64,000 nucleotides of DNA. Source: Thermostichus lividus PCC 6715. GTDB lineage: Bacteria > Cyanobacteriota > Cyanobacteriia > Thermosynechococcales > Thermosynechococcaceae. The notes below the pieces were generated by a model. The model was given only the letters and a program-made list of their open reading frames with translations, was not told the origin of the DNA and did not search any database. This document shows positions 1 to 64,000 of the stretch, piece by piece; within the stretch, counting starts at the first letter, position 1; every line of letters begins with the position of its first letter. Both the position numbers and the translations under genes were made by a program. The stretch is taken from the NCBI RefSeq assembly GCF_002754935.1, contig NZ_CP018092.1:496001-560000 (forward strand), read 5' to 3'.

Positions 1-1
1 A

Positions 2-1018
2 GAGGCAGGCGCTGAGGAAACCTTTAAGGAAATCAACCGCGCCTACGAGGTATTGTCGGATCCCCAAGCCCGCGCCAACTACGATCGCTTTGGGGAGGCC
101 GGAGTGACTGGAGCAGCTGGCTTCAGTGACTTTGGCGTTGGCGATATGGGAGGCTTTGCCGATATTTTTGAAACCTTCTTTGGCGGCTTTGGCACAGGGG
201 TCGGTACAACGGGTCGTCGCCGTCCGGGGCCAACCCGTGGCGATGACCTGCGCTACGACTTGAGGTTGGACTTTCGAGAAGCTATTTTTGGTGGCGAAAA
301 AGAAATTCGCGTCAATCATCTAGAAACCTGTCAAGCCTGCAAAGGCAGTGGTGCCAAGCCTGGCACTCGCCCTGTTACCTGTAGTACTTGTAACGGTGTG
401 GGTCAAGTTCGACGCTCAACCCGCACCCCCTTTGGGAGTTTCACCCAGTTGAGCACCTGTCCCACCTGTGGGGGGTCTGGCTCGATGGTGGAAGATCGGT
501 GCGAGGCCTGTGGTGGCCAAGGACATATTCAAGTCAGTAAAAAGTTAAAGATTACAATTCCAGCAGGGGTTGATACCGGTACGCGGTTGCGGGTGTCGGG
601 GGAAGGGGATGCTGGTCAACGCGGTGGGCCTGCAGGGGATCTGTACGTTTACTTGTTTGTAGAGCCTGATCCCGAGTTTCAACGAGATGGCAACAACATT
701 CTTTCACGGCTTAAAATTAGCTACTTGCAAGCGATTCTAGGGTGTCGGGTCATGGTTAGCACTGTGGATGGTGAGGCAGAGCTAACCATTCCAGCCGGAA
801 CCCAACCAGGAACAGTGCTTACCTTGGAAGGTCATGGGGTACCACGGGTGGGTAATCCGGTGGCGCGGGGCGATCACTTAATTACAATTGAGGTGGAAAT
901 TCCTACCCGTATTAGCCATGAGGAACGAGAACTTCTAGAAAAATTAGCGAAGATTCGTGGTGAGCGCCTTGGGAAAGGCGGCCTTGAAAACTTTTTAGGG
1001 GGTCTCTTTGGCGGCTAG
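2..1018 (+). CDS. dnaJ: Chaperone protein DnaJ (Hsp40), 5' end outside window
   Basis: Co-chaperone that stimulates the DnaK ATPase and holds unfolded proteins in the cytoplasm. The frame is open from base 2. The first residues visible ([16 protein letters not shown]) are the end of the J domain, so the HPD motif lies upstream of the window. A Gly/Phe-rich stretch follows ([18 protein letters not shown]). Four zinc-binding repeats come next: [24 protein letters not shown] and CEACGGQG, the arrangement of a type I DnaJ. The two C-terminal substrate-binding beta domains then run to the TAG stop. An internal TTG at 53 is not a plausible start because the J-domain reading continues upstream of it. 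In many bacteria dnaJ follows grpE-dnaK, which would lie to the left. Confidence 0.97.
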
Positions 1019-1025
1019 GGTAACG

Positions 1026-1068
1026 CCCCTGCCTACCGCTACGCGGAAGCAAGCCAGCAGGCATGGGG
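1026..1068. repeat. Inverted repeat after dnaJ, possible IS200-type end remnant or terminator
   Basis: CCCCTGCCT at 1026-1034 pairs, with one bulge, with AGGCATGGGG at 1059-1068. A second small stem, CCGC/GCGG, lies in the loop. There is no T-run, so it is not a canonical terminator. The sequence TATGTCAAC follows at once, which resembles the right ends of the IS605-family elements elsewhere in the window. The 175 bases after it, up to the next gene, show nothing else. Confidence 0.35.
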
Positions 1069-1243
1069 ACTATGTCAACAACTGTTGTGATTGCTTGATT
1101 GTAAACTGCTCTTGATCCCTCGAATTCGCTCAAAACTTAATGGTTCTGCTCAACTAACTTGTTCAATACTGCATCGCTGTTTATGTATCGACTTTCAATA
1201 TTTCTGTCTCCATGCATAATCTTTGATTTGGGTGGAGAGGATG

Positions 1244-2437
1244 TCAACGTTGTTTCATTGGTAATTCGCTATTGATGGCTTCAATGCGGTCTTGCTCTGC
1301 GGCATTCATGTGGTCAAGGTAGTGATCAAAGATCTGGGCAAGGCGCGGCTCATAAAATCGATGGAGGCTGTAGTTGGGCGTTGCCGGAAAGCCGCGGCGT
1401 TTCTTGTGGCTGCCGCCAGCGCCGGGATCAAACCGCTGGATACCGTTGGCGATCGCCCACTCAATCGGTTCGTAGTAGCAGGTACTAAAGTGCAAGCAGT
1501 CAATATCTTGCCGTGTGCCCCAGTAGCGACCGTAAAGCTGATCTCCCTTGGTGACACAAAAGGACATGGCCGTAGGCTGGTGGCCTCCTTGGCTTGGGTA
1601 GGCGGCAAACAACACTAGGCGGTGCTGATAGCGATCGCTGAGGGCTTCAAAAAAATCTCGGGTGAGATACTTGCTGCCCCACCAGCCAAATTTGTCGCAG
1701 GTATCGGCATAGAAATCGTACATTTGCCGCAACAGCCGCCCAGTAACGTCATTGCCATGGTGGACCCGAAAGGTCAGTTCCGCTTGGGCAACGGCCTTGC
1801 GCTCCCGCTTGATATTACGGCGTTGGTTGGCATTAAAAGCCGCTAAGTAGTCCGCAAACGTCTGGTAGTTGTGATTGTGCCAGATGTAACTGTGGTGTAG
1901 CCATGGCTGATAGCCATAGGCTGTGGCGTAGGGCATCCACTGCGGATCCACGTAGAGAAAATGGCAACCAGACAGACGATGATGGGCACAAAGGCGATCG
2001 ATTTCGTGGAGCATCACCTTCGTAAGGAAGGCCACATCCGCCTCGGCAGCCATCAAAAAACGATAGCCTTCTGCGGGGGTGAAGGGTGCCATACCCAACA
2101 GCTTCGGATAGTAACGCACCCCCAGCCGTTCCGCTAGGTCGGCCCACTGATGATCAAAAACAAACTCCCCTTGACTATGGCCTTTGATGTAGAGGGGCGC
2201 TGCCGCTACTAATTCACGATTCTTTTGGGGTGTCTCTTGCCACACCAGTAAATGGTGCGGTAACCACCCCGTTTGGGGTGTTGCGCTGCCGGATGCCTCA
2301 ATTTGATGGAGCCACTCCCACTCAAAAAAAGGGGTCTTGAGAGGCAACGCAAGGGCATCCCATTGCTCTTGGGGCACCTTTGCAATGGCATTGACCCACT
2401 GAATCGTTAAGTTAGCAGCCAGTTCCGCCTTAGCCAT
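1244..2437 (-). CDS. COG3146 family acyltransferase-like protein (FemAB/GNAT fold, DUF482)
   Basis: A 397-residue soluble protein I recognise as the COG3146/DUF482 family. It is related to GNAT and FemAB acyltransferases and is often annotated as peptidogalycan biosynthesis protein. Recognisable family features are the N-terminal WDAL followed by PFFEWEWLH, the central FNANQRRNIKRERK block, and the C-terminal FDPGAGGSHKKRRGF motif before the terminal helix. No signal peptide or membrane segment is visible, so it is cytosolic. The substrate is unknown. It is transcribed alone, divergently from the ycf66 gene. Start: ATG at 2437, the first in-frame ATG. Confidence 0.85.
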   Translation of the reverse strand: MAKAELAANLTIQWVNAIAKVPQEQWDALALPLKTPFFEWEWLHQIEASGSATPQTGWLPHHLLVWQETPQKNRELVAAAPLYIKGHSQGEFVFDHQWADLAERLGVRYYPKLLGMAPFTPAEGYRFLMAAEADVAFLTKVMLHEIDRLCAHHRLSGCHFLYVDPQWMPYATAYGYQPWLHHSYIWHNHNYQTFADYLAAFNANQRRNIKRERKAVAQAELTFRVHHGNDVTGRLLRQMYDFYADTCDKFGWWGSKYLTRDFFEALSDRYQHRLVLFAAYPSQGGHQPTAMSFCVTKGDQLYGRYWGTRQDIDCLHFSTCYYEPIEWAIANGIQRFDPGAGGSHKKRRGFPATPNYSLHRFYEPRLAQIFDHYLDHMNAAEQDRIEAINSELPMKQR

Positions 2438-2623
2438 ACCCTTGAGTGCAAAAGCATCTGTTGTACTATAGCAACTTGCATCTTCAGACCATACGTGTGG
2501 CGCTCATTGCCTCCGGTGCGTCGTCGAGGCGGCAACCCCTTATTCTGCTCGAAATCCGTGGACAATCACAAGAATAAATTCTTGCAGAGGTGAATTCACT
2601 GCGGTGTAAGGTAGAAGGTTAAG

Positions 2624-2647
2624 ACCCCCAATGTGCGACTAGGGGGT
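2624..2647. repeat. Perfect 6-bp inverted repeat in the ycf66 leader
   Basis: ACCCCC and GGGGGT are separated by a 12-base loop, 31 bases upstream of the ycf66-like start codon. No T-run follows, so termination is unlikely. It may be a leader-RNA hairpin. Function unknown. Confidence 0.3.
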
Positions 2648-2678
2648 GCAGCCGCCGTTATCTTGCTGAGGACTGGGA

Positions 2679-3569
2679 ATGCTAACAAATCTACTGGCTT
2701 GGAGTCTGGCGATCGCCAGTTTAGGCTTGTACTTATCCGGGTTCTTTTTGCCAGAGTTGTACCGTAAGTTTGATTTGGCAGCCAGTGGTGCCGGTCTCTT
2801 TTTTGCCTTGACCTTGTGGATCTACGGCGATCGTGTCAATGGTGGTTTACTTTTGGGTACTACCGCAGGGGTTGCCCTAATTCTCTGGTTTGGTTGGCAA
2901 ACCTTTCAGTACCGCTGGCAACTGACCCACCCTAGCGATCGCACCGATACCCAAAAGGCAAAAGCGCTCTGGCAACGCATTCAAACATTGCTTCCAGAAG
3001 GTACGCTAACCCAGATCAAAGACCGTGTCCAACGTCTATTCAGTGGTGCCGTAGCAAAGGACAAAGACAAAGGGATAGCCGCTGCACCACCTACTGCTCC
3101 CAGCTCAGAGCCGCTGATGGATACAAGTTCTGATATGAAGGAGGACTTGTGGAGCGAAAGCCAAGCCAGCAGCACCTTACCCACGAATGTTGAGACAGTG
3201 TCCCCAACCGCAGACGCACCAGCAGAGTCAACTGTTGAAGACTCACCATCCACAGCAGCAACAGCCGCACCACCCAGTGAGCCAGAACAGCCACCGGCCA
3301 CCCCAGACCCAGAGCGTGCAGAGCTAGCGGATGCTCCGGAGAACACGCCAGTATCAACCCCCGTCACTGACGAGTCTGCGGGTTTAGCGGATTTAGAGGT
3401 AGAGGAAACCCCTGCATCAGCGGTAGATCTCATCAATGACATTCCCGACAACAGCGACGAAGAAACCCCCACCACAAGCATTGAAAATCCAGAGCACTTG
3501 TCATTTCCCACGGATAGCTCTAGTTCACATGAAGGTGAGTCATGGCCTCCTCCGGGCACTAGCGTATAA
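2679..3569 (+). CDS. Ycf66 family protein
   Basis: A 296-residue protein. The N-terminal ~95 residues match what I know of the Ycf66 family: helices around residues 5-25, 33-50 and 57-72, with PELYRKFDL between the first two and FGWQTFQYRWQL after the third. Ycf66 is encoded in cyanobacteria and some plastids, and its role is unclear. Beyond residue ~130 the protein is a low-complexity Pro/Ser/Thr/Glu/Ala tail, probably disordered and soluble. Start ATG at 2679 has GAGG 11 bases upstream. It is monocistronic. Such tails vary in length within the family, so domain identity rests only on the N-terminal third. Confidence 0.82.
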   Translation: MLTNLLAWSLAIASLGLYLSGFFLPELYRKFDLAASGAGLFFALTLWIYGDRVNGGLLLGTTAGVALILWFGWQTFQYRWQLTHPSDRTDTQKAKALWQRIQTLLPEGTLTQIKDRVQRLFSGAVAKDKDKGIAAAPPTAPSSEPLMDTSSDMKEDLWSESQASSTLPTNVETVSPTADAPAESTVEDSPSTAATAAPPSEPEQPPATPDPERAELADAPENTPVSTPVTDESAGLADLEVEETPASAVDLINDIPDNSDEETPTTSIENPEHLSFPTDSSSSHEGESWPPPGTSV

Positions 3570-3729
3570 AAGGGCACTCAGAACCCAGTTCAGGATTCTG
3601 CTGCCACCGGCACGTGAATGGATAAAGGAGTCGTGCCTCCTCCTCAAGGGTCTTAACACAAAACTGGTTGAGGATCACTGGGTAGGAGTTGTCAGAAGAT
3701 GTCATGCTGTGGCTCGAGAGTGTAATGCG

Positions 3730-3942
3730 CTAGGGGCGATCGCCAACCATGTCGCGAATCAGCATCAACCGTGATGAAATATAAGTTTCCAGATGAGACC
3801 GTTGGCTCTGTTCAAGGGGATAGGTATCACTAAAATGGTTGAGGAGCCATCGCTGCAATGCACAATCATCTAAACTGAGCAAAATCCCCACCTGAGTCTG
3901 CTCGACAAAATACCAAAACTGCCGTAGTAGAGAGGGGGTCAT
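3730..3942 (-). CDS. Small conserved-looking cyanobacterial protein, unknown function
   Basis: A 70-residue soluble acidic/hydrophobic protein beginning MTPSLLRQFWYFVEQTQ. No motif I can assign. I judge it real because AAAGGAG lies 7 bases upstream of the ATG at 3942, the residue composition is protein-like, and I have an impression of similar short proteins in other cyanobacteria (LRQFW...LLSLDD...RLxLIRDM). A GTG at 3948 would add two residues but fits the ribosome site less well. It is convergent with the ycf66-like gene and divergent from purL. Confidence 0.6.
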   Translation of the reverse strand: MTPSLLRQFWYFVEQTQVGILLSLDDCALQRWLLNHFSDTYPLEQSQRSHLETYISSRLMLIRDMVGDRP

Positions 3943-4163
3943 CGTCACTCTCCTTTAAGATTTTCTTTATAATCTCTACTTTACGTCCCTCCCTTTAGAT
4001 GCGGGGGTGATGTGGTCAAGATGCAATTAAAGTTAGCGATTCCACATGAACTAATGTAAAGATTTGCTACGACACTTGACAAATGGCCTGAGTTGAAATG
4101 GTTCGTGCTGTTCTGCCACCCATGGCACAATCAAAACATAGCCTCTGAGATATGAGATAGCTG

Positions 4164-6449
4164 ATGAGCCACTCTCCCCTTGTGACGGATGCGGATATTG
4201 CCGCTGAAGGACTGAAGCCTAACGAATACGATGAAATTGTTCGCCGTTTAGGGCGGCATCCCAACCGTGCCGAATTGGGTATGTTTGGGGTGATGTGGTC
4301 AGAGCACTGCTGCTACAAGAACTCTCGCCCCCTGCTCAAGCAGTTCCCCACTCAGGGAGAGCGGGTCTTGGTTGGGCCTGGGGAAAATGCTGGTGTGGTG
4401 GATTTGGGAGATGGCCTTCGCTTGGCCTTTAAGATTGAGTCCCACAATCACCCTTCAGCCATCGAACCGTTTCAGGGAGCCGCCACGGGGGTCGGGGGCA
4501 TTCTGCGGGATATTTTTACGATGGGGGCGCGTCCCATTGCCCTGCTGAATGCGCTGCGGTTTGGTGACCTGAAGGAGGCGAAAACCCAACAGCTTATCAA
4601 GGGGGTGGTGGCCGGCATTGCCCACTACGGTAATTGTGTGGGGGTGCCCACCGTAGGGGGCGAGGTCTATTTTGACCCCAGCTACCGCGGCAATCCTCTG
4701 GTGAATGCCATGGCCTTGGGACTGATGGAAACCCCAGAGATTGTTAAATCCGGTGCCAGCGGTGTGGGGAACCCAGTGCTCTATGTTGGCTCTACCACTG
4801 GACGGGATGGCATGGGGGGGGCCAGTTTTGCCAGCGCCGAGCTAACGGATGACTCCATGGGCGATCGCCCCGCAGTTCAAGTCGGAGACCCGTTTCTAGA
4901 GAAGTGCTTGATTGAAGCTTGTCTTGAAGCCTTTCAAAGCGGTGCGGTTGTAGCCGCCCAGGATATGGGAGCCGCGGGCTTGACCTGCTCCACCGCCGAG
5001 ATGGCCGCTAAGGGAGGGGTAGGCATTGAACTCGATCTTGATAAGGTGCCAGTGCGAGAGCAGGGGATGGTGCCCTACGAGTTTTTGCTCTCGGAATCGC
5101 AAGAACGGATGCTCTTTGTAGCGGCCAAGGGTCGAGAAGAGGAGTTGCTGGCTATCTTCCACCGCTGGGGACTACAGGGGGTTGTGGTGGGTCACGTCAT
5201 TGCCGAACCGGTGGTGCGAGTACTCTACCGGGGTGAGGTGGCAGCAGAAGTGCCTGCCCGCGCCCTTGCCGAAGATACACCCCTCTATACGCGCGAATGC
5301 CTCCCAGCCCCACCAGCCTATGTACAACAGGCACGGCAGTGGCAGCCAGAGCAGTTAGCATTGCCTAGCCAATCGTGGTCGCACGTTCTCCTGACGCTGC
5401 TAAGTACCCCTAGCTTGGCCTCCAAAGCGTGGGTATATCGCCAATACGATCACGAGGTGCAAAATAACACCCTTGTTTTCCCAGGGGATGCGGATGCAGC
5501 GGTGATCCGCCTGCGGGGCACCCACAAAGGGATTGCAGCTACGGTGGACTGTCCTAGTCGTTATGTCTATTTAGACCCCTACGAAGGGGGCAAAGCCGCC
5601 GTGGCTGAAGCCGCCCGCAACCTCAGTTGTGTCGGTGCAGACCCCCTAGCCGTTACTGATAACCTCAATTTTGGCAGCCCTGAAACCCCGGTGGGCTATT
5701 GGCAGTTGGCGGAAGCCTGCCGGGGCTTGGCGGACGCTTGCCGTGCCTTCAACACCCCCGTTACTGGCGGCAATGTCTCCCTCTATAACGAAACCATTGA
5801 TAGTACCGGGCAACCCCAGCCCATTTATCCTACGCCAGTGGTGGGGATGGTGGGGTTGATTCCGGATCTGGCACGGGTGGTCGGTCAAGGGTGGCAAACC
5901 AGTGGGGATCTCATTTACCTATTGGGCTTGCCGCTGACGACACCGCTTAGCGATCCCCGCGTGACGTTAGGGGGATCGGAATATCTTGCCCAACTGCACG
6001 GCTGTGTTGCTGGTTGCCCGCCGCAGATTGATTTGCACCTAGAGCAGCAGGTGCAGGCGGCCTGTCGTTACGGCATTCATCAAGGCTGGCTGGCCAGTGC
6101 CCACGATCTGAGTGAGGGAGGGTTGGCCGTTGCCCTTGCGGAATGTTGCCTCAGTGGCCAGCGGGGAGCAAGCATTCAACTGCCGGAGGGGATTTACCCG
6201 CGCTGGGATGCTGTTCTTTTCGGGGAAGGGGGAGCGCGTATCCTTGTTTCTGTTACGCCAGCGCAACAAGTGCTGTGGGAGGCCTATTTGAGTGAGCACT
6301 TGCCGGACTACTGGACGCGCTTGGGTATTGTCAATGCTCAAGGGACAGAATTGTGCATTGACACCTGTGACAATTGCACCCTTATCAAGGTTACGATGGA
6401 GGAGTTGACCGCCGCATGGCGATCGCCCCTGCCAACGTACTTAGACTAG
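4164..6449 (+). CDS. purL: Phosphoribosylformylglycinamidine synthase subunit PurL
   Basis: Catalyses the ATP-dependent conversion of FGAR to FGAM in purine synthesis, taking ammonia from PurQ with the help of PurS. It has 761 residues, the size of the small (three-subunit) PurL type, so PurS and PurQ should be encoded elsewhere. Visible motifs are [11 protein letters not shown] near residue 46, including the conserved His, [15 protein letters not shown] near 72, the nucleotide-binding ESHNHPS near 95, and GATGVGG-type glycine-rich sequence. The second AIRS-like half contains [16 protein letters not shown]. Its TAG stop abuts the purF ATG directly, so translation is probably coupled. Confidence 0.97.
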
Positions 6450-7901
6450 ATGACTAACTCAAAACTGACCGATAAACCGGAAGAAGCCTGTGGTGTTTTT
6501 GGGGTGTATGCCCCCAATGCCGAAGTTGCCCGCCTTGCCTACTTTGGCCTTTACGCCCTACAGCACCGCGGTCAGGAGTCGGCAGGTATCGCCACCTTTG
6601 CGGGTGACACCGTGCACTGTCATAAGGACATGGGGTTAGTCTCCCAAGTCTTTGATGAGGAGATTCTCAACACATTACCTGGCGAGATTGCGGTAGGCCA
6701 TAATCGCTACTCCACCACGGGTTCAAGCCGTATTGTCAATGCCCAACCTGTCTTGGTGCAAACTCGCCTTGGCTGGCTGGCCCTGGCGCACAATGGCAAT
6801 TTGGTGAATACCTATGCGCTGCGGGAGCAGGTGTTAGCCTGTAGTGAACCCACGGCCGTATTAGCCAGCACCACAGACTCAGAACTCATTGCCTGGGCGA
6901 TCGCTCAAGCGGTAGAAACCAGTCAAACCTGGCAGGAGGGTATTGTTTCTGCCGTGCAGCAGTGCCAAGGCGCCTACAGCTTAGTGATTGGCACGCCTGT
7001 CGGTCTCTTTGGTGTGCGGGATCCCCATGGTATTCGCCCCTTGGTCATTGGCCGCCTCCTCTCAGCCCCTGGGGCTGATCCTCACTACGTTCTAGCCTCT
7101 GAAACCTGTGCCCTAGATATTATTGGCGCAGACTATATCCGCGATGTGGAGCCTGGGGAAATTGTCCATATTACTGCCAGCACCATCAGTAGCCATCATT
7201 GGGCCGAGTCACAGCGCAAGCTCTGTATTTTTGAAATGATTTATTTTGCCCGCCCCGACAGCGTCATGCAGAGCGAGAGCCTTTATAGCTATCGCCAACG
7301 TCTTGGCCAGCAGTTAGGGCGCGAGGCACCGGTGGCCGCAGATGTTGTGATTGCTGTCCCCGACTCTGGGGTACCGGCAGCCATTGGCTTCTCCCAAGCC
7401 ACGGGGATTCCCTATGCCGAGGGGCTGATTAAAAACCGCTACGTTGGCCGCACGTTTATCCAGCCCACCCAGTCCATGCGGGAGTCGGGTATTCGCATGA
7501 AGCTCAATCCCCTGCGGGATGTGCTGATGGGGCAGCGAGTGGTCATTGTGGATGATTCGATTGTCCGTGGCACCACCAGTCGCAAAATTGTCAAGGCACT
7601 GCGGGATGCAGGCGCGGTGGAAGTGCATATGCGTATTTCCTCACCGCCGGTGACCCATCCCTGTTTTTATGGCATTGATACCGATAACCAAGATCAACTC
7701 ATTGCCGCGACCAAATCGGTGGCCGAGATTGCTGAGCAAATTGGGGTAGATTCCCTCAGTTACCTGAGTTGGCAGGGGATGATTAGCGCCACCTACGATA
7801 CGGGCGATCGCTTTTGTTCCGCCTGTTTTACGGGGCAGTACCCCATTACCATTCCCGAGCCAGTGAAACGGCAAAAACTTGTCCTTGAACATATTCCCTA
7901 A
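6450..7901 (+). CDS. purF: Amidophosphoribosyltransferase
   Basis: First committed enzyme of purine synthesis: PRPP plus glutamine gives phosphoribosylamine. It has 483 residues. The N-terminal glutaminase nucleophile is Cys14 in EEACGVFG, so a short propeptide must be removed to expose it, as in Bacillus-type PurF. HRGQESAGIA follows near residue 39. The PRPP-binding loop VVIVDDSIVRGTTS lies near residue 365 of the phosphoribosyltransferase domain. It starts immediately after the purL stop and its TAA overlaps the ATG of the next gene by one base (TAATG). Confidence 0.97.
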   Translation: MTNSKLTDKPEEACGVFGVYAPNAEVARLAYFGLYALQHRGQESAGIATFAGDTVHCHKDMGLVSQVFDEEILNTLPGEIAVGHNRYSTTGSSRIVNAQPVLVQTRLGWLALAHNGNLVNTYALREQVLACSEPTAVLASTTDSELIAWAIAQAVETSQTWQEGIVSAVQQCQGAYSLVIGTPVGLFGVRDPHGIRPLVIGRLLSAPGADPHYVLASETCALDIIGADYIRDVEPGEIVHITASTISSHHWAESQRKLCIFEMIYFARPDSVMQSESLYSYRQRLGQQLGREAPVAADVVIAVPDSGVPAAIGFSQATGIPYAEGLIKNRYVGRTFIQPTQSMRESGIRMKLNPLRDVLMGQRVVIVDDSIVRGTTSRKIVKALRDAGAVEVHMRISSPPVTHPCFYGIDTDNQDQLIAATKSVAEIAEQIGVDSLSYLSWQGMISATYDTGDRFCSACFTGQYPITIPEPVKRQKLVLEHIP

Positions 7902-9757
7902 TGGTACAGACAGCGCCCTACGGGCAATGGGACTCCATTCTGACGGCAGAGCGCGTCAGTGCTGCCGCCACGGCGATCAGTGACTTACGTTCAACCCCTG
8001 CCGGACTCCTATGGCTAGAGCGCCGTCCCCAAGACCAAGGACGGGTGGTTCTGGTGAGCGAGCAGCAGGATCTTCTCATCCCTCCCTACAGTGCGCGATC
8101 GCGAGTGAATGAGTACGGTGGGGGTGCCTATTGGTGCCACGGTGATCAGATTTACATAGTCAACGATGCAGATCAGGGGATTTATCGGCTCTCTAGGCAG
8201 CAGCCTATCCCCCAACCTCTCTATCAGGCAGCCAATAGCCGCTTTGCCGATGGCTGTGTGCATCCGGTGAGTCGTTGCCTTGTCTGTGTTCAGGAGCAGC
8301 ACCTAGAGCAGGGAGCAACGCAGCAGCAGTTGGTGGCTATCACCCCCACAGGAGACCTCACCCCCCTCGTGTACGGTGCTGGATTTTATGCCGCGCCCCG
8401 CTTTAGCCCTAGTGGCCAGACCTTAGTGTGGTTGCAGTGGTCACCTCCGGCGATGCCGTGGGATAGCTGTGAACTCTGGGGGGCAACCGTCACGGCGGAT
8501 GGTACCCTTGGACTCCCTTACCGCATCGCGGGTGGGGCAACGGAAGCGGTGCAGCAACCTCAGTGGCAGGGAGAGACCCTCTACTACGTGAGCGATCGCA
8601 GTGGTTGGTGGAATCTCTACCGCTATCGCGAGGGGGTGCACGAGCCCGTATGGCAGGCTCCCTACGATGCGGGGATGCCTCCTTGGGTCTTTGGCCAGTC
8701 CACCTATGCCCTAGTGAACGCTGAAACTGCCGTCTTAACCTATAGCGATCGCGGGCTGTGGCGGTTAGCTCTTGTCTCCCTCAAGGATGGCAGTTGGCAG
8801 ACCCTTGCGTGTCCCTACACCGAGATCCACGCCCTAATCCCTGAGACTGCTGAGCAAATTGCCTTTATTGGCAGCAGTCCCCAAGCTCCCCCCCAAGTGA
8901 TCCGCTTTCATCTTCAGCACCAGCAGTGGTTACCTCTACCGTCCCAGGAACCAAGCCTCCCAAAAGAGTGGCTGTCCCAACCAGAGGTTGTTGAATTCCC
9001 CAGTAGCGAAGGAGCCATTGCCTACGGGTTTTTCTATCCTCCCTGTAACCCCGAGTATGCTGCCCCTGCCGGCATCTTGCCCCCTCTGATTGTCAAAAGC
9101 CATGGGGGGCCAACCGTCGCTAGTGGTACGGGTTTAGATCTACGCACCCAGTTTTGGACGAGTCGTGGCTTTGCGGTCTTAGATGTCAATTATGGCGGCA
9201 GCACCGGCTATGGACGTGCCTATCGCGATCGCCTGCGGGGACAGTGGGGAGTTGTGGACGTGGCGGACTGCGTGGCGGGAGCGCAATTTTTGGTAGCCCA
9301 AGGTCGAGTCGATGGTCAACGCCTTGCCATTCGCGGCAGTAGTGCCGGAGGCTTTACCACACTATGCGCCCTGACGTTCACTAACGTGTTTCGAGTGGGG
9401 GCAAGTTACTATGGGGTGGCCGATCTCATCGCGATCGTCCAAGACACCCATGCCTTTGAAGCCCACTATTTTGATTCCCTGATTGCCCCTTACCCTGAGA
9501 GGGCAGACCTCTATCGCCAGCGATCGCCCCTGTACCACACCGATCGCCTCACCTGTCCAGTAATCTTCTTCCAAGGGCTAAAGGATACGGTGGTTCCTCC
9601 CGCTCAAGCCGAACAGATGGTTGCCGCCCTCCAGGACAAGGGCATTCCGGTAGAGTACTACACCTTTGCCACCGAAGGCCATGGCTTCCGCCACGCCAGT
9701 ACCATTGAAGCAACGCTGATAGCAGAGCTAGCGTTTTACCAGCGCTTTTTACTCTGA
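7901..9757 (+). CDS. S9 family prolyl oligopeptidase-like serine peptidase
   Basis: 618 residues, built as an N-terminal beta-propeller (about 30-330) and a C-terminal alpha/beta-hydrolase domain. The catalytic triad is readable: Ser in RGSSAGGF near residue 480, Asp in GLKDTVVPP near 560 and His in TEGHGFRH near 596. No signal peptide, so cytosolic. Members cleave short peptides or acyl-peptides (DPP IV/acylaminoacyl-peptidase group). The true substrate cannot be read from sequence. It is co-transcribed with purL-purF by a one-base stop/start overlap. The functional reason for the linkage is unclear. Confidence 0.9.
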   Translation: MVQTAPYGQWDSILTAERVSAAATAISDLRSTPAGLLWLERRPQDQGRVVLVSEQQDLLIPPYSARSRVNEYGGGAYWCHGDQIYIVNDADQGIYRLSRQQPIPQPLYQAANSRFADGCVHPVSRCLVCVQEQHLEQGATQQQLVAITPTGDLTPLVYGAGFYAAPRFSPSGQTLVWLQWSPPAMPWDSCELWGATVTADGTLGLPYRIAGGATEAVQQPQWQGETLYYVSDRSGWWNLYRYREGVHEPVWQAPYDAGMPPWVFGQSTYALVNAETAVLTYSDRGLWRLALVSLKDGSWQTLACPYTEIHALIPETAEQIAFIGSSPQAPPQVIRFHLQHQQWLPLPSQEPSLPKEWLSQPEVVEFPSSEGAIAYGFFYPPCNPEYAAPAGILPPLIVKSHGGPTVASGTGLDLRTQFWTSRGFAVLDVNYGGSTGYGRAYRDRLRGQWGVVDVADCVAGAQFLVAQGRVDGQRLAIRGSSAGGFTTLCALTFTNVFRVGASYYGVADLIAIVQDTHAFEAHYFDSLIAPYPERADLYRQRSPLYHTDRLTCPVIFFQGLKDTVVPPAQAEQMVAALQDKGIPVEYYTFATEGHGFRHASTIEATLIAELAFYQRFLL

Positions 9758-9761
9758 CAAT

Positions 9762-10016
9762 GTGATTCAGGTGGATCATGCCGCAGCGCATACGGCTGAT
9801 AGTCTGACGATACCTGACAAGGTCATCTTGATTTTTCAGCCGCTGTATTGTCAACCCCATTGAGCGGGTCTGGCAAGACCTCAAACGGGATTTAGCTTGC
9901 ATCTCTCTACAGCGGTTCTGCGATCGCTGACTCCATGGGATTGGATTGTCGATGCTCTATATGTAGCAGGTATTGAGAGAATTGATATTAGTGCAGTGAA
10001 CCCTGCCCCATTGTGA
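9762..10016 (+). pseudogene. IS630-type transposase remnant (3' part, frameshifted)
   Basis: Three short reading frames, read in turn, spell the end of an IS630/DDE transposase. The first (from 9762) has QVDHAAAHTADSL and IPDKVILIFQPLY. A shift near 9850 leads into NPIERVWQDLKRDLA, the hallmark NPIE..W motif. A second shift near 9925 leads into SLTPWDWIVDAL and the TGA at 10014. The two frameshifts and the missing N-terminal two thirds make it inactive. It fills most of the 347 bases between the peptidase and murJ genes; the remaining ~90 bases next to murJ show nothing recognisable. Confidence 0.75.
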
Positions 10017-10104
10017 ACAGCGCAAATTTTACTGGCAATTAAACTCAGCCAAGAACTTTCTTAGCTCGCTCCTGCGGCTACTCAGAACATTACAGTGCTG
10101 GCTG

Positions 10105-11670
10105 CTAGGGCTTGTGCTTGGGCAGCACTTTCCGTATCTTGGCCAAAAAGAAATCCAGCTCTGGCAGCCTCAAGGGTGCAATGGCAATGCTAAATATGCC
10201 AAGACCCATACTGCCGGCGATCGCCAACTGCAGCAACTGGATCACCACCCCTTCGCGCCCCCACAGCCATTCCAAACCGTGAAGAGTGCCCCATGCCGTA
10301 AGACCACCGAGGCCACTGGCCAATGCCACCCCCAGCAGAGGCGGGACAAGCTGCCGCCACGGCAACCCCCCTAGGCGGCGTTGCAAAATCCAGACTAAGG
10401 CAATCAGCGAGACGGTATTTACCCCCACAGTAGCCATCGCTAGCCCGATCGCCCCAAAAGCATTGGTAAAGAAAAAACAAAACAGAGCATTAAAGGCCAA
10501 TCCCCACAGCGTCACGTAAAGTGGAGTACGGCCATCCTCAAGAGCATAGAACACCCGCACAATCACATCCCGTGCCAAGTAAAAGAACATACCGATGGCA
10601 TACACTAGCAACAGCGCTGCCACCAACTGAGAGGCAGCGAAATCAAAGGCGCGGCGTTCATAAACCACCCGTACCGCTGGCAATGCCAAGGCCGCCATAA
10701 TGGCACCGAGGGGCATCATACTCAAAGCGGTCAGCACTAAGCTCTGACGAATACGCTCTTTGAGGTCAGACCACTGATCTGGGCGTGCCAGCCGCGAAAA
10801 AATCGGCATGTAGGGCACAAGGATGACGTTGGAGAGAATCCCCAAGGGAGTTAAAAACAGCAGTTGGGCATAGCTCAGGGCAGAGGCCGCCCCTACGGGT
10901 AACTGAGAGGCAAAAAAGAGGCTGATATAGACACTGATCAATAACATCCCCGACGAGAGGGTGGCAGGTCCCATCAGCCGGATGAGTTCACGCACCTCCG
11001 GGCGATTCAGATCAAACCGTAGCCGCAGGGTACCCATTCCCGCCTGCCACTGTGCCGGAATTTGCACCAGCCACTGCAATATGCCCCCTGCTAGCGTGCC
11101 CCACGCCAAGACCGCCGGCCCAAACGTATCCGCAAAAAACCAAATGCCGATAATTACGGTCAAGCTCGACAACAGGGGGCTAATAGAGGGCAGCCAGTAC
11201 TGATCCGCAGCGTTGAGGGTGCCAAAGCCGATGCCAATCAACCCCGAAAGTACCGCCAAGGGAGCCATGATCCGGAACTGTTCTGCCGCTAGAGCCTGAA
11301 TGTCGGGACTGGCACCGGGGGCAATGAGGTGCACCAGTGGCTCCGCAAAAAGCATTAGCAGTGCGGTCAGCAGTAGCAGCAGCCCCCCCACAACGGTGGT
11401 AATGGTTTCCACTAAGGGAGCCGCCTTTTCCGGTGGTTGCTTGAGCACCACGCTAATAATGGAACTGTGAAAGGGGCCGTTAATTCCGCCTAGGAGCACA
11501 AACAGAAACCCCGGAATCACGTAGGCGTAGCTATAGGCATCCACGGCTGCCCCCACACCAAACTCGGCGGCGATCGCCTGCTGTCGCACCAGACCGGCCA
11601 GCTTACTCAGGAGGGTGGCAATGGCAACAATCGTGGCAATGTGGGCAAGGGATCGTTGGGGTTTTTCCAC
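10105..11670 (-). CDS. murJ: Lipid II flippase MurJ (MviN)
   Basis: Flips lipid-linked peptidoglycan precursor across the cytoplasmic membrane. The 521 residues contain about 14 hydrophobic helices of the MOP superfamily. The MviN opening is clear: ATLLSKLAGLVRQQAIAAEFG followed shortly by DAYSYAYVIPGFLF, a known family signature region. PLGILSNVILVPYMPIFSRLA in the middle and YALEDGRTPLY later are also typical. Monocistronic, divergent from obg. Start ATG at 11670. Confidence 0.95.
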   Translation of the reverse strand: MEKPQRSLAHIATIVAIATLLSKLAGLVRQQAIAAEFGVGAAVDAYSYAYVIPGFLFVLLGGINGPFHSSIISVVLKQPPEKAAPLVETITTVVGGLLLLLTALLMLFAEPLVHLIAPGASPDIQALAAEQFRIMAPLAVLSGLIGIGFGTLNAADQYWLPSISPLLSSLTVIIGIWFFADTFGPAVLAWGTLAGGILQWLVQIPAQWQAGMGTLRLRFDLNRPEVRELIRLMGPATLSSGMLLISVYISLFFASQLPVGAASALSYAQLLFLTPLGILSNVILVPYMPIFSRLARPDQWSDLKERIRQSLVLTALSMMPLGAIMAALALPAVRVVYERRAFDFAASQLVAALLLVYAIGMFFYLARDVIVRVFYALEDGRTPLYVTLWGLAFNALFCFFFTNAFGAIGLAMATVGVNTVSLIALVWILQRRLGGLPWRQLVPPLLGVALASGLGGLTAWGTLHGLEWLWGREGVVIQLLQLAIAGSMGLGIFSIAIAPLRLPELDFFLAKIRKVLPKHKP

Positions 11671-11788
11671 GCGGTAGGCTAGCCTCGAGTCACTCGTTCG
11701 TCGGCGATCGTAGCAACGAATGCTCCCGCCGCATAGCCAAGGCAGCGATACAATGGAAATGCTGCGCTCAAACGTATCTGCGCTAGGG

Positions 11789-12796
11789 ATGCAATTTATT
11801 GATCTTGCGGAAATTCATGTCAAAGGGGGGAAGGGGGGCGATGGCATTGTTGCCTTTCGTCGCGAGAAGTATGTGCCGGCGGGCGGGCCGGCGGGCGGCA
11901 ATGGCGGCAACGGCGGTTCCGTCATCCTCAAAGCCGTGCCTCATCTGCAAACACTCCTAGACTTTCGCTATGCCCACACGTTCAAAGCCGAAGCGGGTCA
12001 GCGGGGTGGTCCGAGTAATCGTACGGGTGCTTCTGGCGCCGATCTCATCATTGAAGTACCCTGTGGCACCATGGTGTGGGATGCTGACACAGAAGAACTG
12101 TTAGGAGATTTAACCACCCCAGAGCAAACCCTACAGGTTGCCAAAGGCGGCAAAGGAGGGCTGGGAAATAAACACTTCCTCAGCAATCAACAGCGGGCAC
12201 CGGACTATGCCTTACCGGGGCTAGAGGGCGAAGAGCGACACCTGCGCCTAGAACTCAAGCTGCTAGCTGAGGTGGGAATTATTGGCCTGCCCAACGCCGG
12301 CAAATCCACACTGATTTCCGTGCTCTCAGCAGCTCGGCCAAAAATTGCCGATTATCCGTTTACGACCCTTGTCCCCAATTTGGGGGTTGTGCGGCAGCCC
12401 AATGGCGATGGCACCGTCTTTGCCGATATTCCTGGCCTGATTGCGGGTGCTCACCAAGGAACCGGTCTAGGGCATGAGTTCTTGCGCCACATCGAGCGCA
12501 CTCGACTCTTACTGCACCTTATTGATGCGACAGCAACGGATGTCATTGCCGCCTATGACACCATCCGCGCTGAACTGGTGGCCTACGGCCATGGTTTAGG
12601 CGAGCGTCCGCAAATTGTGGTGCTCAATAAAATTGATGCCCTTGACCCTGAGGCGAGCAATGAAACGCAGCAGGCACTCGCCACCCATATTTGCCAGCCG
12701 GTCTTTGCTATTTCTGCCGCCACCCGCCAAGGTGTGGAACCGATGCTGCAAGCGGTGTGGGCACAACTCAACTTGGCCACCCTGAGGAATGGCTAA
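11789..12796 (+). CDS. obg: GTPase Obg/CgtA, ribosome assembly and stress GTPase
   Basis: Obg GTPase acting in 50S ribosome maturation and growth control. The Gly-rich Obg fold runs from [19 protein letters not shown] through [12 protein letters not shown]. The G domain has GLPNAGKST near residue 165, [16 protein letters not shown] and a closing SAA. The start at 11789 gives 335 residues and matches the family N terminus (usually FID...V.GG.GG.G at the very start). In-frame ATGs at 11720, 11756 and 11762 would add up to 23 residues; 11756 has AAGG upstream, so the start is not certain. Confidence 0.95.
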
Positions 12797-12859
12797 GCTC
12801 TATTGGGCTGCCTCTGTGTCTAGTGGAGACTGGTTACCGTTACCCTAGAGTTAGGGATT

Positions 12860-14149
12860 ATGTTTCGAGCGATTCAATGCCGTCTTGCCCTTTGGTACGT
12901 TGGTGTGACGGCACTCTTGCTATTAGTTTTTGCAACGGGCTTCTTCCTCTATGTGCGCGGCACCCTTATCGAACGGGTTGATGATACGCTCAGCCATGTG
13001 GTAGAGGTGGTCAGCCGGGCGTTGGTGATTGAGACGGGCACCGCAGAGGTCATTGATTGGCAAAAAAGTTTGGGAAGTGATCCCCTAACAAGCGCAGCCC
13101 TTGAAGATGACCACATTGATTTAGAGGGGTTTGACCCAAATCGGCAGTTAGCGTGGAGTACGTTTGCGGAACCGCTGAACCTACCCTTGCATTTGAGCCG
13201 CACCCCAGAAACAGTTCCGATGGGGGGCGATCGCTGGTTGCGGCAAATGACCGTGGCGTTGGTTGTGGGCGATCGCCTCTTGGGATATTTGCGCGTCAGC
13301 CACCCATGGTTTGAGGTTACTCAACCCAGTCAAGCGCTGCTGTGGGATTTGCTTTTGGGAGCTACGGTAGCATTAATTCTTGTCAGTATTAGTGGCTGGT
13401 TTCTTGCCCGCTTGGCGATCGCCCCGCTGCAGGAATCCTACGCCTACCTCAAGCAGTTTACAGCAGATGCGTCCCATGAACTGCGTAATCCCGTGGCACT
13501 GATCCAAACCAATGTGCAAGTAGCCCTAGCCACCGCTGATCCAGCAACGCAGCAGCAACAATTACAGGTGATTGAACGCCTCAGCCGCCGCCTTAGCCGC
13601 TTGGTGGATGATCTTTTGTTTTTAGCCCGACAGGAGAGCGGCATGGTGCCCTTGAACCCGCAGCCGTGCCACCTCGATGCATTGCTCTTAGCCGTTGTGG
13701 AGGAACAAGAGCCATTAATGCAGCAAAAAGCGATGGAACTGTGCCTTAATATTGCGGATCCCCCCGTAACCGTGCCAGACCAGCAAGCGTACTTCGTTTG
13801 GGGAAATCCAGATCATCTCAGTCGGTTGCTGACAAATATTGTGAACAATGCGGTGCAATATACCCTTGAGGGCGGTACCATTCACATCACCCTAGATCAA
13901 CAGGGGAAGTATTACCGTGTTGTGATTGCTGACAATGGCAGAGGCATTCCGGCGAGTGAGTTACCCCGCTTGTTTGATCGGTTCTATCGTTTGCAGGGCA
14001 CAGCATTACCGGGAACGGGGCTTGGGTTGGCGATCGCCCAATCCATTGTTCAGGCGCATCGGGGTCAAATTCAGGTTGAGAGTGAGGTAGGGCAAGGTAC
14101 AAAATTTACAATTTTGTTACCGACACCAGCCAAGGATCGCCAAGGGTAG
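12860..14149 (+). CDS. Membrane-bound sensor histidine kinase
   Basis: 429 residues. TM helix at about 12-32, a periplasmic sensor loop to about 165, a second TM at about 168-190, then a dimerisation/phosphoacceptor domain with SHELRNPVALIQ (His near 210) and a catalytic domain with NNAVQYT (N box), DNGRGIP (G1) and GTGLGLAIAQS (G2). No clear HAMP length between TM2 and the H box; about 20 residues connect them. No response regulator is adjacent, so it is an orphan kinase here. Ligand unknown. Confidence 0.9.
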   Translation: MFRAIQCRLALWYVGVTALLLLVFATGFFLYVRGTLIERVDDTLSHVVEVVSRALVIETGTAEVIDWQKSLGSDPLTSAALEDDHIDLEGFDPNRQLAWSTFAEPLNLPLHLSRTPETVPMGGDRWLRQMTVALVVGDRLLGYLRVSHPWFEVTQPSQALLWDLLLGATVALILVSISGWFLARLAIAPLQESYAYLKQFTADASHELRNPVALIQTNVQVALATADPATQQQQLQVIERLSRRLSRLVDDLLFLARQESGMVPLNPQPCHLDALLLAVVEEQEPLMQQKAMELCLNIADPPVTVPDQQAYFVWGNPDHLSRLLTNIVNNAVQYTLEGGTIHITLDQQGKYYRVVIADNGRGIPASELPRLFDRFYRLQGTALPGTGLGLAIAQSIVQAHRGQIQVESEVGQGTKFTILLPTPAKDRQG

Positions 14150-14194
14150 CGATAAGCTGCTGCTTTACCACGGTTGACCCAGCGCTAATGTGTA

Positions 14195-15136
14195 CTAATC
14201 TGTAATGCGCGGATCTGCCCACCTCAGCAACAGATCCGCCAACACGTTGCCGATAATCAGCATCAGTGCCCCCATCATTAGGCTAGCCATCACCACGTAA
14301 ATGTCCTGAGCGGTCACCGCCTGTAAAATTAAGCGCCCCAACCCCGGCCAGTTAAAGAAAAACTCGGCAATAAAGGCACCGCTCAACAAGCTAGCAAACT
14401 CAAACCCTAGGAGCGTAATCAGGGGGTTAATGGCATTGCGGAGGGCATGGACGTAAATCACCCGTGACTCCGGTAAGCCCTTGGCGCGAGCCGTTTGAAT
14501 ATAGTTTTGCCGCAGCACATCCAGCAAATTCCCCCGCATCAACCGCTGCAACCCAGCAAAGCTCGTCAAGGTCAACGCTAGGGTGGGTAAGATTAAGTGC
14601 CAGCCAATATCGAGCACCTTAGCCACCCACGGCAGGTCATCGTAGTAGAGGCTAGTCATGCCCCCCACCGGAAACAGCGGTGTACTCTGGGCTAAAAAGA
14701 GCAGCAACAGCGCCGTAATAAAGCTGGGAAAGCCTTGGCCAAGGTAGCTGAGAATCCGCAAGAGGCGATCGCTCCAGCGGTCTTGGTTGACGGCGGCCCA
14801 AATTCCCAAGGGAATCGCCACCCCCCACGTTAGCACAATGGAACTCAACGACAGCAGCAGCGTTGCCGGGAGCCGCTCCCACAACAGAGAGGCCACCGAT
14901 CGCTGATAGACAAAGCTCGTGCCAAAATTACCATAGCGAATAATTTGCCACAGCCAACGCACGTATTGCTCCACTGGCGATTTATCTAGCCCAAACTGCC
15001 GCTCTAGCTCCTGCAACCGCTCTAGGGAAATTTGCGGATCCGCTTTGAGGTTATCTAGATAATTCCCAGGGGCTAACTGCATAATGGCGAAGCTAAGGGC
15101 AGAGGCCAGCAACAGTGTAATCAGGGCTTCCCCCAA
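14195..15136 (-). CDS. ABC transporter permease, DppB/OppB type (peptide/nickel)
   Basis: Inner-membrane permease with about six helices. The EAA loop reads RAKGLPESRVIYVHALRNAI. FGLDKSPVEQYVRWL after the first periplasmic segment is typical of DppB. No DppC, ATPase or binding protein is near, so the partners are encoded elsewhere. Start uncertain: TTG at 15136 gives 313 residues but lacks the basic N-terminal residues expected before TM1. The frame is open for 25 more codons to an ATA at 15211 that sits 3 bases after AGGAG, with CTG two codons later. No ATG or GTG occurs between. It lies directly downstream of dcd on the same strand. Confidence 0.85.
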   Translation of the reverse strand: MGEALITLLLASALSFAIMQLAPGNYLDNLKADPQISLERLQELERQFGLDKSPVEQYVRWLWQIIRYGNFGTSFVYQRSVASLLWERLPATLLLSLSSIVLTWGVAIPLGIWAAVNQDRWSDRLLRILSYLGQGFPSFITALLLLFLAQSTPLFPVGGMTSLYYDDLPWVAKVLDIGWHLILPTLALTLTSFAGLQRLMRGNLLDVLRQNYIQTARAKGLPESRVIYVHALRNAINPLITLLGFEFASLLSGAFIAEFFFNWPGLGRLILQAVTAQDIYVVMASLMMGALMLIIGNVLADLLLRWADPRITD

Positions 15137-15228
15137 GCGTTTTAGCAGCAGACGGGCAGTACCATCCCGAAGCGCGTTTTGGACGTGGCGGCTAACAGCG
15201 TTCAGCGTTATGGTCTCCTACTTATCAG

Positions 15229-15810
15229 TTAAACTCGCGCCAACGTCACCGCCTCCGGCTGATCTTGATACTTGCCCTGCCGGGTTTCATAGCTAACATC
15301 GCAGGGTTCACCTTCAAAAAACAGCAGCTGTACTACCCCCTCATTGGCATAGATGCGGCAATCGGCACTTGAGGAGTTAGAGAATTCCAGCGTTAAGTGA
15401 CCTCGCCAAGCGGCTTCAGCGGGGGTGAGGTTGGCAATAATCCCTGCCCGGGCATAGGAGCTTTTGCCAATGCAGAGCACCGTTACATTTTCAGGCACCT
15501 GCAACCGCTCTAGGGCAACCCCTAACCCGTAGGAGTGAGCCGGCAGAATAAAAAATTGACCGCTGTTGTCGCTGTGTAATGGGGCTGACTCTAGGTTGGC
15601 AGGATTAAAGTTCTTTGGGTCAACGACCGTACCGGGGACATGGCGGAAAATACGGAATTCCTTGGGGCTGAGGCGAATATCGTACCCGTAGGACGACAAG
15701 CCAAAGCTAATCACCGGCTGATCGGCCAGCCGCCGCACCAGTTGACCCTCAAAGGGCTGGATCATCCCCTGAGCTGCCATTGTGCGAATCCAGATGTCAT
15801 TCTTGATCAT
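15229..15810 (-). CDS. dcd: dCTP deaminase
   Basis: Deaminates dCTP to dUTP for dTTP synthesis. With the ATG at 15810 the protein is 193 residues and starts MIKNDIW, which is the family-like N terminus; an upstream TTG at 15831 would add seven residues. The conserved core reads SSYGYDIRLSP, then GKSSYARAGI and the catalytic-region block AAWRGHLTLEFSN. The start overlaps the 3' end of the upstream barrel-protein gene by 14 bases, and GGAGG lies about 14 bases before the ATG. Probably translated from the same mRNA as its upstream neighbour. Confidence 0.93.
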   Translation of the reverse strand: MIKNDIWIRTMAAQGMIQPFEGQLVRRLADQPVISFGLSSYGYDIRLSPKEFRIFRHVPGTVVDPKNFNPANLESAPLHSDNSGQFFILPAHSYGLGVALERLQVPENVTVLCIGKSSYARAGIIANLTPAEAAWRGHLTLEFSNSSSADCRIYANEGVVQLLFFEGEPCDVSYETRQGKYQDQPEAVTLARV

Positions 15811-17683
15811 TGCGCCGACTTGAACCTCCAAATAACCAATGCAGGTTGACCCCCACGCCGGGCGAGCCTTGCCCCACTAAACCGCCACTGGGGATACTCG
15901 TTCCCGCCGCATTACTGCCGTAGAGATCAATGCCTAACCCCCACTGCGGGATCACGTAGCGCAACCCAGCACTAAATACACCAGTTTCGCCAAACACAGG
16001 GGTCGCCTCGGCAATCAGCTGGACGTTGCGGACAACTTCTACATTGACCCCCATCCCGATCCCTGCGACTAACTGCTGATTGGGGTTAAAAAGCCCCAAC
16101 TTTGGGTTGAAGTACAGGGCAACGGGTTCAGTGGGCTGAAACATAAAGGCTAGCTCTAAGCCACCGATGGAGCGGCTGCTGCCACCGCCTTGGGCAATGC
16201 CTCGGTTAAAGGAACCTTGAAAGGCCAAGGAAAAGGGATCCCCTTGGGTTTGGTCGAGAAACCGTAGCTTGGCGGCCAACCCCAGTTGCAGGTTGCCGCT
16301 GTAATTGAGGTTTTCAATGAGGGTTTCACCGCGTTCAAATTGCTCAATCGCCACGGCAAACTGGGCATCGTAGGCTAACCCAAACCCAACGTTAACGCCT
16401 GTGCCCACGGTGCCTGTATTCCCTTTGAAGCGGAACATCCCGGGATCGAGGGTGCTCGCGGAGGTAAGGGTAATGCCATCTAGAATCAGTTGGCGATCGC
16501 GATCGCTCAGCGGCTGCCGTGGCCCACGACGAAAACTCGCAAGGAAGGGGGGGGCAAAATCAGGCCCAATATTAGGGGTGTAGCTCAACCCTGCCATCAC
16601 CCCCACTTGATCTGCCCCTGGTAAAAAGGCCAAGGTGCGGGTTGCTGGCGTTATGCCAAAAGCATTGGTGGCCGCAAGATCAAGACTAACCGACGGGTTA
16701 ACCAAGATGCGGAACCCCGCGCTCCACACCGGCAAGTTAACAATGGCACCGTTACTACTGCGCACGGCATTCCCCCCCGGCCCCACCGGCATATTCAGGT
16801 CAGCAAAGAGGTTAAAGCGGGGATGGGGTTGCCAACTCAGCCCCGTCCCGAAGTTGAAATTCGTACCGTAGAAGTCAGCACCGTTGTTAATTGTGTCGGG
16901 AAAATAGGTGAGATTGGGGGTAAAGTGCCACTGCAATTGAGGGTTAAGGGTATAGGTGATCGGGGCTTGGAGGGAGGCTGCCACCGTCCATGTGCTCACA
17001 ACGTCTGCCCCAGGGACAAAGAGGAAATTGTCAGACCGCACTCGCACTGCTTCAACAGAGCCAGCAAGGGCAACGGCCACAGTGTCATTGCGATAAACCT
17101 GATACTTGAGTCCGCCAGCAATGGCGCCGAACTGGACATCGGGTTGTAGTCCATTGACAAGGCGGCCTAGGGGGTCATCAAAATAATTGCCGCTAATACT
17201 CAGTTGTAAGCGGTCATTAAACGCATAGTCTATGGAGCCAAAAAAGGTTTGCAGACCACCGCCGCCCCCAGCAACCTTTGGATCGTAATTTCGAATCCCA
17301 CCCCGCAGTTCTGCCGTCTGCTCCAAGAGAATATTGGCGGTTTCTAAGTTAAAGAGCCGCGTGGGGGGGCGCATCAAGGGAGGAATCCGGAAGGCAGGCT
17401 CTTCGACAACGACTAGGGCTGGTGTGGGTTCCTCGGCAACGGGGGGCAAGATAGGTTGGGCTAGCTCTTCAGGAGTTGGCTGCTGCCATGTCCGCTCTGT
17501 CGCAGGCGGAGGGGTAGTCTGCCATTGAGGGACGGTGGCTGGGGTAGGCGCAACCTCAAAGGTCGGACTGGTGCTAGGAGCCGCTTCAATCTGCCATTGT
17601 GGCGCATTTGGCTGTGCCACGGCGGCAACGGGCACTAAGAAAGCTGTACCAAGGCCGATCGCCAGTGTCCATTTACGACTCAT
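15797..17683 (-). CDS. Outer-membrane beta-barrel protein, unknown substrate
   Basis: 628 residues. N-terminal signal peptide (KWTLAIGLGTAFLVPVAAVAQ, cleavage likely after AVAQ region). A Pro/Thr/Glu-rich linker covers about 25-110. A long region of alternating hydrophobic/polar strands ends in the aromatic-rich VNLHWLFGG near the C terminus, as expected of a barrel. No SLH domain is visible, so it is not a typical cyanobacterial SLH porin. Repeats of the form GLKYQVY, GLSWQPH and GLSYTPN mark the strands. Function unknown. Divergent from nothing close; guaA lies 71 bases upstream on the same strand. Confidence 0.7.
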   Translation of the reverse strand: MSRKWTLAIGLGTAFLVPVAAVAQPNAPQWQIEAAPSTSPTFEVAPTPATVPQWQTTPPPATERTWQQPTPEELAQPILPPVAEEPTPALVVVEEPAFRIPPLMRPPTRLFNLETANILLEQTAELRGGIRNYDPKVAGGGGGLQTFFGSIDYAFNDRLQLSISGNYFDDPLGRLVNGLQPDVQFGAIAGGLKYQVYRNDTVAVALAGSVEAVRVRSDNFLFVPGADVVSTWTVAASLQAPITYTLNPQLQWHFTPNLTYFPDTINNGADFYGTNFNFGTGLSWQPHPRFNLFADLNMPVGPGGNAVRSSNGAIVNLPVWSAGFRILVNPSVSLDLAATNAFGITPATRTLAFLPGADQVGVMAGLSYTPNIGPDFAPPFLASFRRGPRQPLSDRDRQLILDGITLTSASTLDPGMFRFKGNTGTVGTGVNVGFGLAYDAQFAVAIEQFERGETLIENLNYSGNLQLGLAAKLRFLDQTQGDPFSLAFQGSFNRGIAQGGGSSRSIGGLELAFMFQPTEPVALYFNPKLGLFNPNQQLVAGIGMGVNVEVVRNVQLIAEATPVFGETGVFSAGLRYVIPQWGLGIDLYGSNAAGTSIPSGGLVGQGSPGVGVNLHWLFGGSSRRNDQE

Positions 17684-17754
17684 GGAACGTTACTCACACC
17701 ACCATCTTTCCCAGTTAAACCGATCGCCCTCTACTCTGGCAATGTTCAGGGGCA

Positions 17755-19368
17755 TTATTCCCATTCAATAGTGCCCGGTGGCTTTGATGTAATGTCGTAA
17801 ACAACGCGATTGACCCCCGGTACTTCGTTAACAATGCGGTTAGAAATGCGCTCTAGTAGATCGTAGGGGGTGCGCGCCCAATCGGCGGTCATGCCATCTT
17901 CGCTGGAGACAAACCGCAGCACAATCGGGTAGGCATAGGTGCGCTGATCTCCCATCACGCCAACGGTGCGAATGGGCAAGAGCACGGCAAAGGCTTGCCA
18001 AAAGTCATGGTACATCTGGGCGCGGTTCACTTCTTGGCGCACGATCAGGTCAGCATCCCGCAAAATGTCCAAGCGTTCCGGCGTGACTTCTCCCAGAATG
18101 CGAATGGCGAGGCCAGGCCCTGGGAAGGGATGTCGCCGCACAATTTCGTCCGGTAAGCCTAGGGAGCGACCCACTTGGCGCACTTCGTCTTTGAAGAGTT
18201 TGCGCAACGGCTCCACCAGCTTAAATCGCAGATTTTCGGGCAGGCCACCGACATTATGATGACTCTTAATTTTAACGGCTACCCGCTCGCCAGTTTGGGG
18301 ATCAATATTGGTGTTGGCAGACTCAATAACATCGGGGTAAAGCGTTCCTTGAGCCAAGTAATCAAAGGGACCTAGGCGTCGGGATTCTTCTTCAAAGACG
18401 CGGATAAACTCATGGCCAATGCGTTTGCGCTTTTCCTCGGGGTCGGTGACACCCCGTAGCTGTGCCAAGAAGCGATCGCGGGCATTCACGTACTCTACCT
18501 TGATATGAAACTGCTCCTGAAAGAGTTTTAGGAGCCGCTCCGGTTCCCCTTTGCGCATGAAGCCTTGGTCAATAAACATACAGGTGAGTTGATCACCAAT
18601 GGCACGGTGCAACAAAAAGGCCAAGGTAGAGGAATCAACACCGCCGGAGAGTGCCAGCAACACCCGTTTGTCGCCTACTTTAGCGCGCACTTCACGGATC
18701 GCTTCTTCCACAAATGCTGCGGTGGTCCAGGTGGGTTCGCAGTCGCAGATGTGATAGACAAAGTTGCGAATTAGGGCAATGCCCCCGATGGAATGCACCA
18801 CCTCAGGATGAAACTGCACCCCGTAAAGCTTGCGCTCTGGGTGGGCGATCGCCGCCATGGGAGTATTCTGGGTGTGGGCCAACCGGCGGAAGCCCGGCGG
18901 CAATTTAGAGACACTATCGCCGTGGCTCATCCACATGATGGTGTCTTGCTCAACATTAGTCAGCAGATCGGTGGGGTCATCGATGCTTAATGCTGCTTTA
19001 CCGTACTCGCCCGCCGTTGCTCGCTCGACAGTGCCTCCCAACTGCTGCACCATCAACTGCATCCCGTAGCACACCCCCAAAATGGGAATCCCTAGCTCCC
19101 AAATAGCGGGGTCACACTGCGGCGCGTGGTCATCGTAAACCGAGTTTGGCCCCCCAGAAAGGATAATCCCCTTCGGGGCAAGCTGTGCCAGCTGATCCGC
19201 ACTGGTGCGATAGGAGATGACCTCAGAGTAAACGTGGGTTTCCCGAATCCGCCGCGCAATGAGTTCCGAGTATTGAGAGCCAAAGTCAAGGATGACAATG
19301 AGTTGTCGTTGCAGATCCTGCTCCTCGGCTGGGGGGGTGGCAAGGGGGGAAGTAGCGGGCTGAGTCAA
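17755..19368 (-). CDS. guaA: GMP synthase (glutamine-hydrolysing)
   Basis: Amidates XMP to GMP. The N-terminal class I glutaminase has the nucleophile in GVCYGMQLM and the HPE pair in [11 protein letters not shown]. The ATP-pyrophosphatase domain has the P-loop ALSGGVDSS. The C-terminal dimerisation domain ends KPPGTIEWE as usual. I place the start at TTG 19368 (537 residues), with AAGGA 8 bases upstream; the frame stays open back to 19497 but that part reads through the IS end and is not homologous. The IS605 element ends only 77 bases upstream, so guaA expression may depend on what is left of its promoter or on the IS. Confidence 0.95.
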
Positions 19369-19489
19369 TGTAACAATCCTTAAAATCCCATCAACGCCTA
19401 GATGCGTCTCTCTACTAATACAAATCTTAGCGGATTGTCCGATACTTGACTTCTCTCCTCCTTGAAAGAGAGGGGATTCCCAAAGGATG

Positions 19490-20779
19490 CTACGCAACGG
19501 GCTGAAGCCGCGTTGCTTCGCTTTTCCCTTGAGCTGTCACCCACAACTTAATACGGGTGGGGGCAGTCAAAGACCCCCTACCAACTCCGCTCAGACTCAA
19601 TCCAAGCATCGTCGCTACTTTACGCAGGATGTTGGCAGCGCCATTACAATCCGCGTTGATGTACCAATTCTGAGCAGTCCTGAACAAGCCTCGCTTCGTC
19701 CGCTTCCCCGATGACTTCCAGCTATCAGGTTTTTCACCGAATGTCGGCAAAAAGTCACCATCCACAAACGATGCTTGAGAGGTATACGACTCCTCAGTTT
19801 CAACAAACTCTATCCCGTACTGCTCCGCTAATTGAGCAATCCGCTCTTTCAGTCTCGCAGTTGGGATCTGCACAAACTTCTGATTGGTCTTCTTGCCTAG
19901 GTTGGAACCGTCCTTTTGCTGCTGGTTCCAGCCAAATACAATCCGACCAATCCGGTTACGGGTGCAATGGTCAATCACAATCCTAGCCGCTTTGTTCACT
20001 GCATCACGTATCTGCCGATTGCGCTTCTCAGTGAGTTGTGCCAGTCGCTTTGACCAAAAGCCTTGAGGCTTACCTTCTTTCAGCTTGGCAATTTGCTTGT
20101 TGTACCAGCGGTTCAATGATTTCAGGTGCAGTCCATCCACAATGAAGCTGGTTCCCACATTGCTGACGCAGGTGAGCCAGTTGTTTAATCCCGAATCGAT
20201 GCCCAGCACCCGCATCGGGTCTACATCAATCTGAACGGGGTTCAGACGATAGACAAACTCAGCGTAGAAACACCCATTGCGCGGCAGAATCCGCAGTTCC
20301 TTGATGTCCTCAAATTTGAGATTGGAGGGCATGGGGACAGTGAACGAATCAATCTGAAACCACACTTTCACTAACTGCCCCAGCGGAACCCGGATCATCC
20401 CATCAACCAACTTCAGCGCTTGTTTGGGATAGCTGACTACTGCCAACCCTCCCTTCTTGCGGTAATTTGGCATCCTGGGTTTCTCTGCCAGTTCTCCACC
20501 TCGCCACAGTTTCAACAATGCTCGGTAGGACTTAAACGACTCGTAGACCGAAATCAAGGTTTGCTGTGCAGCTTGGGAGTAAAGAGCTTGGAAGTGCTTA
20601 CTGGTCTTGTATTCGTAACTCAGGCTATGCTTGCCAATCCACTGCCCGGTCTTAAAGTGCAGTTGACGAGCATAGTAGATGCCCTGATTGGTTAGCTTGT
20701 TTGCCTCAGAGCAGACAAATTCCATCACCCCCTTAAGTTCGTTATTGGGGTTGAGCAAAACTTGCTGACATCCAAACAT
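19490..20779 (-). CDS. tnpB: TnpB, IS605 RNA-guided nuclease, variant without zinc finger
   Basis: 429 residues from ATG 20779 (MFGCQQVLL); longer upstream readings run through the tnpA remnant and are not credible. RuvC residues look intact: Asp in [11 protein letters not shown], Glu in [12 protein letters not shown], Asp in [13 protein letters not shown]. The two CxxC pairs that usually sit between the last two motifs are absent; instead there is [10 protein letters not shown] and [10 protein letters not shown], which I know from a recurrent cyanobacterial TnpB subtype. TnpB proteins cut DNA using an RNA made from the 3' end of their gene and the IS right end. The C terminus (after GRGSLTAP) is encoded in that conserved right-end segment. 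Confidence 0.9.
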
Positions 20780-20839
20780 GGTGAGTTTATGCAACAATTG
20801 TCTACAGCGTAGCACAGATAGACAAACAGGTGAACTATG

Positions 20840-21026
20840 GACTACCAGAAAAGCCGCAGTGCATCGAATTAAGGGGCGAACTGCACAGTTCCTCAGACAG
20901 GAATTCCCTAATCCATTAATGAAACTGCCGTCCATGTGGACATCCAGTTACTTTGTCTCAACGGCTGGCAATGTTAGCAGCGAAACAATTCAGCGCTACA
21001 TTGAAGCTCAGGGCAAGAGTAATTGA
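20840..21026 (+). pseudogene. Truncated TnpA (Y1 transposase) C-terminal fragment
   Basis: The reading ending at TGA 21026 matches the C-terminal part of IS200/IS605 TnpA: RIKGRTAQFLRQEFP, then MWTSSYFVSTAGNVS, then the helix QRYIEAQ that carries the catalytic Tyr. The N-terminal two thirds, including the HUH metal-binding motif, are missing, and no initiation codon with a ribosome site precedes the homologous part. The element therefore cannot mobilise itself and would need TnpA supplied in trans. Confidence 0.85.
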
Positions 21027-21306
21027 CCTTACTAGGGGCTAAAGCCCCCTGAGTTGGCTGTATCCCCTCGCTAAAGCGGAGGGGTTTTAGCCCGCCCACA
21101 TCACTCCTATAATCGTGGCAGATAGTGGCAGGGGGTACCAGCGGGGCGATCGCGTTACCGTTTTACGCCTAGTTTTAGTGGTCTTCAAAACTGATTAGGC
21201 GGCAGCATAATAACGAACTAAACGATGGCGATCGCTCTCCGTTACTTGGGAGTTGTCCTCAGAAATCAGGGCGGCTGCGGGGCTAACTTGCGGAACCCAT
21301 TCCTTT

Positions 21307-21336
21307 TTGCGGACTACTTAAGTACCTAAGTATAAA
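21307..21336 (+). promoter_or_regulatory. Candidate promoter of the LCP gene with overlapping inverted repeat
   Basis: TTGCGG at 21307 and TATAAA at 21331 are 18 bases apart. ACTTA (21316-21320) and TAAGT (21327-21331) form an inverted repeat that overlaps the -10 element, a possible operator. It lies about 90 bases before the start codon. The rest of the 313-base gap between the IS and the gene holds only a short protein-like reading on the minus strand ending at 21195 (SDRHRLVRYYAAA) with no start codon. Confidence 0.4.
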
Positions 21337-21425
21337 TACTGGATTTGTGATCCATCCCGTACACTAGAAACATCAATTGAGTCCACCAGTCCTAGGGACT
21401 GTCGCAGGTTGTGGGAGTTAACGTT

Positions 21426-22783
21426 GTGGCACGAGGCGTTAAACAGGTCAAGCGAGTGAATCCGGCTCCGGCGGCTCGAGGGGCAAAGGCAGTGGCGCTG
21501 CACACTAAGGCGCGATCGCGGCGATCGCCATGGCGAGTGTTGGGTTGGATAGCGGCCTTTGGTACAGTGTCTTTAATTTCGGCCTTTGCGGGAATGAGTG
21601 TTGTCTTACTGTCGCCTTTTCAAGCAGAGCAGGGGGGCGATGCGAAGACCTCTTTTTTTGAGGTGATGGCTCGCAGCTTGCAAGGGAAGATGAGTCGGCC
21701 TATCAATTTATTGGTGCTAGGGGTTGACAAGGTTTTGGGGGCACCGGAAGGCTCGCCAGAAAGTTTCCGTGGCCGCACCGATACTATTTTGCTGGCGCGG
21801 TTTAACCCTGATGACAACACCATCACAGTGTTGAGTATTCCTCGGGACAGTCGCGTTGACATTCCGGGCTATGGGGTTGATAAAATCAATGCGGCCAATG
21901 TCTATGGTGATGTCCCCTAGTTGCCAAGGTGGTGAGTCAAACCCTGAACTACACTCCGGTTGATCGCTACATTCGCATTGGCCCGGGAGCGTTTCGTGCC
22001 CTTGTGGATTTGGTGGGGGGCGTAGAGGTCAATGTTCCCAAGCGGATGTATTACAGTGATCACACCCAAAAACTCTACATTGATCTCTACCCTGGATTAC
22101 AAACCCTCAACGGTGAGCAGGCTGAGGGCTTTGTACGGTTTCGCTACGATGACCTCGGTGACATTGGCCGGGCACAACGCCAGCAAATGTTGATCAAGGC
22201 GCTGCAAACGAAACTAGCGAATCCAGTCATGTTGACGCGGCTCCCCCAACTCCACGAGGTTCTCCAGAAACACGTAGATACCGATTTGACCTTTGGCGAA
22301 CTGATGGCGATCGCCCAATTTAGCCTGCGCACGGATCCTGAGAATCTGCGCATGATTCTGTTGCCCGGGCGCTTTAGTGGTGATGGGTACGATGCCAGCT
22401 ACTGGCTCCTTGACTACGACGGGATCGATCGCATCGTTGAGACTTACTTTGCAGCGCGATCGCGCTCAGTGTCAGCCAGCCCCACTTGGAGTGAAAGTGG
22501 TTCGGTACGCATCGGGTTACAAAATGCCTCGGGAAGTCCCGATGCGGCTCAAGATATGGCGGACTTTCTATACCATCATGGCTACAGCAATGTCATCATT
22601 AGCGATGACTGGCACCAAGAAGCCGCCGCAACCGAAGTCTTGGCGCAGCAAGGAGATTTGGGTGCAGCTCAAATGGTGCGCTCTGTATTGGGGGTTGGGC
22701 GGGTGTCGGCCAACTCAACTGGGGTGATTTCGTCGGATGTAACGGTGCGCATTGGCCGCGATTGGGTTGACATCCTGCATTGA
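21426..22783 (+). pseudogene. LytR-CpsA-Psr (LCP) family protein, one frameshift (probably intact in vivo)
   Basis: LCP proteins attach anionic or glycan polymers to peptidoglycan or outer layers, using a polyprenyl-phosphate substrate. TM helix at about residues 35-60, then the LCP core: RTDTILLARFNP, IPRDSRVDIPG, DKINAANVYG, and after the break GGVEVNVPKRM, FVRFRYDDLGDIGRAQRQQ. A LytR_C domain (VRIGLQNASG...) closes it. The frame is lost at the C run 21914-21917 (four C). A fifth C restores GDVP-LVAKVVSQTL without loss. GTG 21426 with GGGAG 8 bases upstream is the best start. Without correction the product stops at 21920. Confidence 0.85.
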
Positions 22784-22822
22784 GGCGCAAACGCTTCCAA
22801 GGGTAACCGAGCAGTCCTGACC

Positions 22823-22828
22823 TATAAT
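22823..22828 (+). promoter_or_regulatory. Candidate -10 element (TATAAT) of the cbiMNQO transcript
   Basis: A perfect TATAAT placed just upstream of the cobalamin riboswitch, so transcription would begin near 22835. No good -35 box at normal spacing is visible. Confidence 0.45.
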
Positions 22829-22834
22829 AGCGCT

Positions 22835-22953
<119 letters not shown>

Positions 22954-22983
22954 GATTGTTGCATATCTGCGAGGTACAGATGA

Positions 22984-23757
22984 ATGAAAGTCAGGCAATG
23001 GAAGCGGCTCCCTCTGCTGGGGGCGATCGCCCTGCTGGTGATGTATATGGTGATTGCCAGCCCGAGGGCGGCAGTGGCAATGCACATCAGTGAAGGGTTT
23101 TTACCCGTTGGCTGGGCGCTGGGCTGGTGGTTAGGGTTCTTGCCATTTTTGGGATGGGGACTCTGGTCACTGCGGCAACAGGTGAAGACACAGCCCGAGT
23201 CCACCCTACTACTCGCATTGGCGGGTGCCTATGCATTTGTTTTATCGTCGTTAAAACTTCCCTCGGTCACCGGTAGCTCGTCCCACCCGACGGGAATTGC
23301 CCTAGGAACGGTTCTTTTTCGGCCACCCATCATGACGGTGTTGGCCACCTTGGTCTTACTGTTTCAGGCGTTGCTCATTGCCCACGGTGGCTTGACCACC
23401 TTGGGTGCCAATGGCTTTTCCATGGCAGTGGTCGGGCCATGGGTGGCATGGGGCTGCTATAACGGCATCTTGCGTCTGACCGGAAAGCCGGCGATCGCCC
23501 TGTTTACTGCTGCGTTTGCGGCTAATGTCATTACCTATGCCCTCACCGCGTGGCAGTTAGCCCTAGCCTTTCCCGATAGTGTTGGCGGGGTGGCAGCCGC
23601 ATTTGGCAAATTTGCCGCCGTGTTTGCCATCACCCAAATTCCCCTTGCCATTAGTGAGGGGCTATTGACGGTTTTAGTCTGGAACTGGCTCACCACTTAC
23701 TGCGCAGCAGAATTACGCACCCTTAATCTGTTACAGGAGCGTGGTCACCATGGTTAA
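22984..23757 (+). CDS. cbiM: Cobalt ECF transporter S component CbiM
   Basis: Substrate-binding membrane subunit of the CbiMNQO cobalt importer. 257 residues. A signal-like N-terminal helix (residues 7-30) precedes AMHISEGFLP; after cleavage the Met-His-Ile start supplies the metal-binding His known for this family. SSHPTGIALG and HGGLTTLGANGFSMAVVGP are conserved CbiM blocks. Six or more helices. Preceded by a B12 riboswitch, and overlaps cbiN by eight bases. Confidence 0.96.
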   Translation: MKVRQWKRLPLLGAIALLVMYMVIASPRAAVAMHISEGFLPVGWALGWWLGFLPFLGWGLWSLRQQVKTQPESTLLLALAGAYAFVLSSLKLPSVTGSSSHPTGIALGTVLFRPPIMTVLATLVLLFQALLIAHGGLTTLGANGFSMAVVGPWVAWGCYNGILRLTGKPAIALFTAAFAANVITYALTAWQLALAFPDSVGGVAAAFGKFAAVFAITQIPLAISEGLLTVLVWNWLTTYCAAELRTLNLLQERGHHG

Positions 23758-24058
23758 CTCGAAAGCGAAGCAGGTTTGGCTGCTGCTTGGTGCCGTTGTG
23801 CTCCTTGGGGCAGCACCGCTGCTGTTTGTTAACGCCGAGTTTGAAGGTGCCGACGCCCAAGCGGAAGACCTCATTACCGACATTGCACCCGATTATACCC
23901 CTTGGGCTACGCCGGTGTTTGAACCCCAGAGTGCGGAGGTTGAGTCACTATTCTTTGCCCTGCAAGCCAGTCTGGGGGCGGGGGTGATTGGCTTTGTGGT
24001 GGGGCAATACACCGAGCGCCACCGCCAAAAACGTCTTCAAATTCGCCGGGAGAAGTAA
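23750..24058 (+). CDS. cbiN: Cobalt transport protein CbiN
   Basis: Small two-helix accessory subunit of the cobalt importer, 102 residues. Helices at about 8-27 and 70-88 flank a periplasmic loop with the typical EFEGADAQAED and WATPVFEPQSAEVESLFFALQ. ATG 23750 has AGGAG 10 bases upstream, inside the end of cbiM; a GTG at 23741 is less likely. A diverged second CbiN is at 60604. Confidence 0.95.
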   Translation: MVNSKAKQVWLLLGAVVLLGAAPLLFVNAEFEGADAQAEDLITDIAPDYTPWATPVFEPQSAEVESLFFALQASLGAGVIGFVVGQYTERHRQKRLQIRREK

Positions 24059-24072
24059 CGGTAGCGTGCTGC

Positions 24073-24863
24073 ATGCACCATCACCTTGACTCCTACGCCT
24101 ACCGGAATGGGCTACGGCACATACCGCCCGAGCAGAAGCTCCTTTTTGCGATCGCCCTGCTCCTGTTTACGTTTTTTGCCCATCCTCTCAGTCAAGGGCT
24201 GTTGTGGCTCTGGCTCAGTGTCTGGGTTGTTGGCTATGCTCGCATCCCGTGGCGGGTTTATGCTGCGGTGCTCGGGGCGATCGCCCTATTTTGGGTGTTG
24301 AGCCTGCCCAGCCTGTTAGTGCAGGTGGCACCCACAAGCTTAGTGACGACAACAACAGAGCCACTGCTGGGGCGCCTCAGTGTTGGTGGATGGTCGGTCT
24401 TTATTCCGCAGGCACAGGTCACTCAAGCCCTTGGGGTGGGGCTGCGCACCTTGGTGGCCAGTAGCTGTTTGGTCTTTATCCTTTTCACGACCCCCTTTCC
24501 AGAACTGCTAGGGGTACTTGAGCGGCGCTCAGTCCCCTCCTTTCTGCTGGATATTTTGATGCTCATGTATCGCTATATTTTTATTCTGCTGGACACAGCC
24601 GTCAGCCTCCAGCTCGCACAGCGGGCACGGGGGGGTATCAACGGCGATCGCGCTGGCTCTATAGCCTCAGCCTGTTGGCAGCACAACTGTTTCGGCAGTC
24701 CTTACAGCGCTACCAAGGCACAAACCTTGCACTCCTGAGTCGCGGGTTTACGGGACAGTTTCGGGTGTGGCGATCGCCGCCCTACGCATACTCCCAGCGG
24801 TATGCTGTGGAAGCAGGACTTGGCGGTGGCCTGCTGCTGCTAGTCAATCGTATCCTTGGTTGA
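24073..24863 (+). pseudogene. cbiQ: Cobalt transporter T component CbiQ, one frameshift (probably intact in vivo)
   Basis: Transmembrane coupling subunit linking CbiM to the CbiO ATPase. The first frame runs 24073 to 24738 with HIPPEQKLLFAIALLLFTFF and the coupling motif AQRARGG. The true continuation is in another frame: WLYSLSLLAAQLFRQSL, the second coupling motif LLSRGFTGQF, ending VNRILG at 24863. The break coincides with a seven-G run at 24629-24635; eight G would give RARGGYQRRSRWLYSL and a normal ~263-residue CbiQ. Both flanking subunits are intact, favouring a sequence error. Confidence 0.88.
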
Positions 24864-24867
24864 GACT

Positions 24868-25728
24868 ATGTCTGTACCGCTGCTGGAGTTTCGCCACGTT
24901 TGGTTTCGCTACCCCAACACCCTAACACCGGTGTTGCAAGACTGCTCGGTGGCGCTTGGTGCTGGTCGGAAAACCGCCCTACTGGGTCTGAATGGCTCTG
25001 GCAAATCCACCCTCTTTTACGTGGCGGCAGGACTCTACCGCTGCGATCGCGGTGAGGTGTACTGGCAAGGACAGCGACTCGTGCATCAACCCGCAGCATT
25101 GCGGCAATGGCGGCAGCGAGTGGGGCTAGGGTTTCAAGACCCAGAGCAACAATTGGTGGCCGCCACCGTGGCGGAGGATATTTCCTACGGTTTGTGCAAT
25201 TTAGACCTACCCACCCCTGAAATTGAAGCCCGCCTTGAGCAAACCCTGCGGGAATTTGAGCTACTGGAGTTAGCTGATTGTCCGCTGCACCACCTGAGCT
25301 TGGGACAAAAGCGCCGCGTCGCACTGGCGGGGGTGATGGCCTTAGCCCCCCCCCTGCTCCTCCTTGACGAACCAACGACCTATTTAGATCACACCCAAAC
25401 GGAGCACCTTAGGGCGGTGCTGGATCGCATCCATGCCGCTGGCACCACCATCGTGATTGCAACCCACGACCTTGACTTTGCCTACTGCTGGGCCGATTGG
25501 ATTATTATTCTTGCCGACGGCCACGTTGTTGTCAGCGATTGCTCCGATGTGGTCTTTGATCAATGGCAGACGCAGGCTAGCAGCCAATGCCTTGGCATCC
25601 CCACCCTCTTAAACCTCTGGTTGAGCCTCCCTCCCTCGTGGCGCCGCCAGCGCCAGCCCCCTCGCACCGTTGCTGAGTTTAGCCACGCCCTAGGGGATCT
25701 GTTTCGTGACCTCTTGGGTCACCGGTAG
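24868..25728 (+). CDS. cbiO: Cobalt transporter ATPase CbiO
   Basis: ABC ATPase of the ECF-type cobalt importer, 286 residues. Walker A LGLNGSGKSTLF, Q loop GLGFQDPEQQLV (the PEQQ is typical of ECF ATPases), signature HLSLGQKRRVAL, Walker B LLLLDEPTTYLD and switch His in IATHDLDFAY. ATG 24868 is 4 bases after the cbiQ stop. A TTG at 24856 would overlap cbiQ and is less likely. Last gene of the riboswitch operon. Confidence 0.95.
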   Translation: MSVPLLEFRHVWFRYPNTLTPVLQDCSVALGAGRKTALLGLNGSGKSTLFYVAAGLYRCDRGEVYWQGQRLVHQPAALRQWRQRVGLGFQDPEQQLVAATVAEDISYGLCNLDLPTPEIEARLEQTLREFELLELADCPLHHLSLGQKRRVALAGVMALAPPLLLLDEPTTYLDHTQTEHLRAVLDRIHAAGTTIVIATHDLDFAYCWADWIIILADGHVVVSDCSDVVFDQWQTQASSQCLGIPTLLNLWLSLPPSWRRQRQPPRTVAEFSHALGDLFRDLLGHR

Positions 25729-25788
25729 TGTCTGCCGCCAATTTTTGCAAACAGGGTAAGAAATGATAGGCTATACCATGGGCAATAT

Positions 25789-25794
25789 TATAAT
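25789..25794 (+). promoter_or_regulatory. Candidate -10 element for the response-regulator gene
   Basis: TATAAT 62 bases upstream of the ATG, in an AT-rich stretch. No convincing -35 box at 16-18 bases. Confidence 0.3.
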
Positions 25795-25855
25795 GTACGC
25801 TCCACCTCATCCATAATCACAGTATCGTTTCTTAGCGGTATCAGGCAGAACTTTT

Positions 25856-26218
25856 ATGGCCACAGTCATGGTTGTTGATGACAGTCCTACCCTCCGGGCA
25901 ATGATTGTCGAAATTATGAAGGAACAACGCTACGAGGTTATTGAAGCTGAGGACGGCCTAGAAGCTCAAGAAAAAATCAAAGCGCAATGCCCGGATCTCA
26001 TCATTCTCGACGTGGTCATGCCCCGCATGAATGGTTATGAACTGTGCCGTTGGGTGAAGGGGGAGCCAGCCTCGCAGAATGTGCCAGTGATTATGTGCAC
26101 GACGAAAAGCGAAGACTTTGATATTCACTGGGGAAAAAAGCAAGGGGTCGATGCCTACATTACCAAGCCCTTTGACCCCGCTCAACTCATTGCAACGGTC
26201 AAAAAGCTTCTTCCCTAG
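25856..26218 (+). CDS. Single-domain response regulator, PilH/PixH-like
   Basis: 120-residue CheY-type receiver with no output domain. The acidic pocket is VVDDSP, the phosphoacceptor Asp is in LIILDVVMPRMNGYELC near residue 54, and Lys in ITKPF near 104. MCTTKSEDFDIHWGKKQG before the KPF motif resembles the PilH/PixH regulators used in cyanobacterial type IV pilus motility and phototaxis. No kinase or pil genes are adjacent, so the role is by family resemblance. The 3' end overlaps the converging GTPase gene by 20 bases. Confidence 0.85.
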   Translation: MATVMVVDDSPTLRAMIVEIMKEQRYEVIEAEDGLEAQEKIKAQCPDLIILDVVMPRMNGYELCRWVKGEPASQNVPVIMCTTKSEDFDIHWGKKQGVDAYITKPFDPAQLIATVKKLLP

Positions 26219-27620
26219 CTGGCGGGCGCAGTTGGCTCTGAATTTCGCTTTTGAGACGGCTCAGGAGATGCCGTTGATCGAGTTGGCCTAAAATTTTCTG
26301 GACGACGGTTTTCGGCCCTGCCCCTCCCCAACCAGCGCCATTGGCAAAATAGGTTTTCGCCACTTGCCCCATCGTATAGGATGAGACCCCGGCAATACTG
26401 GCTTGAGTGATGGCCACCGCAAGGTAAGGCCCTAGGGCAAGCCCACCGCTGACGGGCGCCGCTAGCCCCAATGTCCCCTTAAGAGCACTGAGGCCAAGGT
26501 TGGCCGCAAAATCCCCCAAACTAATGCCGCCCATGGCCAACGCAATGGTTTGCAGCAGGTCTTTGGCACCCGCCTCTGTCATCTCAATGTCGTAGAGGCG
26601 TGAGAGCAGTTGAATGGTTGTTACGTCAATGACGGCACTGCTGACCATATCTAGCACCGTCACCGGATTGAGGGCGATCGCCAAGGACTTGGCCACTGCC
26701 CCTTTCCAAATGAGTTGGTTAGCCTCCTGCTCCCGCAGTGTGAGTTTATAGTGTGCTAACTCCTGACTGACTTGGTTGGCAAATAGCATCGAGTTTAGGG
26801 CAATCAGCGCCTTACCTTCGCGCGCCAACACCTCCAAAATTTTCACTTTCAGAGGCTCAATCTGGGGTGCGCCCACCGTCATGGTCACCTGCACCCGGCC
26901 TTGGGCATCCTGCTGCACGTGGGGCACTAGGGGCGCCGCCGCCACCATTACAATTTCCTCAGGTGAGAGGAGTGCTTTAACTCGCTCATCGCGAAGTTTG
27001 GCATAGATAGCTTGGCGATCAACCTCTGGATACTGATCCACCTTGTTAAACACCAACAGCATGGGCTTACTGGCGGCGCGCAATTGACTGAGGCTCTCGT
27101 ACTCCAGCCGCGTCAGGTCTCCGGCCACCACAAAGAGGATCAAATCCGCCTGTTGTGCCACCTGCCGAGCTAGCGCTTCCCGTTCGGCACCGTTGACCTC
27201 ATCCAGCCCGGGGGTGTCAATGAGGCGAATGGGCGATCGCCTGTGTCCTTCAGGGTCAGACACCTGCCACAGTGCTGCTGCCTGCTGTCGGGTCACGCCG
27301 TGGATGGGGCCTGTAGCAAAGACCGGCTCTCCCAGCAGGGCATTGAGAAGCGATGATTTACCGCGCCCCACCAAGCCAAAGACAGCAATGTGCACCACAC
27401 CGTAGTGGAGTTTGTCCAGCATATCTTCTAACTGGGCGATCGCTCCGGCAAGGGGTGAGGTTTCACCGGCAGTGGCGCTACAATCCGCCAGCAGTTGTTC
27501 TAAGGCCGTTTTTGCTGCCTCGTAGGTGAGGTCATGTTGATAGTTATTTAGGTCATCAAGCACCGCTTGCAGGTCGTGGAGGAGGTCAGGTGTGGCAGCG
27601 ACAGGGTGCGATCGCGTCAT
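26199..27620 (-). CDS. Era-like/HSR1-related GTPase with hydrophobic C-terminal (DUF697-like) region
   Basis: 473 residues. G domain near the N terminus: FGLVGRGKSSLLNALLG (G1), DTPGLDEVNG (G3) and NKVDQYPEVD (G4). The second half has several hydrophobic stretches (for example NPVTVLDMVSSAVIDV and GGLALGPYLAVAITQA) reminiscent of the DUF697 region found in similar cyanobacterial GTPases, so membrane attachment is possible. Function not established. It runs convergently with the response-regulator gene, with the two stop regions overlapping. Confidence 0.8.
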   Translation of the reverse strand: MTRSHPVAATPDLLHDLQAVLDDLNNYQHDLTYEAAKTALEQLLADCSATAGETSPLAGAIAQLEDMLDKLHYGVVHIAVFGLVGRGKSSLLNALLGEPVFATGPIHGVTRQQAAALWQVSDPEGHRRSPIRLIDTPGLDEVNGAEREALARQVAQQADLILFVVAGDLTRLEYESLSQLRAASKPMLLVFNKVDQYPEVDRQAIYAKLRDERVKALLSPEEIVMVAAAPLVPHVQQDAQGRVQVTMTVGAPQIEPLKVKILEVLAREGKALIALNSMLFANQVSQELAHYKLTLREQEANQLIWKGAVAKSLAIALNPVTVLDMVSSAVIDVTTIQLLSRLYDIEMTEAGAKDLLQTIALAMGGISLGDFAANLGLSALKGTLGLAAPVSGGLALGPYLAVAITQASIAGVSSYTMGQVAKTYFANGAGWGGAGPKTVVQKILGQLDQRHLLSRLKSEIQSQLRPPAREEAF

Positions 27621-27713
27621 GGCAGCAGGAGCACCGGTATTTTATGCCTTTTATTGTATCGGCATTGTATCTGCTAGGGGTCTTTGCTGCTGCCGCTTTG
27701 CCATCCGGGATGC

Positions 27714-30700
27714 CTAGGCAATAACGCTGATCTGAGATCCTTGATCGCCTTTGGTCACTTCAATGCGGGTTTGAAAGGCTTCCTTGAGGGCGGGCACGTG
27801 GGTAATGGCCAAAATACACTGAAACTCAGGGGCGATCGCGTTGAGGGCAGCAATGAGGCGTTCGCAGCCTTGGGCATCTTGGGTGCCGAAGCCCTCATCA
27901 ATAATTAAAAACTGGACATCACTACCGGAGCGTTGTGCTAACAGGCGTGCTAAGGCCAGTCGTAGGGCAAAGTTGATCCGAAACGCTTCACCGCCGGAAT
28001 AGCTTTCGTAGGGGCGGGTGCCTTGGCAGTCGGCGATCAGAATATCAAGGGTTTCAATGGGTTTACGGTCACCACTGCCCCGCTGACGACTGCGCTGAGT
28101 AATAAACTGGATATGCAGCTGGTGGTTGCTGAGCCGCCCCAAGATGGCATTGGTTTCCGCCTCAAGGTGGGGCAGCACCGTTTCAATGAGCATGGCTGGA
28201 ATGCCATTTTTCCCCATGCCCTGAGCCAGTTCACTGTACACACGGAAGTGGTGGCGCAGTTGCTCAAGGTGCTGCTGACCCTGCTGGTGTTCCTTGGCCA
28301 GCCGCGTCAGTTGTTCTAGCTCAGCTGTTAGTTTACCGTGAGCGGCCAAATCCGCTTCCAAGTGGTGCTGCTGCTGGGTAAGCTGCTGTTGGAGGTGCTC
28401 AAGGGTGGCGGCTTGGGCAGCCATGGCGGTGCAGGATTGCGCTAGCTGTTGCAGTTGGTGCTGAATACTGTCTCGTTGGGCTCTTTGCAGGGCAAGGGTT
28501 TGCTCTAGTTCCTGTTGTTTTTGGTCGAGTTCGGGCAGTCGCGATCGCCCCCGCTGTAGTTCCTGATAGGCCTCTAGCTGGGGTTGCAATGTCCTTAAGG
28601 CGGCTTGTAGCTCAGCATGCGCCTTGGGATCATAGGCGAGGGCGGCAAGTTGCTCATCGAGGGCGCGCAGGGCGATCGCCGCCTCTGAGTCGTGCAGAAG
28701 GGTTGCCAACTCTTGCTGTAGCTGTTGCTGCTGAGCTTCTAGGGGAGGGAGTTGCTGCTGAAGTTGACGATACTGCCGTTTGGCGTGACGCAGTTCCTGC
28801 TGTTTAGCGTCAGCCCAGCGCCATTGTTCCACCTGCGCGCGGGCGATCGCCACATTTTTCTCGTCGTAGTTCAGGCTGGCCAAGTGCGCCTCAATCTCCT
28901 CTAGTTCCCTTAGGCTCTCCTGCCCCCATGTCTTTGTTTGCAGGAGCGCATCGAGTTCCTCCAGTTCCGTGGCTAGGGCAGTGAGTTGCGAGCCAAGATC
29001 AGTGGTGGACTGTATCTGCTGTTGGAGGTACCCCCGCTGCTCAAATAACTGCGTGAGTTCTGAGACTTCATACCCCACCGCCAGATACTCGCGGCGCAAG
29101 ACTTGAATTTCCCGCTCGGAGACCGCTAGCTGCTCACGAATAACCCACACTTGATTGAGCAGGTCTTCTTTTTCGGCGGTATTGCGGCGTAGCACCTGCT
29201 GATAGTGCTCCTCGTCAAGGGGTTGCTGACAGAGCGGACAGACGGCTCCCGGTTGGCCAAGACGGTCGAGGGACTCATCAAGGTGACCAATTTGGCGCTC
29301 GTAGTCCCGTTGGCGTGCTTGCAATTGCTCCATAAACTGACGGCGTTCAAGCCCCTTTTGCCGCAGGTGCTCCTGATAGATGCGTTTCTTTTCAAGGGTC
29401 TCAATTTGCGCCGTAATCACCGACACCGCCTGCTCAAGCTCGGGTTGGCGATTTAATTGCGCCTGTAGGTGGTGCCATCGCTGCTGGAGTTCCTCACGGC
29501 GGCTCCTGAGATGCTCATAGTGCTGTTGCCGCTGGGTCTCAAGCTGATGCTTGGCGCGCAGAAGGGGGAAGACCTGTTGTTGCAGTTCCTCTAGTTCCTG
29601 TAGCTGGGCACGAGCCTGCTGGAGCTGCTCTAGGGCACTGAGGATGTCCGGCTCCTTGGCGATGAGGGTGGCTAGGTGCTGGCTCTGTTCTTGGATCAGG
29701 TGAATTTGGGTATCCACTTTGTGCAGCCTCTGCAGTAAGTCCTGACGCTGCGCCTCTAAAATTGCCTGCTGGCGATCGCGCTCGTGGCGCAGCCGTTGGT
29801 AGTCACTAAAGCGCTGTTGTAGAGCACTCTCTTGCGCTGTGAGATTCTGCCATTGGCACGCCGCTACCTCAAGTTCCGCTGCTCGCTCCAGTAAGTTGGC
29901 GATCGCCTGCCGTTGCTGGATTAAGGCATTGCACTGTTGTTCGAGGTGCTCAATGGTGGTGGCAAGGGTATGCTGCTGCTGCACAAGATTATGGTACTCC
30001 TGCTGCCGGAGTTGTTGGGCATGGTAGGCGGCCTGCTGCTCTTGCAGAACCCGCTGCTGCTGATGCAAGTGCTGCCGCTGCTGGGCAATGCGCGCTGTTA
30101 AGTGTTGGTGTTGCACCTGAAGGTGAGCCTGCGCCGCCAATTGAGTGGCCTCAGCGCTCAGGCGTTGTTCAAGCAGGGTGATTTGTGCTTTGTACTCCCG
30201 GGCGCGATCGCGGGCAGCCTCTGCTAATGGCTCGTATTGCTCTAAGCCCAACAGCGCAGCCAATAGTTGCTTGCGCTCACTGGGACGCTTCGCCATAAAT
30301 TCATCAGCACGGCCTTGACGCAGATAGGCAGAGTTAACAAAGGTTGGATAGTCAAGGCGCAGAATTTGAATAATTTTCTCTTGGGTGGCTCGCAGCGATC
30401 GCTGGGTCAGGGAACTGTAGCCTGCCGCTGTTTGTACCTGAAGCTCCAAGACAGTACCCTGTTGACGGCGGCGAACCCGCACAACGCGATAGCCTTGGCC
30501 TTGCACCGTAAACTCAAAATCAACGTAGGCTTCAACTTCACCGTAGTAGATGACATCATCCTCACGGCTGGCGCGACTTTGCCCCCACAGTGCCCAAGCG
30601 ATGGCCTCTAATAAAGAGGATTTGCCCGCCCCATTGGCACCACAAATACAGGCAAGGTGTAACCCCCGAAAGGGGAGCATTGCCTGACGATAACTTAAAA

Positions 30701-30731
30701 AATTACGGAGAATTAATTGCTGCGGAATCAT
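27714..30731 (-). CDS. sbcC: SbcC/Rad50-type SMC nuclease subunit
   Basis: ATPase/coiled-coil subunit of the SbcCD nuclease, which trims hairpins and blocked DNA ends. 1005 residues from ATG 30731 (MIPQQLILRNFLSY). Walker A ICGANGAGKSSLLEAI, then long Gln/Glu/Leu-rich coiled coils split by the zinc hook CPLCQQPL near residue 505, a second coil, the signature YSGGEAFRINFALRLA and Walker B FLIIDEGFGTQD. sbcD is not in the window. Upstream ATG 30815 is in frame but lies near the IS end and has no homology. The coiled-coil DNA is unusually rich in CAG/CTG-type codons. Confidence 0.93.
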   Translation of the reverse strand: MIPQQLILRNFLSYRQAMLPFRGLHLACICGANGAGKSSLLEAIAWALWGQSRASREDDVIYYGEVEAYVDFEFTVQGQGYRVVRVRRRQQGTVLELQVQTAAGYSSLTQRSLRATQEKIIQILRLDYPTFVNSAYLRQGRADEFMAKRPSERKQLLAALLGLEQYEPLAEAARDRAREYKAQITLLEQRLSAEATQLAAQAHLQVQHQHLTARIAQQRQHLHQQQRVLQEQQAAYHAQQLRQQEYHNLVQQQHTLATTIEHLEQQCNALIQQRQAIANLLERAAELEVAACQWQNLTAQESALQQRFSDYQRLRHERDRQQAILEAQRQDLLQRLHKVDTQIHLIQEQSQHLATLIAKEPDILSALEQLQQARAQLQELEELQQQVFPLLRAKHQLETQRQQHYEHLRSRREELQQRWHHLQAQLNRQPELEQAVSVITAQIETLEKKRIYQEHLRQKGLERRQFMEQLQARQRDYERQIGHLDESLDRLGQPGAVCPLCQQPLDEEHYQQVLRRNTAEKEDLLNQVWVIREQLAVSEREIQVLRREYLAVGYEVSELTQLFEQRGYLQQQIQSTTDLGSQLTALATELEELDALLQTKTWGQESLRELEEIEAHLASLNYDEKNVAIARAQVEQWRWADAKQQELRHAKRQYRQLQQQLPPLEAQQQQLQQELATLLHDSEAAIALRALDEQLAALAYDPKAHAELQAALRTLQPQLEAYQELQRGRSRLPELDQKQQELEQTLALQRAQRDSIQHQLQQLAQSCTAMAAQAATLEHLQQQLTQQQHHLEADLAAHGKLTAELEQLTRLAKEHQQGQQHLEQLRHHFRVYSELAQGMGKNGIPAMLIETVLPHLEAETNAILGRLSNHQLHIQFITQRSRQRGSGDRKPIETLDILIADCQGTRPYESYSGGEAFRINFALRLALARLLAQRSGSDVQFLIIDEGFGTQDAQGCERLIAALNAIAPEFQCILAITHVPALKEAFQTRIEVTKGDQGSQISVIA

Positions 30732-30833
30732 TTCAACATCAGCATTTCGGCCGGGAAAGTTAACCTGTTCCCTGTGAAAGACGTGGCGTGGTTCTATGTC
30801 CAAATCATATCTCAAGGGAAAGACAGGCCTTCT

Positions 30834-31275
30834 TTATAGGAGTGATGTGGGCGGGCTAAAACCCCTCCGCTTTAGCGAGGGGATACAGCCAACTCAGGGG
30901 GCTTTAGCCCTCTCTATGTGTTAAACTAGAGACGTGGAAAGTAGGCGTATCAACTACGCGAAGAAACATCCTAGTACGGAGAAATCCCGGCAAGTAAGTC
31001 ACTACCGCTTTGGCGGCAAGCCTAAACCACTGCAAGCAATGGCAGGATGTTGAGCGTATCGAATTGGCTAGTGTTGAAAAGCGCGAAACCACGAACCGAA
31101 ACATAAACGTAGTCCCAATAGCAGAAATGCTTGAGGTGAGTAGGGGGTCTTTGACTGCCCCCACCCGCATTAAGTTGTGGGTGACAGCTCAAGGGAAAAG
31201 CAAAGCAACGCGGCTTCAGCCCGTTGCGTAGCATCCTTTGGGAATCCCCTCTCTTTCAAGGAGGAGAGAAGTCAA
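30834..31275 (+). mobile_element. 442-bp non-autonomous IS605 mini-element keeping both ends and the tnpB 3' end
   Basis: Shares its left end (30834-30913: TTATAGGAGTGATG, then the GGGCTAAA/TTTAGCCC and CCCCT.CGC/GCG.AGGGG stems) and its right end (about 31138-31275, to GAGAGAAGTCAA) with the element at 19446-21112. The right end still encodes the last ~28 residues of TnpB ([17 protein letters not shown], with [11 protein letters not shown]). The ~220 bases between have no match in the larger copy; part reads openly into the TnpB tail (IELASVEKRETTNRNI). It lies just upstream of sbcC, in divergent orientation. No transposase. Confidence 0.85.
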
Positions 31276-31380
31276 TTTGCCATAATCAGGAGTACGGGTG
31301 TATGCAACGATGGTCGGTTTTGTCCGATAGATTGAGTGTCCGTTTCCGCGCATCGCTGCAACGGACGTCAGAAGAGATGG

Positions 31381-33369
31381 CTACATCCCCGTGGATGAAT
31401 CGCAGGGGCTTTGCAATCTCCTCTCAAACTCTCCCCTTTTCGGTAAGCTGCCGCTTTTACGTACCCCCAGTACCCGAAATACCTGAATTTTGCGCTCTTT
31501 GCCCTTGAGTTCAAGAGGCCCCCACGCTTCCGTGTCGTAGCGATCGCCTAAATAGTCAAGGGTCTCTTGGGCAACCAAAATCCGGCAGGGACTCATCTGC
31601 CGATGTTTATCTACACTTTCAAGGCGGGAGGCTGTGTTAACGCTATCGCCAATGACACCGTACTCTAGGCGGTTTTTACTGCCCAAACTACCCACAACAA
31701 TCGGGCCGGTGTAAATCCCCGCCCGCATCATGACTTGGGGTAACCCCTGCGCTGCCCACCCTTGATTCAGTTGCTCTAGTAGTCGCCCTAAGGCAAGGGC
31801 ACAATCTACCGCATTGCGAGCATCGGCAGCAATGCCTTCGCGCGTTGTCCGGGGAAAGGGCACCCCAAACACCGCCATGATGCCATCTCCAGTAAACTTG
31901 TTAATCACGCCATGGTAACTTTGAACCACATCCGCCACTTTTTCGAGGTAGGCGTTGAGCCAATCAAAGAGTTCCTCAGGTTCCATCCCCTCAGAAATGG
32001 TGCTGAAGCCCTTCAAGTCGGTAAACAGTAGGGTGGCAATGAGCCGTTGACCGGGTAATTTTCCGTCCTTAAGCAGCTCATCGCGGCGTTCCCACATGGC
32101 GGCAGCAATTTCGGGCGACATACTTTGCCCCAGCAGTCGCATCACCATCTGCCGTTGCCGTTGCGCTTGTTGCGCAGTGTAGGTCACCACTGTTCCGCCC
32201 GAGAGCAGCAGCGTTAAGGTGGGTGGCACGAGGGGAACCCAGCCCAACTTTAGGAACAGACCATAGCAGCTGACTAGCAAAATCGTCAGACTCAGGCCAA
32301 CGGCGATCGCCAACCCCAAGGGATGTCGCACCCGCCATGCCAAGATTGCCCCCACCAGAGACCAGAACACCATCCACAGGACTTCCAGCGAATCTGGCCA
32401 GAACCAGATCATCGACCGCTGCCCCTGCCCAGCATCAATGAATTGCCCCACCATTTGGGCGTGGATAAACACCCCCGCCATCCGCTGATCATCCCGCAAG
32501 CTGGAGCTAAAGGGGGTGTAAAAGAAGTCCTTGCCACTCTCGGCAATATTGCCCACCAGCACCACGCGATCGCGAATTAACGCTGGCGCAACCCGCCCTG
32601 CCAACACATCCCCAAGGGGAACCCATGCCACCGCACGATTATCCCCGCGATAGTTGAGCATCACCTGATAGCCTGCGGTATCGGCACCGACATAGCCGCC
32701 GTCATTCGGCTGTAGCGGCGTAAACACCGTCTGCCCCAATTGCATCACATTGGGGTCAGCATCACTACCGCGCGGCTCAATTCCCTCGTCCGCAAGATAG
32801 CGCAGGGCTAAACGCAGCGAAAAGGAGTAAAGAGGATTGCCCTGATCATCCGCTAAAAACAAAAGATTGCGGCGGACAATTCCCCCCGCATCAACCGTGA
32901 CATCATTAAACCCCACTTGATCCGCACTGAGCGCTGGTGGCGGCTGAATCGTCGGATGGGTATCATCCCCCACCTTTGTCACCCCAAACAGGCGATCGGA
33001 GCTTTGCCACACGCGATTGAGCGCTTGATGACCGGGTTCTACGGGAAAGTCACGATAAATATCTAAGCCAATGGCACGCGGGTTGTGCTGCAAGAGCTTT
33101 TGCAGCAGTTCCGCATAGACTTGATCCGGCAAGGAAAGGGCGCGGTAGCGTTGAATATCTGCTTCGGTGATGGCCACCACCAGTAGGCGCGGATCTGGCC
33201 CCCTAAAGGGGCGTAGCTGCATGAGCCGGTCGTAGGCCGCTAGTTCCAATGGCTGTAGCCCCCCTACGCTGCGCACGCCCACCACAACCATGCTGGCAAC
33301 GGTACTGGCCATCAAGACAAGACCCAGATCAGCAAAATAGCGGCGAAAGTGGGAAAATAGGGGGGGCAT
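31381..33369 (-). CDS. CHASE2-domain adenylate/guanylate cyclase
   Basis: 662 residues. TM helix at about 15-33, an extracytoplasmic CHASE2 sensor domain (about 45-310, with YDRLMQLRPFRGPDPRLLVVAI and AIGLDIYRDFPV), three further TM helices at about 335-410, then a class III cyclase domain. Metal-binding Asp residues are in FTDLKGFSTISEG and FTGDGIMAVFG; EYGVIGDSVNTASRLES carries the Asp usual for ATP selection, so cAMP is the likelier product. Makes a second messenger in response to an unknown periplasmic signal. Monocistronic. Confidence 0.92.
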   Translation of the reverse strand: MPPLFSHFRRYFADLGLVLMASTVASMVVVGVRSVGGLQPLELAAYDRLMQLRPFRGPDPRLLVVAITEADIQRYRALSLPDQVYAELLQKLLQHNPRAIGLDIYRDFPVEPGHQALNRVWQSSDRLFGVTKVGDDTHPTIQPPPALSADQVGFNDVTVDAGGIVRRNLLFLADDQGNPLYSFSLRLALRYLADEGIEPRGSDADPNVMQLGQTVFTPLQPNDGGYVGADTAGYQVMLNYRGDNRAVAWVPLGDVLAGRVAPALIRDRVVLVGNIAESGKDFFYTPFSSSLRDDQRMAGVFIHAQMVGQFIDAGQGQRSMIWFWPDSLEVLWMVFWSLVGAILAWRVRHPLGLAIAVGLSLTILLVSCYGLFLKLGWVPLVPPTLTLLLSGGTVVTYTAQQAQRQRQMVMRLLGQSMSPEIAAAMWERRDELLKDGKLPGQRLIATLLFTDLKGFSTISEGMEPEELFDWLNAYLEKVADVVQSYHGVINKFTGDGIMAVFGVPFPRTTREGIAADARNAVDCALALGRLLEQLNQGWAAQGLPQVMMRAGIYTGPIVVGSLGSKNRLEYGVIGDSVNTASRLESVDKHRQMSPCRILVAQETLDYLGDRYDTEAWGPLELKGKERKIQVFRVLGVRKSGSLPKRGEFERRLQSPCDSSTGM

Positions 33370-33447
33370 CGGTCATTGTCGAAGGATATTTCCTCTATCG
33401 TAGCTAGCTGTGACTTTAGTATTCGCTGTATTTAGTGGCGTAAATCG

Positions 33448-33960
33448 ATGAAGACTGTATTAGTTGCAACGGTGGGCGATCGCCTTGGTGCAGAAGCTAT
33501 TTATACCCGCTTAGAAACCGATGGCTTTCCGATGGCCAAGGTAAAACTATTGGGGCGGGGTTATAAACAATGGTCAGAGGCGGGAGTCGAAGATCCCTTT
33601 GCGACGGCGCGTCAGCAAATGCAGCGAATGCTCCTTTGGCTGGTGCCCTTTGGGTTCTTTGCGGGGTTTACCTTTAACCAAGCCACCCAAATTGACATTC
33701 TGCCCAGCTTGAACCGCCTAGATAATAGTTTAATTGGGGGACTTTTTGGGGCAGTTGCCGGAGCTTTGGGCAGTTTAACTGTTGGCGGCGGACTCAAAGT
33801 GGTCATTGCCGGGCGATCGGGAACCCCCTTTGAAACGCGGTTACAACAGGGGAAGTATCTAGTGCTCATTCAAGGGAGTGACAGCGAGATTCGCCGTGCA
33901 GAGCGCCTCCTCAAAGCCCAGCCCCTCGAATACCTGCAAGCCTATACTCTAGATGAGTAG
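33448..33960 (+). CDS. Conserved-type membrane protein, unknown function
   Basis: 170 residues with two hydrophobic segments, MLLWLVPFGFFAGFTFNQAT (about 52-71) and a Gly/Ala-rich LIGGLFGAVAGALGSLTVGG (about 92-111), between soluble ends. The N terminus MKTVLVATVGDRLGAEAIY and the C-terminal QGKYLVLIQGSDSEI look like a small alpha/beta fold. I do not recognise a named family, though similar proteins are common in cyanobacteria. Contains a HIP1 site within the first codons. Transcribed divergently from the cyclase. Confidence 0.75.
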   Translation: MKTVLVATVGDRLGAEAIYTRLETDGFPMAKVKLLGRGYKQWSEAGVEDPFATARQQMQRMLLWLVPFGFFAGFTFNQATQIDILPSLNRLDNSLIGGLFGAVAGALGSLTVGGGLKVVIAGRSGTPFETRLQQGKYLVLIQGSDSEIRRAERLLKAQPLEYLQAYTLDE

Positions 33961-34010
33961 GAGAAGGGATTGAGGGATGAGGGGGCAGGATTTTGCTAGT
34001 GAACTAGGTA

Positions 34011-34304
34011 TTAGGTATTATCCCGGAAGGCTCGAATAACCGCTTGAGTGGCTATTTGCTGATGCTGTGCTGCACCACCCTCAAACTCTCCAAAGCGTAC
34101 TGTTCCCCCCGTGGTTTGCAGTTGCACCTGAAACACTCGGTTGCGCCGTCCACGGCTAGAGCGCCATTCTTGGGCAATATCGATATTTTGAATCGCGGCG
34201 ATGGGCATGTGATCGTGACGGCAAAGCAGTTCGTATGTGGCGGTCAACCAAACGGGAACTGAGCCACCAACACGAGTAACACCCCTGCCAGTCATCCCTC
34301 CCAA
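34011..34304 (-). CDS. Small hypothetical protein, possibly truncated
   Basis: Up to 97 residues. The C-terminal ~70 (TYELLCRHDHMPIAAIQNIDIAQEW, here quoted only in part as ELLCRHDHMPIAAI, and GRRNRVFQVQLQTTGGTVRFGEFEGG) looks like a compact beta-rich, PH-like or membrane-flanking domain. The N-terminal part is less convincing, and the start is unclear (TTG 34304 or ATG 34295, both poorly placed for GGAGGG). It lies downstream of thiO on the same strand. It may be the end of a longer gene whose beginning was lost or shifted. Identity unknown. Confidence 0.4.
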   Translation of the reverse strand: MGGMTGRGVTRVGGSVPVWLTATYELLCRHDHMPIAAIQNIDIAQEWRSSRGRRNRVFQVQLQTTGGTVRFGEFEGGAAQHQQIATQAVIRAFRDNT

Positions 34305-34340
34305 GGGCGGTTGCGCAATATCAAGCGTTGGGGCGATCGC

Positions 34341-35479
34341 TCAAGAATTTCCATCGCCGGGGGGCTGTGACGGGGCAATACCGCTATCGTGGTTAGGGGC
34401 AAATCGCTGCCATGAAAAAGCCTTGAGGTGGCGATCGCTGGTTTGGTGCAACACTAAATTAGCCAGCAGTTTTGCCGTGATGGGAGCCAAGAGTACGCCG
34501 TTGCGATAGTGCCCTGTGGCAAGGTAAAGATTGGTTGCAGGCCCTTGCCCTAAAATAGGCAGTTCATCTGGCGTGGCGGGTCGGTAGCCCCACCATGTAT
34601 CAATCACTTCATAGTCAACCAGAGTTGGCATGACAGCGGTAGCACGGTTCAGGAGGGTTTGTAATCCTGCCACGGTATTCCCATCCTGAAACCCAACATC
34701 TTCACTGGTGGCTCCCACCACAATTTTGCCGGAGCGGCGGGGCACAAGGTATAACTGATCTGCAAAAATAACATGGTTGAGGAACGGGGCGGCGGGGGGT
34801 GCAGCGCCAGCATTTGTCCTTTGCGAGGGGTCACAGGGATTGGCAGCAGTGCCTGACTCCATGCCCCGGTGGCCAGCACGTAGGCACCGGCCAACCAACG
34901 CCCGCGATCGCTCTGTAGGGCTGTAATCTCCCCTTGGCGATTCTGATGCCAGTGCTGAACCTGTACCCCTTCAATGATTTCGACACCAAGAATGCGGGCG
35001 GCACTCAACAGCACCTTAGCAAGATTGCGGGTATTGACTTGGCCATCCTGAGGGAACCACCATGCCCCTAAGACGGTGTCGGCAAACCCCGGTTGCTTCT
35101 GCGCCAATTCCCTTGCCTCTAGCCAGCAACTATCGGGTTCCATAGGGTGGTGGCGATCGCGCCGTTGCAGATCCGTCACAGGAGCCAAGATGCCGCAGGC
35201 CCAATAGCCCGCATCCATCCCAGTCAGTTGCTCTAGCTTGTCAATCCATGCGGGATAGAGTTTGCAACTCGCGGTACAGAGGTTCCACATTGCCCCCGCA
35301 GGTAGCCCTTCCGCTTGGGGCGCTAACATCCCTGCCGCAGCATGGAGCGCCGCCTCGCGAAATTGGCGACTCAGAACGGTAGGACGTACACCGCGCAGTG
35401 CTAGCTCGATGGCGATCGCTAACCCCATTGTGCCGCCACCAATAATCAAAATATCCCGCTGCTCATCGCCAAGGATCAT
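34341..35479 (-). pseudogene. thiO: Glycine oxidase ThiO-type FAD oxidoreductase, one frameshift (probably intact in vivo)
   Basis: DAO-family oxidase that makes dehydroglycine for the thiazole of thiamin. The N-terminal FAD fold reads ILIIGGGTMGLAIAIELALRG. The first frame covers the FAD domain up to RKGQMLALHPPP. The rest is in another frame: FLNHVIFADQLYLVPRRSG, TSEDVGFQDG, WWGYRPATPDELPILG and YLATGHYRNGVLLAP, all typical of ThiO. The break is at the six-G run 34794-34799 (C run on the coding strand); one more base restores a ~379-residue protein. In some cyanobacteria thiO is fused to thiG; here it is not. Confidence 0.85.
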
Positions 35480-35633
35480 CTATGGATGCTCAATGCTGCC
35501 CAAATCTCGCCTTCCTATGATACTGCCTATTTTGCAGCCGAACAGGTGCATACACGGCTAGCCACCTATAGGGTAGAGTGCCACTGGCACATCCAACCGA
35601 TGGGCAAATGGATGACGCGAGAGAATTGTAGCT

Positions 35634-35806
35634 TTGACAACAGTTTTCAGTGTTTTGTAACAGTCAATCGCGTCAAATCTAAAGAATTGGTGAAAACCCC
35701 ATTCCTTTGCAGCAGATGCCCTTATGGTAAGGAAGCAAGATACCTCCTAACTGCGTCTTTGACCCCGCCCTCTTACCTATGCGTATGGTGTGGGGTCTCT
35801 TTTTTC
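35634..35806 (+). ncRNA. Candidate small RNA between thiO and recA, ending in an intrinsic terminator
   Basis: The 327-base gap 35480-35806 has no credible gene. On the plus strand a TTGACA at 35634 and a TGTAAC about 16 bases later could form a promoter. At the right, GACCCC (35761-35766) pairs with GGGGTC (35792-35797) and is followed by TCTTTTTT, a good intrinsic terminator that faces away from both flanking genes. A transcript of ~135 bases would result. Sequence alone does not match an RNA family I know. The T-run ends at the recA stop. Confidence 0.35.
35761..35805 (+). terminator. Rho-independent terminator-like hairpin
   Basis: GACCCC/GGGGTC stem with an inner ACC.AT/AT.GGT stem, followed by TCTTTTTT. 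Directional for plus-strand transcription. On the minus strand the hairpin follows the recA stop but lacks a T-run there. Confidence 0.65.
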
Positions 35807-36861
35807 TCATTCCTCCGGTAGCTCTTCGTGGGGATGCACCACCGTATTGGCAGAAACAGCCACCCCTTGATCTAGTTTTTGGCGTACCAGTTGCCCCACC
35901 TCTTGGGCAAAGGCGGGGTTCTCTTCCATGTATTTAATGGTATTGTCGCGGCCTTGGGCAAGGTTTTCCCCGTTGTAGGAGTACCATGCCCCCTTGCGGG
36001 TAATAATTCCCGTTTCTTCCGCCATATCTAAAATGCAGCCTAGATTAGAAATACCCTTACCAAAAATAATGTCAAACTCAGCAATCCGGAATGGGGGGGC
36101 AACTTTATTTTTCGCCACCTTGACTTTGGCGCGAATCCCAAACTCCTCCGTCCCCTTTTTCAGGGTTTGCACACGGCGAATATCTAAGCGCACCGATGCA
36201 TAAAACTTGAGCGCGGTGCCTCCCGTGGTGGTCTCCGGGTTCCCGTAGGTGACACCAATTTTCTGCCGCAGTTGGTTCAAAAAGATCACTGTACAACCGG
36301 TTCTCGCGATGTTACCGGTAATTTTGCGCAGGGCTTGGCTCATTAACCGTGCCTGCAGGCCAACGTGGCTATCTCCCATATCCCCTTCAATTTCGGCACG
36401 GGGCACAAGCGCCGCCACTGAGTCTACCACCACCACATCAACAGCGGTAGAACGCACCAGTTGATCCACAATTTCTAGACCCGCTTCCCCAGTATCTGGT
36501 TGAGCCACCAGCAGGTTTTCAATATCAACGCCAAGGGCAGCGGCATAGGTGGGGTCAAGGGCATGCTCTGCATCGACAAAGGCCGCCACGCCACCTAACT
36601 TTTGCACTTCTGCAACGGCGTGTAGAGCAAGGGTGGTTTTACCGGAGCTTTCTGGGCCATAGATTTCAATCACCCGTCCTTTGGGCAAGCCGCCCCCAAG
36701 GCCAAGTCAAGGGTGAGGGCACCGGAGGAGGTGGTTTCCACTCTCATGCGCGTGGCATCCCCAAGGCGCATAATGCTGCCTTTGCCAAAAGTGCGCTCGA
36801 TTTGGGTTACAGCAAGGTCAAGGGCTTTACGCTTTTCGGGGGAGAGGCTAACATCACTCAT
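35807..36861 (-). pseudogene. recA: Recombinase RecA, one frameshift (probably intact in vivo)
   Basis: Strand-exchange ATPase for recombination and SOS response. The N terminus ([20 protein letters not shown]) reads from ATG 36861 to ALTLDLALG, then shifts; the other frame continues [11 protein letters not shown] and [15 protein letters not shown] (Walker A), then NQLRQKIGV and [20 protein letters not shown]. The break is in the five-C run 36694-36698 (five G on the coding strand): six G would restore the universal [11 protein letters not shown]. Corrected length ~351 residues. Loss of recA would be very surprising, so I treat this as a base-calling error. Confidence 0.93.
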
Positions 36862-36904
36862 TGAACTATCCTAGGTGGCAAAACAGACGGGCGGTGTGTA
36901 GTTT

Positions 36905-37750
36905 CTAGGGTAGCTTGCGGCGAACCACAATGGCGTTGTTACCCACCACTGGCTCACGAACCAGTGGCTGACCTTGGGTATCTGTAATCACCACGGTGGT
37001 ATAGCCCAGATCGTGGGCTTGCTGCCAGAGTGCTTGGGCGAGTTGATCTTGCTTGGCGGCACTGAGGTCGTACCAACCCGCTGCCAACATCAGATCGAGT
37101 CGATGGTCGCTAGGATTGAGGGTGAGGGTGGGATCAAGGGCATTACTGTAGCGATCGCAGATGGCCAACAGTTGCTGACGAACGGTCGCCGTATCGCTAG
37201 GAATGGGAGCGGGCGAAGGGCTGGGGGGCGCTACCGCAGCAGGCGCTACAGGGGCTACCGTTGGTACAGGGGTTGGCGAAGGAGGCGGCTCAACGCTCGT
37301 GGATCGTCGCGGCTGTACCAAGATTGTACTGGGAACCTCAGGGCGAGGGCGGGGGGTACTAGGGCTGATCGTAGGACGCTCAGGAGCCTGAAACCAACTC
37401 AGGGGATTCAGCCAAAGCAGGAGCAGAAGGATGCCGAGGGCGATCGCGGTTAAGGTGGTACGGTTATAGCGCTCTCTGAGGCCACTGGGTAAGCGCTGTT
37501 GCAGCCAGCCCATCGCCTGCCACCATAGCGTGCCAAGGCGTTGTAGCCAAGGGGTAAGTTTTCCTAGCCAAGACGCTTCTGCAGCCAGTTGTGCCGAGGG
37601 AATGTGTTGGTTACTCGCTGTTGTCTTAAGCTGTGCCGTAGCTTGACCAAGGAGGTGAGTGATCCCCTCTAGGAAGACGATGGCTTCTCGCAAGAGAATG
37701 GGTTGGACAGTTTGCCAGATGGTGGGTTTAGAAGGGGGAGAGGGGGTCAT
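36905..37750 (-). CDS. Membrane-anchored hypothetical protein with Pro-rich linker
   Basis: 281 residues. An N-terminal soluble helical part (1-95), a TM helix at about 100-120 (LTAIALGILLLLLWLNP), a Pro/Ser/Thr-rich linker at about 125-190, and a C-terminal domain of ~85 residues with LLAICDRYSNALDPTLTLN and VVITDTQGQPLV. The C-terminal domain presumably lies across the membrane from the N terminus. I recognise this only as a type of cyanobacterial conserved hypothetical. Lies upstream of recA on the same strand, 43 bases away. Confidence 0.7.
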   Translation of the reverse strand: MTPSPPSKPTIWQTVQPILLREAIVFLEGITHLLGQATAQLKTTASNQHIPSAQLAAEASWLGKLTPWLQRLGTLWWQAMGWLQQRLPSGLRERYNRTTLTAIALGILLLLLWLNPLSWFQAPERPTISPSTPRPRPEVPSTILVQPRRSTSVEPPPSPTPVPTVAPVAPAAVAPPSPSPAPIPSDTATVRQQLLAICDRYSNALDPTLTLNPSDHRLDLMLAAGWYDLSAAKQDQLAQALWQQAHDLGYTTVVITDTQGQPLVREPVVGNNAIVVRRKLP

Positions 37751-37876
37751 CGGGTGTTCAACTATCTAGCAACCAACGATCTTAAATTACCAAAAAGGGG
37801 GCACGCCCCTGCCATGCTCCTGTCGGCTCTAGGAGTACAACGCCTTTTGCAGTGTCAGGGTAACAGCGGATTGGAT

Positions 37877-38329
37877 CTATCTTAGGCGGCTCGGCTGCAA
37901 TTGCTGAGCATAGTCGCGAAAGCGCTCTAAATCTGCCTGTAATGTACTTTCGACGATCCGCCCTAAAAAGAGGCGATCCATCAGTTGACCTAAAATGCCG
38001 GGAATCGCATAGGCCACTGAGAGCTTTACAACCGTGCTGCCGTGGCGATCGTAAAAGCGAATGGCACCACGGTTTGGCAGCCCATCCACTGACTCCCACT
38101 TGATGATCTGGTGCTTGATTTGCTTGCGAATGCGCGAGAGCCAACTAAAGTGCCAGTTACCCGTCGCAAGCGTCCAGCGGGAGAGTTCAGCATCGTCGCT
38201 GGTAATGACCACTGACTCTATCCACTTCATCCACAGGGGGATTTTTTCTAAATCTGACCACAGCGACCAAACCAAGTCGATGTCGGCAGCAACTTCAATT
38301 TGGACGGTGTGCTCTAGCCAGTTCGTCAT
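37877..38329 (-). CDS. SRPBCC-family (cyclase/dehydrase-like) protein
   Basis: 150 residues with the START/SRPBCC pattern: an initial strand [21 protein letters not shown], the region [13 protein letters not shown], and a long C-terminal helix ending [10 protein letters not shown]. Such proteins form a hydrophobic pocket and bind lipids or polyketide-like molecules. Its ATG overlaps the zds stop by four bases (ATGA), so it is translationally coupled to the carotene desaturase. A role with carotenoid substrates is a fair guess but unproven. Confidence 0.85.
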
Positions 38330-39768
38330 CGGTTTCCTCCCGCTAAAATTGCTTGAGCCGCTTGTCGTCCAGACATGGTTGCTCCCTCCATACTGTCAAT
38401 GTAGTCTTGCTGGGTATAACTGCCCGCTAGAAAGAAATTAGGAATGGGCGTTTTCTGGGGAGGGCGATAGGGATCCATGCCGGGGGCTTCACGGTACAGC
38501 GATTGGGCGAGTTTGACGACACTGTACCACGTCATTGTTAAGTGCCGCGACGAGGGAAACAGCTCATGGACTTGCCGCAAAACGTGCTGTGCAATCTCTT
38601 CGTTGCTGGCTTTAATGAAAGGGTCGCCGGGGGTGAGCACCACTTGCAGGAGAGAGCCTTGGCCTTCCCGGTAGTAATCCGCTGGGCTGGTCAAGGCTAA
38701 ATCGGCAAAACAGGAAAAGTCGGCATCGGCAGTATAAAGCAGATTATCTAGCCCCGTAGCGGCCACCTGCCGTTGCTTGCTGGGGTCTTGCAATTCGGTA
38801 ACCCAACCGTCGAAACGCAGTTGCACTGTGGCCACCGGAACGGCATCTAGTTTGAAAATGTTGTCAAATACTGGTAGCGCACGCCACGCTTGGGGAATCA
38901 GGCGTTGAATGCCGGGAACATCGCAGGCACAGAGGTAGGCGTCGGCGGTTACAGTTGCTAGGGGATCGTCATCTTTGGGAATCACTAAGCCATCTACCCG
39001 CCACGCGCTTGGCTCGCTACCACTATAGAGAATTTCCTTGACCCGGCGGCGCAGGTGTACCGTTGCGCCACGGGCACTGATGTAGTTCACCAAGGGTTTG
39101 AGGAGGTATTCTGCGGGGGATCCCATCAGCATATTCAGGCGCGACGCTTCGGTTTTAGCCGCAAACATCATAAAAATTGTCAGCATACAGCGTGCCGACA
39201 TGTGCTCTGTGTCAATAAAGCCCAAGGCGTAGGCAATGGGGTTCCACAGCCGCTTTAAGCTATTCTCAGAGCCACCGTGCCGCCGGAACCACTCAGCAAA
39301 GCTGAGGCGATCGAGGGCGCGGATCTGTCGCATGGCGCCATTGTAGTCCACCAAACCGCGCACCACTGGACTGCTTCCCAAGGCAATAGCGTTGAAAAAT
39401 TTATCGACCAAGGAGAGTTGCCCTGTGGTGAAAAATGCTTTGAGACCGTTAAAGGGGGCACCCAAGGGAAACCGGAAGTCCAATTCCCCTACTTGGCCAC
39501 CGCGATTGATGAAGGTGTGGGTGTGGTCTTTGGGCAGGAGGTGGGCGATCGCCCCCACCTTGGTCATCAACTCAAAGAGGTTGGCGTAGTTATAGAAAAA
39601 AACGTGTAACCCCATCTCGATGTGGTTGCCGTCAGCATCCTGCCAACTGCTGACTTTGCCACCAACGAATGGCCGGGACTCATACATTTCAACGGTGTGA
39701 CCGGCATCGACTAGATCCACTGCCGCCGCTAAGCCCGCCAGACCGGCACCAACAATGACAACCCGCAT
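38326..39768 (-). CDS. zds: 9,9'-di-cis-zeta-carotene desaturase
   Basis: Plant-type (CrtQ) desaturase that converts zeta-carotene to (pro)lycopene at the membrane using plastoquinone. 480 residues. FAD/NAD fold at the very start: [30 protein letters not shown] with VGGKVSSW. Later YDSM-type blocks include [18 protein letters not shown] and the C-terminal [19 protein letters not shown]. (Motifs over twenty residues are cited only in part.) Start ATG 39768. Co-transcribed with the SRPBCC gene. Confidence 0.95.
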
Positions 39769-39929
39769 CAGTGATTCCAGAAAACTTCACAGATTTTAAC
39801 AATCCTAACATTTTTCGCCAACTGCCCTCTGCCACAAGCATTAAGAAAGTTGGCAGACCCCCACCGCCGCCAATCCCCTGTTCTATGATTAAGGTAACCT
39901 TAGTCCATAGAATCGCTCACGCTCACGGT

Positions 39930-40106
39930 ATGCTTATGGCTTCGCGTCGTGTTCTTCGATTTCCCCTTTGGCTTTACCTGAACCAGCCCCTATTTAGCCG
40001 TCACTTTATGCTGAATCCCAGACGATTTTGGCTGGAGTATCGCAATGCCTACCTTGAACGCTGTTGGCAGCAGGAGTACACCTCTAAAGGCGAACCATCC
40101 TGTTAA
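39930..40106 (+). CDS. Small basic hypothetical protein
   Basis: 58 residues, rich in Arg and aromatics: ASRRVLRFPLWLYLNQPLF, then NPRRFWLEYRNAYLERCWQ. The composition and periodic Trp/Tyr/Arg look like a real small protein rather than a chance reading, and I have a weak impression of similar short cyanobacterial proteins. A second ATG at 39936 is also possible. It sits between zds (divergent) and sir (same strand). Confidence 0.5.
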   Translation: MLMASRRVLRFPLWLYLNQPLFSRHFMLNPRRFWLEYRNAYLERCWQQEYTSKGEPSC

Positions 40107-40219
40107 TCGTTCCCTCGGTTCGCTACAATGGGATAGCTCACTTTCCCAATCAAGATTAGGGACTTTGGTGAGCAGTAAGTTGCACTGCATTCATCCCGCC
40201 TGCTGGAACACAGAACACT

Positions 40220-42121
40220 ATGGTTGCTTCCCCTCCCTCTGCTGACGTTGCTGCTAAGCGTTCCAAAGTTGAAGATCTCAAGGAACAGAGTCAGCACCTC
40301 CGTGAACCCGTTGCCACAGAGCTGCGAGAGCCAACCAATCGCTTTAGTGAGGCGGGAATTCAGATCCTGAAGTTCCATGGTTCCTACCAGCAAGACAACC
40401 GCGATAACCGCGTGAAAGGGCAGGAAAAAGACTACCAGTTCATGCTGCGCACCCGCAGCCCGGCGGGTTATATTCCGCCCCAACTCTACCTGACCTTGGA
40501 TCGCTTGGCGGACGAGTACGGTAACCATACCCTGCGGGCAACCACTCGCCAAGGGTTTCAGCTACACGGCATTCTCAAGAAGAATCTGAAAGCCGCGATC
40601 GCCGCCATTATCCGCAGCATGGGATCCACCCTAGGTGCGTGCGGTGATTTGAACCGGAATGTGATGGCGCCGCCAGCCCCATTTAGGGATCGCCCCGAGT
40701 ATCGCCTTGCCTACGAGTATGCCCACCGCATTGCCGATTTGCTCACGCCCCAAACGGGTGCTTATTACGAAATTTGGCTCGATGGTGAGAAGGTTATCTC
40801 TGCTGAAGAGCATCCTGAGGTCAAAGCAGCCCGCCAGCGCAACGGTACCGGCACCATTTTTCACGACAACGAAGAGCCAATCTATGGCGATCGCTACATG
40901 CCGCGTAAGTTTAAGTGCTGTGTCACAGTCCCCGGGGACAACTCGGTGGATTTGTTTTCCCAAGACCTCACCCTCGTTGTGATCACTAACAAAAAAGGCG
41001 ATCTAGAGGGCTTTAATATCTATGCGGGGGGCGGTTTGGGGCGCACCCACAATAAAGAGGACACCTTTGCCCGCATGGCCGATGAAATTGGCTTTGTGGC
41101 TGCTGCTGATGTGTACGATGCGGTGAAAGCCATTGTGGCAACACAACGGGATTATGGCGATCGCTACAATCGTCGCCACGCCCGCCTGAAGTACTTAATC
41201 CATGATTGGGGAGTCGCCAAATTCAAAGCCAAAGTCGAAGAGTATTTTGGTAAACCCCTTGCTCCCTTTCGTCCCTTGCCGCCGTGGCAGTACCATGACT
41301 TTTTGGGCTGGCACTCCCAAGGAGATGGCAAGTTTTTTTATGGGGTCTCCATTGCCAATGGTCGCATCCTTGATCGCGATAGCTTCAAGCTCAAAGCAGC
41401 TCTGAAAAAAATCGTCAAAGAGTTTAATGTGCCGTTGCGGGTCACCCCCCACCAGAACGTGCTGATCTGTGATGTGGCTCCCAATCAGCAAGATGCCATT
41501 CAACTGATTTTGCAGCAGCATGGGATTCCTGATGTTAGCGCTATTGATTCCCTAGAGCGCTACAGTATGGCTTGCCCGGCACTCCCCACCTGCGGCTTGG
41601 CCATTACCGAATCCGAGCGTGCCATTCCGGGGGTTTTAGAGCGGATTCGTCGCCTCATGGATCGTCTTGGGTTAGAGGATGAGCATTTTGTGATCCGGAT
41701 GACGGGGTGCCCGAACGGCTGCGCTCGCCCCTACTTAGCTGAACTAGGCTTTGTGGGGATTGTGCCGGGAACGTATCAAACATGGCTGGGGGGCAGCCCT
41801 CACCAAACTCGCTTGGCTCAAGTTTATATCGAGCGGTTGCCCATTACGGAACTGGAGGCCACCCTTGAGCCGTTACTTGTCTATTACCGCGATCGCCGCC
41901 ACAGTGGCGAGTCCTTTGGGGATTTTTGCCATCGGGTCGGCTTTGAGGCACTGCGCCAGTTTGCCGCAAGCTATACCCCCCCTGCAACCCAGCGCAAACG
42001 CTATCGCGTGGACGTACAGGCAGAGCAGTATCAGCAACTAAAAGCATTGGCAGCAGCAAAGGGAGTATCGGTGGCCGCCTTAACCCGCCAAGCCCTGCAG
42101 CAATACCTATCAGCCCAGTAG
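40220..42121 (+). CDS. sir: Ferredoxin-dependent sulfite reductase
   Basis: Six-electron reduction of sulfite to sulfide for cysteine synthesis, using a siroheme and a 4Fe-4S cluster. 633 residues. Two nitrite/sulfite reductase half-domains are visible; the cluster/siroheme cysteines are in [12 protein letters not shown] and, 40 residues later, [29 protein letters not shown] near residue 112 and [10 protein letters not shown] are typical of Sir. The C-terminal 40 residues ([20 protein letters not shown]) form an extra helical tail ending in a CopG-like [11 protein letters not shown]. Start ATG 40220. Confidence 0.95.
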
Positions 42122-42218
42122 CCAATCGCTCTGCTGAGGGGCTAGGGCACGGGAAATAGCATCAACGGCAGACATGCCCTGACGCTTGGCCGTGATGGGT
42201 TTTGCCACACGCAAACGG

Positions 42219-43148
42219 TCATGCAGCACCGAAGCGCTGAACAATTTGACGGTGAACAGTGAAATAGCCTGACACACAATGCTGGAGATGAGGTTTTAGC
42301 AGGATGTGGGCGTGTGCAAGGGCATGGAAGGGAATAGAGGGATAGAGGTGGTGCTCGGCATGGTAGGGCATGTTCCACATCAGCAGGCGAACCGGCCATA
42401 GGGTGAGGGTGGTGCGGGTATTGGTCAGGCCATTGCTATCTTGGGTGCAATCGGTGTGCTCCGCCAGCAAAATAAACCGCAGCACTGGCTGGCCTAGCAC
42501 CAAGGGAAATGCCCATCCCACCAGTAGCCAAGGATAACCAACTACTACCGAGAGTGCTGCGGCAATTCCATAGACACCGAGTTGCCAGCGGGCAGACCAA
42601 ACGACCTCGGGGCGAACTTCGGCGCTGATGTAGGGGTAGCCCTCTAACCGACCGCGAACGAGGTTGGCAAAGGTTTGCACCTTGCCCCACCACCACGGTA
42701 TGCCACTCAGTTCCCAAAGGTACTGTTGCCAGTTAGTGGGCTTAGGAGCATCGAGTTCTGGGTCTTTGCCTAGAATTTGGGTGTAGCGATGGTGCCACTT
42801 GTGGTAGCGCCGATAAAAGTCACTGTTGTAAAAGCAGAGTAAGCCCGCTAGCCAAGCCACTGTGTCGTTGAGGCGTTGATTTGCAAATGCAGTGCGGTGA
42901 GAGCACTCGTGTAGGGTCGCAAACATTGTTGCCAAGCTAGTGCCGTAGAGCAGTAAGGCGGGAATGGCTAACCACCAACGGTGTCCCAGTTGGGTCATCC
43001 AGACGCTGCCACTCAGCACCAGAAGACCCACATGAAGTGCGAGTTGGCGGATCCCTGCCCAGTTTGAGCGCTGGTTTAAGGTCTGGAGTGTGGCAGTGTC
43101 GATGAGAGGCTGCGCAGACGTGATCATGACATCAAGGGCAGTTTGCAA
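42219..43148 (-). CDS. Fatty acid desaturase family membrane protein
   Basis: 309 residues with four hydrophobic helices. The three His boxes of membrane di-iron desaturases/hydroxylases are HECSHRTAF (near residue 91), HKWHHRYTQ (near 127) and HAEHHLYP (near 268). The first box HECSH and the closing MPYHAEHHLYPS favour an acyl-lipid/fatty-acid desaturase-like enzyme rather than a CrtR-type carotenoid hydroxylase, whose genuine member is at 57554. Substrate unknown. It converges on sir with about 100 bases between. Confidence 0.8.
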   Translation of the reverse strand: MQTALDVMITSAQPLIDTATLQTLNQRSNWAGIRQLALHVGLLVLSGSVWMTQLGHRWWLAIPALLLYGTSLATMFATLHECSHRTAFANQRLNDTVAWLAGLLCFYNSDFYRRYHKWHHRYTQILGKDPELDAPKPTNWQQYLWELSGIPWWWGKVQTFANLVRGRLEGYPYISAEVRPEVVWSARWQLGVYGIAAALSVVVGYPWLLVGWAFPLVLGQPVLRFILLAEHTDCTQDSNGLTNTRTTLTLWPVRLLMWNMPYHAEHHLYPSIPFHALAHAHILLKPHLQHCVSGYFTVHRQIVQRFGAA

Positions 43149-43220
43149 TAATAATGGGGGGCTAACTCGCCAGCTTAGCTTGTTTTTCCATCCTGTGGCT
43201 ACTGTTTAGGTTTGGGGAAT

Positions 43221-45692
43221 CTAGCGGTCTTTGCGCCGTTGCAGCCCAGTGGCGATCGCGATGTAAATGAGGCTATGGAGCAGGAGTACACCCCAGTTCA
43301 ACAGCAGGTTTGTCGGGGTTGGGTCATAGACAGGACTTGGATCAAAGGGTTGGGGCGGTGGCTCAAAGAGGCCAAAGTCAAGGGGGGGCGGTACCATGGC
43401 ATTGACCTTAATTAAGGCACCGTAGGCTCCCATGCTCCAACGGCCAATTGTTACCCACGAGAGGATCACGGCTAATCCTTGAAGCTTAAATAACACCCCT
43501 GCAAAAATAATTTGTGGCAACAGCAGCGGGGGTAACACTTTACTGGCTTGATCGCTATTGCTGACCGCACTGGAAACTAACAGCCCCAAGCTAAGGCTGG
43601 CCACAAGGGTCAAAAAGGTTGTGACGGCAACGCCCAACGGCCAAGGCATGAGCGCCCCGGTGGGCACACCAAACCCAAGGACGGCAACCACCGTAATCAG
43701 CAGCGTTTGGACAGCAGCCATTGCCTTGCCAAGGGTGAGCTTGGCAGCCATGTAGGCCGGAAGACTGAGGTTGGCGAGGCGCTCGCGGCGGTAAATGGGG
43801 ACTTCGGTAATCAGAGCCTGTGCCCAACTGGATAACCCCACCCATAAACAGGCGCAGGTAAACACAAAGAGTACCCGTAAGGTTTGAGCCGCTTGGAGCA
43901 GTGAGGGCGGATCCTGGGGTAAGAACGGTGAGGTCTCAAGAGCAAAACGGGTCAGCAGGAGGGCAATGGGCACACTCACCAGATTCAGTGCCAAACTGAG
44001 GCGATCGCGCTCCATCAGCCGCCACTGCCGTTGACACAGTACTTGCCACTGGTACAGATGATTGGGGGCGGGCTGTTGACTTGGCGCAGGGACGTTGGGG
44101 GTACCACTCCCAAGGGCAACATCGGTATTATTGGGGGCACAGCCAGCACTGAGGCGGTTTTCTAGGTAGTTTTTGTAGTCTGGGGACTGGCGAAACCGCT
44201 CACTCCATTCGTAGGCGGCGCGATCGCCCTCGCCTACGGCCAAAATGCCGTAGATTTCAGCCACAGACCTTAGGGGGGGCGACCCATTAGGACTAAAAAA
44301 CTGACACGCGCGCTCCGCAGGCCCGAAATAGCAGAGGCGACCACCACGGCCGAGAATCGCGAGGCGATCGCACAGATGCACATGGCTAGTGGCATGGGTT
44401 ACCAGAATAATTGTCCGACCTTCGTCCGCTAGTTGGCGCAGCAGTTGCATCATCGATAAATCAAGCCCAGGATCGAGGCCAGAGGTGGGTTCGTCAAGGA
44501 AAAAGAGCTTGGGATTAGCCAATAACTCAACAGCAATACTGACGCGCTTGCGCTGGCCACCGCTGAGATCCGCCACCAATTGCTGGGCAACAGGGGTTAA
44601 CTGCACTTGCTTGAGAACTCGCTGGACACTCTCGTGGCGGGTGGTGGCATCGGTATCTGCCGGCAGACGAAGTTGGGCAGCAAAAGTTAGCACCTCGGTG
44701 ACCGTTAAGCGGGTATGCACAATATCGTCTTGGGGCACATACCCCGTTTGGTGGCGATAGGCGCAGCGGTTTTGGTACAGGTCTTGGCCATTCAGGAGGA
44801 CTTTACCAGCTTGGGGAGGCGTAAGCCCCATGAGGACTTTCAGCAGGGTTGACTTGCCGGTGCCACTACCGCCAACAATGCCAATAAGCTGCCCGGGTTC
44901 AGCCACAAAGGTCACCCCTGCCAACAGGAGGCGATCGCCGTGGGGTGTCGTTACTCGCCGTTGCAGATGGTAAGCATCTAGGCGAATTTGACTACCTTGA
45001 TCCGTAACCTCCAGTATCTCATTGCGGTAGAGCAGCGCAAACGGGCCAATGCGGATTTGGTCACCATTGCGCAGGGTGTAAGGAGCTTTGAGGAGTTGGT
45101 TATTCACGTAGGTGCCGTTACTACTGTTTAAGTCCCGCAGGACGTAGAGACCCGCAGTGGTACGGTCAAGACTGGCATGGCGTTGGGAGACAGTGGGAGC
45201 GTTAAGCTGCCAGTGCTGATAGCTGTTTGTTGCGTCTCGCCCCAGCGTGAGAGGCCATTGGCTGAGTTTTTTCAGATTCAGCCGTCGTTGCTGGGGTAAC
45301 GGCGGCGGTGTTGCAGTGCCTGCCGACTGAATTTGGACAAACATCTGTACTTTGTTCGCGGGGTCTTGGCCAATTTCAAGCCGTAGGGTGTCCGCTAGCT
45401 TAAACCCTTCCCCAATACCAATCCGAGTATGCTGATGAAAAATACCATTGGTGCTGCGGCGCTGTTCGCCATCCCCATCCCAGAGACAATAGCTCTGCCC
45501 TTCTTTAGTAAAAACTGCATGACGACTGGAAATCACTGACCAGATGGGATCGTCCGGAACAACTAAATCCGCCCACTGGCGATCGCGACCCAAGCGATGC
45601 TGGGATTGGGTGAGGTGATAGGTTAACGTCTGCCCTTGACTTTCAAGGATGAGTGTTATCGTTGGTCGATCAAAAACCGTCTTGGCAGACAT
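43221..45692 (-). CDS. FHA-FHA-ABC transporter (ABCG-like ATPase fused to ABC-2 permease)
   Basis: 823 residues in one chain: two forkhead-associated domains (about 25-110 with LGRDRQWADLVVPDD and SSRHAVF; about 140-225 with LGRDATNSYQH, SQRHASLD and NSSNGTYVNN), an ABC ATPase (about 240-480; GGSGTGKSTLLKV, DLSGGQRKRVSIAVEL, LFFLDEPTSGLDPG), then an ABC-2 permease with six helices (about 590-815). FHA domains bind phosphothreonine peptides, so activity may be tied to Ser/Thr kinases. Substrate unknown. A tnpB remnant ends about 20 bases before the ATG. Confidence 0.9.
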   Translation of the reverse strand: MSAKTVFDRPTITLILESQGQTLTYHLTQSQHRLGRDRQWADLVVPDDPIWSVISSRHAVFTKEGQSYCLWDGDGEQRRSTNGIFHQHTRIGIGEGFKLADTLRLEIGQDPANKVQMFVQIQSAGTATPPPLPQQRRLNLKKLSQWPLTLGRDATNSYQHWQLNAPTVSQRHASLDRTTAGLYVLRDLNSSNGTYVNNQLLKAPYTLRNGDQIRIGPFALLYRNEILEVTDQGSQIRLDAYHLQRRVTTPHGDRLLLAGVTFVAEPGQLIGIVGGSGTGKSTLLKVLMGLTPPQAGKVLLNGQDLYQNRCAYRHQTGYVPQDDIVHTRLTVTEVLTFAAQLRLPADTDATTRHESVQRVLKQVQLTPVAQQLVADLSGGQRKRVSIAVELLANPKLFFLDEPTSGLDPGLDLSMMQLLRQLADEGRTIILVTHATSHVHLCDRLAILGRGGRLCYFGPAERACQFFSPNGSPPLRSVAEIYGILAVGEGDRAAYEWSERFRQSPDYKNYLENRLSAGCAPNNTDVALGSGTPNVPAPSQQPAPNHLYQWQVLCQRQWRLMERDRLSLALNLVSVPIALLLTRFALETSPFLPQDPPSLLQAAQTLRVLFVFTCACLWVGLSSWAQALITEVPIYRRERLANLSLPAYMAAKLTLGKAMAAVQTLLITVVAVLGFGVPTGALMPWPLGVAVTTFLTLVASLSLGLLVSSAVSNSDQASKVLPPLLLPQIIFAGVLFKLQGLAVILSWVTIGRWSMGAYGALIKVNAMVPPPLDFGLFEPPPQPFDPSPVYDPTPTNLLLNWGVLLLHSLIYIAIATGLQRRKDR

Positions 45693-45717
45693 GGCGCACG
45701 TGACATACTCCGGACAC

Positions 45718-45985
45718 TCATGCTAACGCATAGCATGCGAGCTTCTCAGTGCCCCCCAAGATCTCATCGGGCGTATCCTGAGCTTTATTGACGGAATGCC
45801 CTACCCCCCAGTGTTTGATATTGATTGCAGCATTATGCCCACGGGACAATGCCAAACCGCAAACAGGGCAACGATGCCAGCGGTCTTGAAAAGCCCAAAA
45901 TGCCCCCTGCCCTAGGCAAAACCAGCGTACATACTGGCCTCGTTCTTCTGCCTTCAGGCAAGGGGTGCTAAAACAAGGGTATGGG
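45718..45985 (-). pseudogene. Decayed tnpB (IS605-type, zinc-finger subtype), C-terminal fragment plus right-end hairpin
   Basis: Reads from just after the groL stop to TGA at 45718: ERGQYVRWFCLGQGAFWAF, then RCPVCGLALSRGHNAAINI. This is the TnpB C terminus with only one CxxC pair left. The RuvC Asp expected just before HNAA is Gly here. CATGCTA/TAGCATG (45719-45737) forms a perfect 7-bp stem with a 5-base loop at the 3' end of the gene, followed by AGTATGTCA, like an IS200/605 right end. No N terminus. Subtype differs from the TnpB at 19490. Confidence 0.8.
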
Positions 45986-45986
45986 A

Positions 45987-47621
<1,635 letters not shown>

Positions 47622-47645
47622 CTATCCTTACGGGGTAACTTTGGT

Positions 47646-47843
47646 TCAGTCGCGATAACTTGCAACAAGTGGCAGACTTAAGTGCCATGTAACACCATAC
47701 TCTGGGGGTGAATGGCAGAGCAATACAACTTGATGTAGGGTATTCCGCACTTGCTGCCCCCGCTCTAGCAGACAGTAATTAATGGGCAAGCCCCCATCGT
47801 CTAGCCACCATGCCGTGATCCAGTCTCGTGTTGCGACGTTGCA
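47646..47843 (-). other. Protein-like open frame without a usual start codon, upstream of groL
   Basis: A frame ending at TGA 47646 reads TRDWITAWWLDDGGLPINYC, LLERGQQVRNTLHQVVLL and CHSPPEYGVTWHLSLPLVAS in unbroken sequence. The composition is that of a folded protein, unlike the other frames here. No ATG, GTG or early TTG begins it; the only in-frame TTG is in GGGGGCTTGCCC, inside the coding part. It may be a short gene with ATT/ATC initiation, a relic, or a gene with an undetected error. Unknown family. Confidence 0.35.
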
Positions 47844-47853
47844 ATGATCGCAG

Positions 47854-48294
47854 TTATGGTTGTTGTGGTCTCATTGGGCGATTGCCGGGGCGACGCTGCT
47901 GCATTTGAGTTGCTAAGGCTTGGCGTTGCTGTGGGGTCAGAATACTACGCATGGCTAGCATACTCTCAAACCGCAGGGATGCCAGTTGGTTTTCTAGCTC
48001 CCGAACTTGCTGGTGCTTGGCACGAATCTGATCGTCACTGGCAGTGCCACTCATCATCTGCCGCAGCTCTTCTTTGGCAGTACGCAGCTGGTTACGGGTT
48101 TGCTCCATGCGGCTTTGATATTGCTGCCGTACGGCTTGTAGTTGTTGCCGCTGCTCTGGGGTAAGGTTGAGGTTCTCGAAGTTACGATAGCCGGGGGGCG
48201 TGTGTGCAGGCTGCGCTACCGTAGCAGGGGCAATGGCTAGCATGGGGCTGAGGCTACCACACAGGAGTAGGGCGGTTAGGCTTTGTTTTAACAT
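47854..48294 (-). CDS. Spy/CpxP-like periplasmic protein (LTxxQ motifs)
   Basis: 146 residues with an N-terminal signal peptide (SLTALLLCGSLSPMLAIAP, cleavage near VAQ). Two LTPEQRQQL/LTPQQRQAL motifs flank a helical coiled region (RMEQTRNQLRTAKEELRQMM), the arrangement of Spy/CpxP chaperones and metal-resistance proteins. Basic Pro-rich C terminus. Third gene after an ECF sigma factor and a membrane protein, with a 54-base gap, so it probably belongs to the same envelope-stress operon. The exact client or ligand is unknown. Confidence 0.8.
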   Translation of the reverse strand: MLKQSLTALLLCGSLSPMLAIAPATVAQPAHTPPGYRNFENLNLTPEQRQQLQAVRQQYQSRMEQTRNQLRTAKEELRQMMSGTASDDQIRAKHQQVRELENQLASLRFESMLAMRSILTPQQRQALATQMQQRRPGNRPMRPQQP

Positions 48295-48348
48295 AGGGAT
48301 TCTCCGAGTTTGTCACGAATGGTATAGGGCGTACACAGGCCAATGAGG

Positions 48349-48693
48349 CTAGTCAATAACTGTGAGGTCAGAACTAGGCGAGAGGTCAGATTCGTGAAAG
48401 ATCACCTGCCAGTTATGGCTGATAAAGGCTTCCACAGAATCGGGTGAGTAGTCTTGAGTAACTTGGGGAGGTGGCTTCAACAGCCACGCGGTTGTGACGG
48501 TGGCGATCGCCCCGGTGCTCAGCAGAGTGAGTGTGCGCCACCAGCGTTTTGCTTGCTGTTGCTGTTGCAGCGCGGCTTGCACAATGACGCGATCAAGCTG
48601 GGGATGGGGGGGTGGCGGAGTGCCTGCATAGGTTCGCAAAAAATTAACCAAGACGGTATCCTCGCAAGACTCAGATGACGGCGGGAGGTTCAT
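48349..48693 (-). CDS. Membrane protein, probable anti-sigma factor
   Basis: 114 residues: a cytosolic N-terminal half (ESCEDTVLVNFLRTYAGT, LDRVIVQAALQQQQQ), a single TM helix at about 55-72 (LTLLSTGAIATVTTAWLL) and a periplasmic tail with FISHNWQVIFHESDL. Start ATG overlaps the sigma-factor stop by four bases. Size, topology and position downstream of an ECF sigma gene are those of anti-sigma factors, but the classical HxxxCxxC motif is absent. Assignment is from context. Confidence 0.65.
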   Translation of the reverse strand: MNLPPSSESCEDTVLVNFLRTYAGTPPPPHPQLDRVIVQAALQQQQQAKRWWRTLTLLSTGAIATVTTAWLLKPPPQVTQDYSPDSVEAFISHNWQVIFHESDLSPSSDLTVID

Positions 48694-49295
48694 AGACTCA
48701 CTCCTGCATTGGTAAAGTAGGTGCGTAAGGTTCCCCGAGCACGAAACAAGCGGGACTTAACCGTCCCCACAGGAATGCGTAAAATTTCGGCAATGTCCTT
48801 TTGGGGGAGTCCCTGTAAATCGTGCAGTACCAGTACACTACGGTAATCTAAGGACAACTGAGCTAGGCCCCGCTGGACTAAATCTTCGTAGTGTAATTGC
48901 TTCAAATCGGGACCGGGGGTGAGGGGTTCGCTGTTGTGAAGGTACTCATGGTGACGCGATTTGCGGGTGGCAAGCTGGCGGCGATAGTCGCAGGCCACGT
49001 TCCATGTAATTCGGTACAACCATGTGGAAAACTTTGCTTCGTGCTTCAGCCCCCGCAGACCTTTCCACGCCCGCAAAAACACTTCTTGAACCAAATCATC
49101 GAGGGCGATCGCCCCACAGAGCTGAAAGAGTAGCGATCGCACCCGCTGCTGGTGCCGTTGATACAGTTCACGAAAGCCATGGGGATGTCCAGCAAGGCAT
49201 TGCTCAATCACTGGACGGTCAGGGTCAGACACCTTGGCTTGTGGGTGTACGCTTGGTGCAGCCGTCATCAACGGTAGGGGTATAGATACACTCAT
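48690..49295 (-). CDS. ECF-type (RpoE-like) RNA polymerase sigma factor
   Basis: 201 residues. Sigma region 2: YQRHQQRVRSLLFQL, DDLVQEVFLRAWKGLRGL, KFSTWLYRITWNVACDYRRQ. Region 4 helix-turn-helix: LSLDYRSVLVLHDLQGLPQ with DIAEILRIPVGTVKSRL. About 35 extra residues at the N terminus; ATG 49295 is used but a later Met (MTAAPSV) is possible. First gene of a three-gene operon with a membrane protein and a Spy-like protein; probably released when the envelope is damaged. No region 3, as expected for ECF factors. Confidence 0.92.
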   Translation of the reverse strand: MSVSIPLPLMTAAPSVHPQAKVSDPDRPVIEQCLAGHPHGFRELYQRHQQRVRSLLFQLCGAIALDDLVQEVFLRAWKGLRGLKHEAKFSTWLYRITWNVACDYRRQLATRKSRHHEYLHNSEPLTPGPDLKQLHYEDLVQRGLAQLSLDYRSVLVLHDLQGLPQKDIAEILRIPVGTVKSRLFRARGTLRTYFTNAGVSL

Positions 49296-49328
49296 CGGAG
49301 GTATCGCTCCATTAACGTAATCACCTAT

Positions 49329-49356
49329 TCAGACTCAAGGAGCCGAAAAGGGGTTC
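49329..49356 (-). promoter_or_regulatory. Candidate ECF-type promoter of the sigma operon
   Basis: On the coding strand, GAACCCC and TCTGA are 16 bases apart, close to the E. coli RpoE pattern (GGAACTT-N16-TCTGA), about 35 bases upstream of the sigma start codon. This would fit autoregulation. Inference from pattern only. Confidence 0.4.
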
Positions 49357-49364
49357 ACACTGGT

Positions 49365-49393
49365 TGATCTATAACTGATCTACAACTGATCTA
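49365..49393. repeat. Three TGATCTA repeats with exact 11-bp period
   Basis: TGATCTA occurs at 49365, 49376 and 49387, each 11 bases apart, with AACTGATCTAC the best-conserved unit. The last copy overlaps the stop codon of the LON-domain gene. The spacing is about one helical turn and lies just upstream of the sigma-operon promoter, so it could be a binding site for a regulator. Confidence 0.5.
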
Positions 49394-50029
49394 CTTGAAG
49401 GTTTCCTTAAGCACAGTTCGGGCGGCTAAATGGTTGCGCGTTGTTGTTAAGATTTCTGCTTCCCGCAGCAGGCGATCGTAGGTGGACTGCAACTCTAGAA
49501 GGCTCTGTTGCTCCTGAGCTACACCCCGAAAATTACTGGCAATCCAGTAGGATAACTCAAGAGCGGCTGTGGGAACATCTGGCGGCAATTCCATGGCTTG
49601 ATCTGTCAGCTTGGCAGACAGGCGCACCACATCATCGAGAAGTTGTCGTACTTCCGCCGCAAGAGGGCGCAAATCGATAGTGGTCGGCTCGTCGTCTATC
49701 CACTCCACTAAGCCAACTCGATAGGGCTTTTCACGGGTGTAATCTAAAATACGAAAGCGTTGCTGCCCTAAGGAATCCACGAGCATCCGATCGTCCGGTA
49801 AGCGCTCGTAGCGACGCACTTCGGCGCAGCACCCCACAGTGGCTGGACGACCCGTTTGCGGATCCCACATCACAATCCCGAAGCGGCGATCGCCCTCAAG
49901 GATTGTGTTCATCATAATCCGATAACGAAATTCAAAAATGTGTAGGGGTAAGGGGCGCCCAGGAAATAGCACCACATCCGGCAACGGAAAAATGGGCAGC
50001 TCGCGAACAGCAATGGACGAAAAGGCCAT
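49391..50029 (-). CDS. LON peptidase N-terminal (substrate-binding) domain protein
   Basis: 212 residues containing only the Lon N domain: RELPIFPLPDVVLFPGRPLP, then LHIFEFRYRIMM and FGIVMWDPQTG. No ATPase or protease domain, so it is not a Lon protease. Such stand-alone proteins are common in cyanobacteria, with unknown role. ATG 50029 (MAFSSIAV) is preferred to TTG 50041, which would add four residues. The C-terminal half is helical, ending LAARTVLKETFK. Located upstream of the sigma operon on the same strand. Confidence 0.88.
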   Translation of the reverse strand: MAFSSIAVRELPIFPLPDVVLFPGRPLPLHIFEFRYRIMMNTILEGDRRFGIVMWDPQTGRPATVGCCAEVRRYERLPDDRMLVDSLGQQRFRILDYTREKPYRVGLVEWIDDEPTTIDLRPLAAEVRQLLDDVVRLSAKLTDQAMELPPDVPTAALELSYWIASNFRGVAQEQQSLLELQSTYDRLLREAEILTTTRNHLAARTVLKETFK

Positions 50030-50087
50030 AGGAACAGTCAACGGATGTCAGTGCCTCTATCGTACCCTACTTTCAGGGAGCAGAGGA

Positions 50088-50171
50088 TGCGGAACCGGGG
50101 ACTTGAACCCCGAAGTCCTTGCGGACACTAGAACCTGAATCTAGCGCGTCTACCAATTCCGCCAGTTCCGC
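50088..50171 (-). tRNA. tRNA-Leu (CAG)
   Basis: 84-base type II tRNA. Acceptor GCGGAAC pairs with GTTCCGC, D arm GGCGGAATTGGTAGACGC, anticodon stem CTAGA/TCTAG with loop TTCAGGT (anticodon CAG), a long variable arm (TGTCCGCAAGGAC) and the T arm GGGGTTCAAGTCCCC. CCA is not encoded. Confidence 0.97.
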
Positions 50172-50247
50172 ACTTGCGACAATTTGGTCAGCGATCCTTT
50201 ATCGTGCCTGATAGGGGGAGTATCTGTCAATGTATTATTGCGAACTA

Positions 50248-50679
50248 TTATTGCGAATTGCCGCGAAAGGTAATAAAAAAGGTTTGGCCATCAAGTGTGC
50301 CGTTGGCTGTAGCACTTAGAATGCGTTGATTGGCTCCATAGCGAGCAGTGACACCACCACTGGCATCGGCCATGCCCGAGCCACTCAGGCGAATATCTAG
50401 GGTGTAAGCGTCTCCCTTGATGAGAGTACCCCCAAAAGAGATCAGGCGGCCATCAGCTAAGCGAATGGACATATCCACCTTGTTATCGGCCTCTATGGCA
50501 ATGCTCATAAAGGTCACACCAATGTTAGGGCGACCGGCTAGGCCAAAAATACCTGTACCGTTTTGGGCGTAGAATGTAGTTGCTGTCGGGGTTTCCTGTA
50601 CGGGCGCAGGGGGCGAGTTGGCGATCGCCCTTGGGGTTAAGCCCAGTAGGAGGCTGAGAATCAATCCTAGGGTTTGCAT
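50248..50679 (-). CDS. Secreted hypothetical protein
   Basis: 143 residues with a signal peptide (LGLILSLLLGLTPRAIANS). The mature part is beta-rich: FYAQNGTGIFGLAGRPN, VTFMSIAIEADNKVDMSIRL, SATANGTLDGQTFFITFRG. Probably periplasmic or outer-membrane associated. No family recognised. Between cobD/cbiB and the tRNA-Leu gene, all on the minus strand. Confidence 0.65.
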   Translation of the reverse strand: MQTLGLILSLLLGLTPRAIANSPPAPVQETPTATTFYAQNGTGIFGLAGRPNIGVTFMSIAIEADNKVDMSIRLADGRLISFGGTLIKGDAYTLDIRLSGSGMADASGGVTARYGANQRILSATANGTLDGQTFFITFRGNSQ

Positions 50680-50720
50680 ACTGAGTTAAGTTCGTAACGC
50701 TCTAAGGGTAAAGACGATGA

Positions 50721-51707
50721 TTACCTTGCAAAAGTTACCATCAGCAGTCCCCCTGTGAGGGCAAGCGTGACAAGACAAAGCTGGCGGGTTAAGGCAAGTG
50801 CCATACCAACTGTAGCGGGTTCAATAGGATGTAGCGGCTCACCGAGGTATGGTTTAACCTTTATTTGACCCCGGTAGGTGTTGACTCCCCCCAACTGCAC
50901 CCCTAAGGCTGCCGCGTAGGTACACTCGCTCCAGCCAGAGTTAGGACTCGGATCCTTGGGGGCATCGCGCCAACACCACTCCCACACCCGCTGCCAACGG
51001 CCTGAGCACAGTGCCCCAAGGAGTACCAAAAAACGACAGGGGAACCACGTCAGTAGATCATCGATTTTAGCGGCAAACCATCCCCAGTGGGTATAGGGTG
51101 GCTGGCGATAGCCAATCATCGAGTCAAGGGTACTGGCCGCTTTGTAGGCCATGACGAGGGGGAGTGGCCCCACCTGCGGGACAAAGAGGCTGGCAATCGC
51201 CCCGTAAAAGAGTGGCGCAATGACCCCATCCGTCGCATTTTCGCTAACGGTTTCCAGCACGGCTCGCAGAATCTCAGTTTCGTCTAGCTGAGCGGTGTCT
51301 CGCCCCACGTATTTGGCTAAGCATTGCCGTGCCTGCGGTAAATCGCCTGCGTGTAGCGCCTGCAGCACCTCCTCGGCGGCCTCCCGTAAACTGCGTCCCG
51401 CCAAACCACTGGCAGTCCCCACCACTGCTAGCCCCCACCCCAGCAGCGGTGAAAGGTCGGTTGCGGCTTTAACAATTCCCCAAGATATGCAGGCCGCACC
51501 GCCAATCAAACTCACACTCAGGAGAGCACCCCCAAGGCGCTGCCCCCACATTGGCCACCCTTGGCCATAGCGACAGCTGTTGCTCACCCATTCAATATAG
51601 GTTCCCATCCAGCGCACCGGATGCGGCCAGCCCCACGGATCCCCAAGGCCATAGTCCAGTAGGGCAGCGGCAATCAGAATGGTATAGGCAATTTGCGGCG
51701 AGAACAC
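50721..51707 (-). CDS. cobD: Adenosylcobinamide-phosphate synthase (CobD/CbiB)
   Basis: Attaches aminopropanol (or its phosphate) to cobyric acid in B12 synthesis. 328 residues from a GTG start. Membrane protein with about five helices; LDYGLGDPWGWPHPVRWMG at the N terminus is the family hallmark, followed by ENATDGVIAPLFYG and KAASTLDSMIGYR. Supports that this organism makes cobamide and fits with the riboswitch-controlled cobalt importer at 22.8 kb. No cob neighbours here. Confidence 0.95.
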   Translation of the reverse strand: MFSPQIAYTILIAAALLDYGLGDPWGWPHPVRWMGTYIEWVSNSCRYGQGWPMWGQRLGGALLSVSLIGGAACISWGIVKAATDLSPLLGWGLAVVGTASGLAGRSLREAAEEVLQALHAGDLPQARQCLAKYVGRDTAQLDETEILRAVLETVSENATDGVIAPLFYGAIASLFVPQVGPLPLVMAYKAASTLDSMIGYRQPPYTHWGWFAAKIDDLLTWFPCRFLVLLGALCSGRWQRVWEWCWRDAPKDPSPNSGWSECTYAAALGVQLGGVNTYRGQIKVKPYLGEPLHPIEPATVGMALALTRQLCLVTLALTGGLLMVTFAR

Positions 51708-51746
51708 AGGTGCTTGAGGAGGGACTGCTGGCGAGCAATAGCTATC

Positions 51747-53372
51747 TTAACTGTCCGGTTCCGGCTGGGTTTCTGCGCGCTCAAAGGCGGGGCAATAGCC
51801 CTCTGGTGCCACTTTGAAGTTATACAAGGCGGAGGCTTCATTCCAGCAGCGTTGCCCGCGATAAAACTGGCAATTAAAACAGCTTTCCTGCTCAGGGGCG
51901 ATCGCTGCGGTCATTCCCAGAACTTCTTTGGGGGTCATTCCCCGCACCAGCAATTGCTCTCCCTGCCATGAGGCTAAAATAAAGCCTGTATCTGCTAAGC
52001 GGCGCCAGCGGGGATCGGCGGTAATGGCGGCCGGCAGACGGATCAGGGCATCGTCATTCCACTCGCTGACTTCACCTTCGTAGGCAAGCTGCACTAAGGA
52101 ACTGGGGGTGGAAAGAGTGAGTTGGCCAATGGGAAATTGAATCGTGGAGCCACTGGTGGGGGTATGCAGGTGGTAGCGGTTACTCAGTTCATTGAGACTG
52201 GCCAAATCTGCTAAGTAATTTGGATCACCGTGAATGAGGACAACGTGTTGGGGGCGAATATTGTGGATGAGCTGGGTCGTGGCAGGACCATCAGCGTGCA
52301 ATGACAGCAAAAAGCTATCCACTTCGACCTGGGGGAGTTGACTGAGTTGCGGGTCAAGATCCCGAAAGGGCTGACCATAAAGTAACCGGGGATACAGCAC
52401 CAACCACGGGCGATCGCCGCGCTCTAGGTAAGGCAATAATTCCTGCCCTTGATCCACAAGGACAATGGTGGCTTGCTCTGGACGGGGACTAATTTGGTCA
52501 AGGCTGCTCAGGGGTTGAACTTGGGGCTTGACCCGCTGATCCCAAAAGAGGGCTTGATGTTGGGCAAAGTTTTGGATCGCTGTGGGTAGGTGGGGCAACA
52601 CCGTTAGGTAAGCATCGCAACTGCGGGCGATCGCCGTTGTCACCCAAATCTGAATCGGTTGACCGGTAAATAAATGGTGGCTGCGCAACAAAATGAGGAT
52701 TTCTTGGGCTACTCCAAGGGGAGGCAAGGGCAGTAGGACGTTGTACCCCTGATCGACCGCCGTGCGGATGCGTTCGGCCAATTGATTTTCCTGCTGGCGA
52801 CGGTGGGGATGCCGCGCTGTCCCAAGGCTGGCTTCAATAATGAGCACATCCGGCTGCAACCCCCGCAGATCCGCAAGGGGTAACCCCTCAGCAAAACGCG
52901 TATTAGAGAGAAAAAAGTCCCCTGTATAAACCACACTCAGGGGCGGCTGCTCAGGGTTCGCCTCTTGATAGGTCAAGGCAAACACGGCGGCTCCGGGTAA
53001 GTGACCCGCGGGAAACAGTTCTGCTGTTAAGCCGTCTCCAAATTCCACTGGCGATCGCCATGGCAAGGCACGACAAAACGGTGGCACCTCTTCATCCGGC
53101 CAGTTCAGGGGTAACAGTTGAGCGGTAACTTCACTGGCATAGACGGGGATGTGGGGAAAGCGTCGATGGAAAGCGAGTAAACTCTGGGCATGATCGGCGT
53201 GGGCATGACTGCATAACACTAGATCAAACGGATGCTCTTCAATTTCCTCTAGCGGCAACACCGATAGAGATGGAATACCACAGTCTAGGAGAATACGATA
53301 GGTGCCAAGCTCTAAACCAATGCACACCCCTTCCCCTGCGTGACCCACCCCATAGTTGAGGCACTCGATCAT
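51747..53372 (-). CDS. MBL-fold (beta-CASP-like) metallohydrolase
   Basis: 541 residues. Metal-site motifs SHAHADHAQ near residue 56, then AGHLPGAAVF and YTGDFFLSN in the lactamase core; a beta-CASP-like insert follows, and HVVLIHGDP near residue 380. The last ~110 residues add an unusual domain with CFNCQFYRGQRCWN and EGYCPAF, four Cys that could bind zinc or a cluster. Related to RNA-processing beta-CASP proteins, but the substrate is unknown. ATG 53372 follows an in-frame TTG at 53375. 40 bases upstream of cobD. Confidence 0.82.
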   Translation of the reverse strand: MIECLNYGVGHAGEGVCIGLELGTYRILLDCGIPSLSVLPLEEIEEHPFDLVLCSHAHADHAQSLLAFHRRFPHIPVYASEVTAQLLPLNWPDEEVPPFCRALPWRSPVEFGDGLTAELFPAGHLPGAAVFALTYQEANPEQPPLSVVYTGDFFLSNTRFAEGLPLADLRGLQPDVLIIEASLGTARHPHRRQQENQLAERIRTAVDQGYNVLLPLPPLGVAQEILILLRSHHLFTGQPIQIWVTTAIARSCDAYLTVLPHLPTAIQNFAQHQALFWDQRVKPQVQPLSSLDQISPRPEQATIVLVDQGQELLPYLERGDRPWLVLYPRLLYGQPFRDLDPQLSQLPQVEVDSFLLSLHADGPATTQLIHNIRPQHVVLIHGDPNYLADLASLNELSNRYHLHTPTSGSTIQFPIGQLTLSTPSSLVQLAYEGEVSEWNDDALIRLPAAITADPRWRRLADTGFILASWQGEQLLVRGMTPKEVLGMTAAIAPEQESCFNCQFYRGQRCWNEASALYNFKVAPEGYCPAFERAETQPEPDS

Positions 53373-53394
53373 CAACTCCGATCAGTGACCCTCC

Positions 53395-53529
53395 TTAGTG
53401 CGCCGAGCCATTGCCATGATAGTTATCGCTATCGTAGTAGCCATTCTGGGTGCCAAAGACGAGACACAATAGAATAAAGACTGGCGTAATCCCTAATAGA
53501 ATAGGCTTAACGCTGATGACAACATCCAT
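53395..53529 (-). CDS. 44-residue single-helix membrane protein
   Basis: Reads MDVVISVKPILLGITPVF, then ILLCLVFGTQNGYYDSDNYH, ending GNGSAH. One TM helix (about 8-28) and a short polar Tyr/Asp/Asn-rich tail. AGGAG is 8 bases before the ATG, and the frame is clean. Looks like a small subunit of a thylakoid complex. The length and one-helix topology fit the small NDH-1 subunits (NdhP/NdhQ kind), but I cannot confirm this, so no symbol is given. Confidence 0.7.
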   Translation of the reverse strand: MDVVISVKPILLGITPVFILLCLVFGTQNGYYDSDNYHGNGSAH

Positions 53530-53696
53530 GGATTTGACTCCTAGTTTGGCTCAAAATGGCATAGGCTGCTGCTATTCAGTTTAGCGCAGAGATTTAGGCT
53601 AGAGCTGCAACGGCCAACGTTCTCCCTGCTGGCGATCGCCCCTGTAACGGCGGAGCGAACTACTCAACAAGCGTGCTGATCACTGTTCCGGCCTCT

Positions 53697-54611
53697 ATGG
53701 TTAATCCACGATTTATTTATAGCGATCGCTTTCTTGATCACCGCTGCCGCCAGTTTCATTTTGAGCGCCCAGAGCGGTTGACGACCATTTGTCAGCACCT
53801 ACGCACCGCATTTCCCAACGCAGTATGGCGGGAACCCACCCCAGTGAGTGAGGGTTTGCGATGTTGGCTCGAGCAGATTCACAGTCCTTTGTACCTACAG
53901 CAGTTAGCCGATATTGCAGCAGCGGGGGGAGGGTGGCTGGATGCCGACACCTACCTCAATGAACACAGCTATGATGTTGCCCTGCTCGCCGTCCAAGCTT
54001 GGCTGGATGGAGTCAATGACACCTGCTACACTCAATCTCCCGTGTTTGTGTTAGCGCGCCCCCCGGGGCACCATGCACTGCGGGAGCGGGGAATGGGCTT
54101 TTGTTTGCTGGCGAATGCTGCGATTGCGGCTCACTACGGACTCAGCGTAGCAGGAATTGAACGGGTGGCGATCCTCGATTGGGATGTTCACCACGGCAAC
54201 GGCACCCAAGCCTTAGTGCAACATCACCCGCAAATCGCCTACTGCTCCCTGCACGAGAGTCCTGCCTATCCCTATACCGGTGCTGAGAGCGATCGCGGCT
54301 GCCACGGAAATGTGCTTAACCTACCGATGGCCGCAGGAGCAACCGGAGCCACCTATCAACTGGCGTTTAGAGAGCGCGTCATTCCCTTTTTACAGGAATT
54401 TGAGCCAGACCTATTAATTCTTAGTGCTGGCTACGATGCCCACCGAGATGACCCACTTTCGGGGATTAACCTTGACGACACTGACTACGGCTGGATGATC
54501 GGCCAGTGCTTGCAGATCACTCACCGTATCGTTGTTGGCTTAGAAGGAGGGTATAACCTCGATGCGTTGGGGCGTTCAGTGGTTGCAACTGTGCAGGCAA
54601 TAGCTCACTGA
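53697..54611 (+). CDS. Histone deacetylase-family protein
   Basis: Zinc amidohydrolase of the HDAC/acetylpolyamine amidohydrolase family. About 304 residues from ATG 53697 (MVNPRFIYSDRF); GTG 53673 would add eight. Motifs: RPPGHHALRERGMGFCLLAN (substrate/charge relay His pair), ILDWDVHHGNGTQ (metal Asp, His), LSAGYDAHRDDPLSG (metal Asp) and LEGGYNLDALG. Substrate in cyanobacteria is not known; candidates are acetylated polyamines or proteins. Monocistronic. Confidence 0.92.
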   Translation: MVNPRFIYSDRFLDHRCRQFHFERPERLTTICQHLRTAFPNAVWREPTPVSEGLRCWLEQIHSPLYLQQLADIAAAGGGWLDADTYLNEHSYDVALLAVQAWLDGVNDTCYTQSPVFVLARPPGHHALRERGMGFCLLANAAIAAHYGLSVAGIERVAILDWDVHHGNGTQALVQHHPQIAYCSLHESPAYPYTGAESDRGCHGNVLNLPMAAGATGATYQLAFRERVIPFLQEFEPDLLILSAGYDAHRDDPLSGINLDDTDYGWMIGQCLQITHRIVVGLEGGYNLDALGRSVVATVQAIAH

Positions 54612-54692
54612 TCTAACACGTCTAAAACAATGTATTGATAGCCCTTAAGCCACTGCTATACATCTGCCCCTTGCCGCTACCCCTGAGGACGG

Positions 54693-55226
54693 TCACGCTC
54701 CAATAACCCGCGTCACTTCAGGTGAGTTAGCGGAATCACGTTCTATGTAGTCATAGGATAGCCAGTTGTAGTGGACTAAACCCACGGCGTGGGCAAAGAG
54801 TTTGGCAGGCTCTGCTGTCAACAATTCGTCAATATCGTGTGGGTGCAACCACTGCTCAACGTCATCGAGCAACTCCAGTTGTACCGAGGGAACGACCTGC
54901 TGGAGATTTGCCCGGGAGTACTCGGAATCGTCAACGTGGAGCTCATCGTCACCCCAATTACAATGGTAGCGGCTAACTACGGCACCGCGATTGTAGAGCG
55001 TAAACCCCCAGCCATAGTCTTCAGCATAGACATAGTGAAGCAGGGGATGGACGGCGGCGGCAACAATCCGCTCGTCTGGCTCAAAGGCGCTCCCCTCAGC
55101 TAAAAAGGTTACCCAGCCATTGCTTGGCCTATAGACGTAACCGTTGCATTGTATAGAGCGCAAGATCTCGATAGCATCTTCCGGTTGCTCACTGCGCAGA
55201 TGATAGCTTTCACTGAACTCACTCAT
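54693..55226 (-). CDS. Conserved-type hypothetical protein
   Basis: 177 residues, soluble and acidic (ESYHLRSEQPEDAIEILRSI, WVTFLAEGSAFEPDERIV, DYIERDSANSPEVTRVIGA). No motif recognised. Shares strand and close spacing (19 bases) with the small HTH-like gene upstream, so probably co-transcribed. The Asp/Glu/His/Trp-rich middle hints at an alpha/beta fold. Function unknown. Confidence 0.65.
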   Translation of the reverse strand: MSEFSESYHLRSEQPEDAIEILRSIQCNGYVYRPSNGWVTFLAEGSAFEPDERIVAAAVHPLLHYVYAEDYGWGFTLYNRGAVVSRYHCNWGDDELHVDDSEYSRANLQQVVPSVQLELLDDVEQWLHPHDIDELLTAEPAKLFAHAVGLVHYNWLSYDYIERDSANSPEVTRVIGA

Positions 55227-55245
55227 CGTGGGTACCCATACTCGG

Positions 55246-55563
55246 CTATCGATTAATGTATCGCTCCAAAAGCTGCCGAATCGCCTGAAGTTCCGCCAAA
55301 ATACTACTGAGCAGTTGCTCGGGTTGATCCTGTGGTACTGTTTTTAGTTCGACGTGAAGCTCGGTAAACCCCATAACATCACGGGCAAACCGTGCTACCT
55401 CGTTAGGGTGAAACAATAATGGTTCGCGGCGACTGCTACGGCGCTCGGGATTCAGACGCTTGGGATCAAAGGGAGGATTGATAACGTAGTTGTCACTATT
55501 GACGTAGCGGTAGATAGAGGCTCGGGAACGATGGAGGGTTTGCTGAACTTGTTCAATTGTCAT
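55246..55563 (-). CDS. Small HTH-like DNA-binding protein
   Basis: 105 residues from ATG 55563 (MTIEQVQQTLHRSRASIYRY). The first 25 residues have the spacing of a MerR/excisionase-type helix-turn-helix, followed by a basic loop (RLNPERRSSRREP), EVARFARDVMG and a C-terminal helix ILAELQAIRQLLERYIN likely used to dimerise. Upstream ATG 55605 would add 14 residues. Likely an autoregulator of the pair with the next gene. Not a recognised named protein. Confidence 0.6.
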   Translation of the reverse strand: MTIEQVQQTLHRSRASIYRYVNSDNYVINPPFDPKRLNPERRSSRREPLLFHPNEVARFARDVMGFTELHVELKTVPQDQPEQLLSSILAELQAIRQLLERYINR

Positions 55564-55667
55564 CAGGTTGCTATCACTAGATAGTAATTTATATCGCCGC
55601 ATCAAAACTATTACTGAGGGTTATTGTTATCGATTTTATTTCAATGTAAGTGTAGAGGGATCAACTG

Positions 55668-57389
55668 TCAAGATTTAATGCGAATCTTTTGATTTAATTG
55701 CTGAGTTTGCCGCTGCTGCTGTTGTTCTAACAAACGGCTAGCAAAGGACAGGGCGGCTGCAGAGCGATCGCCCCCGGCCAAGTCCGCCAAGGCATGAAGG
55801 CGTTCTTCTCCATGGAGGGGATATACCGCAACCGTTGTTTGTTGCTGGTGTGCGGCGCTGAACTTTTGAACGTGGTAGTGGTGATCTGCCGCAGCAGCGA
55901 TCAGGGATTGGTGGGTCACGCAAAGGGTTTGGTGGTGGCGGCTCAACCGGTACAAACTGTCGGCGATCGCCCCAGCAATACGCCCGGAGACCCCCGCATC
56001 AATTTCATCAAAAATCAATGTCTTCGCTGTTTGTTGTGTTGTTAGGCAGGTTTCTAATGCCAGTAAAAACCGACTAATTTCACCACCGGAGGCAACCTCC
56101 CCAAGCGGTTGTAAGGGTTGGCCAGGATTGGCACTCCACAGAAAGGTAATGTGATCACTGCCGTGGCTGCTGGGAGCTATGGACTCCAGTTGTACTTGGA
56201 AACGAGCATGGGGTAGCCCAAGGGGCTGGAGATGCTCAAGGAGTTCCGCTTGCAGTTGATCTGCAGCAGCAGCGCGCAGTTCATGGAGACGAGCGCTGGC
56301 AGTGGTTAGCTCTGTCATCCATGCCTGTACATGGTGCTCGAGATGCTCGTGAGTCATGGTGTGCTGCTGGATCTGGCTGAGTTCGGCAGCAATGCTATCG
56401 CGGTAGGCCATAACGCTCGCCAAGTCAGGCCCATACTTACGACACAGCCGTTGGAGCTGATGAATGCGGTTGCCAATCCTATCGAGGGTCTCCGGATCGG
56501 CCTCTAGGCTCTCAGCATAGGTGCGCAGGTGCCGTGCGGCCTCTTCGCCTTGGGCGATCGCCCCTTCGAGCAATTCTAGGACTGGAGCAAGGGAGCGATC
56601 TAAGGGCAGGAGCGCCTGTAGCGCCATTTGGGCTTGCCCCAATAACCCTGTGGCACTGGGTTCCTCCTCGTAGAGCCAGTAGTAGGCGCGCTGGCTGTGC
56701 TCCTGTAACTCATGGATGTGGCTCAGCCGCTGATATTGTTGCTGGAGGGTCTCCAACTCATGGGGGTCGTTCAGGTTGGCTGGCTCCAGTTCACTGAGTT
56801 GAAATTTCAACAGGTCTAGCCGTTGCAGTCGTTGTTGCTCTGCTTGGGTAAACTCTGCCAATTGGCGCTGACTACTCTGCCACGCTTGGTAGCATTCAGA
56901 CACCCGCTGACGCTGCGCCAGTAGCTCGACTCCCCCGTAGTGATCCAGCCAATCGCGCTGTTGGGCTGGGCTGGCCAGTTGAATGGCTTGCCCCTGCGCC
57001 GTCAAACGCACCAGATAACGCCGTAGTTCCTGTAGCTGTTGCCGATTGACAAGAACTCCATTTACCCGCGTGCGGCTGCGGAAGGTCTCTCCCTTGAGGC
57101 TAAATTCACGACTGCACAGCAGTTCTCCCCCCATATCTTCAATCTCTAGGCGCTGGAGCCATGCCTGTACCTCCGGTGTGAGGGTAAACACCGCTTCAAT
57201 GTGTCCTTGGGTGCTCCCAGAGCGCAGGTGCCGCACCGTTAGTTTGCCCCCAAGGAGAGCATCAATGGCATCCAAGAGAATCGATTTCCCTGCCCCTGTT
57301 TCCCCCGTCAGCACGTTCAGACCAGGGTGAAATGTGACCTCTAACTCCGTGACAAGGGCAAAATTCTTAATCCGCAGTGTTTGCAGCAT
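55668..57389 (-). CDS. recN: DNA repair protein RecN
   Basis: SMC-like ATPase that helps double-strand-break repair. About 573 residues from ATG 57389 (MLQTLRIKNFALV). Walker A VLTGETGAGKSILLDAI, coiled-coil arms rich in Gln/Glu/Leu, signature EVASGGEISRFLLALET and Walker B TLIFDEIDAGVSGRIAG. Short length and the absence of a hinge CxxC separate it from SbcC. Divergent from crtR with ~165 bases between. Confidence 0.95.
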   Translation of the reverse strand: MLQTLRIKNFALVTELEVTFHPGLNVLTGETGAGKSILLDAIDALLGGKLTVRHLRSGSTQGHIEAVFTLTPEVQAWLQRLEIEDMGGELLCSREFSLKGETFRSRTRVNGVLVNRQQLQELRRYLVRLTAQGQAIQLASPAQQRDWLDHYGGVELLAQRQRVSECYQAWQSSQRQLAEFTQAEQQRLQRLDLLKFQLSELEPANLNDPHELETLQQQYQRLSHIHELQEHSQRAYYWLYEEEPSATGLLGQAQMALQALLPLDRSLAPVLELLEGAIAQGEEAARHLRTYAESLEADPETLDRIGNRIHQLQRLCRKYGPDLASVMAYRDSIAAELSQIQQHTMTHEHLEHHVQAWMTELTTASARLHELRAAAADQLQAELLEHLQPLGLPHARFQVQLESIAPSSHGSDHITFLWSANPGQPLQPLGEVASGGEISRFLLALETCLTTQQTAKTLIFDEIDAGVSGRIAGAIADSLYRLSRHHQTLCVTHQSLIAAAADHHYHVQKFSAAHQQQTTVAVYPLHGEERLHALADLAGGDRSAAALSFASRLLEQQQQRQTQQLNQKIRIKS

Positions 57390-57553
57390 TCCCTTTAGGA
57401 CTCCGGCAGCCAAGCGACTCTATTGTGGCACTCTTCCTTTCGTTGGAACGAGGACAGCTCACTTTTGCCATAGTGCGACTTGATTTTGTACCGCAGATTA
57501 GCCTACATAGTAGAAGGTAATATTTTGCAACATTTTGAGGAGCAACTGCTCGG

Positions 57554-58465
57554 ATGATCACGGAGGCAGCAGCGATCCCAGCAACGGTGCCCAAAGAGTT
57601 TTTGGGGCCACCAATGGGGTTTAATCCAACCTTAGTCATGTTTTTTGCCGCATTTGCGATCGCCATTCTTTCGACGTGGGGATACGTTCAGGGAGACTGG
57701 CCGGGTTGGGTTTGCTTTGGCGCCAATATGCTGGCTCTACACCTAATGGGAACGGTGATTCACGATGCCTCCCACAATGTTGCCCACAGCAGTCGCCTTG
57801 TCAATGCCATTATGGGCCACGGCAGTGCCTTACTCCTTGGCTTTGTATTTCCGGTCTTCACACGGGTGCACATGCAGCACCATGCCAATGTCAATGATCC
57901 CGAGAATGACCCAGATCACTATGTGTCTAAGGGGGGGCCTTTGTGGTTAATTGCCCCTCGCTTTTTCTACCATGAAATTTTCTTTTTCAAGCGGCGGCTC
58001 TGGCGGAACTATGAATTGCTGGAGTGGGCAATTAGTCGGCTAATCTTAATTGCTATTGTGGTGTTTGCGGCTACTAGTGGCTACATGCACTATGTTCTAA
58101 ATTATTGGTTTCTGCCCGCCGGGGTGGTTGGGCTGATGCTGGGGCTCTTTTTTGACTATTTTCCCCACCGTCCCCACACCGAGCGCGATCGCTGGCACAA
58201 TGCCCGGGTCTATCCCAGTCCAATTTTGAACTTGCTTATCTTTGGTCAAAATTACCACCTGATTCATCACCTGTGGCCGAATATTCCATGGTATAAGGTG
58301 CAGCCTGCCTACCATGCCGTCAAACCGTTACTAGATGCCCACGGCTGTAAACAGACCCTTGGTATATTGGAACCGGGGAATTTTCTCCCCTTTTTATACG
58401 ATGCTTTAGTGGGGCTGCACTTTCATCGGGTCGCCCCACCCTCTAAGACTCCTCCTCCCTCTTGA
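57554..58465 (+). CDS. crtR: Beta-carotene hydroxylase CrtR
   Basis: Di-iron membrane hydroxylase that makes zeaxanthin from beta-carotene. 303 residues. His boxes: HDASHNVAHS, HMQHHANVNDPENDPDHY, and NYHLIHHLWPNIPWY. Four helices. KEFLGPPMGFNPTLVMFF at the N terminus and ERDRWHNARVYPSP are typical of CrtR. Its stop overlaps the ribosome-binding sequence of the next ABC gene (TGAGGTGTTCC before ATG), so translation may be coupled. Confidence 0.95.
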   Translation: MITEAAAIPATVPKEFLGPPMGFNPTLVMFFAAFAIAILSTWGYVQGDWPGWVCFGANMLALHLMGTVIHDASHNVAHSSRLVNAIMGHGSALLLGFVFPVFTRVHMQHHANVNDPENDPDHYVSKGGPLWLIAPRFFYHEIFFFKRRLWRNYELLEWAISRLILIAIVVFAATSGYMHYVLNYWFLPAGVVGLMLGLFFDYFPHRPHTERDRWHNARVYPSPILNLLIFGQNYHLIHHLWPNIPWYKVQPAYHAVKPLLDAHGCKQTLGILEPGNFLPFLYDALVGLHFHRVAPPSKTPPPS

Positions 58466-58473
58466 GGTGTTCC

Positions 58474-59433
58474 ATGGTGGCTGAAGTCAGCGGCGATCGC
58501 CCCCCTGTTGTGGTGGTCGAAAACCTACAAAAGTCCTATCGGACAGGGTTTTGGCTGCGTACGGTGATCACCCCCCTGAAGTCCGTTTCCCTACAGGTGT
58601 ACCAAGGAGAAACCTTTGGCCTCCTCGGCCCCAACGGGGCAGGCAAGACCACGTTACTCAAAACTCTGTTGGGGTTGGTACAACCTAGCGCTGGGCATGG
58701 CTTGCTGTTGGGGCGACCCTTGGGCGATCGCGCCATTCGCCAGCACATTGGCTATCTACCGGAAAATCCTTACTTTTACGACTATCTGACGGGTTGGGAA
58801 TTTCTCGAGTTTACCGCTGGCCTGTTTGGCCTTAGCAAAGCCACTCGCCAAGAACGAATTCCACTGTTGCTAGAAATGGTGGGCTTAACCCTCAAGGATG
58901 CCCGCAATAAGCAAATGCGCCGTTACTCGAAAGGGATGGTGCAGCGGGTCGGCCTCGCCCAAGCCCTCATCAACAACCCAGACGTCGTGTTCCTCGACGA
59001 ACCCATGTCTGGCTTAGATCCCCTTGGCCGCTATCAAATCCGTGAGATCATCCTATCTCTGAAAAAGCAGGGCAAAACCATCTTTTTTAATAGTCATGTT
59101 TTGGCAGATGTGGAGGCCATTTGCGATCGCATTGGTATTTTGGCCCAAGGGGAGCTAATTTGTACCGGTGGGGTGAACGAGCTCCTTGGCAGTAGCACGA
59201 GCTACCATGTGGAGGGCACGGGTGGCCATGTCGATGGCCTGCAGGAGTGGCTACACCCTCTAGAGATTCAAGGCGATCGCTGGCAAGGCGTGATTAACGT
59301 TTCACCGCAGCGCTTTTTAACCCTTGTGGAGGAAATGGGAGGACAAATTTTACACCTACGCCTCGCCCGCCCCACCCTTGAAGAATTTTTTGTCGAACAG
59401 TTGCGCCAGCGGGGGATTTACGTGAGCCATTAG
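58474..59433 (+). CDS. ABC transporter ATPase (ABC-2/DrrA type)
   Basis: About 319 residues from ATG 58474. Walker A LLGPNGAGKTTLLKTLLG, Q loop IGYLPENPYFYDYLTG, signature YSKGMVQRVGLAQA, Walker B VVFLDEPMSGLDP and switch FNSHVLADV. The last ~90 residues are the usual regulatory tail ending LEEFFVEQL. Its permease is not adjacent; the gene is followed by an IS-like scar. Overlap with the crtR operon suggests shared transcription, not necessarily shared function. Confidence 0.9.
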   Translation: MVAEVSGDRPPVVVVENLQKSYRTGFWLRTVITPLKSVSLQVYQGETFGLLGPNGAGKTTLLKTLLGLVQPSAGHGLLLGRPLGDRAIRQHIGYLPENPYFYDYLTGWEFLEFTAGLFGLSKATRQERIPLLLEMVGLTLKDARNKQMRRYSKGMVQRVGLAQALINNPDVVFLDEPMSGLDPLGRYQIREIILSLKKQGKTIFFNSHVLADVEAICDRIGILAQGELICTGGVNELLGSSTSYHVEGTGGHVDGLQEWLHPLEIQGDRWQGVINVSPQRFLTLVEEMGGQILHLRLARPTLEEFFVEQLRQRGIYVSH

Positions 59434-59590
59434 GGATACAGGCCGCTGCTGGCAAAAGACCATCATACGTCTATTCAGCAACGCCAAATTTTCAAACTAG
59501 GGTAGTGCTCAAGATGGGATGTTTTATCGAATGTGAGCGAAAAACCCCGTCCGCTTGCGGCAGGAAGGATGTCAACATATCTATCCTCTT
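59434..59590. repeat. IS200/605 right-end-like remnant in a scarred intergenic stretch
   Basis: CCCCGTCCGCTTGCGGCAGG (an imperfect short hairpin) is followed by AAGGATGTCAAC, resembling the right ends of IS200-type elements. No transposase reading remains. The left ~100 bases after the ABC gene contain nothing recognisable. Confidence 0.35.
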
Positions 59591-60298
59591 CTATGCTCTT
59601 CGTACCCCCTCTTCATGCAACAACGCCATTTGATACAGAAGTTCTGCCCGCTGCCAGTCTTCGGGGGTATCTATATCTACAACTCGCCAGTGGGGAATAA
59701 CGAGTCCAACACCTGCGCGATGAATACTCACACCGGTCAGCCAAGCGTGTGCTGTTCCCCAGTAAAACTGGCCTGCATCATAGTAGGCGGGTTCTAAGTC
59801 TTGGGTGCGTACCTGTTCATACTCTGGGTAAAACGGTTCCATCCGACCGGTCTCGTGTCGCTTCAGTGCCCGCTGAATGGGTGAAGGAAATGTTGTTACC
59901 GGAAATGTGTAGGGAGCCTGCACACTCAGCAGTAGCTCTAGGGCTTTATTGAGATCCGCCGCGTGCAACAGGGGAACTGCCGGATAGATACAACAGACGT
60001 AGTCTATTTCCCAACCTTGTTTTTGCAAGACTTGGATGCCATGGGCAATGACCGGAGTGGTGCCTGTGTGATCATCTGCTAATACCGCTGGACGCGTAAA
60101 TGGCACCTCTGCACCCCATTGAGTGGCCACAGTAGCAATTTCTGTATCCTCGGTTGAGACGACAATACGGTCAAACAGACTGGATGCCTGAGCGGCGCAA
60201 ATAGCATGGGCTAGCATTGGTTTGCCACAAAAGTCACGTATATTTTTGCGGGGAATACGTTTACTGCCGCCCCGCGCTGGAATGATGGCGATCTTCAT
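59591..60298 (-). CDS. pseF: Pseudaminic acid cytidylyltransferase (PseF-like)
   Basis: Activates pseudaminic acid with CTP for surface glycans. About 235 residues from ATG 60298 (MKIAIIPARGG); upstream ATG 60310 adds four. P-loop-like CTP motif IPARGGSKRIPRKN, DRIVVSTEDTEIA, and YPAVPLLHAADLNKAL are typical of CMP-sugar synthetases. Among these, PIQRALKRHETGRMEPFYPE and YYDAGQFYWG favour PseF over NeuA. No other pseudaminic genes are near; the gene sits between an IS scar and a broken cbiM, suggesting lateral arrival or rearrangement. Confidence 0.85.
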   Translation of the reverse strand: MKIAIIPARGGSKRIPRKNIRDFCGKPMLAHAICAAQASSLFDRIVVSTEDTEIATVATQWGAEVPFTRPAVLADDHTGTTPVIAHGIQVLQKQGWEIDYVCCIYPAVPLLHAADLNKALELLLSVQAPYTFPVTTFPSPIQRALKRHETGRMEPFYPEYEQVRTQDLEPAYYDAGQFYWGTAHAWLTGVSIHRAGVGLVIPHWRVVDIDTPEDWQRAELLYQMALLHEEGVRRA

Positions 60299-60324
60299 TC
60301 TTTTCCTCAAAGCGTCTATTGTAA

Positions 60325-60600
60325 TCTATAAGCGCTAGACAAACCCTAGCTGTCTTTTTAGGGACTGCGCTAGCCGATCTATTGACCTATGTGCTGACCT
60401 CGCTACAGTTGGCCGTTGCCTTTCCCGCAGCCACGGGTGGGGTGTTGGCAGCCTTTGCTAAGTTTGCTGGCATTTTTGCCCTAACGCAAATTCCCTTAGC
60501 GATCGCTGAAGGTCTCTTGACGGTGATGGTTTGGAACTGGTTGCAAACCTACAACCGAGAAGAATTGCAAGTCCTGAATTTGATCAAGCAGGAGTCATAA
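60325..60600 (+). pseudogene. 5'-truncated second cbiM (CbiM/NikM-like)
   Basis: Only the last ~88 residues remain: [58 protein letters not shown]. These align with the C terminus of the intact CbiM at 22984 but differ enough to be an old paralogue, not a recent copy. The frame opens after a TAA at 60322 without a start codon, and the metal-binding N terminus is lost. No riboswitch remains. Confidence 0.85.
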
Positions 60601-60603
60601 CCA

Positions 60604-60924
60604 ATGAGCCGAAAGAATCAACGTTGGAACAATTGGGTATTGGTTGTGGCGGTAGTGGTGCTGGCGATCGCCCCATTATTGCTGGCGCGCAAAGCCGAGT
60701 TTAGCGGTGCTGACGCTGAAGCAGAAGCTGCAATTCAGGAGGTTAGCCCAAGCTATCAGCCTTGGTTTAATCCGGTCTTTGAACCAACCAGTGGCGAAAT
60801 TGAATCACTGTTCTTTGCCGTCCAAGCGGCACTAGGAGCAGGAGTCATCGGCTATGTTTTTGGGCTATATCGAAGCAGGCACGAGCGACAGGCATCCCAA
60901 CACCACCCAGAAGTGAGCCAGTAA
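60604..60924 (+). CDS. CbiN-like protein, second copy
   Basis: 106 residues with both helices (WVLVVAVVVLAIAPLLLA; LGAGVIGYVFGLY) and the loop EFSGADAEAEAAI and PVFEPTSGEIESLFFAVQ, clearly a CbiN homologue diverged from the one at 23750. Intact frame, starting 3 bases after the broken cbiM stop. With its CbiM partner truncated and no CbiQ/CbiO following, it is probably non-functional unless it serves the main transporter. An ISL3 fragment abuts its 3' end. Confidence 0.85.
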   Translation: MSRKNQRWNNWVLVVAVVVLAIAPLLLARKAEFSGADAEAEAAIQEVSPSYQPWFNPVFEPTSGEIESLFFAVQAALGAGVIGYVFGLYRSRHERQASQHHPEVSQ

Positions 60925-61273
60925 AAAAGCAAAACTGGAAGAAATTCGAGAAGTAGTGCCAAGTCTGGCTCGAATGCATCAGGAGAAGGAATCGTTTAGA
61001 GCCATCTTTGAGCAAGCAAAAGATTGGAAAGATGGAACCTTTCAATTGCTCGATTGGTTAGCTCAAGCTCAGGATTCTTTTCAAGAGAGCGTAAGAACAA
61101 TTTGTCGGTGGTTTGGTGAAGTCACCGCCTATTTTGATAATCACACAAATAGTGGTGTTGTTGAAGGTATTAACAATAAATTGAAGCTGATCAAGCGGTC
61201 AGGTTATGGGTTCAGGAACTTTGACAATTTTCAGTTACGTTGCTTAATTTGCTGGCATTTAGCTATTGATTAA
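60918..61273 (+). pseudogene. ISL3-family transposase, C-terminal fragment
   Basis: Reads KLEEIREVVPSLARMHQEK, FRAIFEQAKDWKDG, then the ISL3 signature GVVEGINNKLKLIKRSGYGF and NFDNFQLRCLICWH to the stop. The catalytic N-terminal part is missing, and the frame opens at the very end of cbiN. This marks the event that cut the second cobalt-transport cluster. Confidence 0.88.
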
Positions 61274-61291
61274 GCATAACTCGGACGATAG

Positions 61292-61320
61292 AGCCGGATT
61301 TTCCGCTTTTAGGCTTTTTC
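61292..61320 (+). terminator. Weak terminator-like hairpin after the ISL3 fragment
   Basis: AGCC/GGCT outside and CGGA/TCCG inside, followed by TTTTTC. Short stem, so only a possible terminator. The rest of the gap to ispE (to 61401) shows nothing recognisable. Confidence 0.3.
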
Positions 61321-61401
61321 TTTACCTTTCTTTTTGAATTTCAACACTTCTGCCATTGAACAACTACATTGTAGTTAAAAATTGCAGTTAAAACAGGCTG
61401 C

Positions 61402-62337
61402 CTAGCTGGGTTGTAGCTGAATGCCATGGGGGCAGCACTCGCATACCCAGAGGTCTAAATCGGGGTCAGGCAAGTCTCGCCGGACACGTTGGAGGAGATC
61501 GTAACCTGCATTCATTGTTTCTACCAACCCAAAGACAGTAGGGCCAGAGCCTGACATCATGCTGGCGATCGCCCCGGCCTTTATAAACGTTTCTCGTAAC
61601 TGAGCCACGGCTGGATAGCGGGGTAACACCACCTTTTGTAAATCATTCCTCAAACTGCTGGCTAACGTTGCCAGATCGTTGCGGTGAATGGCTTGCAATA
61701 GGGTGGCAGATCCGCCTTCTTGGCGGGCTTTTTCCTGCGCTGCTGCGGTCTGAGCATAGAGGTGCTGAAACTCTTGGCGATAGGTTTGGTAGGCCCATGG
61801 CGTCGAGACACTCAAGGAGCGATACTTCCCTAAGACCACCGTCAGGTTCTGAAGGTCGGGAAGGGGAGACAACTGCTCGCCACGCCCCAAGGCTAAGGCG
61901 GTGCCACCGCTGAGACAAAAGGGAACATCGGATCCGAGGTGTTGGGCAAAGGTCTGTAGCTCGGCTTGCGTCAGCCCCAGTTGCCACAGCAGGTCTAAGC
62001 CCACCAGTACTGCCGCTGCATTGGTGGAGCCACCCGCTAACCCCGCCCCCATGGGAATCCGCTTCTCAATAAAAATTTCCACACCATCGCGATCAGGGAA
62101 GTGCTGTTGCAGGAGGGCTGCAGCTTTATAGGCCAAATTGCGCTGATCGCAGGGCACTGCTGGATGGGTGCACTCAATTTTAATCTGGCGATCGCGACGA
62201 GGTACCAGTTCCACACGATCCGCTAAAGATACCGCCTGCATCACCATCACCAATTCATGGTAGCCACTGCCATCCAGACAATTACCGACAATTTGCAGAA
62301 AGAGATTAATTTTGGCTGGTGCCAACAAACGGTACAC
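61402..62337 (-). CDS. ispE: 4-diphosphocytidyl-2-C-methyl-D-erythritol kinase
   Basis: GHMP kinase of the MEP isoprenoid pathway, supplying carotenoid and chlorophyll precursors. 311 residues. PAKINLFLQIVG at the N terminus is the substrate site; the ATP loop is PMGAGLAGGSTNAAAVLVGL; SDVPFCLSGGTALALGRGE and MMSGSGPTVFGL complete the three GHMP motifs. Monocistronic, divergent from the tRNA-Gly gene. Confidence 0.95.
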   Translation of the reverse strand: MYRLLAPAKINLFLQIVGNCLDGSGYHELVMVMQAVSLADRVELVPRRDRQIKIECTHPAVPCDQRNLAYKAAALLQQHFPDRDGVEIFIEKRIPMGAGLAGGSTNAAAVLVGLDLLWQLGLTQAELQTFAQHLGSDVPFCLSGGTALALGRGEQLSPLPDLQNLTVVLGKYRSLSVSTPWAYQTYRQEFQHLYAQTAAAQEKARQEGGSATLLQAIHRNDLATLASSLRNDLQKVVLPRYPAVAQLRETFIKAGAIASMMSGSGPTVFGLVETMNAGYDLLQRVRRDLPDPDLDLWVCECCPHGIQLQPS

Positions 62338-62467
62338 GCTAGCAGACTCTCACAACATTGAGGGTGGGGCTTGGCTATAGATCCTCTCACAGGAGTTGTT
62401 CTTTTGCCAGCACTTGCCGCAGTGCCTTGACAACATCCCCCTTGATTTTTTACATTAGAAATCTGTT

Positions 62468-62539
62468 GCGGGTATAGCTCAGTGGTAGAGCGCAACCTTG
62501 CCAAGGTTGATGTCGCGCGTTCGAATCGCGTTACCCGCT
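62468..62539 (+). tRNA. tRNA-Gly (GCC)
   Basis: 72 bases. Acceptor GCGGGTA pairs with TACCCGC; D arm GCTCAGTGGTAGAGC; anticodon stem CAACC/GGTTG with loop TTGCCAA (anticodon GCC); T arm GCGCGTTCGAATCGCG. CCA is not encoded. The next gene starts 18 bases downstream. Confidence 0.97.
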
Positions 62540-62557
62540 TTGACCTCAAGATTAGCC

Positions 62558-63538
62558 ATGTCACGCTGGTTGTTGCCTAGCCGCCTCCAGCTTAAACACG
62601 CTGTCAAGGTGGGCATTGCAGCCGGTTTACTGGCCATTGTCTGCTGGCATGCCAACCTCAAGATGGTTCACTATCCTGCCATGGGGTTAGTGGCCACCAT
62701 GTTGTCTTTGAATACGGGTGAAACCCTCAAAAACGGTTGGGGACGGCTGGGAGGCAGTCTCTTAGGGGGACTTTGTACAGCTCTATGGATTTCTGGCTTG
62801 GGGCTGAATCCCCTTGCGGGGACACTGGCGTTTAGTACCGCTGTCTTACTGTGCGAAACCCTCAAGTTACCAACGATGCAAAACCAAGCCGCTGCGGTAA
62901 CGGCAATTATGGCAGCCAGTACCGAATTTGGTCAGCAGCCGTGGGAGTATGCCAGCAGTCGTGTGTTCGATAACTGTATTGGAATTGCCATCGGCATTTT
63001 AGTGACCCTTTGCCTTTGGCCAGAGCACCCGGAGCTGACGCTCAAACGGTCAACCAGCGCTATTGTGGCCAAGTTACACGAAATCTATGAAGACGTTTGC
63101 CAAACACTAGTCACAGGTATTGTCCCAGAGCATGAAGCAACCTTAGCGGCATTGGTCAGCCAGCTGCAGCAAGCGGAGGCTACCCTCGAAGCATCGGTAT
63201 ATGGCATTCTCGGTTGGGTGCTGGTGTTGCAAAACTGGAGCGATCGCCTGATGGGTCTGCGGCGACTACGGCGACACCTACGCAGCTTGAGTCATCTCAG
63301 TCCTGCCCTCCATAGCAGTCAGTTTCGCCAAGAATGTCAGCCGTTTTTTGATCAGCTTTGGCCCGCCTTGAGGGCTAAGTTTAGGGTGCTAGAAACCCAC
63401 TTGCAAGGCACAGGGCACTCTAACCCGCTTGCAGATTCGCCACCACCCTTTGCATTGCTCCACGAGCGGTTGACACATCTGCGCCACCAGCAAATCACTA
63501 AAAAATATCCTCTCGACGATGTCATTCACATCGGGTAG
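62558..63538 (+). CDS. FUSC/aromatic-acid-exporter family membrane protein, 3' end probably truncated
   Basis: 326 residues from ATG 62558 (MSRWLLPSRLQLKHAVKVG); an earlier in-frame ATG at 62498 lies inside the tRNA gene and is rejected. The N-terminal ~170 residues form about six helices of the FUSC/ArAE type (GETLKNGWGRLGGSLLGG is the family-like motif). The soluble half ends LTHLRHQQITKKYPLDDVIH and then a TAG that coincides with the start of an IS-like element. The lost end seems to be the KYPL...F...L.EV tail, still visible in the fragment at 63758. Confidence 0.85.
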   Translation: MSRWLLPSRLQLKHAVKVGIAAGLLAIVCWHANLKMVHYPAMGLVATMLSLNTGETLKNGWGRLGGSLLGGLCTALWISGLGLNPLAGTLAFSTAVLLCETLKLPTMQNQAAAVTAIMAASTEFGQQPWEYASSRVFDNCIGIAIGILVTLCLWPEHPELTLKRSTSAIVAKLHEIYEDVCQTLVTGIVPEHEATLAALVSQLQQAEATLEASVYGILGWVLVLQNWSDRLMGLRRLRRHLRSLSHLSPALHSSQFRQECQPFFDQLWPALRAKFRVLETHLQGTGHSNPLADSPPPFALLHERLTHLRHQQITKKYPLDDVIHIG

Positions 63539-63757
63539 GGCTGGAAGCCCCGTACTTCAGTGCGGGGAGGAAAGCTCCTTTAGCAACTTCAGTTGTTTTA
63601 GGTTATAATTGTACTGCGGACACCAGAAACGGTTGTTCAAGGCACTGGTAACGGTCGATTGGGGGTGTTGTAAACCACCCCAGAGGCTCGCGGTTGGCTT
63701 GCTAACTGCAGGGCTACTAAAAGCTCCCTGCTTTAGCTGGGAGTAGTTTACCCTAGC
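63539..63757 (-). mobile_element. IS200/605-type mini-element between two FUSC-like readings
   Basis: Two end hairpins are visible. Near 63545-63570 there is AAGCCCCGTACTTCAGTGCG followed by GGGAGG (stem CCCCG/CGGGG), and near 63710-63745 there is CTCCCTGCTTTAGCTGGGAG. On the minus strand the right-end side reads as a TnpB-like tail (WCPQYNYNLKQLKLLKELSS). No transposase. Length ~220 bases; exact ends uncertain. Confidence 0.55.
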
Positions 63758-64000
63758 ATGGTCTATACTATCCTGCAGGAATGTCAACCCGCTGTGGGCG
63801 AAGTACTGAGGGCGATCGCCCATAGCCTACACCAAGGCCTACCTACCCAAGAGACCATCAGTGCTGTTGCGCACTCCTTGCACGAACTCGAAACACAGTT
63901 AGTGAGCCTGCGTCAGCAGAGCCGCCTGCGGGAGTACCCCCTCGAGGGAATTTTAGAAGCTTTTAATGTCCTTGAAGTGCTAAAAGAGGTTGGTGGCGAC
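63758..64000 (+). CDS. FUSC-like C-terminal domain, partial (runs off the window)
   Basis: 81 residues to the window edge: MVYTILQECQPAVGEV, AVAHSLHELETQLVSLRQQS, REYPLEGILEAFNVLEVLKE. It resembles residues ~260 to the end of the preceding FUSC protein (both have QECQP, a LR.QQ..(K/R)(K/E)YPL motif) but extends beyond its stop. It is likely the 3' part of a second, tandem FUSC gene whose start was removed by the IS element, or the displaced end of the first. ATG 63758 may be fortuitous. Confidence 0.55.
   Translation, partial: MVYTILQECQPAVGEVLRAIAHSLHQGLPTQETISAVAHSLHELETQLVSLRQQSRLREYPLEGILEAFNVLEVLKEVGGD

Follow-up and report, generated by a model that had tools for sequence, protein, structure and literature searches.

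Behind the gene for an ECF (group 4) sigma factor in Thermostichus lividus PCC 6715 lie, on the same strand, genes for a small membrane protein and a Spy-like protein. This arrangement raises two questions: what kind of anti-sigma factor the membrane protein represents, and whether the Spy-like protein senses envelope damage or is a product of the response to it. A sequence-only reading had proposed a new kind of anti-sigma factor with the Spy-like protein as its periplasmic sensor. We analysed a window, meaning the whole stretch of 64,000 nucleotides, that covers positions 496001-560000 of one 2.66-Mb contig. The locus is best explained, in our judgement with good confidence, as the cyanobacterial SigG-SapG switch with a conserved chaperone-like output, a switch that is conserved and largely known already. 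A more ambitious reading, in which SapG forms a separate zinc-free two-helix class apart from CnrY, SigG heads a cyanobacterium-wide envelope response with several Spy-like core outputs and a group-2 sigma relay, and the operon's Spy feeds back on SapG, appears doubtful.

Identity and conservation of the sigG operon

The anatomy first read from the sequence, an ECF sigma factor, a membrane anti-sigma factor and a Spy-like gene on the minus strand between 47854 and 49393, agrees with the open reading frames and Pfam matches, and its limits are correct. The features, in window coordinates, are as follows.

49295-48690, minus strand: sigG, ECF (group 4) sigma factor, 201 aa (open reading frame; Pfam, NCBIfam)
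48693-48349, minus strand: sapG, putative single-pass membrane anti-sigma factor, 114 aa (overlap, adjacency, predicted model)
48294-47854, minus strand: spy-like gene, Spy/LTXXQ family, presumed periplasmic chaperone, 146 aa (Pfam, family profile)
49356-49329, minus strand: SigG-type promoter, GAACC (-35) N17 GTCTGA (-10) (sequence; conserved form)
49365-49393, plus strand: three TGATCTA repeats with an 11-bp period, directly upstream of the -35 element (this genome only)

The first two frames overlap by four bases, as the sequence-only reading had stated. A groEL gene (45987-47615) lies on the same strand, 238 bp downstream of spy.

The sigma protein matches Pfam Sigma70_r2 and Sigma70_r4_2, with region 3 absent, and scores 290.5 bits against NCBIfam NF009171/PRK12518 (cut-off 208), a model whose title does not carry the name SigG and which we infer to be equivalent to it. 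E. coli RpoE is the best PDB match of its profile (E 7.9e-35). Only two ECF-like genes were matched in this genome, and a review table lists SigG and SigH for BP-1 (accessible text of PMC2758279). Judged by family, by position and by the presence of only two ECF-like genes in the genome, the first two genes are assigned to the published cyanobacterial SigG-SapG pair.

According to the accessible text of PMC2758279, sigG of Synechococcus PCC 7002 is cotranscribed with the next gene, sapG, and the two products interact in yeast two-hybrid assays; the gene order is kept in five cyanobacteria, T. elongatus BP-1 among them. The same source describes one Synechocystis sigG promoter as RpoE-like, as is the promoter here, and reports SigG to be essential in Synechocystis PCC 6803 and required in the cold in PCC 7002. 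The SigG-SapG systems of PCC 7002 and Nostoc punctiforme share with our locus the same ECF sigma factor, gene order and downstream partner, and comparison by the published descriptions (accessible text of PMC2758279) revealed no difference. In Anabaena, alr3281, the next number after sigG (alr3280), is given as one of 14 genes lowered in a sigG mutant (PMC4390870, in part), and SigG of N. punctiforme has been linked to cell-envelope repair (PMC6495340, in part, citing Bell 2017). Envelope stress, as originally suggested, is the best reading of the operon.

Conservation was surveyed in 289 genomes of the class with a completeness of 95% or more. Matches to the SigG profile (E up to 1e-38) were obtained in 130 of them, and matches to the SapG profile (E up to 0.001) likewise in 130; one of the latter, a weak match in genome G094 at another ECF locus, was not counted as SapG. 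Among the 130 SigG genomes, sapG immediately follows sigG in 129, and spy comes next in 121. Spy is present in 123 SigG genomes, the best match of every Spy-positive one standing among the matches listed, and in at least 15 of the 159 SigG-less genomes among the same matches. The nine SigG genomes without an adjacent spy comprise six of one genus, two sister genomes with a relocated spy, and G026. The six (genus g27 of family f17) have kept SigG and SapG, and a seventh f17 genome, G088 from another genus, has spy; absence in the six is probably one loss. In G026 a shortened SigG occurs with neither sapG nor spy, which we read as joint decay; its SigG match (L027) stops at profile position 137 of 183, with the end of region 4 missing. 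A small anti-sigma factor with a chaperone-like partner is common to nearly all SigG-bearing cyanobacteria sampled.

Loci were compared in a set of 37 sigG loci from 36 genomes, two of which (L013 and L032) share one contig; ten (L032-L041) were used as SigG loci after being taken from at least 80 loci listed. The four-base overlap recurs in 34 of 35 called sapG genes (exception L038), a count biased toward that result by start calling that favoured the start nearest the overlap. At L013 (2314-3423), a tandem pair of spy genes lies downstream of sapG. In the draft genome G022 (76% complete), sapG and spy occupy a single open frame (L129, minus strand 2076-3074), either a fusion or an assembly error.

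Promoter form and candidate SigG targets

The RpoE-like promoter reported upstream of sigG is confirmed, in the form TGAACC-N17-GTCTGA; the promoter consensus of E. coli RpoE is similar in type. Across the 37 loci (36 genomes), TGAACC-N17-GTC stands upstream of sigG in 32 and was missed in five, with 38 matches in total over 180,935 bp and both strands. A search of 11 genomes of the genus gives nine occurrences of TTGAACC-N17-GTCTAA, eight of them before sigG; GTCTGA is the variant of this genome and of G010, its nearest relative. The sigG promoter is probably read by SigG itself. Other inputs also exist: in vitro, FurC binds the region upstream of alr3281 (PMC10406281, in part), and a Fur-type motif is found at sigG of Synechocystis PCC 7338 (PMC8155712, in part). 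A predicted GGAAC/GTC motif for SigG has already been published (PMC8155712, in part, citing Todor 2020). A SigG-type promoter within the operon, between sapG and spy, was considered and rejected, the two matches in 35 loci (L003 and L012) both being intragenic. Sigma-70-type promoters (2, versus 1.7 in shuffles) and terminators (3 versus 2.2) in the region were close to the shuffled numbers.

A wider regulon is not visible in this genome because GAACC-N16-18-GTCTRA is no commoner (4 occurrences) than its reversed control (5), and only the sigG site is credibly placed; prediction of an own-genome regulon by motif was rejected on this ground. Across 50 SigG genomes, TGAACC-N17-GTCTAA gave 94 matches, 27 before sigG and 67 elsewhere, and many of the latter are chance matches since the reversed control gives 40. 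After these results had been seen, the pattern was sharpened to TGAACCTTT-N14-GTCTAA, which yielded 61 matches in the 289 genomes versus two for its reversed control. Sixty fall in the 130 SigG genomes and one in the 159 SigG-less genomes, many of which are small (1.6-3 Mb), with counts unscaled for genome size. The strict promoter motif tracks SigG.

Thirty of the 61 strict sites precede sigG; the other 31 were all read individually and, apart from the one in the SigG-less genome, are spread over 27 of the 130 SigG genomes (sites L169-L173 do not fit the strict pattern and lie outside the 31). The largest group, 14 sites in eight genera with seven from one genus, precedes Spy-like genes whose products show a second layout, with two LTxxQ half-motifs (L159, L161, L164-L167, L178, L182-L188); three of these proteins were profile-tested, all above the LTXXQ cut-off, and the rest were called by motif. 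Nine sites in seven genera lie 77-186 bp upstream of a group-2 sigma factor gene (L157, L158, L160, L162, L174, L176, L177, L179, L189), and both of the two products that were profile-tested exceed the NF004615 cut-off. A relay from SigG to a group-2 sigma factor is accordingly a possible arrangement in nine genomes, as read from site placement. The remaining sites precede efflux adaptors (four sites, three genera, three proteins profile-tested) and small secreted proteins (two), or stand at the 3' end of a gene (one) or, in the SigG-less genome, before a MotA/ExbB-type gene (one).

The Spy-like protein as output or sensor

The Spy-like protein scores 48.8 bits against Pfam LTXXQ (PF07813; cut-off 24.3) and also exceeds the cut-off for Pfam Metal_resist. 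Searched against the PDB, its family profile has E. coli Spy chains as the top match (best E 1.8e-11), followed by ZraP (E 7.9e-6) and CpxP (E 1.1e-3), a likeness at the level of sequence profiles. The E. coli proteins Spy, ZraP and CpxP are controlled by two-component systems, unlike the gene here, which lies behind an ECF sigma factor.

Two lines of comparison point to an output. SapG of the six Spy-less genomes, in which no spy match was obtained and none was present in the six loci, retains the EAW[VIL]EAxW-type periplasmic stretch, whereas in L040 and L041 (Gloeobacterales) and in the similar L028 spy is present and SapG lacks a recognisable form of it; the SapG motif does not track the presence of Spy. 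The relocated spy genes of the two sister genomes, probably the result of one event, each carry TGAACT-N17-GTCTAA upstream, which departs from the usual -35 element by a single base. No SigG-type site was found within 500 bp of the five spy genes tested (of eight listed) from SigG-less genomes, nor of 12 second spy copies. This genome also has a second Spy-like gene outside the window (G000 C1:346652-346966, L126), with no SigG-type site in 500 bp. From these comparisons, Spy is best read as an output of SigG rather than a required sensor.

The proposal that the Spy-like protein is a periplasmic sensor, here taken as a sensor or co-inhibitor sitting on the periplasmic tail of SapG and titrated off by misfolded proteins in the manner of RseB, CpxP, CnrX or AabB, is therefore unsupported in its original form and unlikely in general: beyond the six Spy-less genomes and a SapG motif that does not track Spy, it does not fit a relocated spy with its own SigG-type site or the other Spy-like genes behind such sites. 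RseB itself is not known as a Spy-family protein. The attraction of the proposal lies in the adjacency of spy to sigG-sapG in 121 of 130 SigG genomes, in the single sapG-spy frame of one draft genome, and in the SigAb-AabA-AabB system of A. baumannii, where AabB, the third sigAb operon product, has anti-sigma activity and is modelled around the periplasmic end of AabA (accessible text of PMC12153292). That system resembles the present operon in having a sigma factor, a membrane anti-sigma factor (AabA, 107 aa, modelled like CnrY), a periplasmic third protein, overlapping genes and, as is probable here, autoregulation with a small number of direct targets. SigAb differs in answering copper and in not reading RpoE-type promoters, and the accessible text of the same paper mentions Spy or LTXXQ zero times in connection with AabB (PMC12153292). 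Feedback by Spy is kept as a possibility because of the anti-sigma activity of AabB.

SapG build and the proposed switch

The HxxxCxxC (Hx3Cx2C) zinc motif is missing from the membrane protein, as the sequence-only reading had observed, and from all 26 aligned relatives (0 of 27), which separates them from the zinc-binding anti-sigma (ZAS) domains. This absence was rejected as proof of a new anti-sigma class, since the motif is also missing from about 44% of class I anti-sigma domains (PMC7406223, in part). SigG-SapG pairs are themselves already published (PMC2758279, in part). Neither Pfam, above cut-off, nor NCBIfam has a family that matches the membrane protein, and none of the 27 SapG proteins had a Pfam match above cut-off. 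SapG gave no meaningful PDB match (best E 0.055) and no match against plasmids.

Ahead of the transmembrane segment the 27 proteins have a median of 54 residues (range 42-82), with positive charges mainly on that side. A single-chain structure model of SapG, built from 11 sequences (mean pLDDT 74, pTM 0.29; blocks of 91-94 over residues 11-40), predicts helices at 7-21 and 33-72, the second continuing into the transmembrane segment (about 54-72), followed by a short periplasmic helix at 84-101. The prediction corresponds to a class II build, with two cytoplasmic helices, a linker and one transmembrane segment, like the two-helix CnrY of CnrYXH from Cupriavidus metallidurans pMOL28 (PMC7406223, in part). 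PF17524 (CnrY) was matched by none of the 27 at E up to 0.01, and hhalign gave SapG and CnrY a probability of 0.1%, with no detectable sequence kinship; CnrY homology was not found. Combining a class II-like build with no CnrY kinship, SapG appears to work like something other than what it belongs to. The predicted two-helix, CnrY-like build is a better ground for calling SapG unusual than its missing zinc motif.

A class I anti-sigma domain comprises about 80-100 residues. Whether SapG could be an ordinary member of that class minus its zinc motif, as the motif's absence from about 44% of class I domains would permit, is answered by its build: the segment before the membrane is short, no Pfam match stood above cut-off in 27 of 27 proteins, and the two predicted cytoplasmic helices differ from the four-helix class I (ASDI) domain, which uses helices 1 to 4 and contacts sigma via helices 1 and 4 (PMC7406223, in part). 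E. coli RseA, of class I, has 217 aa (accessible text of PMC7406223 and PMC12153292) compared with 114 aa for SapG. We regard this identity as very unlikely.

Some peculiarities of SapG sequences may be recorded. Residues F18, L19 and P27, within the predicted cytoplasmic part, are invariant among the SapG sequences compared. A TTGCTG repeat at window 48553-48568 encodes five glutamines (SapG residues 43-47) in predicted helix 2; L003 has four, and other loci of the genus have His/Gln mixes. SapG of L040, L041 (Gloeobacterales) and L028 terminates in Y-x-[VL]-x-[FY], an end that presumably resembles the outer-membrane-protein C-termini that activate DegS.

CnrX, the periplasmic partner in the Cnr system, senses metal through His ligands and belongs to the same Pfam family as the Spy-like protein, both exceeding the Metal_resist cut-off. 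A metal-sensing Cnr-type system, in which the LTXXQ protein binds metal and the operon answers metal excess, is nonetheless highly improbable: among 21 Spy-like proteins, no alignment column has His or Cys in half or more of the sequences, so that the conserved metal-binding His of CnrX is lacking; CnrX is absent from PDB matches at E up to 1, where Spy is best; hhalign gives the Spy-like family and CnrX a probability of 2.2%, no CnrX homology being found; and the three-gene operon has no metal transport gene. The gene order on pMOL28, cnrY-cnrX-cnrH, also differs from sigG-sapG-spy.

The three TGATCTA repeats at an exact 11-bp period are real (one match versus a mean of 0.00 in 100 shuffles of the window), and their near-helical spacing right upstream of the -35 element might suit an activator or repressor site controlling sigG; that role is scarcely credible for an array that is single in the genome at up to three mismatches, absent from all other sigG loci compared, and overlaps with its last copy the stop codon of the upstream LON-domain gene (frame end 49391). 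Among the sigG loci compared, those of this genome alone carry as many as two exact copies with the same spacing, and the block upstream of the -35 element is unlike that of nine other aligned loci of the genus. Comparison of these sequences places the triplet in this genome alone and gives no support for a function.

In the SigG-SapG switch as we propose it, SapG would hold SigG inactive at the cytoplasmic membrane as a minimal anti-sigma factor, its two helices probably clamping SigG regions 2 and 4 as CnrY does on CnrH. Envelope damage would act on the short periplasmic tail of SapG and free SigG, probably by regulated proteolysis. Freed SigG would transcribe its own operon from TGAACC-N17-GTCTRA, yielding more SigG, SapG and the Spy-like periplasmic protein, and in some cyanobacteria its targets would probably extend to additional Spy-like proteins, efflux adaptors and a group-2 sigma factor.

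The signal and targets of SigG are thinly described in the open-access literature searched. The SapG prediction suggests that anti-sigma factors of two-helix design extend beyond CnrY and the analogues named so far. This envelope-stress pathway becomes directly testable: its promoter is precisely defined, the candidate targets are few (Spy-like proteins, efflux adaptors and a group-2 sigma factor), and SapG has a predicted structure.
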